DNA from: a virus
Reading direction: 5' to 3' (one strand)
DNA: 35,035 nucleotides
IMG/VR virus record: IMGVR_UViG_3300009495_000033
Coordinates: 1-35,035 of that record
Shown here: piece by piece, positions 1-35,035 of the stretch
Layout: each line of letters opens with the position of its first letter
Numbering within the stretch: position 1 is the first letter of the stretch
Translations under genes and position numbers: made by a program
Notes under the pieces: model-generated
Seen by the model: the letters and a program-made list of their open reading frames with translations, nothing else
Database searches by the model: none
Told to the model about the DNA's origin: nothing

Positions 1-1
1 G

Positions 2-61
2 TTCAAAATACCTAAGAATGTCGAGATAGTAGTTCAAACAAAGAAAACGATGGGAAAGTAA
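2..61 (+). CDS. 3' end of a truncated upstream gene
   Basis: An open frame enters from the left edge and ends at the TAA at 59-61, giving the C-terminal peptide FKIPKNVEIVVQTKKTMGK. Only 19 residues are visible, so the protein cannot be identified. The next start codon follows one base after the stop, which is the tight packing seen throughout this genome and supports this being the tail of a real gene. Confidence 0.5.
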   Translation, partial: FKIPKNVEIVVQTKKTMGK

Positions 62-62
62 C

Positions 63-215
63 ATGAATAAAGTAAAAGAACTTTGGAACAAAACACAGGA
101 AGTAGTAGTAGATTTCCTTCGAGGTACTTGGGAAGACATCACTGATGTGTGGGCGTTTCGACCTAATGTAATTATTTTGTTAGTTATCTTATCTTGTCTC
201 TGCTTACTTGTATAA
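63..215 (+). CDS. 50-residue peptide with C-terminal membrane segment
   Basis: The frame starts at ATG 63 and stops with TAA at 213-215. The N-terminal 30 residues are charged and aromatic (MNKVKELWNKTQEVVVDFLR...). After RPN at 34-36 the last 14 residues are almost all hydrophobic (VIILLVILSCLCLLV), so it looks like a tail-anchored inner-membrane peptide with its N-terminus in the cytoplasm. It follows the preceding gene by one base, so it is probably co-transcribed. The late promoter of the next gene overlaps its stop codon. I do not recognise the family; small membrane peptides of unknown role are common in T4-like phages. Confidence 0.6.
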   Translation: MNKVKELWNKTQEVVVDFLRGTWEDITDVWAFRPNVIILLVILSCLCLLV

Positions 216-218
216 ATA
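211..218 (+). promoter_or_regulatory. T4-type late promoter TATAAATA
   Basis: This is an exact match to the T4 late promoter -10 element TATAAATA. It lies six bases before the ATG of the kinase-like gene at 225. In T4 the transcript starts about six bases after this element, so the message would begin at or next to the AUG. No ribosome binding site lies between. Confidence 0.75.
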
Positions 219-224
219 ACAAGT

Positions 225-1097
225 ATGAAAACATTTAATCAACACCTCACAGAAGAACTAGATCTCCAAGAATCCGCAGAGATTCTAATGGAGAAACTCA
301 TCACCTTTGGTGGTAAAGCTTACCCTAACTTCGGTAACGTTGTTATCATGGCCGGTGGTGCGGGTTCGGGTAAAGGATTCGTCCTATCCAACCTAGTCGG
401 TCTCGAAGGTAAAGTCATGGACGTTGATGCGCTCAAGACTGCTTCCGCAAAGTCACCGTTGATTCGTAAGAGAGTCAAGGCGGAGACTGGAATGGATATC
501 GAATCGATCGCAGCTGATCTAAAGAATCCGGAGAACGTTGGTAAGTTGCACGACATCATTGCAAACGTTCTGCAACTGGATACACGTAAAGAGAAAGTAT
601 TGATGCGTGGTATTCTTGCCGCTGCACCTGATCGTAAACCTAACCTTGTTTTCGATACAACTCTTAAAGATCTACAGAAGTTAGGTAACCTATCTCGTAT
701 GTTGACTAACGTGGGTTACGAGAAAAAGAATATCCATATCGTGTGGGTAGTCAACGATATCGAAGTGGCAAAATCACAGAACCTCAAACGTTCTCGTACT
801 GTACCCGCAGAGATCCTAGTTAACACACACCGTGGCGCATCACAGACTATGGCCGACATCGTTAACATGGGTTCAACGTTGAAGAGATATATGGATGGGG
901 ATATCGTATTCGCATTCAACAAGGTCGGTGTCGATGCGGATCTTAAAGTATCTGGTGGGGGCGGTTCATTCCTACAAGATGCGAAGTACTTCTACGCAAA
1001 ACGTCAAGGTAAACCACCTACTCCAGTTGCAAAACTAGAAAAGGATATCAAAACAAAGATATCCTCTTACGTCCCTAAAGCAGTTACTTGGGGTTAA
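225..1097 (+). CDS. P-loop kinase/zeta-toxin-like protein with capsid-targeting-like N-terminus
   Basis: This 290-residue protein has a clear Walker A motif, GGAGSGKG at residues 44-51, preceded by a hydrophobic strand (NVVIMA). VMDVDALK follows at 65-72, where zeta-toxin and polynucleotide/nucleoside kinase-like enzymes place an acidic residue. Phosphorylation of an unknown substrate is therefore likely. The N-terminus MKTFNQHLTE resembles the T4 capsid targeting sequence of internal proteins, as I recall it (IPIII MKTYQEFIAE). It includes a gp21-type cleavage motif (L/I-x-E) at the same place, residues 8-10. Together with the late promoter directly upstream, this suggests that the protein is packaged in the head and injected. 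The 3' end overlaps the convergent gene at 1094 by four bases. The kinase fold is fairly sure; packaging is inference. Confidence 0.75.
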   Translation: MKTFNQHLTEELDLQESAEILMEKLITFGGKAYPNFGNVVIMAGGAGSGKGFVLSNLVGLEGKVMDVDALKTASAKSPLIRKRVKAETGMDIESIAADLKNPENVGKLHDIIANVLQLDTRKEKVLMRGILAAAPDRKPNLVFDTTLKDLQKLGNLSRMLTNVGYEKKNIHIVWVVNDIEVAKSQNLKRSRTVPAEILVNTHRGASQTMADIVNMGSTLKRYMDGDIVFAFNKVGVDADLKVSGGGGSFLQDAKYFYAKRQGKPPTPVAKLEKDIKTKISSYVPKAVTWG

Positions 1098-1996
1098 GGT
1101 TCTAAGATAAAACTCTTGCGGTACGCATTGATGTTTCTACACATTAGTGCGTACTCTTCAGGACGACCCTCATCCCTAACCTGTTTGTCCCAATCACCTC
1201 TAATGCGGAATGCAGTACCGACATTGTTATCGATCGGCAAACTATCTGCATCATTGCCATAGAATCGGTAGTCGTGAGACTCATTTCCCCATAGGTCAAT
1301 AAACTCACAATCATCCGTTACGTACTCACCTAGACTATCTACCACATCGGTCATAGAGAAAGAATCCTTACCTACCGCTTCGGGTACGCCTGCAAATACT
1401 ACTGCGTCATACCTAGTACCGTTCCAATCAGATAGAGTACATTCGGTATCACCGTGACGATACTGTTGATCAGACCGAACTCTACTCAGATTAAACTTCT
1501 GATACAGTTCATGCATCATACCCAAGTTACGTGATTGGGGTGGTTCAACATAGTCCATATTGGTTTCGTAGCCATACATGTCCCAAATGATAGGAACAAA
1601 TTGGTGACAGATGTTTAGGTCAACAAAGTTCTCTTGACCATCACGTTCGGGTGGTAGTTCATGGTACAGTCTAGTGTCAGGATCTTCTGGTCTAGTCTTC
1701 AGATACCACTTATATTGAGATGCGTTGAAATGACCAACGAACAGTATATTACTATACCCACGAGATGCGATGACGTTACAATACATGGGGACACGATTGA
1801 TTACCTCCGCCACCATGTGAATCTCTTCGTTCTTGTAATGAGTAAGGAGATTCTTATTTCGTTTACTGTTTTCGATACGACCATTGATGTGTCTGTAGGT
1901 ACGTTCCTTCAGTTCAGGCGTAACGTACTTCAGATTGAGTTCACCATCTGATAGGATCGATTGAACATATAACTCACTGTCATCTTTGTAAAACAT
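1094..1996 (-). CDS. Uncharacterised 300-residue phage protein
   Basis: This is a leftward gene starting at 1996 behind GGTAAGG, three bases after the stop of the gene at 2000-2263, so the two form one transcription unit. The protein is acidic and rich in Tyr, Asn and Asp, and has no transmembrane segment or repeat. Stretches such as YSNILFVGHFNASQYKWYLK (residues about 80-100) and YDAVVFAGVPEAVG (about 194-207) alternate hydrophobic strands with loops, as in an alpha/beta fold. I recognise no catalytic motif. The upstream late promoters suggest late expression. Function is unknown. Confidence 0.7.
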   Translation of the reverse strand: MFYKDDSELYVQSILSDGELNLKYVTPELKERTYRHINGRIENSKRNKNLLTHYKNEEIHMVAEVINRVPMYCNVIASRGYSNILFVGHFNASQYKWYLKTRPEDPDTRLYHELPPERDGQENFVDLNICHQFVPIIWDMYGYETNMDYVEPPQSRNLGMMHELYQKFNLSRVRSDQQYRHGDTECTLSDWNGTRYDAVVFAGVPEAVGKDSFSMTDVVDSLGEYVTDDCEFIDLWGNESHDYRFYGNDADSLPIDNNVGTAFRIRGDWDKQVRDEGRPEEYALMCRNINAYRKSFILEP

Positions 1997-1999
1997 ACC

Positions 2000-2263
2000 T
2001 TACCCTTTGTAAATACCTTGAATGTGCGACTCAAATTGTTCTATCTTCTCAGTACGATTGGGCCAGAGAATATACTCTTTCTCTGGGTTCGCCTTGAGGT
2101 TGTTCAACAATGGTTGGATCGCATTGAATAATTTGTCTAATTTGTCTTGTGTTTCGGTTGCCGAGGTTGACGCTGACGTGACTGTTGCTTGCGCTTGTTG
2201 CACAACCTCTAGTTCGTTCTCATCTACAAGGGTAAACCCGAAATCGAATAGTTCGTTTGACAT
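2000..2263 (-). CDS. Conserved small marine T4-like phage protein, function unknown
   Basis: This 87-residue protein starts MSNELFDFGFTLVDENELE. A short Thr/Ser/Ala linker and a predicted coiled segment follow (about 40-58, DKLDKLFNAIQPLLNNLKAN), and then EYILWPNRTEKIEQFESHI. From memory, marine T4-like phages carry proteins with the same FDFGFTAVDE start and LWPNR end, and no role is known to me. That conserved N-terminus fixes the start at 2263, five bases downstream of a TATAAATA late promoter and without a Shine-Dalgarno sequence. It leads the two-gene leftward operon. Confidence 0.8.
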   Translation of the reverse strand: MSNELFDFGFTLVDENELEVVQQAQATVTSASTSATETQDKLDKLFNAIQPLLNNLKANPEKEYILWPNRTEKIEQFESHIQGIYKG

Positions 2264-2268
2264 ACTGT

Positions 2269-2276
2269 TATTTATA
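2269..2276 (-). promoter_or_regulatory. T4-type late promoter TATAAATA, proximal
   Basis: Read leftward, the sequence is TATAAATA, five bases (ACAGT), then the ATG at 2263. With the T4 spacing of this element to the start site, +1 would fall on the A of the AUG, giving a leaderless message. Confidence 0.75.
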
Positions 2277-2298
2277 CCTTTTTCTCGTTATACCCATT

Positions 2299-2306
2299 TA
2301 TTTATA
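2299..2306 (-). promoter_or_regulatory. Second T4-type late promoter TATAAATA, distal
   Basis: A second exact TATAAATA on the minus strand lies 30 bases upstream of the first. It would add a leader of about 30 bases before the gene at 2263. Tandem copies make chance occurrence less likely. Confidence 0.55.
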
Positions 2307-2325
2307 CTTTTTTTATCATAGACGC

Positions 2326-2354
2326 TTGCCATTTACTGGCCAGTACAGTATAAT
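2326..2354 (+). promoter_or_regulatory. Sigma-70-like early promoter, 17-base spacer
   Basis: TTGCCA (2326-2331), a 17-base spacer and TATAAT (2349-2354) form a near-consensus host sigma-70 promoter. It reads into the small gene at 2385 and the following block. The spacer contains the palindrome TACTGGCCAGTA. It is divergent from the late promoters at 2269 and 2299. Confidence 0.8.
2334..2345. repeat. 12-base perfect palindrome inside promoter spacer
   Basis: TACTGGCCAGTA is a perfect 12-base inverted repeat lying wholly between the -35 and -10 elements of the early promoter. It could be an operator for a dimeric repressor. The other early promoters here do not carry it, so a shared regulator is not implied. 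Confidence 0.4.
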
Positions 2355-2384
2355 ACTTGTATTGAATATGAGAAGAGAGAGATT

Positions 2385-2525
2385 ATGATGAATTTTGAGA
2401 CTACTGACCTGATGAACGATCTTATGATGTTGATCGAAGCCCAAGAGTGTTACAACGAAACTTACTTCAACAGTGAGTACAAACGAATCACCGACCGTAT
2501 TGCTGAGATAGGAGATGTGAAATGA
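2385..2525 (+). CDS. 46-residue acidic early peptide
   Basis: The frame begins ATGATG at 2385 behind AGAGAGAG and ends in a TGA that overlaps the next gene's ATG (ATGA). It is the first gene after the early promoter. The peptide is Met-rich and acidic (MMNFETTDLMNDLMMLIEAQE...), probably one or two helices. No family is recognised. It is likely an early host-interaction peptide by position only. Confidence 0.6.
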   Translation: MMNFETTDLMNDLMMLIEAQECYNETYFNSEYKRITDRIAEIGDVK

Positions 2526-2746
2526 ACACTAGATTTGAGAGAGAATATATTATGATTAAAGTTGGTGAGAAAGTCTACTGTAACTGGGGCGCGATGTTTC
2601 CGACCGAAGAACGTACTGTCTTAAAGATCGAAGGTGATCGTATGTGGTGTGAAGAAGGTTTCACTATGTTACTTGCCGACTTGCGTGATATGAATGAGAA
2701 CTACAGAAGTCCTATCGGTGTTTACAAAATAGAAGAGACTGTATAA
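2522..2746 (+). CDS. Small beta-rich early protein, unknown
   Basis: This 74-residue protein starts at 2522 behind GGAG at eight bases. An internal ATG at 2552 with its own GAGAGAG would give a 64-residue form beginning MIKVGEKVYCNWGAM, so the start is uncertain. VGEKVYCNWG...RTVLKIEGDRMWCEEG looks like a small beta-barrel (KOW/SH3-like pattern), with Cys residues in both arms. It is part of the early operon, four-base-overlapped with the gene before. Function is unknown. Confidence 0.65.
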   Translation: MNTRFEREYIMIKVGEKVYCNWGAMFPTEERTVLKIEGDRMWCEEGFTMLLADLRDMNENYRSPIGVYKIEETV

Positions 2747-2747
2747 T

Positions 2748-3089
2748 ATGACTAGATTCAACAAAGAAAATTTCGAATGGGACGGTATGTATCTGATGTA
2801 CAACGGCCCATACAATGGTTCTAAGACTATGGATGAAGTTCACCCTAACTGTCACCCATCTTGGGTAGGTAAGATGAAACCTGCTTTTATCGCTCGATTC
2901 AAGTACGGTTCTAAACCTTGGAAGTCGTGGGCTAACTTCCTAGTCAAGAATGCTACTATTGAAAAGTATATTGAACTGTCTGACCACAGAAACAAATTCT
3001 GGTCTGAAAAGGATGGTTTCGAAGTGTCTGGTTCACCCGTCTATGCAATGGAAGCGCTTGGTTTCAAACCACGTAAGAAGAGATCATAA
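2748..3089 (+). CDS. Uncharacterised early protein, 113 residues
   Basis: The gene begins one base after the previous stop and its last base is the first base of the next ATG. The protein is basic and rich in Trp, Tyr and Phe (WDGMYLMYNGPYNG; HPSWVGKMKPAFIARFKYGSKPWKSWANFLVKN) and ends in a basic tail, KPRKKRS. The pattern suggests a compact nucleic-acid or protein binding domain. I know no named family. Confidence 0.65.
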   Translation: MTRFNKENFEWDGMYLMYNGPYNGSKTMDEVHPNCHPSWVGKMKPAFIARFKYGSKPWKSWANFLVKNATIEKYIELSDHRNKFWSEKDGFEVSGSPVYAMEALGFKPRKKRS

Positions 3090-3274
3090 TGGAATACTTA
3101 CAAGAGGTCACCGATTGGGGTGACCAAAACATCCCCAATCATACTTACATTGTAAACAAGGCAGGACAACTTGCCGGTTACATCAAAGTGAACACCACCG
3201 AAGAGATCTTGTTCAAGAAACCTATGAAACAATGGTCGAAGTCACGTAGAAAGTTTATTAAAATAAATGCTTGA
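3089..3274 (+). CDS. Small basic early protein, 61 residues
   Basis: It starts at the ATG overlapping the preceding TAA (TAATG). The first half is strand-forming (NHTYIVNKAGQLAGYIKVN) and the C-terminus is strongly basic (KQWSKSRRKFIKINA), which fits nucleic-acid binding. The stop lies within the -35 region of the next early promoter. No family is recognised. Confidence 0.6.
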   Translation: MEYLQEVTDWGDQNIPNHTYIVNKAGQLAGYIKVNTTEEILFKKPMKQWSKSRRKFIKINA

Positions 3275-3299
3275 CAATAGTTGCCCAATGGCATATAAT
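3271..3299 (+). promoter_or_regulatory. Sigma-70-like early promoter, 17-base spacer
   Basis: TTGACA (3271-3276), 17 bases, then TATAAT (3294-3299): an exact consensus promoter. The spacer contains TGCC-CAAT-GGCA, a short inverted repeat. The downstream ACTTAATTGATGA resembles the stretch after the promoter at 4437, so these are copies of one promoter module. Confidence 0.85.
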
Positions 3300-3330
3300 A
3301 GTTACTTAATTGATGATAGAGAGATTTGAT

Positions 3331-3735
3331 ATGGCAAGACTTCGTTTAGTTATTGAAACCCAGTGTCGTGAAAACTATGGCGCCCATGATTGGGACGGTC
3401 AAGGTACTTGTCCGCAGTATTGGAAGTACAAAGGTGGTAGCACCTACGTTCTTGACTTCGATCACTCGCAAGATGATGCGAAGGATCTTGTCAAGGCCCT
3501 TTGTCCTCTGATCGAGGATATGAACGAATCGTTCGAGGAGTATCTTCTTGACTGGTCTGTTGTAGATCGTGTCGATACTCCGTGGGAAGAGTGGGAGTCT
3601 CCGTACTTCGTCACTCGTAACTTCTATGGCAACTTTGTTGCTCAGAGAGAGTCTTATTCTGGTACGGAGTCGTATGTCATGATGCCGAAAGGCGATCGTT
3701 CAGAATATCACGTGTCACGTAAGGAGGTTGCATAA
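3331..3735 (+). CDS. Uncharacterised early protein, 134 residues
   Basis: I chose ATG 3331 because it follows GAGAGA at a normal distance and the promoter's transcript starts near 3306. A longer TTG-initiated reading from 3310 has no binding site. The protein opens MARLRLVIETQCRENYGAHDW and carries GQGTCPQYWKYKGGSTYVLD. It is Trp/Tyr-rich and acidic in the middle (LIEDMNESFEEYLLDW). Proteins with this opening occur in other T4-like phages, as far as I recall without a known function. It heads a run of overlapping small genes. Confidence 0.7.
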   Translation: MARLRLVIETQCRENYGAHDWDGQGTCPQYWKYKGGSTYVLDFDHSQDDAKDLVKALCPLIEDMNESFEEYLLDWSVVDRVDTPWEEWESPYFVTRNFYGNFVAQRESYSGTESYVMMPKGDRSEYHVSRKEVA

Positions 3736-3878
3736 TGTTTTTGCTGGGGGCCACAATATTCGTAATTTTATTTGCTTACGGTGGTTACAAAGCAACGTTA
3801 GTCAGCATGATGGAGGTCAGCGCTCGGAGAAAGAACTGGGAGGCTGGGACTCATGATTACTATGGCAATAAACTCTGA
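3735..3878 (+). CDS. 47-residue membrane peptide
   Basis: It begins at the ATG of TAATG, with a strong AAGGAGG seven bases upstream inside the previous gene's end. Residues 2-18 (FLLGATIFVILFAYGGY) form one membrane helix and the rest is hydrophilic (SARRKNWEAGTHDYYGNKL). It is likely an inner-membrane peptide with a cytoplasmic tail. Role is unknown. The strong ribosome binding site and gene packing support expression. Confidence 0.6.
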   Translation: MFLLGATIFVILFAYGGYKATLVSMMEVSARRKNWEAGTHDYYGNKL

Positions 3879-4047
3879 GGGAACGTCTGTGATGAAGGTT
3901 CAATTGTTGGATGAAAGTAATGTTCTTATTAGTGAGTTCGATAGCATTCGTTCCGCATTAAATGAGATGGAACGCTTGACCATGTCAGGCGAGTATGATA
4001 TAATTATGGTTGATGTCACTAATGAAAAACAAAACGCAGTATCGTAA
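3853..4047 (+). CDS. Small uncharacterised early protein
   Basis: The ATG at 3853 follows GGGAGG at nine bases and overlaps the previous gene by 26 bases. The ATG at 3892, behind GAGG, would give a 51-residue protein starting MKVQLLDESNVLI, which looks like a natural N-terminus, so the start is undecided. The body alternates strands and a helix (SEFDSIRSALNEMERL, then YDIIMVDV), a small alpha/beta pattern. No family is recognised. Confidence 0.55.
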   Translation: MITMAINSEGTSVMKVQLLDESNVLISEFDSIRSALNEMERLTMSGEYDIIMVDVTNEKQNAVS

Positions 4048-4180
4048 GAACCCTGTTAAGAAAAATATGGATAAGTACCATAGTCCCGATACCCACACGG
4101 ACAAGAAGAAAGAGTCCAAGAAGACTGGAGAATATCTAGATGATGCACGGCAGTATGAGACACTACCCAAACGGTCGTAA
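4022..4180 (+). CDS. Very basic 52-residue peptide
   Basis: The frame starts at ATG 4022, inside the end of the preceding gene, and stops at 4178-4180, overlapping the next gene by 41 bases. It is lysine-rich and hydrophilic (MKNKTQYRKNPVKKNMDKYH..., HTDKKKESKKTGEYLDD) and probably disordered. The nested overlaps on both sides make it less certain than its neighbours, but closing the gap between 4047 and 4140 favours a real gene. Confidence 0.45.
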   Translation: MKNKTQYRKNPVKKNMDKYHSPDTHTDKKKESKKTGEYLDDARQYETLPKRS

Positions 4181-4433
4181 GAAGTCGTATAACGCATGGG
4201 GCAAGTCTAAGACCCGTAAGGTCGAGTTCAAGGAGTATTCGCCTGAGACACCATTCAGGCGCGACACACCGGACTACCCAAGTGTTTCTAATAATGTACA
4301 ATGTACAGTTAAAGAAACACTTTCGCGTGAAGAAAGGGTCGATATTTCATCTGGTTATACTATCGCTCCTGCTTATAACAAAGGCGCATATCAAGTGATC
4401 GGTAGAAATAATATTAAAGATATTGGTAAATAA
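4140..4433 (+). CDS. Conserved small marine T4-like phage protein
   Basis: This protein of about 97 residues opens MMHGSMRHYPNGRKKSYNAWGK and ends AYNKGAYQVIGRNNIKDIGK. I recall proteins with this basic opening and this ending in marine T4-like phages, with no assigned function. GGAG lies ten bases before ATG 4140; starts at 4143 or 4155 are also possible. The centre (KVEFKEYSPETPFRRDTPDYPS) is Pro/Tyr-rich and probably extended. The stop lies four bases before the next early promoter. Confidence 0.65.
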   Translation: MMHGSMRHYPNGRKKSYNAWGKSKTRKVEFKEYSPETPFRRDTPDYPSVSNNVQCTVKETLSREERVDISSGYTIAPAYNKGAYQVIGRNNIKDIGK

Positions 4434-4436
4434 CGC

Positions 4437-4465
4437 TTGACATTATCTGCCCTATCGCTTATAAT
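4437..4465 (+). promoter_or_regulatory. Sigma-70-like early promoter, 17-base spacer
   Basis: TTGACA (4437-4442), 17 bases, TATAAT (4460-4465): exact consensus. It is followed by ACTTATTGATGAGAGA, closely matching the sequence after the promoter at 3271. It drives the metallopeptidase-like gene at 4493. Confidence 0.85.
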
Positions 4466-4492
4466 GTGTACTTATTGATGAGAGATTAAATT

Positions 4493-4900
4493 ATGTATTA
4501 CGTTGCTGGTCGTCACGCAAAGAAAGAAGTTGTTGATCAATACATCCGTAACCTTATGGTTGCGTTAGATATCCACCGTTTTACTGCCCGTGAACTTGCG
4601 ATCGAGTTTCAGTCTAAGTTAGATGATGAAGCGCAGGGTCTCTGTATGGGAGATACCAAAACTGTTTACTTGACCATTGCGACTAAAGGTCAGAGTTTCA
4701 TGCGCCAAATGCAAGCACTTGCCCACGAGATGGTTCATGCTCGTCAGTTCTTTAGAGGTCAACTTACCAGTGAAGGTGGGTTTGCTTGGAAAGGACGCAA
4801 GGCTGATGGTTATGACTACATGAATCAACCTTGGGAAAAGGAAGCGTATCGTTTAGAACGTGAACTTTTCCTTGACTGTTTCCCCTTTGATGAGGTATAA
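4493..4900 (+). CDS. SprT-like zinc metallopeptidase
   Basis: This 135-residue protein has a classic zinc-peptidase motif, HEMVH, at residues 78-82 in a helix (FMRQMQALAHEMVHARQFFRG). PWEKEAYRLE follows at 113-122; its E115 or E117 is in place to be the third metal ligand, as in SprT/gluzincin-type minimal peptidases. The substrate is unknown. Members in T4-like phages are annotated as putative metallopeptidases. It sits directly behind its own early promoter with GAGAG as binding site, so it is made early, probably acting on a host or phage protein in the cytoplasm. Confidence 0.75.
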   Translation: MYYVAGRHAKKEVVDQYIRNLMVALDIHRFTARELAIEFQSKLDDEAQGLCMGDTKTVYLTIATKGQSFMRQMQALAHEMVHARQFFRGQLTSEGGFAWKGRKADGYDYMNQPWEKEAYRLERELFLDCFPFDEV

Positions 4901-4903
4901 TGG

Positions 4904-5074
4904 ATGTGTAGCAAAACTTGGAAGAACTTTTTGCGTAACCATTGGGTAGAGAATTGCGAAGAACGCGATGCTTGGAATGAGAAGAATCTGTCGATGGAAG
5001 AGTACGAAGAAATGAACAAGAGTTGGTTGTCCGAGAAGTTTAAGCAAAATGGAGTTAAGAATGAAGATAAGTAA
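4904..5074 (+). CDS. 56-residue acidic peptide
   Basis: The frame runs from ATG 4904, behind GAGG, to TAA 5072-5074 and overlaps the next gene by 14 bases. The peptide MCSKTWKNFLRNHWVENCEERDAW... is Trp/Glu-rich and probably helical. The spacing of three bases after the peptidase gene indicates co-expression. No family is recognised. Confidence 0.6.
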   Translation: MCSKTWKNFLRNHWVENCEERDAWNEKNLSMEEYEEMNKSWLSEKFKQNGVKNEDK

Positions 5075-5273
5075 AGCGCAACGTTATGCCATGATCAAAC
5101 GTGCTGCGGAGAAGATCCAAGCAAAAGAGGCATATGAGAAACGTGTAGATAAATTAGTGGCATCGGTAGAGAAGTTCGATGACATGTCAGAAATTCATTG
5201 GAGTGATGCTAGTGACTATGCGAAAGCACACTTTAGTGACGTACTTGAAAAAACTCGCATAGGGGAAATTTAA
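5061..5273 (+). CDS. Small helical protein, 70 residues
   Basis: ATG 5061 is preferred over ATG 5049 because GGAG lies six bases upstream. The N-terminal 35 residues are basic and helical (KISKAQRYAMIKRAAEKIQAKEAYEKRVDKLV) and the remainder is acidic and aromatic (HWSDASDYAKAHFSDVLEK). No known domain is seen. It overlaps the previous gene and is one base from the next. Confidence 0.6.
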   Translation: MKISKAQRYAMIKRAAEKIQAKEAYEKRVDKLVASVEKFDDMSEIHWSDASDYAKAHFSDVLEKTRIGEI

Positions 5274-5274
5274 T

Positions 5275-5619
5275 ATGAAAACCAAAGCAACAAAGGGTGA
5301 TAGTTCTGTACCGTTACCCAAAGAAGATACGTCTAGTGCCGCGCCGGTCAACCGTGTACCTCTACCTGATATCTCAGCTGAAGAGGCAGAAACGGTAACC
5401 GTGGAATTTCTGCGTGATACCTATGTGGACACTATCCGTTATTTTCTTGACCGTAAAGATGGTAAGGTCGGTGAGGGTAAGATGGAAGAAAAGAGTGATG
5501 AATCTGAGAGCCTAGAAAAGTTATTGGGTTCGATGGAACAGGTTCTAATTTGGTTTGACCAAGGTGACCAGTGGTTGAAAGATTTACATGATGGAAAATT
5601 AGATGGAGAAAAATCATGA
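5275..5619 (+). CDS. Uncharacterised acidic protein, 114 residues
   Basis: The first 35 residues are Pro/Ser/Thr-rich and likely disordered (SSVPLPKEDTSSAAPVNRVPLPD). A helical domain follows (EEAETVTVEFLRDTYVDTIRYFLDRK, then ESLEKLLGSMEQVLIWFDQGDQWLKDL). It overlaps the following start by four bases (ATGA). It may be a protein-protein adaptor; there is no sequence evidence of enzymatic activity. Confidence 0.6.
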   Translation: MKTKATKGDSSVPLPKEDTSSAAPVNRVPLPDISAEEAETVTVEFLRDTYVDTIRYFLDRKDGKVGEGKMEEKSDESESLEKLLGSMEQVLIWFDQGDQWLKDLHDGKLDGEKS

Positions 5620-5879
5620 GTGTGACTTATAGTAAAGATGAAATCCTCGACATGCTTCGAGACGGAATGGTAAGTTTATCATTTACCAAAGTGAAGGACG
5701 GTGGTGTTCGTGATATGAAGGCGACACTGTTGATGGATATGATTCCTGAAGACAAACGTCCTAAGTCAGACAAGGCACCGAACAACGAAGAAGTTGCGTG
5801 TCGTGTGTATGACCTAAGTATTAATGAGTGGAGATCTTTCCGTTATGATTCACTCTTAACCTTTATGCCGATCGAGTAA
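5616..5879 (+). CDS. WYL_2-family (Sm-like SH3 beta-barrel) protein
   Basis: This 87-residue protein has a short helix (SKDEILDMLRDGMVSL). Strands then follow in the pattern VSLSFTKVKDGGVRDMKATLLMDMIPE...EVACRVYDLSINEWRSFRYDSLLTF. That matches the small WYL_2/DUF2693 family common in T4-like phages (VTFTK.DGTER.M..TL, then RVFD...WRSFR.DS). These are thought to be SH3/Sm-like barrels; binding to nucleic acid or a protein tail is likely but unproven. It is part of the early operon. Confidence 0.7.
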   Translation: MSVTYSKDEILDMLRDGMVSLSFTKVKDGGVRDMKATLLMDMIPEDKRPKSDKAPNNEEVACRVYDLSINEWRSFRYDSLLTFMPIE

Positions 5880-5882
5880 TCT

Positions 5883-6449
5883 ATGAAGAAGAAACGTAAA
5901 CCTATGACTGAAGAACAGCGACTGGCTGCAGCAGAACGTTTGCGGGTCGCTCGTGAAAAACGTGGACACGATGGATCTAAATCTGTCGCTCCTGAGTTGT
6001 TGGAGATGGACGAAGATAGTCCTATCCATTGGAAGAAGGTTCGGGAGTGGGTGAAAGAAATCACTTCTGAACTTAGTTCCATAAAGAGACAACGTCTATC
6101 TAAGGATAGTAAGGAACGACACGAATACCAGATCTTGGAGGTCTATCTGAAAAACTTGAAGTCCTATCTATCTGGGGGTGTGTATCAAGACAGTCGTTAC
6201 GGTCGTAACCGTGAAGGCCGAATGATGACAATCTGTACGACAATGGCGTACTATCCCGATGGAACACCGAAACGATCTGTGGGTACATGGTATCCAGACA
6301 TCAATCAAGTGTGGACACAAGAACTGAAAAAGGAGTGGTATGGTGGAGATGAACCAAGAAGAGTCCACGAAAGAAAACTTTCTAAACAAGAAGAAGTTCT
6401 CATCGATGGTGGAGACGGCAGTTCGGACGAACTCGATGTCTTACCTTGA
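5883..6449 (+). CDS. Uncharacterised 188-residue protein upstream of gp33
   Basis: The N-terminus is a strongly basic helix (KKKRKPMTEEQRLAAAERLRVAREKRG). A helical pair follows (WKKVREWVKEITSELSSIKRQRLS; YQILEVYLKNLKSYLSGGVYQ), then a beta-rich part with YYPDGTPKRSVGTWYPDINQVW. The last 110 bases are overlapped by gene 33 in another frame, an unusually long overlap. I recall similar proteins next to gp33 in marine T4-like phages, but no function. The basic helix would suit binding to DNA or an RNA polymerase surface. Confidence 0.65.
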   Translation: MKKKRKPMTEEQRLAAAERLRVAREKRGHDGSKSVAPELLEMDEDSPIHWKKVREWVKEITSELSSIKRQRLSKDSKERHEYQILEVYLKNLKSYLSGGVYQDSRYGRNREGRMMTICTTMAYYPDGTPKRSVGTWYPDINQVWTQELKKEWYGGDEPRRVHERKLSKQEEVLIDGGDGSSDELDVLP

Positions 6450-6591
6450 TGCAATAGTCTGGTTGTGTGAAAAAAATAATATCGAGATAGAAGATATTAA
6501 GAAGTACCTCAATCTGCCTATAGTAGAACAACTTGAGAAGGAAGCGATGGATCTGAATATAATACCCAAGGTTAATACATTGGATGTATAA
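6340..6591 (+). CDS. gp33: Late promoter transcription accessory protein gp33
   Basis: This 83-residue protein resembles T4 gp33 in its core: NKKKFSSMVETAVRTNSMSYLDAIVWLCEKNNIEIEDIKKYLN...IVEQLEKEAMDLNIIP parallels T4's EEFGMSYLEATTAFLEENSI... and ...IIEKIQSEAIDENLL. gp33 binds the flap of host RNA polymerase and couples it to the sliding clamp for late transcription, which fits the TATAAATA promoters in this window. The start at 6340 (AGGAG upstream) or 6349 keeps the conserved NFLNKKKF segment; the ATG at 6406 would lose it. The C-terminus ends ...NTLDV, and the clamp-binding hydrophobic tail expected from T4 is not evident. Confidence 0.8.
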   Translation: MVEMNQEESTKENFLNKKKFSSMVETAVRTNSMSYLDAIVWLCEKNNIEIEDIKKYLNLPIVEQLEKEAMDLNIIPKVNTLDV

Positions 6592-7102
6592 GGGCGGTTA
6601 CATTGTGGATAAAGAACTTCTGGATGAGATCAAGGATGATTTCTACTCCGGAAGATTTCGAGTGATACCTAGTGAGGTTAGTTCGGGCGAACCGATTGGA
6701 TATCTATCCAACAAACGCACTAGTACTAAGTTAGACGTTCATCGCACATGGTATCCGGAGTTCTGTGAACAAGTGGCATCCATGCACGATGAACTAGAAG
6801 TCAGTCAGATAGATGTTCTTCATTATGATAAGGGTCAGAAGTTTGATAAACATTATGATCGCATTATCGGTGAGGAGGAGAATAGAGTATACACTACGGT
6901 GAGTATTCTTGAACTATCAGATGACTATGAAGGGGACGGTCTTGTTTTATATTCAAGTGAGGATGACGATGTTGGTTATTCACCTGAAATGAAAGAAGGT
7001 CAGACCATAGTATTTCCAGCTGAACATTGGCACGCTGCGTCTCCTGTTGTACAGGGAACGAGGTTAGTTGTCACTGCATGGTTGGGAAGAATACAGAAAT
7101 GA
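6584..7102 (+). CDS. 2-oxoglutarate/Fe(II)-dependent oxygenase
   Basis: This 172-residue protein has the double-stranded beta-helix signature of the prolyl-4-hydroxylase-like group. The iron motif is H90-x-D92 in FDKHYDR, the distal histidine is H150 in FPAEHWHAASPV, and R160 (GTRLVVTAW) can bind the 2-oxoglutarate carboxylate. YEGDGLVLYSS and MKEGQTIVFPAEHWH are typical core strands. Such oxygenases are widespread in T4-like marine phages; the substrate (protein side chain or nucleotide) is unknown. It overlaps gp33 by eight bases. A GTG at 6605 behind AAGGG is an alternative start. Confidence 0.85.
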   Translation: MYKGGYIVDKELLDEIKDDFYSGRFRVIPSEVSSGEPIGYLSNKRTSTKLDVHRTWYPEFCEQVASMHDELEVSQIDVLHYDKGQKFDKHYDRIIGEEENRVYTTVSILELSDDYEGDGLVLYSSEDDDVGYSPEMKEGQTIVFPAEHWHAASPVVQGTRLVVTAWLGRIQK

Positions 7103-7117
7103 TTAATTTCCGATCTG

Positions 7118-7125
7118 TATAAATA
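7118..7125 (+). promoter_or_regulatory. T4-type late promoter TATAAATA for gene 32
   Basis: An exact TATAAATA sits 99 bases before gene 32, just upstream of an early-type promoter, so gene 32 can be made both early and late, as in T4. Confidence 0.65.
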
Positions 7126-7129
7126 ATAG

Positions 7130-7159
7130 TTGCCATACGAATACTATGTGTGGTATAAT
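7130..7159 (+). promoter_or_regulatory. Sigma-70-like early/middle promoter for gene 32
   Basis: TTGCCA (7130-7135), 18 bases, TATAAT (7154-7159). It shares TTGCCA and GTATAATACT with the promoter at 2326. The leader to the gene 32 start is about 60 bases. Confidence 0.75.
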
Positions 7160-7193
7160 ACTGTCTTACATTATGAGCAACAAGTGGATAATC

Positions 7194-7212
7194 TGTTAAT
7201 ACATTGTTAATA
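7194..7212 (+). repeat. Direct repeat TGTTAATA in the gene 32 leader
   Basis: TGTTAATA occurs at 7194-7201 and 7205-7212, in the A/U-rich stretch directly before the AAGGA binding site. T4 gp32 represses its own translation by binding an A/U-rich unstructured leader, so this is a candidate autoregulatory site. No pseudoknot was identified by eye. Confidence 0.4.
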
Positions 7213-7224
7213 TAAGGAAACAAT

Positions 7225-8148
7225 ATGTCTTTTGCAAATCTAAAGTCGGGTCGCACCGACATCTCTAAACTCGTATCTGCCGCCCAAGAAGTTGCTGGTG
7301 GTCAGAAAACTAAAAACAAATACGATGATGACCGTATCTGGAAACCAACTGTCGATGACGCTGGTAATGGATATGCGGTAATTCGATTCTTACCTGAAAC
7401 CGAAGGTCAGGAACTCCCTTGGGAACGTTACTGGGATCACGGTTTTAAAGGCCCAACTGGTCAATGGTATATCGAGAAGTCTCTTACTTCAATCGGTCAG
7501 AAGGATCCAGTCGGTGAGTTGAACTCACGTCTGTGGAACTCTGGTAACGAAGAGGACAAAGAAACTGCTCGTAAACAGAAACGTAGACTGCACTACATCT
7601 CTAACGTACTGATTGTTAGTGATCCGGCTAACCCTCAGAACGAAGGTCAAGTGAAGTTGTTCGTTTATGGTAAGAAGATCTTTGATAAGATCATGGACGT
7701 TATGCAACCACAATTCCCTGGCGAGACTCCGGTCAACCCATTTAACTTCTGGGAAGGTGCTGACTTTCAGTTGAAGATTCGTAATGTTGCGGGTTATCGT
7801 AACTATGATAAGTCGGAGTTCAAATCTCCAAACGCATTATTTGATGCTGATGAGACACGACTTGAGGCGACCTACAACCAACTGTTTGAACTACGGGAGT
7901 TTGTTGATCCCGCTAACTACAAGTCGTATGAGGATCTAAATTCTCGTCTACAACTTGTACTGGGTCACTCAGTAGGTGCGGGTTCTACTATGAAGAATGA
8001 GGCGTTGACGCAATCTGCGGAAGCTGCACCAGTATCTTCTAGTCCAGAACCAACAATCGTGGCTGCACCGCAACCAACGATTGAGTCATCATCTAATGAT
8101 GAAGACGATTCTCTGTCATACTTCGCTAAGATGGCGGCAGAGGAATAA
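7225..8148 (+). CDS. gp32: Single-stranded DNA-binding protein gp32
   Basis: This 307-residue protein matches T4 gp32 through the OB core. Shared segments are VDDAGNGYAVIRFLPE, the HGFKGPTGQWYIE region, NVLIVSDPANPQNEGQVKLFVYGKKIFDKI, FWEGADFQLKIRNVAGYRNYDKSEF, and the acidic C-terminal tail DEDDSLSYFAKMAAEE that recruits replication partners. gp32 coats single-stranded DNA in replication, recombination and repair. The T4 zinc site (one His and three Cys) is absent: the protein has no cysteine at all, and the region reads IEKSLTSIGQKDPVGELNSRLW. AAGGA precedes the ATG. It has early and late promoters and a dedicated terminator, so it is a single-gene unit. Confidence 0.95.
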   Translation: MSFANLKSGRTDISKLVSAAQEVAGGQKTKNKYDDDRIWKPTVDDAGNGYAVIRFLPETEGQELPWERYWDHGFKGPTGQWYIEKSLTSIGQKDPVGELNSRLWNSGNEEDKETARKQKRRLHYISNVLIVSDPANPQNEGQVKLFVYGKKIFDKIMDVMQPQFPGETPVNPFNFWEGADFQLKIRNVAGYRNYDKSEFKSPNALFDADETRLEATYNQLFELREFVDPANYKSYEDLNSRLQLVLGHSVGAGSTMKNEALTQSAEAAPVSSSPEPTIVAAPQPTIESSSNDEDDSLSYFAKMAAEE

Positions 8149-8183
8149 AGAATCCTGCCTTAGGATAAACCGTAATGGTTATA

Positions 8184-8208
8184 GGGACTCTTCGGAGTCC
8201 CTTTTTTT
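8184..8208 (+). terminator. Rho-independent terminator after gene 32
   Basis: A perfect 7-bp stem GGGACTC/GAGTCCC closes on a TTCG tetraloop (8191-8194) and is followed by seven Ts (8202-8208). It ends rightward transcription from gene 32. The T-run covers the stop codon of the convergent gene; leftward there is no T-run, so it works mainly in one direction. Confidence 0.95.
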
Positions 8209-10489
8209 ATGTACCGTAACTCAGATCTAATGCATCGGTTGCAGGCATGTTCATGTTCATAACTGCGGTAGTAGGTGCGCTGTTATTTACTACGTTAGTA
8301 GATGGCGCGACAATCATTGCTTGTTGTCTTTGTGCGTCTGCAGCGAGTAACGCTTCTGCTCTTCTCTTATTGATTGCAAGAACCTCTTCGCCTCTCTGAG
8401 AACTCGCTATCATCTCTCTTGCACGTGCAAGATTCTTCTCACGATCTGCCTCAGACATACGAGAAAGTTTAGCAGCTTCTTCAGAACCGAACTTCTGAAT
8501 GTCCGCATCTTTCTTCGCTTGTTTCTGTTCGAAGTCCGCTAGTTGTTGTTCTTTTCTTGCGATGCTTTCTCTAAGTTGTTCTAACTGTTCTGACTGACCT
8601 TCCGCAGAATTGTCATACTCCATCGATGCTCTTTCATCTGCATCTGCGGATGCCATTTCTTCTTTAGACCACTTAAAGTATCCTTCACCACTTGCAAGTT
8701 TTTCCTTCATTCTTGCAAGTCTTTCTGATTCCTTCTCTTCAAAAGATTTAACAGGTCTCAGTTCTTCTTTTGTTTCATTCAACTTAGTTGTATCGCCAGT
8801 CTTGATTGCCTCAAGTTTTGCTTCATTCAAATCTTTGTTAGTGACGGTTAATTCTTTGAGTCCAGCAAGTTGCGCCTCTGTTGCATCTACGAACATCTGC
8901 GCCGCCTCGACATCGTATTCGTCCCCTGTTCCGTCTTCAAGTGATGACTGTGCATCCGCAAGATCTTTTTTATCTGCAACTAGTTGTTGTTCTAGTTCCT
9001 CTTTAGTCATGGTACCTTCTGGTGTTGATGCAGTATCAGATGCAACTGGTTCTGCACCCGCAGCAGCAGGAGGTGCAGTAGTACCCGCCCACTCATAAAC
9101 GGCATCGGGAACGAACTTCTCAAGGAACGATCCTCTCTCTGGTAACATACCAAGGATAAACTCTCTAAACTTGTTCTTGATATTAGCGACACCTTCACCT
9201 AGTTTGGCGAACATACCTTCATCGCCCGTGAAGAACCCGAACACACCATCAATCAATTTACCGAACATACCAGAAATACTCTCTCCGATAGAACCCATGA
9301 AATTGCCGATAGCTGCGCCTATCTTCTTGAATAGTCCGATCGGATCTGTCACTAGTTGTACAAAGAAGTCTGCGATTCCGAAGATCATGTTCTTTATACC
9401 ATCGATAAGTCCACTGAACAAACCAGAGAAACTGAATCCTGCCAACATGTTCTCGAAGTTCTCGAATCCTAGTTTACCAGCAATCCATCCGATACCATCT
9501 TTCAACATATCTAATGGCGCCATGATAACAGCGTTGATCGCGCCTTCGATGAATCCATAGAAACCATTGACGAACACTTTAAAGAAACTATCGCCTTTGG
9601 CCATAGACTCCTTACCTTCTTTAAACATATTCATGAAACCACCGACCAATCCAGTGATGATGGTTATAGGGAACGCAACTACACGACCAATGGTGGCGAA
9701 TACTTTGAAGAAACCTTTGAAGACATTTCCTAGACTACCTAGTGCCGTACCCGCAGCCTTTATACCTTTACCTACTTTAGAGAATACCGATCCGATACGA
9801 CCAAAGAATCCAGATACACTTGACACTCCCGTTCGGAGTAGACCGATTGATTTTCGGACAACCTTGATACGTCTCTTCAAATCCTTGACTATCGGATTTA
9901 ACAAGTTACCGATACGACCAAAGATACCAACGAATCCTTTTACTGGATTCATCATTCTACCCATAGCGCCACGGACTACTTTAGCATTACCCTTGAGACC
10001 CTCTGAGAAGGCGAGACGAATGTTCTTGAGTGTATTGACCAGTGGTCGGAAGAATAACTTAAACTGTTTGGACAGGTTCTTACCGAACTGAGTTATGGTT
10101 TTACCTAAGTTACTTGACGAGAATGCTTTCTTGAAAGACTTTAATGCTTTCATCAACGGTCTAGTAAACGCACTTATAAAACCCTTTACGAAACCAAGGG
10201 CTGCACCAGCGAGTCCCGCCAACATTCTTGCGATACCAAGTCCGCCACCAGAGTCCTTACTTTCCGGAGAACTACTACCACCACTGCCTGCTGGTGATAC
10301 GGTCTCTTCTTCGTCTTGACCTCTTTGACGATCGAGCGCCATCCCATCCAGCATGTCCCCAATAAGATTCTTAGTGGTTCGTGTGTTGAATGCAATTTCA
10401 CCTGAACGATCATTGATTTCCCCAAAAGTCTTCTCGTTAGAAGTTCTTAGTTTGTCGATCGCACCTTGAATGTTCGCCTGTTTTGCCAT
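8207..10489 (-). CDS. Candidate tail tape measure protein
   Basis: This 760-residue protein is placed directly after gp26 and the gp51-like frame, where tailed phages put the tape measure after its chaperones. The first 75 residues are polar. Residues about 85-480 alternate basic amphipathic helices with hydrophobic Gly/Phe/Ile segments (GFVKGFISAFTRPLMKALKS, FFKVFATIGRVVAFPITIITG). The last 280 are charged coiled coil rich in Gln, Glu and Ala. At about 1.5 angstroms per helical residue this would span roughly 110 nm, a normal tail length. T4 uses the unrelated-looking gp29 (about 590 residues), so the assignment rests on position, size and composition. The start has GTAAGAG upstream. Confidence 0.65.
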   Translation of the reverse strand: MAKQANIQGAIDKLRTSNEKTFGEINDRSGEIAFNTRTTKNLIGDMLDGMALDRQRGQDEEETVSPAGSGGSSSPESKDSGGGLGIARMLAGLAGAALGFVKGFISAFTRPLMKALKSFKKAFSSSNLGKTITQFGKNLSKQFKLFFRPLVNTLKNIRLAFSEGLKGNAKVVRGAMGRMMNPVKGFVGIFGRIGNLLNPIVKDLKRRIKVVRKSIGLLRTGVSSVSGFFGRIGSVFSKVGKGIKAAGTALGSLGNVFKGFFKVFATIGRVVAFPITIITGLVGGFMNMFKEGKESMAKGDSFFKVFVNGFYGFIEGAINAVIMAPLDMLKDGIGWIAGKLGFENFENMLAGFSFSGLFSGLIDGIKNMIFGIADFFVQLVTDPIGLFKKIGAAIGNFMGSIGESISGMFGKLIDGVFGFFTGDEGMFAKLGEGVANIKNKFREFILGMLPERGSFLEKFVPDAVYEWAGTTAPPAAAGAEPVASDTASTPEGTMTKEELEQQLVADKKDLADAQSSLEDGTGDEYDVEAAQMFVDATEAQLAGLKELTVTNKDLNEAKLEAIKTGDTTKLNETKEELRPVKSFEEKESERLARMKEKLASGEGYFKWSKEEMASADADERASMEYDNSAEGQSEQLEQLRESIARKEQQLADFEQKQAKKDADIQKFGSEEAAKLSRMSEADREKNLARAREMIASSQRGEEVLAINKRRAEALLAADAQRQQAMIVAPSTNVVNNSAPTTAVMNMNMPATDALDLSYGT

Positions 10490-10492
10490 CTC

Positions 10493-10690
10493 TTACTGCC
10501 CGTTTTGTCTATTTTGTTGTTCTATACGTTCATTCTCTTCTTTAATGTGTTCCAATAACATACTGACGTAGATCTCCCTCTCCCATGGCATCATCATGTC
10601 CAGTTCTGTTAAACTATAATGATGATGTTGCATCATTGCAAAATTCGTCTTATAATGATTCACAAGACTATCATGAGAAAGGTTTAGGAT
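10493..10690 (-). CDS. gp51: gp51-like extension, probably made by -1 frameshift from gp26
   Basis: From the slippery site at the end of gp26, the -1 frame is open for 65 residues to TAA at 10493-10495, three bases before the tape measure ATG. It reads ILNLSHDSLVNHYKTNFAMM, then QHHHYSLTELDMMMPWEREI, then a Glu/Gln-rich helix. The ELDMMMPWEREIY pattern is typical of small tail-assembly chaperones. The only starts in frame (GTG 10663, ATG 10636) have no Shine-Dalgarno sequence, so synthesis as a gp26 fusion is more likely. As a separate protein it would match what marine T4-like genomes call gp51, the baseplate hub assembly catalyst. Confidence 0.65.
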   Translation of the reverse strand: MLNLSHDSLVNHYKTNFAMMQHHHYSLTELDMMMPWEREIYVSMLLEHIKEENERIEQQNRQNGQ

Positions 10691-11400
10691 AAAAAATCCG
10701 ATATCCCTTTAAGTTCCATATCATTTTCGGTACCACAATTCAAACAAGTAAACTTCGCATTGTGTTTCATGGCTGGGAGATCACCGATGTACTGGGTAAC
10801 TCTCTCAAACTGTTCACTCGTCATCGATTCGATGAACTCGTATACTTCTTTTTTAGATACGTCTTTCGCATCTATTCGTTCTTCTTCTAGTCCGTTAGTA
10901 GTAATGATTGCGCTAACACTACTTACGACCATCGCTAATCCTAATTCCATCTGATCAGCGTTTAGATTACTATCCATCAATGAACCATATGGTGGATACC
11001 GCATCTCGATCGTTATGTCATCGGTCAGTTCAATCAGATTACTATCATCTGGGATATCAACACCAATCGTTGACAAGTCAACTGTGTACTCGTGTTGTGT
11101 CCCGCATTCTTTACACTTCAACATTACAGTTGATTTCTCACCGGCAGACTTAGAACGAATCTGAGTAAACATATACTCTACATCGAATGTTGCTAAGTCT
11201 CTGACCGACAACTTCTCTTGAACACACGCATCGATTGTCGAGACGATTGCTTTCAACGCTTGTTTCTGATCTCCAGATTCAAACGCCATCATCAACACTT
11301 TCTCTTCCTTCACAAGATACGGACGGAAACTCACTGTCTGTCCTGTTGAAGGCACCGCCAATTCATATAACGGTGCGGTGTTTAACTTGGGTAATGCCAT
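10684..11400 (-). CDS. gp26: Baseplate hub/tail assembly protein gp26
   Basis: This 238-residue protein (T4 gp26 about 208) belongs to the T4_baseplate family. It opens with VSFRPYLVKEEKVLMMAFESGD, has VEYMFTQIRSKSAGE at about 74-88, and carries two CxxC knuckles: C96-C99 (KCKECG) and C219-C222 (FTCLNCG). These probably bind one zinc. T4 gp26 is needed for the baseplate hub. Its position before the tape measure and the slippery site in its last codons make a chaperone role likely. AGGAG lies eight bases before the ATG at 11400. It is part of the leftward late block. Confidence 0.85.
   Translation of the reverse strand: MALPKLNTAPLYELAVPSTGQTVSFRPYLVKEEKVLMMAFESGDQKQALKAIVSTIDACVQEKLSVRDLATFDVEYMFTQIRSKSAGEKSTVMLKCKECGTQHEYTVDLSTIGVDIPDDSNLIELTDDITIEMRYPPYGSLMDSNLNADQMELGLAMVVSSVSAIITTNGLEEERIDAKDVSKKEVYEFIESMTSEQFERVTQYIGDLPAMKHNAKFTCLNCGTENDMELKGISDFLS
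10690..10696 (-). promoter_or_regulatory. Slippery heptamer T TTT TTA at the end of gp26
   Basis: Read leftward in the gp26 frame the sequence is GA[T TTT TTA] TCC TAA, the canonical X XXY YYZ signal identical to the retroviral U UUU UUA. A -1 slip here avoids the gp26 stop (10684-10686) and enters the 65-codon frame. No strong hairpin lies immediately downstream; an ATGATG-CAA-CATCAT hairpin lies about 55 bases on. Confidence 0.6.
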
Positions 11401-11444
11401 TTCATTTCTCCTAATAATTTAGAAATAGTTTAATTCAGGGTTGT

Positions 11445-12143
11445 CTAACGTATATTTAGTCCACTAAAAAGTCGCTTCGCATCGTGAGCTTTACTGTACC
11501 AATCTTTGAACTTGAACGATATCGTAAGTTCCATAAGTGCGTCTGTTTGATCGTCACCCAACTGGATGTCACTTAATGTAGTCGGCATTGCATCAATTAA
11601 TCGACACGTGTATGCTGGTTCATCTGTTGTTCCCAAATCAAGATCAATCTCTCCTTGAGAGAACTTGAATGGGCCGATGTCTGGTAATCTGTTTCTGATA
11701 GTCGGTGACAGTTTGGTCAAGAACGGAATCTGTTTGTTGTACAACGGAATAGACGCACCTTTCTGTATAGTCTCGACAACGATATCTCTACAATAGTCTT
11801 TGTAGTAACCCACCTCACCACGTGTCCACATCGCAGACTGCCATGCCTCGAAGTAAGACTTGACGATATGATTAGATGGTACATGAAACACCATAGTTAC
11901 TTCACTCAAGGTCATTGCGTTAACAACGTCCATCTTGAATGTACCCATCTGTTTTTCGATTGTACCTATCTGACGACCCGGCATGGTGACTGCCTTACAC
12001 AATAAGTTTAGATCTTTGGTGTCATAACCATCGATAGGTGGTAACTGTACACGGAATAGGTTGGGACGTTGCACGCCACCACTCCTACCGATCAGAGTCT
12101 TGAGTTGCTCAATATTACCTATTTGGTTTACTTGGTTAGCCAT
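11445..12143 (-). CDS. gp54: Baseplate tail tube initiator, gp54-like (tail tube fold)
   Basis: This 232-residue protein (T4 gp54 320) has the tube-protein pattern GGVQRPNLFRVQLPPI at 18-33, then LCKAVTMPGRQIGTIEKQMGT, LSEVTMVFHVPSNHIVKSYFEAW, and closes with MELTISFKFKDWYS. This is shared by gp19, gp54 and gp48, which stack as rings at the base of the tail. The major tube protein gp19 is normally encoded with the sheath, so in this hub gene context the initiator gp54 is the better call. It overlaps the gene upstream by eight bases. Confidence 0.7.
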   Translation of the reverse strand: MANQVNQIGNIEQLKTLIGRSGGVQRPNLFRVQLPPIDGYDTKDLNLLCKAVTMPGRQIGTIEKQMGTFKMDVVNAMTLSEVTMVFHVPSNHIVKSYFEAWQSAMWTRGEVGYYKDYCRDIVVETIQKGASIPLYNKQIPFLTKLSPTIRNRLPDIGPFKFSQGEIDLDLGTTDEPAYTCRLIDAMPTTLSDIQLGDDQTDALMELTISFKFKDWYSKAHDAKRLFSGLNIR

Positions 12144-12741
12144 CTATCTTTTGCCTTGAATCGTAGAATACTTTCTGTGAGTTTGCCTTACGGAACTGTG
12201 CAGTCGGTAAGAATGTTGCAATCTCCCACTCAGGTGTTTGAACTTCAGCAAACCGACTTTTAACATGTGCGGTTAGATAATGTTTCAAACATGGTTTATA
12301 GTACCGCATCTTGGCGGCCTTCTTCAACATATTGTAAGTTAATGCACGTCTTGCACTTGTGGTCATCTTTTGTCCAAGTACACCCATCAACGCATCCAGA
12401 AACTTCGCACGAAGTATTGGAGGTAAGTAATGCAAGTTGAGTCCATAGAACCCACCTTCTGCGGGCCCGATAATGATAACCAATGGAAATGCATCGTAGT
12501 ACGGTAACGTCTTCTTATGTTTTGGGTCATAGAAAAACATCTGCATACTACCGATCATCTCACGATTGTCCGCTTTACCCGCATCACGTTTTTTCAACGG
12601 ATCTTCTTTCATCAACGCTTCACGGTTGATAGATCGTAGATTCGATGCTTTCTGTCGGAACCAATCGCGACTTTCCTTGGTACGAGGTGTAACTCCCGCA
12701 CGGAATGCCTGTAGTTCTAGTCTGTTAAATAAATTACTCAT
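12136..12741 (-). CDS. Late protein of unknown function between gp4 and gp54
   Basis: This 201-residue basic protein has a helical N-terminal third (DWFRQKASNLRSINREAL). A beta-rich centre follows (MFFYDPKHKKTLPYYDAFPLVIIIGPAEGGFYGLNLHYLPP), then a basic helical C-terminal part (KMTTSARRALTYNMLKKAAKMRYYKPCLKHYL). It lies in the leftward late operon between head completion and tube initiator genes, so a virion or assembly role is likely. I recognise no named family. The ATG lies five bases after TATAAATA with no binding site. Confidence 0.75.
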   Translation of the reverse strand: MSNLFNRLELQAFRAGVTPRTKESRDWFRQKASNLRSINREALMKEDPLKKRDAGKADNREMIGSMQMFFYDPKHKKTLPYYDAFPLVIIIGPAEGGFYGLNLHYLPPILRAKFLDALMGVLGQKMTTSARRALTYNMLKKAAKMRYYKPCLKHYLTAHVKSRFAEVQTPEWEIATFLPTAQFRKANSQKVFYDSRQKIDG

Positions 12742-12746
12742 ACGTC

Positions 12747-12754
12747 TATTTATA
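12747..12754 (-). promoter_or_regulatory. T4-type late promoter TATAAATA, adjacent to AUG
   Basis: Read leftward, TATAAATA is followed by five bases (GACGT) and the ATG at 12741. It sits in the 14-base gap between gp4 and the next gene. T4 spacing would start the mRNA at the AUG. Confidence 0.75.
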
Positions 12755-12755
12755 C

Positions 12756-13244
12756 TTATTTTTTACGTTTCTTAAAAGGTTTTAATGGTTTTAATGGTTT
12801 AGTCGATTTAGGCATAATACCCATCGCAGTCAACTCCTTTTCAGTCCATATCTCAAATCCCCACCCCCGATCCTTTGCATACTCAGATGCAGCTTTCCAT
12901 TTGTTCTGGTTCTTGACATAGGTAAACGATTCTGTTAACATACGTTTAGTACGTCTACCTTTCATCTTGGGTAGTTGAGTTTCCTTGAAAGGTTTCACTT
13001 CGATCAGTTTAGTCGTACCATTCTTGTACACAATAACAAAGTCCATGAAGTAACGGTGATATTTTCTGTCCACTTCATATAGATAAGGTATGACAATCTC
13101 TTCCGATCCCCACTCTTTGATGTTAGAGTCGTTGTCACAATGGCGCATTACGTGTCTTTCCCACAATGATCGATACACTATGTTGGTCACGTCCCCCAAA
13201 TACTTCTCTGGGTTTTTTGGTTTAAATTTGCCAGAATATGCCAT
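12756..13244 (-). CDS. gp4: Head completion protein gp4 (nuclease-fold)
   Basis: This 162-residue protein aligns with T4 gp4 (150) almost end to end: MAYSGKFKPKNPEKYLGD, VYRSLWERHVMRHCD, KEWGSEEIVIPY, HRYFMDFVIVYKNGTTKLIEVKPFKETQ, NKWKAASEYAKDRGWGFEIWTEKEL. The D and E-x-K pair (YFMDF...LIEVKP) is the core of a restriction-endonuclease-like fold. gp4 finishes DNA-filled heads before tail joining. A lysine-rich tail of about 15 residues (KSTKPLKPLKPFKKRKK) is extra. AAGGA precedes the ATG. It is first in the leftward late block. Confidence 0.92.
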   Translation of the reverse strand: MAYSGKFKPKNPEKYLGDVTNIVYRSLWERHVMRHCDNDSNIKEWGSEEIVIPYLYEVDRKYHRYFMDFVIVYKNGTTKLIEVKPFKETQLPKMKGRRTKRMLTESFTYVKNQNKWKAASEYAKDRGWGFEIWTEKELTAMGIMPKSTKPLKPLKPFKKRKK

Positions 13245-13252
13245 AGAATCCT

Positions 13253-13260
13253 TATAAATA
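13253..13260 (+). promoter_or_regulatory. T4-type late promoter TATAAATA, rightward
   Basis: An exact TATAAATA lies 40 bases before the gp48 start and would transcribe the hub and baseplate operon. It faces the leftward motif at 13284. Confidence 0.8.
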
Positions 13261-13283
13261 GAAATAGTAGTTTTTAATAACCC

Positions 13284-13291
13284 TATTTATC
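13284..13291 (-). promoter_or_regulatory. Late promoter variant GATAAATA, leftward
   Basis: Read leftward this is GATAAATA, one base off the consensus, 39 bases before the gp4 start. With T4 spacing its start (about 13278) lies to the right of the rightward start (about 13266), so the two transcripts overlap at their 5' ends. Confidence 0.6.
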
Positions 13292-13300
13292 GGAAAAGTT

Positions 13301-14344
13301 ATGAGCGCAAAAAACATATATCAATATCCTCTTCATGACGAAGATGATTATAAAGGTAGAATCAGATTTACTCTGTTCGCTGAACAGTACTTCAATACAG
13401 GTTTATCTGATATCTTATCCGATAAACAACAGGATATGAAGAATCTAAAAAAGAAAAGACAGGATCTTCTTGATCAGGTTAAAGCGGAGGCCAAGGAAAA
13501 CGAAGGTGATTACGGTACTGCTACTGACGTATCGTCCAAGGAACTATCTGAGGTTACCGCACAATTAGAAGAACTATCTAAAGACGTTGGTGCATTCAAT
13601 GGTCTACAGAACGAAACTGATATGGGTATGCGACCAAGACAGATTGTCGATACCGAAGTTCTTTTGTACCTACCACAGGGTCTACAGTTCCGTGACAATG
13701 TCACATACGAAAACGTTGATGTAGGTGCAACAGGTGCGGCAGTCGCGGGTGGTGCATCGGTACTAGGTTCTATGGCAGATGGTGTAGGGTCATTTGTAAA
13801 TGGTCTTACTGGTGGTGGTGCAAACGATGGTCTTGCAAAACTCGCAACAGTTAAACTTGCATCGTCTGCTGGTAAGTTCAGTGATGAAGTTACTGCGGGT
13901 CTTAAACTACAGACAGGTGTTACCACGAATCCAAACCAACGCTCGTTATTCAAACAAGTTAATATGCGAGAGTTTGCATTTAACTTTAAGATGATCGCAC
14001 GGTCTAAGGAAGAGGCTGCACAGGTCAAGAAGATCGTTAACTTTTTCCGTAGTGAGTTGTATCCCGAAGACATTCCTGTTACAATTGGTGGACAAGAGTT
14101 GTCTCTGGGTTATCAGTTCCCTAACAAGTTTAACCTTGAGTTCGAATATGATGGTAAGACTATTGCACACAAAGTTAAACCTTGTTTCTTACGTTCGGTC
14201 GATACCACTTACAATGCGAGTCAGATGGCGTTCCATGATGACGGAGAGTTCCTCGAAGTGGATATGAACCTTAACTTTACCGAAACCGTTACACTATCCA
14301 AGAAAGATATTCTTGACGTGGATGCGGATGGAGTTGGATTCTAA
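13301..14344 (+). CDS. gp48: Baseplate tail tube cap gp48
   Basis: This 347-residue protein (T4 gp48 364) has a helical charged insertion at about 42-95 (KKKRQDLLDQVKAEAKENEG). A tube-fold part follows: VLLYLPQGLQFRDNVTYENVDVG, a Gly/Ala-rich loop, then KQVNMREFAFNFKMIARSKEEAAQVKKIVNFFRSELYPE and LGYQFPNKFNLEFEYDGKTI. The NFKMIARS...IVNFFRSELYPE stretch is the hallmark of this family. gp48 forms the first ring above the hub, on which gp54 and the tube are built. It overlaps gp53 by one base (TAATG). Confidence 0.85.
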   Translation: MSAKNIYQYPLHDEDDYKGRIRFTLFAEQYFNTGLSDILSDKQQDMKNLKKKRQDLLDQVKAEAKENEGDYGTATDVSSKELSEVTAQLEELSKDVGAFNGLQNETDMGMRPRQIVDTEVLLYLPQGLQFRDNVTYENVDVGATGAAVAGGASVLGSMADGVGSFVNGLTGGGANDGLAKLATVKLASSAGKFSDEVTAGLKLQTGVTTNPNQRSLFKQVNMREFAFNFKMIARSKEEAAQVKKIVNFFRSELYPEDIPVTIGGQELSLGYQFPNKFNLEFEYDGKTIAHKVKPCFLRSVDTTYNASQMAFHDDGEFLEVDMNLNFTETVTLSKKDILDVDADGVGF

Positions 14345-15384
14345 TGAGTACAAAATACTTTCAACGATTTGAGAAGATATATTATAAGTTCGGGGACGAG
14401 ACTTCGTATTCTCTTTTCCAGAATCTTAGTCAATATGTCGATATCATTGATCAGGTCAAACCGCAACAGGCATTCTACGAAGATTATACTATCAAGTCCG
14501 GAGATAGACCAGATACGTTGGCCTTACAGTTGTATGATGACTACACTCATTACTGGACGTTCTATTTGATGAACGACCACTTACGTGAGTCTGGCTGGCC
14601 TTTGCAAAACGAAGAGTTATTGGAACGTGCTAAAGGTTTCTATCCTCATCGTATAATCACAACTACCGCAGATATTGCAACTGCCGAAGGTGGTTATGAC
14701 TTCAAGGTGGGACGAACAATAACAGGTCAGATATCGGGTACCGTAGGAACGATCATCAAACGAAACCTAGACTTGGGTCAGTTGGTGGTTGATACTGAAC
14801 ATGCGTACATAGAAGACAACGAAGACTTCGTTATAACGGTTAACAGTAATGGTGCGACCGAAATAACTTTGACCGATCCTTTGAAACGTTTCGCAAATAC
14901 TGATCAGTGGATCTTGTTGAAAAGGGATTTAGATAATCCAACTGAAGATCCTGTTTCTTTGTCTGGGTACTCTACAACTCTATCTGAGATAGACACTGTC
15001 GTAAATATTAGAAACATCCCATTCGAAGTCGGTAACTACGAGTATACGTTGACTACAAGGGTGAGACTGTTTAATGATGGCGAAGCAAGGTTTCAGGCAG
15101 GAGAACAGATATACTTCCGTGACGATACCACGGGTCTGGTAGTATTTGCACGTATTCACAGAGAAGATGCACAATACAACGCAGTACATCATTATGAAAA
15201 CTCAGCTGGAGAATACGTAGACATTGATCCATTTGTGGAGGAGATACCTTCATCGTTAACCGAAGTGACCTACTATGAACGAATGGTTGCACGTAACGAT
15301 GACTTGAAACAGATCAAGGTATTGAAAAACACTAGTGTTGAAAGTGTAACTAAAGAATTTTATAGGTTGACAAATAACCGATGA
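14344..15384 (+). CDS. gp53: Baseplate wedge protein gp53
   Basis: The N-terminal 95 residues match T4 gp53, with the LysM-like motif YTIKSGDRPDTLALQLYDDYTHYWTFYLMNDHLRESGWPL. The T4 protein is about 196 residues; this one is 346. The extra part (about 105-340) is beta-rich, with FKVGRTITGQISGTVGTIIKRNLDLGQLVVD and later strands, ending YERMVARNDDLKQIKVLKNTSVESVTKEF. gp53 joins wedge sectors around the hub. It overlaps the neighbours on both sides by one and four bases. Confidence 0.88.
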   Translation: MSTKYFQRFEKIYYKFGDETSYSLFQNLSQYVDIIDQVKPQQAFYEDYTIKSGDRPDTLALQLYDDYTHYWTFYLMNDHLRESGWPLQNEELLERAKGFYPHRIITTTADIATAEGGYDFKVGRTITGQISGTVGTIIKRNLDLGQLVVDTEHAYIEDNEDFVITVNSNGATEITLTDPLKRFANTDQWILLKRDLDNPTEDPVSLSGYSTTLSEIDTVVNIRNIPFEVGNYEYTLTTRVRLFNDGEARFQAGEQIYFRDDTTGLVVFARIHREDAQYNAVHHYENSAGEYVDIDPFVEEIPSSLTEVTYYERMVARNDDLKQIKVLKNTSVESVTKEFYRLTNNR

Positions 15385-16709
15385 AGAACGAGAACCAATC
15401 ACAATATAAGATAACGCAAGCGTTTATTACTGCCGAACAAACGGGTGGTGAGGAAGTGTCTAACCGTATCAATTTGAACTCGAACATTGTAGAATTGGTA
15501 TTCTTCGAGAGTCTAGAGAAACCTTATATCTCTGGACAAATCGCTATATCCGATGATCAGGGTTTCATTGATGGTATAGGATTTTCTGGAACCGAAAGAT
15601 TATTCATTGAAATGGCATCTGAAGATAAAACTTTATTGCCAGTAATGTCCAGATCATTTATGATGACTAGTATTGATCAAGTGATTAAAAGTAATGATGC
15701 TGGACAAGCCAGTATATATGTATTCACTATCATGGACGAACACGCAGTCGTTAGTAAGTCGAAGAAGATATCACGTACAGTCAAAGACACATTAGAGAAA
15801 GAGATCACTAAGATATGTGGTCATGATCTAAAGAAAGACGTGGACTTGTCCTATCTAGAACCGTCTATTCAAAGCAACATGAAGGTACTGATTCCTTACT
15901 TGCATCCACTCGAAGCATGTGATTGGTTGAGAGACAGAGCTACTACCACCAATGGTTGTCCGTTATTCTTGTATGCATCTATACACGACACTAATATTCG
16001 GTTGGGTAGTCTTGACAAGATGTTGGAACAAAATCCTTGGAATAGTGAATTACCGTATCTTTACTCACCATCAAACGTAAAGAAGACCGAAGATAAATCC
16101 CCGTTACACCGTACATTCCAAGTGCAGACTATGAGAACGGCCAAGATGCAGAACACATTTAAACAGATGATGTCTGGTGGTGTTGGTTCATCTTACAGAA
16201 ACACTAACCTTTCGACAGGACAAATTGGTTCTGAACACTTTAGTGTAAAAAAATTGCTTGACAAGATCTCAGATTCTGGTATAATAGAGGCTGGGAAACA
16301 AAACGTATATCCAGAAGAATTTAAACTAAATGATGAATACGTTGATGAATTAGATTCTAAAATATATCATCAAGTCACATCTACAGGCACATATGGTACC
16401 TTCAAGAGTTATCATGATGAAATGAAGCCAGGCAGTTTCAAGACCAAGGTTGGAAACATTGCTATAAGGAATATGTTATACAAGAATCAATTTGAATTAA
16501 CAGTTCCAGGCGCAGGGTTCATTGTTGCAAAGGCCAGTGTTGGTGATATAGTTAAGATTCAAACAATCTCCGATGATGGTGACCCACAGTCAACCGAACC
16601 TTTCGACTTATTACGAACAGGTGAGTTCCTAATCTATAACACAAGACACACATTCAAGAACACACGTCATGATGTTGTTATGACCGTGTGCAAGTTGGTG
16701 AGAGGATAA
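15381..16709 (+). CDS. gp27: Baseplate hub protein, gp27-like
   Basis: This 442-residue protein (T4 gp27 391) opens with hub-type strands (IVELVFFESLEKPYISGQIAISDDQGF; TERLFIEMASED). An oligomerisation/SH3-like part follows, then the motif LIPYLHPLEACDWLRDRATTTNGCPLFLYASIHDTNIRLGSLDKML, typical of gpD/gp27-type hubs, and finally a C-terminal beta domain (GAGFIVAKASVGDIVKIQTIS...FLIYNTRHTFKN). Gene order gp48-gp53-hub-gp5 supports it. The hub forms the trimeric ring that holds the needle. Sequence identity to T4 is low; function follows from fold pattern and position. Confidence 0.75.
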   Translation: MKNENQSQYKITQAFITAEQTGGEEVSNRINLNSNIVELVFFESLEKPYISGQIAISDDQGFIDGIGFSGTERLFIEMASEDKTLLPVMSRSFMMTSIDQVIKSNDAGQASIYVFTIMDEHAVVSKSKKISRTVKDTLEKEITKICGHDLKKDVDLSYLEPSIQSNMKVLIPYLHPLEACDWLRDRATTTNGCPLFLYASIHDTNIRLGSLDKMLEQNPWNSELPYLYSPSNVKKTEDKSPLHRTFQVQTMRTAKMQNTFKQMMSGGVGSSYRNTNLSTGQIGSEHFSVKKLLDKISDSGIIEAGKQNVYPEEFKLNDEYVDELDSKIYHQVTSTGTYGTFKSYHDEMKPGSFKTKVGNIAIRNMLYKNQFELTVPGAGFIVAKASVGDIVKIQTISDDGDPQSTEPFDLLRTGEFLIYNTRHTFKNTRHDVVMTVCKLVRG

Positions 16710-17596
16710 TGAAAGCAATCCAAACAGAATACTATGGTGACAATACTCGTTGGTTTATTGCAGATGTTGTTGACCACACACCCCCATATGGTTTAGAAGG
16801 TCGTGTCAAGATTCGTGTACACGGAGTACACAATCCATCTACAAGAGAGATACCGCAGAACGATCTACCTTGGGCCCAAGTAGTACTACCTACCACAGAG
16901 GCGGGTGTGTCTGGTTTAGGTAGTACACCTAGACTGTCTTCAGGTGCAACGGTATTCGGATTCTTTATGGACGGTGTTGCTTCACAGATACCACTAGTGT
17001 TAGGATCTATACCTAAGATAGAGTATCCGACACGTGTTCAACGTGATGTTCAGTTCAAGACGGTACAAGAGAGAATCTCACAAGACGTGGTATTCTTTGA
17101 ACAACAAATAGGTGTTGTCGATGCGGTAAAGGTCGAGAACGACAATGTCGGTCGAGTCTATGGTAATACAATGCAGTCTCGTCAGTTAGAGGGAGTCAAG
17201 TACTTCCTTAGTGCTGGTTACACGTTGAAACAATCTGTCGGTATTATGGCAGGACTTATTTTCAAGTCAAGACTTAACCACACCGGAGAAGAGACTGCGG
17301 GTGAAGATAATCCTCTAGGTATTGCGGGATGGGAAAACGAACGTAAACTATTACTCAAGAACTTTAGTAACGATTGGGCGAAATATGCGACTCAATTGGT
17401 CTTCACTAAATTTGAACTAAATAGTAGTCAAGCGGCCGCAAACATTCGTTTACGTAAAACGGATACTAACGAAAAAGGTCTAAAGAACAATTGTCAACGA
17501 GTCTTTGCAAAGTATTATCTTGGTGTAAAGAAAGAGAGTGACTTCGAAAGTGTAGAGAGACTCTGCATTGGTCTTCAGGAACTAATAGGTGAATAA
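16709..17596 (+). CDS. gp5: gp5-like hub needle: OB domain plus degenerate tail lysozyme
   Basis: I chose ATG 16709 (TAATG, GAGAGG upstream); an earlier GTG lacks a site. Residues 1-110 form the gp5/VgrG OB domain (FIADVVDHTPPYGLEGRVKIRVHGVHNP, LPWAQVVLPTTEAGVSG, GATVFGFFMDGVASQIPLVLGSI). Residues about 160-295 match the phage tail lysozyme (Phage_lysozyme2) pattern: FLSAGYTLKQSVGIMAGL, GIAGWENERKLLL, QLVFTKFELN. The catalytic Glu expected after MAGL (phi29 gp13 MQSES) is K186 here (IFKSR), so hydrolase activity is doubtful. T4's C-terminal beta-helix is missing and is supplied by the gene at 19500. Confidence 0.8.
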   Translation: MKAIQTEYYGDNTRWFIADVVDHTPPYGLEGRVKIRVHGVHNPSTREIPQNDLPWAQVVLPTTEAGVSGLGSTPRLSSGATVFGFFMDGVASQIPLVLGSIPKIEYPTRVQRDVQFKTVQERISQDVVFFEQQIGVVDAVKVENDNVGRVYGNTMQSRQLEGVKYFLSAGYTLKQSVGIMAGLIFKSRLNHTGEETAGEDNPLGIAGWENERKLLLKNFSNDWAKYATQLVFTKFELNSSQAAANIRLRKTDTNEKGLKNNCQRVFAKYYLGVKKESDFESVERLCIGLQELIGE

Positions 17597-19503
17597 TGCC
17601 TTTAAATAAAAGTCAACTTAATGCTAGATTAGCAGACAACCAAGCTGGTTCGAGTATTGGTGATAATCTCGATGCAACTGCAAAAGCGTTAACCGAAAAT
17701 ACGTTCGCAAACAATGCGACACTATTGGGTAGTGAAACGGGTGCGGTTTTCGGTGGTATTACTAGTATGGAGTCTAAGATCGATAACGCCGGTCAGACCG
17801 CCATGGGTGACGCTGCGTGTTCTTTTGGTGATCAGGTAACAGGATTATCCGGTGTCGCAGATCCCGCATCTTCTCTGATGACCCTGTCTGTTCCTGATCT
17901 CACAGTAACAGTGGGTGCGGACTCCGGTGCGGAAACTACTATAACCGAAGGCGTCCAAGAAGAACAATCTGTATCTGACGTGGTTGTTCAGTTAACCGGA
18001 CTAGGATCACCTGTTGCTAAACTAGAAGTGGAGACACTAGGTGCATCATCTCTAGACGCAATTAGTGCAACTGCATCCGATGTTGAAGGTAAGTCTTCTG
18101 CATTGAAGTCAAAGATCCAAGGGGTCGCGAGTGAAGTAAAGGCTGCATCTGGAACAGGTGGGGGTGCGTCTGGTGGACTGGGTGCGATTACCGATACCAT
18201 AAAGAAGGCAGAAGGTATGGTCGCAGATATTACCGCAGAGGTATCTTCCATTCAATCATTGAACCCTGCCGCAGACCCATTGAGTAATGTTAAGAACGAT
18301 ATTGGTAGTGGCACTACCGATTTACAGAATAATTTAAACTCCATTAGTGCGAGTGCGAGTGATATCGGTGCCGCGATCACTAGTGGAACCAATGCACCGC
18401 TCCAAGGATTAGAAAAGAATCAAGGTGCATTGCAAGACTTCTTCAATAAGTCTCCGGTTAAGACTGGTCTTGGCATGTTACAGGATATCGCAGAGGACAT
18501 TACCAACGCTGCGACTAGCCTAGTGCGAGGTGTTACCAGTAACGCAAACCTTGGATTAAGTAAAGTCACGGAAATTGTTTCTTCTGCATTGGATGGTACT
18601 TTAGAAGGTGTTGCGAAGGCGACACAATCAACAATCAGAGAAGATAAAACACTCAGTCCTAAAATGAAGGCTGTTATCGGAACGATACCCGAAGGTAAGA
18701 CCAACGATGAGTTTGTTAATGAGGTCAAAGTAAAGGCGAAGGCCGCAGGTATCAGTGATGCAGAGATCGAATCGACACAGAAACGTGTCTTCGCTGCTGA
18801 GGCAGATTTCTCTGCATTAGACACCACAATTTCTGGTTCACTTATAACTACCTCAGAATCGTTTGTAGTTGAAGACTTTGATCTCACTGAGACACTTGCT
18901 AAGTTCGATGGTCAGAGTAGTGCGTTTGAATCGTACACTTATATTGATTCTAAGGAAGAACTGGGTACAGAATTTAGACTTATCAACCGTCCTATTACTG
19001 GAATGGTTGTACATGCGTCAGACACTTATACTAACCAGAACATTGGCGCAGAAGAGATACATGTTGACCATACTAGTTCAGGTGAAGATGGTATCCAGTA
19101 CCACTTAATTATTCGTAGAGACGGTCGTCTACAAAGAGCTAGACCAATGGATAGAAAAACCTCTAATGTGGTAAATGGTCACACGGATAAGGTGATCGAG
19201 ATATGTTTGGTCGGTGGTTTAAACTGTTCGACTGGTTGCGATAATCCAGATCAGTATCGTTCCTCACAGTCATTCACTCGTGAACAGATGACAACCTTTG
19301 AATCAGTATGTGAAGCATTCTATAGAAGATATCATGGTGGACAGATATTTGGTCATAACGAAATACAACCTTTGGTGACTGACCCATACTTTGATGTAAC
19401 GCAATATGTAGAAACGGTATTCCGCAAGAAGTCTGTATACGAAGACTTATCGGTAGACACGTCTTTAACTCCATCTGAATTGATAACGAAGAAACCACAA
19501 TGA
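17596..19503 (+). CDS. Baseplate hub-associated N-acetylmuramoyl-L-alanine amidase
   Basis: In this 635-residue protein, residues 1-440 are Ala/Ser/Thr-rich with coiled segments (LKSKIQGVASEVKAAS, ADITAEVSSIQSL). Residues about 465-610 form an Amidase_2/T7 lysozyme-like domain: ITGMVVHASDTYTNQ (H473), IQYHLIIRRDGRLQRARP (Y502), VIEICLVGG, and FGHNEIQPLVTDPYFD (H587, D596). H473, H587 and D596 fit the AmpD-type zinc triad. The position usually occupied by a catalytic Lys two residues before the Asp is V594. It probably cuts peptidoglycan during tail penetration. The gene lies between the two halves of gp5 and overlaps both neighbours. Confidence 0.85.
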   Translation: MPLNKSQLNARLADNQAGSSIGDNLDATAKALTENTFANNATLLGSETGAVFGGITSMESKIDNAGQTAMGDAACSFGDQVTGLSGVADPASSLMTLSVPDLTVTVGADSGAETTITEGVQEEQSVSDVVVQLTGLGSPVAKLEVETLGASSLDAISATASDVEGKSSALKSKIQGVASEVKAASGTGGGASGGLGAITDTIKKAEGMVADITAEVSSIQSLNPAADPLSNVKNDIGSGTTDLQNNLNSISASASDIGAAITSGTNAPLQGLEKNQGALQDFFNKSPVKTGLGMLQDIAEDITNAATSLVRGVTSNANLGLSKVTEIVSSALDGTLEGVAKATQSTIREDKTLSPKMKAVIGTIPEGKTNDEFVNEVKVKAKAAGISDAEIESTQKRVFAAEADFSALDTTISGSLITTSESFVVEDFDLTETLAKFDGQSSAFESYTYIDSKEELGTEFRLINRPITGMVVHASDTYTNQNIGAEEIHVDHTSSGEDGIQYHLIIRRDGRLQRARPMDRKTSNVVNGHTDKVIEICLVGGLNCSTGCDNPDQYRSSQSFTREQMTTFESVCEAFYRRYHGGQIFGHNEIQPLVTDPYFDVTQYVETVFRKKSVYEDLSVDTSLTPSELITKKPQ

Positions 19504-20942
19504 CAACAGAAACAGATAAAAATTCGTTAGGAAAGAATACCGCCAAGGACAAAACACTTGGTGTACCACAGGAAGGATTTCAAGATCCTACTGGTGAGTT
19601 TCCTAGAACTAACTATCACTATACGTCTAGTATAAACCAAGCTGCCCGTGGGTTTCAGGTAAATGAACTCTATGTTGGGGGTGGTGACTATAAAGTATCA
19701 CTTAATATAGAAGATCAACAACCATCACAGTATCCGTTTAATCAGGTCATGGAGACCGCATCTGGTCATGTGATTGAACATGATGATACGCCAGGCGGAG
19801 AACGTATTCTTATCAAACACCGTAAGGGTGGTGGTATCGAAATGCGAGCGGACGGTTCTATTATTATATCATCCCCGAACAATAAAGTCGAGGTGACCGG
19901 AGGAGACAATACGGTCATCGTAGAGGGTGATGCGGAGATGGTCTATAAAGGTAATCTGAACCAGACGGTTACGGGTGACTGGAATATGGACGTGGGTGGT
20001 AATCATAATCTTAATATACATGGTAACTCAAGGCAACATGTTTTACTAAACAAACGTACCGAAGTATCGAAGAACACCGAATATACAACTAAGGGATCTG
20101 CGTCATACAAGACCGTGGAGAATAGGGCGGAGATTACTCTGGGCAATAACTCTAACTGGACTAAGGGTTACTACAAGAACCATGTTCAGGGAGAACTCCA
20201 GTTGATGACCGATAATCGTTTGACTACGACTGCGGGATCAGAATACATTGCTACATCACCTGTTATGTCTATCACAGGTTCTGAATTATCCGTCATGGGT
20301 ATGAAAGGTGTGATTGGGGGTGAACAAGTAGAGATGACTTCTCCCGTTTACATGGGGCCAATGGGTGCGGTTCCTTTTGCATCTGGTGCTGCGTTCTATG
20401 GATCATTCCACGGACAGGCAACAGAGGCGATTAAGTCATACAACGCAAACGTAGCAGACAAGGCAAAGACTGCGTTCCAAGCACAGAAGGCGGGAACCGC
20501 TGGTGCATTAGGGGCATCTGGATCTGCAACTGATCCTACAGTTAAGAAAGCAGAGGAAGGACAAGAGACTCCAACACCTAAGAAACCAGTACCACTTGCA
20601 GATGCGATTGGTGCAATGATGACAATGGGTGACTTTGCGGTACGTGCGATATCTGTTGATGCGTCTGACTCACTCAAGAATAAGATTCTTCTACGTGACG
20701 ATTACGAGGGACTGTTCGAAAAGGTTCCGACAACCCAAGAACTTAGGTCTAAGATTCGCGACACTGCTAACCGTTCTTTGATTGGAAACAAGATGGTAGG
20801 TGAAGGTAGACTTAATTCTGACTATGATAACACTAGTCCACCGAAGATAGGACGTGCAGTTTCAGCTAAACCGTCTTCGAGATTTGGTATGGTGCCTATA
20901 GGTAATTCAATTGAGAATAGAGGAAAGAGGTTTAAAGGATGA
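19500..20942 (+). CDS. gp5: Cell-puncturing needle, gp5 C-terminal beta-helix-like
   Basis: In this 480-residue protein, residues about 75-290 form a repetitive beta-helix of the gp5/VgrG type. It starts with GHVIEHDDTPGGERILIKHRKGGGIEMRADGSIIISSPNNKVEVTGGDNTVIVEGDAEMVYKG, followed by NLNQTVTGDWNMDVGGNHNLNIHGN. Together with the OB protein at 16709 it makes up a gp5 split into two genes. The C-terminal 180 residues are Ala/Lys-rich (NVADKAKTAFQAQKAG), ending in a basic tail. T4 has OB, lysozyme and beta-helix in one chain with maturation cleavage; here separate genes give the same parts. ATGA overlap with the amidase gene. Confidence 0.8.
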   Translation: MTTETDKNSLGKNTAKDKTLGVPQEGFQDPTGEFPRTNYHYTSSINQAARGFQVNELYVGGGDYKVSLNIEDQQPSQYPFNQVMETASGHVIEHDDTPGGERILIKHRKGGGIEMRADGSIIISSPNNKVEVTGGDNTVIVEGDAEMVYKGNLNQTVTGDWNMDVGGNHNLNIHGNSRQHVLLNKRTEVSKNTEYTTKGSASYKTVENRAEITLGNNSNWTKGYYKNHVQGELQLMTDNRLTTTAGSEYIATSPVMSITGSELSVMGMKGVIGGEQVEMTSPVYMGPMGAVPFASGAAFYGSFHGQATEAIKSYNANVADKAKTAFQAQKAGTAGALGASGSATDPTVKKAEEGQETPTPKKPVPLADAIGAMMTMGDFAVRAISVDASDSLKNKILLRDDYEGLFEKVPTTQELRSKIRDTANRSLIGNKMVGEGRLNSDYDNTSPPKIGRAVSAKPSSRFGMVPIGNSIENRGKRFKG

Positions 20943-21535
20943 TCATATTACCAGATCCGTTATACAACCCAAATTTTCTTGATGGTGATCAGATCTCATC
21001 TAGAACTAAACTTGCGCCAGGCGTAACCATCGCAAAGTACCTTGGTGCGTATGGGGATAAGACACCGTTCTCTCATGTAGGCCCAGCCGAAGACCGTAAA
21101 CAAATTGCACGTAACCTTTATCTCCACGCAGAGATGTATCGAACGATTAACGGTAACACCGACTTGTTCAACAATGTACGTCTTATTGTGAGTGAAGGTA
21201 TCTACAAGGGTGGCCCTCTAGAAACTGTCGGGGGTGACAATCTGAAGAAAAAGGATGGTCGTCTTGTGGCATATCAGGTAATCGATAGAGAAGGCAAGAT
21301 AGATCACAGTGCGACATTTGATATTGCAGAGTATTGGAAAGACTATTGTTTTTATGAAAAGCTTACACTCGACTATGACATCTACAATCCAGATGGTTCG
21401 TTGACATCTCAGATTGTTGTTGAGATGCCCGAAGTGACTGAATCATTTGACCTAAACTTTGGGTTGGGTATCTCTACCATTTATAATGGAAAACAACTGT
21501 CTGGCGGAGAATTAATCGAAGTTAAGTTAGATTAA
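20939..21535 (+). CDS. Baseplate-region protein of unknown function
   Basis: This 198-residue protein lies between the needle and gp25. It contains DPLYNPNFLDGDQISSRTKLAPGVTIAKYLGAYGDKTPFSH at the start, then a helix (AEDRKQIARNLYLHAEMYRTI) and a beta-rich second half (YEKLTLDYDIYNPDGSLTSQIVVEMPE). I recognise no catalytic motif with confidence. Position and the four-base overlap with the needle gene suggest a needle-tip, adaptor or chaperone role; T4 has PAAR protein gp5.4 in a comparable context, but the sequence does not look like PAAR. Confidence 0.65.
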   Translation: MIILPDPLYNPNFLDGDQISSRTKLAPGVTIAKYLGAYGDKTPFSHVGPAEDRKQIARNLYLHAEMYRTINGNTDLFNNVRLIVSEGIYKGGPLETVGGDNLKKKDGRLVAYQVIDREGKIDHSATFDIAEYWKDYCFYEKLTLDYDIYNPDGSLTSQIVVEMPEVTESFDLNFGLGISTIYNGKQLSGGELIEVKLD

Positions 21536-21539
21536 ATCG

Positions 21540-21547
21540 TATAAATA
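21540..21547 (+). promoter_or_regulatory. T4-type late promoter TATAAATA before gp25
   Basis: An exact TATAAATA lies 26 bases before the gp25 ATG and gives a short leader containing AAGG and AAGAGA. It marks the start of the wedge operon. Confidence 0.8.
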
Positions 21548-21573
21548 GATACAAGGTTATTTAAGAGACTACT

Positions 21574-22032
21574 ATGGCAATCACAAGATCATTATCGATA
21601 GAAGACAGGAATTTAGAAGCGTCCTCTACCGTACAGGCAACTAAGAACAGAGAGTATTCAGATCTGGATCTGTCATTGGCCGTGTCTCCGACAACCAAAG
21701 ACGTATTCCGAAAACGTAATGTCGAATCTGTTAAGTTCGCAGTTAAGAATTTATTACTGACCAATCAGGGAGAGAAACCATTCAATCCCTATTGTGGCGG
21801 TAACCTATACAATTTCCTGTTTGAACTGGCAGATCCTGCGACAGAAAAAAACATCATTCGTGAAATCAGAAACGTGATCGAAGTGTATGAACCCCGTGTT
21901 GACGTACCCTCTTTGAGAGTAGTTGTTAACATGCAACCGGATGACAATGCAGTGGAAGTTACGGTTATCTTTAAGATAATCAACACTGGAGAACTCGTAG
22001 AATTTACTACCGTATTAAGTAGGTTAAGATAA
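21574..22032 (+). CDS. gp25: Baseplate wedge protein gp25
   Basis: This 152-residue protein (T4 gp25 132) is of the GPW_gp25 family, with DLDLSLAVSPTTKDVFRKRNVESVKFAVKNLLLTNQGEKPFNPYCGGNLYNFLFE. The conserved EPR core is in VIEVYEPRVDVPSLRVVV. gp25 is the sheath-initiating core of each wedge and is conserved across contractile injection systems. The stop is directly followed by the gp6 ATG. Confidence 0.95.
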   Translation: MAITRSLSIEDRNLEASSTVQATKNREYSDLDLSLAVSPTTKDVFRKRNVESVKFAVKNLLLTNQGEKPFNPYCGGNLYNFLFELADPATEKNIIREIRNVIEVYEPRVDVPSLRVVVNMQPDDNAVEVTVIFKIINTGELVEFTTVLSRLR

Positions 22033-23859
22033 ATGGCGACAACGATAAAATCAACAGCACTAGATTTTCAGGCAATCAAGAACAACCTGAAGATCTACCT
22101 AGAACAACAACAAGAGTTCAAGGACTACAACTTCGAAGCGTCCGGTCTATCTAATATACTGGACGTACTGGCATACAATACGCATATGAATGCATTGACT
22201 GCCAACTTCGCCTTGAACGAATCATTCCTTGGAACGGCCCAACTACGTAGTTCGTTGGTATCCTTGTCCGAAGGTATCGGTTATGTTCCGGATAGTAAGA
22301 ACGCATCAAAGGCATTTATCAAGATGTCATTGAACCTATCTGGTATTGTTGACCGTAGTCCACGAATATCTATCGCAGCTGGTTACAGGTTTGTAAGTAC
22401 AGTTGATAGTCTTGAGTTTACTTTCCAGACATCCGAAGCAATATCTGCGTCAGACGATGGTTTTGGTTTCTACGAGTTCAAACAAAATAACGGTTCTAAC
22501 ATCATTCCTATTAAGGAAGGTCGTGCAAAGACTAAGACATTTATCTCAGGCGATAATACTGAAAACATCACATACATCATTCCAGACGAGAACTTAGATC
22601 TCAGTACTGCGGTAGTTAAGGTACATCCTAGTTCAACATCATTGGACTTTACCGCATATAAAAACATTTTGAATACAAGCGTCATTGATACTGATTCGAC
22701 CATATACATCATGAAGGAGATGCCTAACGGTTTCTTTGAATTGACGTTCGGTAACGGTACGACTCTAGGTAGAACCCCAGCGCCAGGCAACAAGATTGTC
22801 GTGGAATATCTCTCCACACAGGGCCCAAGTTCAAACTTCGCAGAAACATTCGAACCAGTTAACGCTATTCAGATCAATGCGAATACCGAATTAGTACCTA
22901 CAATAACCACCGAATCAGTTTCTTCTGGCGGTGCGGAGAAAGAATCTTTAGAATCGATTCGTAAGAACGCACCTTTCCAGTATGCATCTCAGAACAGAAT
23001 GGTAACACATTCGGATTACTCCGCTCTTGTGTTACGTAACTTCTCTTCTTTGATTAGGGATATCAAGTCTTGGGGTGGAGAAGATAACATTGTTAAGGAG
23101 TATGGCGCAGTCTTTATGTCTGTTCTCTTTAACTCTGAAATCCCCGAAGTTACTGTCGAGTCAACAAAACAGTCCATCTTAGACTTAGCGTCTCAGTTGT
23201 CCATCGCATCATTTGACTTGAAGTTTGCTGATCCAGTTAGAACTGGTATTGAACTCGATACTAAGTTCCAGTTTAACGAACGATTAACTTCACTGACACT
23301 GAACACTATTAAGTCACAAGTAGAAGACGTAACACGTCAATACTTTACTCAGAATACTGGTAAGTTTGATCAGTCGTTTAGACGATCTAATCTACTGACT
23401 TTGATTGATGATATATCTCCGGCTATCCTGTCTTCACGTTCGGCCGTCAAGATGCAACAGAGTATTACTCCGATACTGGGTAGAATACAGAATCACACTC
23501 TGAAGTTTCCAGTAATGATCGAAGAGTTTGACGATGAAGAGTATATCATAACATCAACTAACTTTGTACTTCAAAACATCAACTGTTCGATTCGAAACAA
23601 GTTGAACTCCAATGTGTTACAGGTCATTGATCTTAATGACAACAGAGTATTGGTTGATAACGTAGGATCGTTTGACGTGAACGGTGTTGTTTCTTTTGTA
23701 GGACTTCAGATCGATAGTATCACGGGTGGTCAGACCACAGTTAAAATCTCTGCACTCCCCGCTAATCAGTCTGCGATTACTCCACAAAGAAACGATGTCC
23801 TCAGTTATGACGAATCTAGATCACAAACAACTGGCATCATAACGACAGCGACTAACTAA
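22033..23859 (+). CDS. gp6: Baseplate wedge protein gp6
   Basis: This 608-residue protein (T4 gp6 660, baseplate J-like) has an N-terminal region (FQAIKNNLKIYLEQQQEFKDYNFEASGLSNILDVLAYNTHMNALTANFALNESFLGTAQLR) that is diagnostic of the gp6/gpJ wedge family. The FELTFGNGTTLGRTPAPGNKIVVEYLSTQGPSSNFA motif follows, then a C-terminal domain from about 290. gp6 dimers form the inner iris ring of the baseplate together with gp7. One-base overlap with the next gene. Confidence 0.95.
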   Translation: MATTIKSTALDFQAIKNNLKIYLEQQQEFKDYNFEASGLSNILDVLAYNTHMNALTANFALNESFLGTAQLRSSLVSLSEGIGYVPDSKNASKAFIKMSLNLSGIVDRSPRISIAAGYRFVSTVDSLEFTFQTSEAISASDDGFGFYEFKQNNGSNIIPIKEGRAKTKTFISGDNTENITYIIPDENLDLSTAVVKVHPSSTSLDFTAYKNILNTSVIDTDSTIYIMKEMPNGFFELTFGNGTTLGRTPAPGNKIVVEYLSTQGPSSNFAETFEPVNAIQINANTELVPTITTESVSSGGAEKESLESIRKNAPFQYASQNRMVTHSDYSALVLRNFSSLIRDIKSWGGEDNIVKEYGAVFMSVLFNSEIPEVTVESTKQSILDLASQLSIASFDLKFADPVRTGIELDTKFQFNERLTSLTLNTIKSQVEDVTRQYFTQNTGKFDQSFRRSNLLTLIDDISPAILSSRSAVKMQQSITPILGRIQNHTLKFPVMIEEFDDEEYIITSTNFVLQNINCSIRNKLNSNVLQVIDLNDNRVLVDNVGSFDVNGVVSFVGLQIDSITGGQTTVKISALPANQSAITPQRNDVLSYDESRSQTTGIITTATN

Positions 23860-24923
23860 TGGCCGGACACGCAGACAAGACATTCGATGACTTAAACCGT
23901 AGGGAGATAAATCTACGACATTATAAGATTGAGGAAGTACTTCCCGATCATATATGTGCTAGTTTTCCTAAGTTAGTAACTTTGTTAACAAAGTACTATA
24001 AATTTGAAGAAGAAGAGATTTCTCCGACTACGTTACTCAATGAGTTATTCTTAATCAAGGATATCACGCAGACTGATATAGATCTGTTATCTTTTGTTGA
24101 AGATGAGTTGTTGTTAGGTCAATCTTATTTCGAAGGATTTGCGGATAAGAGAGAGGCTGCAAAGTACTCTAATACTCTGTATCGTTCTAAAGGTACTAAG
24201 TACTCTATTCAACAGTTCTTCCGAACGTTCTTTAACATTGATCCCGATATCGTTTACACTAAGAAGAATGTGTTTACGTTAAACGCTTCGGAGATCGGTG
24301 CATCCTCGCAGAGGTATATAACAGACGATAAACTGTATCAGAACTATGCGATACAGATTAAAAGTGAACTGGCAATCTCCAAGTGGAAAGAGGTGTATAA
24401 GTTGTTTGTACACCCTGCTGGTATGTATTTGGGTTCTCAAGTACAGTTGGTAGGATCGGTCGATTTGGATATTGAGAATCAACCATTTCCTGGCACACTG
24501 GATCTACCACCGAAAGAAATCGAGGGTATTGCTACTATGAGACATCCAGAAGGTTATGCACAACACACCGCACTATTCGATGTGGCAATCAATCCAGATG
24601 GAGACGAGATGATATTCAGAACAACTATGGGAAGTCCATCGTCTTATCCACAGGGTGGTAATGACATTAAGGATGTTGGAGAAATCACTATCGGTGAGGT
24701 ACATGGGTTACAGAGTAACATATTAGAGTACTTAGAACCCAACTCACCAACATTCGATGAAGATACCGATGACAGTGGATCAGCTATGGGTCTGTCTAGT
24801 CTAGAGACCATCGACCAAGAACAATTCACTTGGCGAAATGTTGAAAGAACGGATGGTAACAACCCAGCGGTAGGACAAGTAGGTGATTCGGACGGAGAAA
24901 TAACTCTGGACGAACTGCTATAA
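23859..24923 (+). CDS. gp7: Baseplate wedge protein, core-only gp7
   Basis: This 354-residue protein matches the C-terminal third of T4 gp7 (1032). Matching segments are LPDHICASFPKLVTLLTKYYKF, YFEGFADKREAAKYSNTLYRSKGTKYSIQQFFRTFFNIDPDIVY, and YQNYAIQIKSELAISKWKEVYKLFVHPAGMYLGSQV. In T4 the corresponding text is LNADKRDAVARFFESRSYDFYSTKGIEAS followed by SRWKSDVIRFVHPVGFGF. It supplies the helical core that pairs with two gp6 copies. The large T4 N-terminal arms are missing, so this resembles the minimal wedge of simpler contractile systems. The C-terminal 130 residues are acidic and probably flexible. Confidence 0.75.
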   Translation: MAGHADKTFDDLNRREINLRHYKIEEVLPDHICASFPKLVTLLTKYYKFEEEEISPTTLLNELFLIKDITQTDIDLLSFVEDELLLGQSYFEGFADKREAAKYSNTLYRSKGTKYSIQQFFRTFFNIDPDIVYTKKNVFTLNASEIGASSQRYITDDKLYQNYAIQIKSELAISKWKEVYKLFVHPAGMYLGSQVQLVGSVDLDIENQPFPGTLDLPPKEIEGIATMRHPEGYAQHTALFDVAINPDGDEMIFRTTMGSPSSYPQGGNDIKDVGEITIGEVHGLQSNILEYLEPNSPTFDEDTDDSGSAMGLSSLETIDQEQFTWRNVERTDGNNPAVGQVGDSDGEITLDELL

Positions 24924-24927
24924 AACG

Positions 24928-24935
24928 TATAAATA
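24928..24935 (+). promoter_or_regulatory. T4-type late promoter TATAAATA before gp10-like gene
   Basis: An exact TATAAATA lies 30 bases upstream of the ATG at 24966, in the 42-base gap after the gp7-like gene. Confidence 0.8.
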
Positions 24936-24965
24936 GAAGTATCAATCTTTAGGTAGAAAAGACTA

Positions 24966-25964
24966 ATGACAAGACAAGTATTAAACAGAGGAACAGTTGC
25001 TAACGATGGTACGGGTGATACACTACGTACTGCCGGTTTAAAGATCAACGCCAACTTCGTAGAACTCTACAAGTTTCTAGGTGGTGATAGTGATACCCTC
25101 TCCGGTGGTGTATCTTTCGTGGATGATGGTATCGTCTTTGAAGGAACAAGTTTAGATGATTTCGAGACTAAACTGACCGTAGTAAATCCAACTGCTGATC
25201 GTGTCTTGAGTCTTCCGGATGCGACAGGTGACTTCGTACTTACTACTGCGACTCAGACACTAACAAACAAAACACTTACTAGTCCCACTGTCTCTAGTTT
25301 AACACTAACTGACGCTGGTGGCAACCATTCTTTTAATTTAATTGCGTCTGACATTGCGTCTAACAGAAACGTAACTCTACCTGTATTGGGCAGTAATGAC
25401 GAGTTCACGTTCAATGGTCATACTCAGACTTTGACTAACAAGACTCTGATCGATCCATTAATTGAAACTTTCCGTATCGGAACCAATCTTCAGGATAGTG
25501 CCGGTAACGAACTGATTACATTCTCTCCAGACAATAATGCGATAAACAATATCAGTATTGGTAACGCTTCGCACCTTCTTCATCCAGAGATTCGATCAGT
25601 AGGTTCTAACGCAGACATCAATTTAGAACTTCATTCTAAGGGTACTGGTGCAGTTGCAATCGAAACTAAGTTGGCACTCGGTACTCAGAATATAACGGCA
25701 ACACCCGCAACAGTTGCATTATCTGCACCAATAACTTTCTTCAACATGGGTACTGCGGTCACTGCGACTATGGCTGACGGTACAGTAGATGGCGAAGTTA
25801 AACATCTAATAAATATCAATTCTGGTACAGCGACAGTTACTATTACCAACAACGCCGCATCCAGAGACACATTAACAATAGCTTCCGGACAGACTGTACA
25901 ACTGATTTATAGTTTGTCCACCACAGAGTGGTATGTAGTAAGCTCAACCGCAACGATTTCATAG
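24966..25964 (+). CDS. gp10: gp10-like baseplate wedge/short fibre attachment protein
   Basis: In this 332-residue protein the first 40 residues (RQVLNRGTVANDGTGDTLRTAGLKINANFVELYKFLGGD) match the N-terminus of T4 gp10 (NIGNVVDDGTGDYLRKGGIKINENFDELYYELGDG), the part that anchors gp10 to gp7. The rest is beta-rich and repetitive: TATQTLTNKTLTSPTVSSLTL and HTQTLTNKTLIDPLIETFRIG share the motif TQTLTNKTL, common in phage fibres. The T4 C-terminal domain is absent. The protein is probably a trimeric peripheral baseplate or fibre component. Confidence 0.7.
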   Translation: MTRQVLNRGTVANDGTGDTLRTAGLKINANFVELYKFLGGDSDTLSGGVSFVDDGIVFEGTSLDDFETKLTVVNPTADRVLSLPDATGDFVLTTATQTLTNKTLTSPTVSSLTLTDAGGNHSFNLIASDIASNRNVTLPVLGSNDEFTFNGHTQTLTNKTLIDPLIETFRIGTNLQDSAGNELITFSPDNNAINNISIGNASHLLHPEIRSVGSNADINLELHSKGTGAVAIETKLALGTQNITATPATVALSAPITFFNMGTAVTATMADGTVDGEVKHLININSGTATVTITNNAASRDTLTIASGQTVQLIYSLSTTEWYVVSSTATIS

Positions 25965-25973
25965 GACATATAG

Positions 25974-27389
25974 ATGGCTGCCATAGTAACTGATAAAATT
26001 AAAAAACTCTTTCTAGAGGAATTGTTCGCGGACTTTGACTCCGGTTCTGTTCGATACTACGCTGGTATCGCTAGATCAGAATCTTGGAACGATAGTGACA
26101 CTGCTATCATCCCACAGAATCGTGTTAGGGACGAACGTGACGCTCGACTGAACATGCAGTCTATCAAAAACATTACGGATAAGACATTCGCTGTTCCTCG
26201 TTATAACTGGTCTTCTGGTACACAGTATTCTGCATTTGATGATAACCATATCGGATATCCTCTACAACCTTTCTATGTTATGAACAGTAACCAAGAAGTA
26301 TACGTCTGTTTACAACAAGGTAAAGATGCAGCTGGTGTGATTCAGAACTCTACCATTCAACCGACAGGTAATACTACGGGTACGCCTTTCCGTACTTCTG
26401 ACGATTATGTCTGGAAGTTCTTGTACTCTATTGGTGCATTGAACGCATCCAAGTTTCTCTCTTCTGCCTATATGCCTGTACAGTTTGTTGATTCCGATAC
26501 TGCTGCGTCTGTCGATGCGACTGCGGAACAAGTAGAACAACGTGCAGTAGAAGTTGCTGCGATTAAAGGTCAGATTGTTGGTGTACGAGTAACCGCAGGT
26601 GGTTCATCATATACATCGACTCCTACCGCATCTATTGTTGGTGACGGCACGGGTGCGATAATCACTCCAGTGATTTCAGGTAACTCACTAGTAAACTTAA
26701 AAATAAAAGAAGATTCGGCTGGTAACCTTTCTGGTAATAACCCACAGGGTTGGGCAACAGGTTCATACCGTGGTTCGGGTTATACTCGCGCCAATGTTGT
26801 GATTACTGGTGTAGGTGACGATGCAGCTGGTGTTGCGATACTTGGTTCAGCCAATGGTTTAGGTGCGGATCCACGTGACGATCTACGTTCATCTGCGGTA
26901 ATGTTTAACTCTAAGATTGACGGTTCGGAGAACGGCGACTTTATCTTAGGTACCAACACCTTCCGTCAAGTATGTCTGTTACGTAATCCTTTGATTGCTA
27001 ACTATGACAGTGATGGTGCATTCTTTACCGAATCTACTGGATTGGGTATCGATAAGTTGGAACTGACTTCCACGAGTGGTACGTTTGTTGAAGATACTTA
27101 CATCACAGACGCATCTGGTGCGAAGGCATACATAGATACAGTAGATTCAATTAACGGTTCAGCGCTTACTGCTAGACTGTTTATTCACCAGAACGAAGGT
27201 ACCGGATTTACTGCATTTGATTCCGGAACTACCGTGACAGATCCGAGTGGTAATACTGGCACAATAAATAAGATATTAAAGGGAAGTTTTGATCCGATGA
27301 CCGGAGAACTTCTTTACATAGATAATAGGGCCGCTGTAGATAGATCTGCGGAACAAATTGAAGACCTTAAAATCATCATACAACTCTAA
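25974..27389 (+). CDS. gp8: Baseplate wedge protein gp8
   Basis: This 471-residue protein (T4 gp8 334) resembles T4 gp8 at the start: VTDKIKKLFLEELFADFDSGSVRYYAGIARSESWNDSDTAIIPQNRVRDERDARLNMQSIKNIT, and DDYVWKFLYSI. It also matches at the end: FDPMTGELLYIDNRAAVDRSAEQIEDLKIIIQL against T4 ...SGEMIYMENR...TEEINILF. An insertion at about 190-330 carries VRVTAGGSSYTSTPTASIVGDGTGAIITPV, a beta module often seen in tail proteins. gp8 dimers join wedge parts and contact gp10. The start has AGGA upstream. Confidence 0.85.
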   Translation: MAAIVTDKIKKLFLEELFADFDSGSVRYYAGIARSESWNDSDTAIIPQNRVRDERDARLNMQSIKNITDKTFAVPRYNWSSGTQYSAFDDNHIGYPLQPFYVMNSNQEVYVCLQQGKDAAGVIQNSTIQPTGNTTGTPFRTSDDYVWKFLYSIGALNASKFLSSAYMPVQFVDSDTAASVDATAEQVEQRAVEVAAIKGQIVGVRVTAGGSSYTSTPTASIVGDGTGAIITPVISGNSLVNLKIKEDSAGNLSGNNPQGWATGSYRGSGYTRANVVITGVGDDAAGVAILGSANGLGADPRDDLRSSAVMFNSKIDGSENGDFILGTNTFRQVCLLRNPLIANYDSDGAFFTESTGLGIDKLELTSTSGTFVEDTYITDASGAKAYIDTVDSINGSALTARLFIHQNEGTGFTAFDSGTTVTDPSGNTGTINKILKGSFDPMTGELLYIDNRAAVDRSAEQIEDLKIIIQL

Positions 27390-27404
27390 GGGTAGTACTT
27401 AAAG

Positions 27405-30400
27405 ATGCCGACTATTTACACAAAATCAAGCTTTCCATCCACGTACAAGGACGACTATGATAAGACTAAAAATTATCATCGTGTGTTGTTTAATAGTGGT
27501 AAGGCGCTTCAAGCCCGTGAACTTACTCAGATGCAGACTATTATTCAGTCTGAAATCTCTCAACTTGGGGGTAACATCTTTGAAGAAGGTGCTGCGATCA
27601 CGCCAGGATCTTTCAAGGTAGATAATACTCTTGAATTTATCAAGATAAACCCATTAACACCATTCCCCTCAGATCCATCATTGTTGGAAGGTGTTGAGTT
27701 TTCGGTAAGTAACCTAAACCCTACAATTAAATTCCGTGTCATTCAGACTATCGCAGCAGTAAACGGTGACCCCGATACATTGTATGTCGAATATACGTCT
27801 GATTCAAACACTGGTGCCGTAGCTACTAGAGTTGGTTCTGGTAGTACCATTACAAGTACTACAGGTGGATTCACTTTCGAAGTACAGTCCATTAATACTT
27901 CTAATAACCCAGCAGTAGGTTTAGCATCAGAGATATCGGTTGACGAAGGCCACTTCTTTGTTCAGGGACGTGTTGTATATTGTCCACCGCAGAGTCTGAT
28001 ATTCGGTAAGTATAGTACTGACCAATCTAGTAGATTCGGATTCGTTATTGATCAAGAGATTGTTACTGTCGATGATGACATAACTTTATACGACAATCAA
28101 GGGGAGACCCCAAACCTAACATCGCCTGGCGCTGACCGTTATCGTATTACACTAACTCTTGCGGATGGTCGTGTCACAACAGTTGCCGAGAACTTCATTC
28201 AGGTAATCGAAGTTTTGGGCGGAAGTATTGTTAGTGCGGTAACTCCTAACTCTGGTTTCAAGTCTATCAAAGAAGAGATGGCGACACGTACTCGTGAAAC
28301 TGCGGGTGACTACGTTAAACGTTATTTCCGTGCAGCGTTCGAACCCAACAATCTCACCACAATGAAGTTGAAGGTCACGCCAGGAACTGCATATGTTCAG
28401 GGTTATCGTATCAACAAGGACGCTGAGTCCACAATCATTGTTAAGAAACCCCTACAGACATTATCTAGAAACAACGATTCGATTACTGTCAACTATGGTA
28501 ACTACTTCATAGTAGATTCACCTACTAGTCAGGGTATGGCTGACTTCGAGAATGTTCAGGAATTAAAACTCTTTGATGCAGTAGGTGGTAGTGGTAACAT
28601 TATTGGTACTACACGTGTACGTGCGGTTAGTCCAGTAAGCGACAGTCGTCTAAACTTATATGTTTTCAATACAAGAATCTCCGATGCAACCAAGAGTGTT
28701 CGTGACATACGTTCAATCGGTACTGGTAGTGGTGCTGGGGATGTATTTTATAACCTAATTCTTTCTGCTGGTCTAGGTACAAATAGAAACGCACGTGCTG
28801 CATTACAACAATCAGACAAACGTCCACTGTTATTTGATACGCCTATCTCACGTCCTAAAATCTTTAGTGACATCTCACTTACTGTTGCTAAACGTAAGGT
28901 TGTCACGTCAGATGGATCTGGTAACGTAACTATCAATGCTTCTAGTGGTAACGCACTAGACAATGCAGGATCGTGGATAATATCGAATGCAACTGACGCA
29001 CAAATTCAAGATGCAATTATTTCGTTTGGTGCGTCTTCTACCAGTATTAGTGGCCTAGCTAATAATCAGGTTGTCACTATACAATATTTCGAGAAAATAT
29101 CTAACGCTCAACAACGAGTTAAAACTCTAACGCCCGTAACCGATACGTTTAATTTAGAGGAAGATAGTGCCGGTGTCCAATCAATAAACTTGAGAAAGAC
29201 TGACATCTATAGTATCGATGGTGTGAGAGAAGATAGTGCCGGTGGTAAAAATATTCTAAACCTATTCCGTGTAGATTACGGTCAACGTGATACTCACTAT
29301 GATTTAGGTAGACTACTCTATAATGGATCAGGACTTGATTCTGCGGGACAAAATGTTTATGTTTCCTTCAAACACTTCCAGCATGCCAATGGTGATGGTG
29401 AGTTCTTTGGAGTAAACTCATATGATGGTACCGTTGATTACTCAAACATTCCGGTACATAGAACTGAGAAAGGTCGTTTGGTTAACCTACGAGACGTTTT
29501 AGATTTCCGTCCTTCGGTTGACTCTAACGGCGACTTCGGTTCTAGTTCTCTAATATTTGGTCTACCCGCAAGCAATAATCTTGTTAACGCTGACGCAGAA
29601 TACTACATGCCACGTCTAGACAAACTAGTATTGTCTAAGAGTGGTGAGTTACGTTACATCCAAGGTGTGTCATCAATGATGCCTAAGTTCCCATCTACTC
29701 CGGTAGATTGTATTGATCTCTATAAGATCGAACTTGGTGCAAACACATTACACACTAAAGATCTTAAAACCACTATCATTCCAAGACGTGGATACACGAT
29801 GGAAGATATCGGTAAACTAGACAAACGTGTAGATCGTCTAGAACAGGCAACCACGCTTTCTTTGTTAGAACTTAATGCGACTAACGAAAGATTGTTTGAC
29901 TCCGATGGTAACGAACGTATCCACACTGGTTTCTTCGTAGATAACTTTAAGAACCAGAAGTTCATGGATACCAAGAGTATAGAACACCGTGCGTCACATG
30001 ATCCCACAAAGGGAATCATCCGTCCTGGCTATACTTGTGATACTGTCGAGATGTTATTCGATTCGAGTCATAGTACTAGTAATCGTATGGTTCAGAAAGG
30101 TGATAACCTTTATTTGGATCACACTGAAGTACAATACTTCGCACAGAACATGGCATCACAGACAATTAATGTCAACCCATTCCATGTTGAAAAGACTTAT
30201 GGCGACTTAGTACTGTCTCCATCTAAAGATACTTGGAAAGCGTTCAAACAAGATGCGCCACTTGTCATTGATGGTGGTACAGAGTTTGACGCATCTCAAG
30301 CACTTCTTTGGAATGAACAAGAATATGCATGGGGTGGTACTAATGTAAACGACCTACGTGTCGGGATGACAACTGATCCATTGGTTTCGGTCACTTCAAA

Positions 30401-33400
30401 CACAACACAGACAGGTGAGTCTACCCGTCAGACAGGTGAAGATGTTTCGGTCGATCATGGTGATTGGGTAGAAACAGGTTCAACGTCAACTAGTGAGGTG
30501 ATCGGTGGCGGCGTTGAAGTTCTTTCACGAGACCATAACCAAGTTGCAGGCGACTTTGTTGTCGCAACTACAGTATCAGAAGGTGCGTATACGGGTCAAA
30601 CGATTACTAAACTTGAACCACCGTCTGGGTCTACTTTCGCGAATGGAAGTTCTGCGATTGAGGCAAAGGTCAAGGATGAAATCGTCATTACTGCTACCCA
30701 AGCTTGGGGTAGAGTTTTCCGATGTGGTGCTCACAAAGATATCGCAGACCTGTACAAACAGAATGCTGGCGGTGGTGCTTGGACACTAATTACTAACTTC
30801 ACTACATCAATAAGTAGTGGACAGAAGGTAAAACTGGTAGGTAAAAAGACTGGTTCGTGTCACTTATACTTCAAAAACAATTCTGGTACTGGTCAAGGTG
30901 CATCTACGAACAGTAACGATGGTGTACACACTGTAACATTTGGTCTTGGTGGCGTAGTTACTTCAACTACTACTGACGTATACCAAACAGTTACAGATAC
31001 CGTAACAACTTCACACCGTGATGTTAGTACAGTTGAGACTGTTACCAATACTAGTTACGAAAGAACTAATACTGTAACTACTGAAACAGAGACTGAGACT
31101 ACTGCGGAATTTACTACCACTACCGATACCACATCTACTGTGAACCGTATCGCTAGTGAAAGTGTTCTTACTGAGGTTGTCGATAATCGTGAATTACAAA
31201 TCATTCACGTACCGTTTATGCGTTCACGTAAAGTATCGTTCAAGGCGACTAACTTACGTCCGAACACTCGTTACTTCCCATTCTTCAATAATACGGATGT
31301 GAGAGATTTCTGTAAACCGAAGACATTCTACAAGTCATCGACTTATCCCGACCCCGATTACGATATTGCGGATGACGGATCTAACATGGTTACTCAGATT
31401 GACATTCCGCCTGGCCTAGGACACTCCGAAGGTTCAGGAGAACTGATCTCTAACTCTAACGGTATCATTGAAGGTGAATTTGAGATTCCAAACTTAGTGA
31501 ATCCTCCAATGAGATTCAAGAGTGGTTCTGCGGTATTCTCTTTATTTGATATCAGTAAACCAGACGTAAGTCACGCACTCTCATACTGTGCTCAGTTCTA
31601 CACATCTGCTGGTGTTATCGAGAACTTGACTGGTGACTATACTATTACTAACACTCGTGTGTTAGAGATTGTTGGTGGTCAGACTACAACTACTACTAGT
31701 GGTGTTCATACTGAAACAACTACCTCTACAGATACTGTTGTTACTTCTGAGTCTGAAATTGCGGGTACTACCGAAACTACACAAACTCAGGTTTACGGTG
31801 ACGTAGAAACAAACACCGCAATTGTGGGTGATACCACAGTATTGGTTTCGTCTAATACTGGACAGGAATACTCACAGGCACCGGCAGGATCTGCGGCCGC
31901 TGGTTCGGGTACTGGTACTACTAATCCATCTACCACATTTACTGTTGATGGTAAAGCGTATGATCCAAACGACCCAGTTGTTGCCGGTGTTTCGAGTCAA
32001 CCGCAGTATCAAAAGAATGCCATGAAACACAACAAGGACGAAGATCCGACTGCACAGTCGTTCGAAGTTCTTGATCCGAATGGTGTCTACATAACTCGAT
32101 TACGTTTGTACTTTGCAGAGAAACCTGGCGCCAATGATGAACAACACACAGTTAGTGTAGCGATTACTCAAGCACCTAATGGTTATCCTGATCGTACACG
32201 AAGAGTGCCTGGCTCGTTTAAAGAAGCGGTTCCGTCACAAGTTCGTACCGTACCAGATGAATCTATTGGTAGTATGGTTGCGAACGGTACTGACTTCATC
32301 TTTGATGAACCAGTATTCCTACAGGGTGGTGGTTCAAACTATGCGATTATCGTTCGATCACTTTCTATGAAGTACAAAATGTACATCTCTGAAGTTGAAC
32401 AGTTCCAGTTAGGTTCTACCGAAAGACGTATCATGAAACAACCTACTCTTGGTTCATTATTCGTGTCTCAGAACACAGACGTTTGGGAACCACGTGGTAA
32501 ACAGGATCTGGCATATGTATTGTATCGTGCTGACTTCCAGACTTCTGGTACTGCATTCTTACATAACCGTAATCTAAGACCACAGAACTTAGTTGCCAAT
32601 CCTATTATGACCACAGATGGTAGTAATATCGTCACTGTGAAGTTAGGGCCTAGAGACACACACGGTATGCGCCGAGGTGATAAGACCCGACTCTTTGGTC
32701 TAGACCCCGATACTCGATATAACGGTATCTTGGGTTCATCTATCATTAACGGTGCTGGCGCAACCTTCAGTCGTGTTGTTACTTCGGTAGATGCCAATTC
32801 AATATCATTCGCTACTGATTCAGATGCGACTGCATCGGGTCGAACTGGTGGCGGTAAGGTAAGAATGTTACAACACTTACCATACGAAACGATCAGACCA
32901 GACTTTGACTTGACACAACCAGAGACAACGAACGCTACATTGTCATTCAAGATGACCACTAACTCTACTCTGTGTGATTCAGCTGACGGTCGATTTGAAG
33001 TGGATAACAACTTCCAAGTATTACCTAACAAGAGTAATACAACGTTGAATAGTCCATTTGCGATCTACAATCAGTTCGAAGAAACATCAGAAACTTCTCT
33101 AGTTGCGAACGAAGGTCACTCGTTGACATCAAATGTTATTTTCACAACAACAGATCCACGTGTAAGTCCGGTCTTGGATTTAGAATCTACAGATCTGAAG
33201 TTGACCAGTAACATTATTGATGCATCGGATCAACGTGTCGTTAACACATACTTGAATGAGAAGTATTCTAATAGAGTGACATTTGTCGATGAGATATTCC
33301 CAGGCAAGGGTACTGCGGCCGCGAAACACGTTTGTATCCCAATCAAACTCGCAGAAACTGCTGTTGGTTTACGGGTAATGATGAGTGTTAACCGACCACC

Positions 33401-33665
33401 GGAGACAGGTTTTGTTCTATATTACAGAACCGCATCTAAAGATGTGAACATCAAAGGATTGCATTGGAAACCCGTACCGACACAGAATGAGATGCCTGCG
33501 GATCAGAACAGAAACACTTTCCGTGAGTATGGATACTTAATCGGTGGACTTACTGGTGAACTAGAACCGTTTGATCAGTTCCAGTTGAAGATGGTGTTTG
33601 GTAGTACTAATGCTGCTAAAGTTCCGTTAATCAAAGACTTGAGGTGTATCGCACTTGCAGACTAA
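27405..33665 (+). CDS. Very large DUF4815 tail/baseplate structural protein
   Basis: This 2086-residue protein opens YHRVLFNSGKALQARELTQMQTIIQSEISQLGGNIFEEGAAITPG, the DUF4815 signature found in large virion proteins of marine T4-like phages. About residues 600-950 carry further beta-rich fibre-like domains. Residues 1185-1245 and 1425-1480 are extreme Thr/Glu/Val stretches that look like flexible or stalk segments. The C-terminal 500 residues repeat strand-rich modules and end DQFQLKMVFGSTNAAKVPLIKDLRCIALAD. Its place after gp8, where T4 has gp9 to gp12, suggests a peripheral baseplate protein holding the fibres. It overlaps the next gene by 11 bases. Confidence 0.8.
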   Translation: MPTIYTKSSFPSTYKDDYDKTKNYHRVLFNSGKALQARELTQMQTIIQSEISQLGGNIFEEGAAITPGSFKVDNTLEFIKINPLTPFPSDPSLLEGVEFSVSNLNPTIKFRVIQTIAAVNGDPDTLYVEYTSDSNTGAVATRVGSGSTITSTTGGFTFEVQSINTSNNPAVGLASEISVDEGHFFVQGRVVYCPPQSLIFGKYSTDQSSRFGFVIDQEIVTVDDDITLYDNQGETPNLTSPGADRYRITLTLADGRVTTVAENFIQVIEVLGGSIVSAVTPNSGFKSIKEEMATRTRETAGDYVKRYFRAAFEPNNLTTMKLKVTPGTAYVQGYRINKDAESTIIVKKPLQTLSRNNDSITVNYGNYFIVDSPTSQGMADFENVQELKLFDAVGGSGNIIGTTRVRAVSPVSDSRLNLYVFNTRISDATKSVRDIRSIGTGSGAGDVFYNLILSAGLGTNRNARAALQQSDKRPLLFDTPISRPKIFSDISLTVAKRKVVTSDGSGNVTINASSGNALDNAGSWIISNATDAQIQDAIISFGASSTSISGLANNQVVTIQYFEKISNAQQRVKTLTPVTDTFNLEEDSAGVQSINLRKTDIYSIDGVREDSAGGKNILNLFRVDYGQRDTHYDLGRLLYNGSGLDSAGQNVYVSFKHFQHANGDGEFFGVNSYDGTVDYSNIPVHRTEKGRLVNLRDVLDFRPSVDSNGDFGSSSLIFGLPASNNLVNADAEYYMPRLDKLVLSKSGELRYIQGVSSMMPKFPSTPVDCIDLYKIELGANTLHTKDLKTTIIPRRGYTMEDIGKLDKRVDRLEQATTLSLLELNATNERLFDSDGNERIHTGFFVDNFKNQKFMDTKSIEHRASHDPTKGIIRPGYTCDTVEMLFDSSHSTSNRMVQKGDNLYLDHTEVQYFAQNMASQTINVNPFHVEKTYGDLVLSPSKDTWKAFKQDAPLVIDGGTEFDASQALLWNEQEYAWGGTNVNDLRVGMTTDPLVSVTSNTTQTGESTRQTGEDVSVDHGDWVETGSTSTSEVIGGGVEVLSRDHNQVAGDFVVATTVSEGAYTGQTITKLEPPSGSTFANGSSAIEAKVKDEIVITATQAWGRVFRCGAHKDIADLYKQNAGGGAWTLITNFTTSISSGQKVKLVGKKTGSCHLYFKNNSGTGQGASTNSNDGVHTVTFGLGGVVTSTTTDVYQTVTDTVTTSHRDVSTVETVTNTSYERTNTVTTETETETTAEFTTTTDTTSTVNRIASESVLTEVVDNRELQIIHVPFMRSRKVSFKATNLRPNTRYFPFFNNTDVRDFCKPKTFYKSSTYPDPDYDIADDGSNMVTQIDIPPGLGHSEGSGELISNSNGIIEGEFEIPNLVNPPMRFKSGSAVFSLFDISKPDVSHALSYCAQFYTSAGVIENLTGDYTITNTRVLEIVGGQTTTTTSGVHTETTTSTDTVVTSESEIAGTTETTQTQVYGDVETNTAIVGDTTVLVSSNTGQEYSQAPAGSAAAGSGTGTTNPSTTFTVDGKAYDPNDPVVAGVSSQPQYQKNAMKHNKDEDPTAQSFEVLDPNGVYITRLRLYFAEKPGANDEQHTVSVAITQAPNGYPDRTRRVPGSFKEAVPSQVRTVPDESIGSMVANGTDFIFDEPVFLQGGGSNYAIIVRSLSMKYKMYISEVEQFQLGSTERRIMKQPTLGSLFVSQNTDVWEPRGKQDLAYVLYRADFQTSGTAFLHNRNLRPQNLVANPIMTTDGSNIVTVKLGPRDTHGMRRGDKTRLFGLDPDTRYNGILGSSIINGAGATFSRVVTSVDANSISFATDSDATASGRTGGGKVRMLQHLPYETIRPDFDLTQPETTNATLSFKMTTNSTLCDSADGRFEVDNNFQVLPNKSNTTLNSPFAIYNQFEETSETSLVANEGHSLTSNVIFTTTDPRVSPVLDLESTDLKLTSNIIDASDQRVVNTYLNEKYSNRVTFVDEIFPGKGTAAAKHVCIPIKLAETAVGLRVMMSVNRPPETGFVLYYRTASKDVNIKGLHWKPVPTQNEMPADQNRNTFREYGYLIGGLTGELEPFDQFQLKMVFGSTNAAKVPLIKDLRCIALAD

Positions 33666-33885
33666 ATTTATTCCAGTAGAGGGTCATGCGGATTTAGCCC
33701 GTGACCCAGAAACTGGGGCGATTATTAATATAAATAGAACTAAGATTCAGGAATCGCGTGAACGGAAACGTATACGAAGATTGCAGAGAAAAGAAGAACA
33801 GGAATTGAAGGCAAAAGTAGAGGGTCTAGAGAGTGATATCTCAGACATGAAAAGTATGCTTTCCCAACTACTAGAGAAACTATAA
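33655..33885 (+). CDS. Small fibre-linked protein with coiled coil, TTG start
   Basis: This 76-residue protein opens (L/M)QTKFIPVEGHADLARDPETGAIININRTK. I recall the same FIPVEGH.DLVRD..TGAI.N.N opening in small proteins placed before fibre genes of marine T4-like phages. Residues 38-76 are a charged coiled coil (LQRKEEQELKAKVEGLESDISDMKSMLSQLLEKL). There is no ATG before the conserved part; TTG 33655, ten bases after GAGG and inside the end of the preceding gene, is the likely start. A fibre adaptor or trimeriser is plausible. One-base overlap with the next gene. Confidence 0.7.
   Translation: MQTKFIPVEGHADLARDPETGAIININRTKIQESRERKRIRRLQRKEEQELKAKVEGLESDISDMKSMLSQLLEKL
33729..33736 (+). promoter_or_regulatory. 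Possible late promoter TATAAATA inside the gene at 33655
   Basis: An exact TATAAATA lies within codons for NINR. It would drive the fibre gene at 33885 with a leader of about 145 bases. Being inside a coding region, it could be coincidence. Confidence 0.4.
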
Positions 33886-35035
33886 TGTCACGAAAACCAA
33901 TAGTAAGAATGCAAGAATCGTTCAAGATATTTGTTGACAAGTTCAATATATTATCTAATAACGTAGGCGACCCATTACAACTGAATACCTACCAAGACAG
34001 TGATCTTGTCACAGTAATCAATGAAATCGAAGCCGCATTTGACGCATCTGCTGGTGAGATCTTATATCCCAACGGACAATCGGGGGAGACTCAGACACGA
34101 CTGAAGATTAGTACTAATCAGAGTGGTGGTGATGACATCGATATCGATGCTGGCCGAGACTTTCTTGTTGATGCGGTTCGTAATATTGAACTAACAGGTG
34201 TTAGTTTTGACCTAGACCTATCAGGCAATTCTAACATTGACATAGACGGTAATAGAACCGCCAATGTGGTTGGAACGTCCCATGATTCTGTTGATGGCGC
34301 AGTCACCATAGTAGGCAACTCTACTTACGGTCTTACAACTGGTGATAACTTCACCCAAACCACTACTGGTACTATTCAGTTTAATGGATCAGGAGACATC
34401 ACACTAAACACTGACGGTGATATTGTTCTGGATGCAGATGGCAATGATATCATCTTTAAGAACGGTGATGGCGCAGACCAAGTAACCCATAATCTTGCTG
34501 ACAATGCTCATTATACCGTGACTACACCAAGTCATTACACTGTTGATGTGAATGGCGACATAACCTTTGATGCTGAAGGTAACGACATTATCTTTAAGAA
34601 TGGTAATGGCGCAGACCAAGTAACTCATACTCTTGCGGATGGTGCTGGATATACGGTTACTGCTCCAGGCCATTATACAGTTGATGTGGTTGGAGATATC
34701 ATCCTAGATGCGGATGGTAATGATCTAGTCCTCAGAAACGGTGCGGGCGGTGATTCTGCACAGATCAATCTTGCTGACAATGCAGACTTAACAATCACTG
34801 CACCAGACGATTTCATATTAGATGTCGCTGGAGATATTGTACTTGATGCAGCTGGAGACAATATAAGACTAAAGGATGGCGGTACAACACGTCAAACCTA
34901 TACTCTAGGCGCAACAACTCAAATCACAACAACTGGTAACCGAACCGAGACTGTTACGGTTGATGCTTCCGACAGTGCAGCTGGAACATACCATATCGGT
35001 GCGACTGGAAACATGGACATCGATACACGAGGAAC
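33885..35035 (+). CDS. Tail fibre protein with 46-residue repeats, 3' truncated by window
   Basis: The frame is open from ATG 33885 to the right edge (383 codons). The N-terminus (MSRKPIVRMQESFKIFVDKFNILSNNVGDPLQLNTYQDSDLVTVINEIEAAF) is a helical attachment domain shared, as I recall, by fibre proteins of marine T4-like phages. From residue about 178 the chain consists of repeats of the type GDIVLDADGNDIIFKNGDGADQVTH...LADNA.YTVTAPGHYTVDV, which suggests a trimeric beta-helical or beta-prism shaft. The C-terminal receptor-binding part lies outside the window. Confidence 0.85.
   Translation, partial: MSRKPIVRMQESFKIFVDKFNILSNNVGDPLQLNTYQDSDLVTVINEIEAAFDASAGEILYPNGQSGETQTRLKISTNQSGGDDIDIDAGRDFLVDAVRNIELTGVSFDLDLSGNSNIDIDGNRTANVVGTSHDSVDGAVTIVGNSTYGLTTGDNFTQTTTGTIQFNGSGDITLNTDGDIVLDADGNDIIFKNGDGADQVTHNLADNAHYTVTTPSHYTVDVNGDITFDAEGNDIIFKNGNGADQVTHTLADGAGYTVTAPGHYTVDVVGDIILDADGNDLVLRNGAGGDSAQINLADNADLTITAPDDFILDVAGDIVLDAAGDNIRLKDGGTTRQTYTLGATTQITTTGNRTETVTVDASDSAAGTYHIGATGNMDIDTRG
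34416..34829 (+). repeat. Three in-frame 138-base repeats in the fibre gene
   Basis: Repeat starts (GGT/GGC/GGA GA- AT-, encoding GDI) fall at 34416, 34554, 34692 and 34830, exactly 138 bases (46 codons) apart. A fourth unit begins but diverges. Units one and two share long near-identical stretches such as GGCGCAGACCAAGTAAC, indicating recent duplication or exchange. Confidence 0.85.

Follow-up and report, generated by a model that had tools for sequence, protein, structure and literature searches.

The gp26 gene of an uncultivated marine T4-like phage very probably directs the synthesis of two tail assembly chaperones, a short form (TAC-N, gp26 itself) and a long form (TAC-NC) produced by a programmed -1 slip of the ribosome close to the gp26 stop codon. 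We put the probability of this reading at about 0.92. The phage is represented by the window, which is the whole 35,035-nucleotide stretch of DNA that was analysed (IMG/VR virus record IMGVR_UViG_3300009495_000033). That slipping occurs in this phage, and the ratio in which the two forms are made, we infer from the sequence. On this reading the mis-annotated "hub" gene pair of marine T4-like phages would become one recoded chaperone gene.

The gp26 locus

The window carries T4-like neighbour genes for the tail tube, a DNA end protector, head closure, the tail tube cap and the baseplate. The order of genes on the minus strand is tail tube, gp26, extension and tape measure (Table 1), which places gp26 and its extension in the position of a tail chaperone. 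The source virus record spans the 35-kb window only, so a second gp26 copy may lie elsewhere in this virus; in complete relatives the gene is present as a single copy. A nucleotide search of isolate phages with the locus gave no match.

Table 1. Features of the gp26 locus (window positions)
Feature	Position	Strand	Basis or remark
Tail tube gene	12143..11445	minus-strand order	upstream of gp26
gp26 / TAC-N (short form), 238 aa + stop	10684..11400	minus	Pfam T4_baseplate PF12322, phrog_150
SD-like AAAGGG, putative stimulator	10705..10710	minus	15-10 nt upstream of slip site; anti-SD pairing peak
Slippery heptamer T_TTT_TTA	10690..10696	minus	in-phase T_TTT_TTN in 239/239 frameshift-type loci
Zero-frame stop TAA of gp26	10684..10686	minus	sequence
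-1 frame extension (TAC C-domain), 65 aa + stop, LSHD...MPWEREIY	10493..10690	minus	phrog_634 7.5e-28
5' arm of downstream stem, CCUUUCUCAUG, putative stimulator	10672..10682	minus	7 nt after heptamer; fold z, covariation
3' arm of downstream stem, CAUGGGAGAGG, codes PWER	10577..10587	minus	fold z, covariation, synonymous null
Tape measure protein gene, 760 aa	8207..10489	minus	phrog_58 3.4e-13

The gp26 product matches PF12322 (T4_baseplate, the gp26/gp51 family) at 1.5e-55 over positions 3-218 of 219, with 188.7 bits against a family cut-off of 24.5 bits, and phrog_150 at 6.4e-59. On the minus strand its gene ends TCG GAT TTT TTA TCC TAA. The -1 frame reads ILNLSHDSLVNHYKTNF...MPWEREIY... 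and has its stop at 10495..10493; 3 nt (GAG) separate this from the tape measure ATG at 10489. The initial annotation had described a 65-residue open frame stopping three bases before the tape measure, and this was exact. The family matched by the -1 segment, phrog_634, is named "baseplate hub assembly catalyst". The same segment also matches the C-terminal columns 235-281 (the last 47) of the gp26 family phrog_150, which must therefore include proteins with both parts in one chain.

Conservation of the slippery site and of the -1 frame

The heptamer stands in the X_XXY_YYZ phase needed for tandem -1 slippage, and a single sense codon (TCC) separates it from the stop; the initial annotation had correctly given both the coordinates and the phase of a canonical heptamer near the end of gp26. 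For comparison 259 loci were gathered by IMG/VR scans with five queries and from annotated phage records, and the gp26 frame was located in them by profile. Usable were 239 loci, the window counted and the T4-type phages left out, and these formed 48 clusters at 60% gp26 identity. Every one of the 239 has an in-phase T_TTT_TTN, mostly 0-1 codons ahead of the stop, and it is only in the T4-type phages, which possess two in-frame genes instead, that the slippery site is absent. Under a null in which the gp26 residues are fixed and synonymous codons are drawn by local usage, the log10 probability of all 48 clusters keeping the heptamer is -29.6, a value that takes the clusters as independent, which is an approximation, and whose significance is inflated by kinship among the sequences.

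Spot checks in distant groups revealed T_TTT_TTN together with a -1 extension in Caulobacter phage Cr30, Stenotrophomonas phage BUCT608, Rhizobium phage IG49, Pseudomonas phage Astolliot, Vibrio phage Bakedbeans, Aeromonas phage avDM6 (Straboviridae) and Acinetobacter phage nACB2 (Ackermannviridae). Two cases count against the rule: in the Ackermannviridae phiA8-29 and Serratia 3M no canonical heptamer accompanies the open -1 frame. In E. coli, U_UUU_UUA shifts less readily than A_AAA_AAG (PMC5009743), which also counts against the site.

Judging by its pattern of variation, the -1 frame is under coding selection from the slip site onward, ahead of any start codon. The clusters share conserved residues at positions 4-17 after the slip (LSHD.L.N.Y..NF), and the entropy at codon positions 1/2/3 (codons 4-18) is 0.75/0.68/1.47, variation being mostly at the third position. 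The in-frame starts available in the window are GTG (codon 10) and ATG (codons 19, 20 and 32-34), none of which, as had been claimed, has a recognisable ribosome binding site. In 36 of the 48 clusters codons 1-14 include no in-frame ATG, and in 0 of 48 does the first ATG have an SD-like 4-mer at normal spacing ahead of it.

These data bear on the possibility that the C-domain is a separate small protein ("gp51" or "hub assembly catalyst") that arises through internal initiation or through stop-start coupling, with the heptamer incidental. A separate short ORF is what databases annotate, and in 6 of the 48 clusters, including Rhizobium phage P10VF and Vibrio phage VH7D, an ATG overlaps the stop of gp26 (TGATG/TAATG), and there coupled re-initiation could add a free C-domain. 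Against this, the window has no such ATG, and even the lineages that do have one retain the heptamer. LSHD..NF is conserved although most clusters offer no early ATG, no first ATG is preceded by an SD-like site, and in T4 the domain is part of one chain with a gp26 copy. We regard a separate protein as highly improbable; the sequence comparisons support translation of the -1 frame from the slip site and not from an internal start. The initial annotation had suggested aligning the junction across relatives. Done on these loci, this gave a conserved heptamer, an in-frame overlap and residues conserved 5' of any AUG, while the opposite pattern, a conserved AUG and binding site with no slippery sequence, occurred in 0 of 239 loci.

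If the ribosome slips at this heptamer, the junction peptide proposed at the outset, ...SDFF-ILNLSHD, is indeed expected, but not as the only product: ...SDFL-ILNLSHD is expected as well, since the A-site tRNA may be the UUA Leu tRNA. The HIV site provides a precedent for such a mixed junction on U_UUU_UUA (PMC5009743).

In none of the inspected isolate records is gp26 joined to the extension in one annotated product. In the annotated records "gp51" is begun at an arbitrary ATG or omitted, and the fusion is missed. Phages of Rhizobium, Sinorhizobium, Vibrio, Caulobacter and Stenotrophomonas (loci L084, L085, L086, L087, L088, L262 and L263) carry the heptamer together with an ATG overlapping the gp26 stop, and could make both the fusion and a free C-domain. 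In the SP-15-like Listeria phage LIS04 (L267, 2471-3420) a PWER-like extension (..AVFERTELYS..) follows a gp26-like gene in the +1 frame, with GAG TTT TTT AGT upstream of it; a -2 or +1 frameshift in place of -1 is possible there.

RNA signals around the site

Candidate stimulatory elements are present as sequence features on both sides of the heptamer, namely an SD-like peak, a downstream structure and covariation in its stem. Upstream, anti-SD pairing peaks at offset -15 from the heptamer, with a mean of -6.1 kcal/mol over the 48 clusters vs a gene mean of -0.15 (sd 1.09), and the peak exceeds the synonymous-codon null (Wilcoxon 3e-6). The best anti-SD 8-mer of the window itself has -5.1 kcal/mol and lies at -14. 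This SD-like signal is partly imposed by the conserved L-E/K-G residues.

Downstream, the 120-nt fold of the window has a z of -6.13 vs dinucleotide shuffles. It contains an 11-bp stem which encloses an 84-nt region; one arm consists of the LSH(D) codons and the other of the PWER codons. Over the 48 clusters, the minimum free energy of the 120 nt after the heptamer has a mean z of -2.61 vs synonymous recodings; by the same measure control windows gave -0.6 to -0.9 in gp26 and -1.28 in the tape measure gene. The stem was also scored in 38 sequences picked blind to pairing (one IMG/VR search set and the isolate C48C1): 92.1% of its cells are paired vs 45-73% when the arms are slid, and 0 of 500 shuffles equalled this. 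Covariation is provided by one wobble-wobble pair that switches between UA (14), CG (13) and UG (5).

The stem is lineage-specific, as only 26 of the 48 clusters (z -3.4) form at least 9 of its 11 pairs; the other 22 have a z of -1.5, yet no common consensus structure was found among them. RNAalifold, run on the whole alignment, recovers the outer stem only, with almost no energy, and we therefore do not claim conservation of the inner hairpins of the window fold. We looked for an association between the loss of SH and that of the W codon, and it was too weak to claim.

The SD-like element and the stem would presumably stimulate frameshifting. The chances are about even that a three-part RNA element (SD-like sequence, T_TTT_TTN and the long-range 11-bp LSHD/PWER stem) drives the frameshift in this lineage, in which case part of the conservation of the LSHD/PWER peptide would be RNA conservation. 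This would fit the loss of both motifs (NPDE, PAER) in the in-frame T4-type gp51 proteins. The E. coli dnaX signal has the same layout of SD-like sequence upstream, slippery heptamer and downstream stem; it differs in belonging to another gene, and here the stem is a long-range one, with 84 nt separating its arms, and is found in some lineages only.

RNA polymerase might instead slip on the T run, so that a mixed mRNA, and not a ribosomal frameshift, would account for the fusion. There is a T run in every case, reaching 8 Ts at 18 of 179 distinct sites, but at 154 of the 179 it is only 6 T, which is short for transcriptional slippage, and both the SD-like element and the downstream stem would be expected to act on ribosomes; we find this explanation hardly credible. 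A sequencing or assembly error that splits a normal in-frame long gene, leaving the long form as the only product, is refuted in practice: homopolymer runs are error-prone and T4 gp51 is an in-frame long form, but the same frame relation recurs across 239 loci as well as in cultured phages whose genomes were sequenced independently, the stop codons vary (TAA/TAG/TGA), and past the site it is the -1 frame whose third codon positions carry the noise.

One gene or two, and the probable chaperone role

The window locus shares with T4 the family PF12322, a short and long pair, and an extension that is homologous to, and aligns with, T4 gp51 residues 207-249. T4 and its close relatives differ in possessing two divergent paralogous genes with no slippery site, in place of one gene with a -1 shift. 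PF12322 is matched over its whole length by both T4 gp26 and T4 gp51. In phrog_150 T4 gp51 occupies columns 13-280 vs 14-235 for T4 gp26, the extension being found in gp51 only. Since both proteins match the family and only gp51 continues, T4 encodes the short and long forms in two divergent genes. By these profile matches gp26 and gp51 are paralogues, gp51 being a whole second gp26 copy plus the extension. A whole-record search found two PF12322 copies in T4 and one apiece in 13 frameshift-type records, of which 8 come from isolates and 5 are large contigs. The outcome is a clean swap between two routes to the same protein pair: a frameshift within a single gene, or a pair of paralogues.

T4-type gp26 still ends with Phe-Phe or a related aromatic/hydrophobic pair at the slip position, in non-slippery codons such as GAG TTC TTT GAG. 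In the tree, which is unrooted and has long branches, supported branches separate the frameshift genes, gp26 and gp51 from one another. The simplest reading is that duplication replaced frameshifting in the ancestor of the T4-type phages; we infer this direction from the broad spread of frameshifting and from the broken slip site in T4-type gp26. The initial annotation had recast gp26 and gp51 as one chaperone pair, a view which the conservation tests support. It had also called the -1 segment alone gp51, and this does not hold: T4 gp51 is a gp26-like protein plus that segment, so it is the frameshift product as a whole that corresponds to T4 gp51. A weak match of T4 gp26 (L083, 5806-6429) to phrog_1140, the family of the hub protein gp28 (9e-4), may point to one more paralogue.

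An AlphaFold model of the window gp26 (pLDDT 93) argues with moderate confidence for an HK97-like TAC-N fold in its N-domain. Above Z 5 there are just two matches to solved structures, 3fgx (Z 8.5) and 2ob9 (Z 7.3), the latter being the HK97 tail assembly chaperone, with 85 of 107 residues covered; the next unrelated row has 3.2. The Foldseek match of the model had an E of about 1 and a prob of 0.75, and phmmer searches of the PDB with gp26 and gp51 gave no solved relative, weak zinc-ribbon matches aside. For the extension of an in-frame gp51, short helices are predicted at moderate confidence. The protein in 3fgx is rbstp2171, an uncharacterised protein of Bacillus stearothermophilus; since its fit to the gp26 N-domain is about as good as that of the HK97 chaperone, it may itself be a prophage tail chaperone.

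As in lambda gpG/gpGT, short and -1 frameshift-extended forms would be encoded upstream of the tape measure, and the initial comparison with lambda is borne out in gene position, in the -1 extension and in the predicted HK97-chaperone-like N-domain. At 238 aa, the window gp26 is larger than gpG and has a second domain with two CxxC pairs. The slip site of lambda, G_GGA_AAG, is unlike the poly-T site here.

We propose that most ribosomes would translate gp26 and end at the TAA. A minority, slowed by the upstream SD-like element and by the RNA stem that starts 7 nt downstream, would move back by one base on T_TTT_TTA and read on in the -1 frame, giving a gp26-extension fusion which would be the whole-length counterpart of T4 gp51. 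Lambda gpG/gpGT is the model for the roles of short and long chaperones (PMC5009743). By analogy with it, many short copies and few long ones would coat the tape measure encoded next, the extra C-domain of the long form would recruit tube subunits, and neither form would stay in the virion; the suggested binding partners (tape measure and tube) and the suggested absence from the virion both derive from this analogy. In a T4 review, gp26 and gp51 are listed among the hub assembly chaperones; gp51 is described there as essential, of "unknown function" and missing from the virion (PMC3004832). The puzzle of T4 gp51 is now testable, with the protein considered as the long form of a tail chaperone.

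G-T frameshifting was described in 2016 as conserved in long-tailed phages "except T4" (PMC5009743). The TAC of Vandenendeviridae/Andersonviridae (phage Adele, PMC12846349) likewise has a short T-rich -1 slip motif at the 3' end of TAC-N and a short mis-annotated -1 ORF, with the tape measure next; this is another phage group with a GTTTTT motif, and the likeness rests on layout. According to PRFect (PMC10885494), Vladimirov, Gautam & Davidson (2022; Virology 566:9-15) found one short gene and one longer fusion gene in T4-like phages, and according to PMC12846349 the same study reports that the TAC-N genes of T4-like phages contain poly-T signals for -1 frameshifting. As the study is cited there, the recasting of gp26/gp51 as chaperones is not new: the chaperone identity appears to be published, and the frameshift has, in principle, very probably already been described. 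As far as can be seen, what is added here is the window as an uncultivated case, the mapping of the RNA elements and the one-gene/two-gene count.

Elsewhere in the window, the gp5-like hub/lysozyme family phrog_430 is split, its columns 14-109 and 332-592 falling in two ORFs (16688-17596 and 19500-20942) with an amidase-domain ORF (17596-19503) between them. The gp4-like head closure protein (12756-13244) matches a Pfam TnsA-like endonuclease domain at 9.6e-20, and a 2086-aa protein (27405-33665) adjoining the baseplate wedge genes matches phrog_358 (unknown function) at 4e-298.
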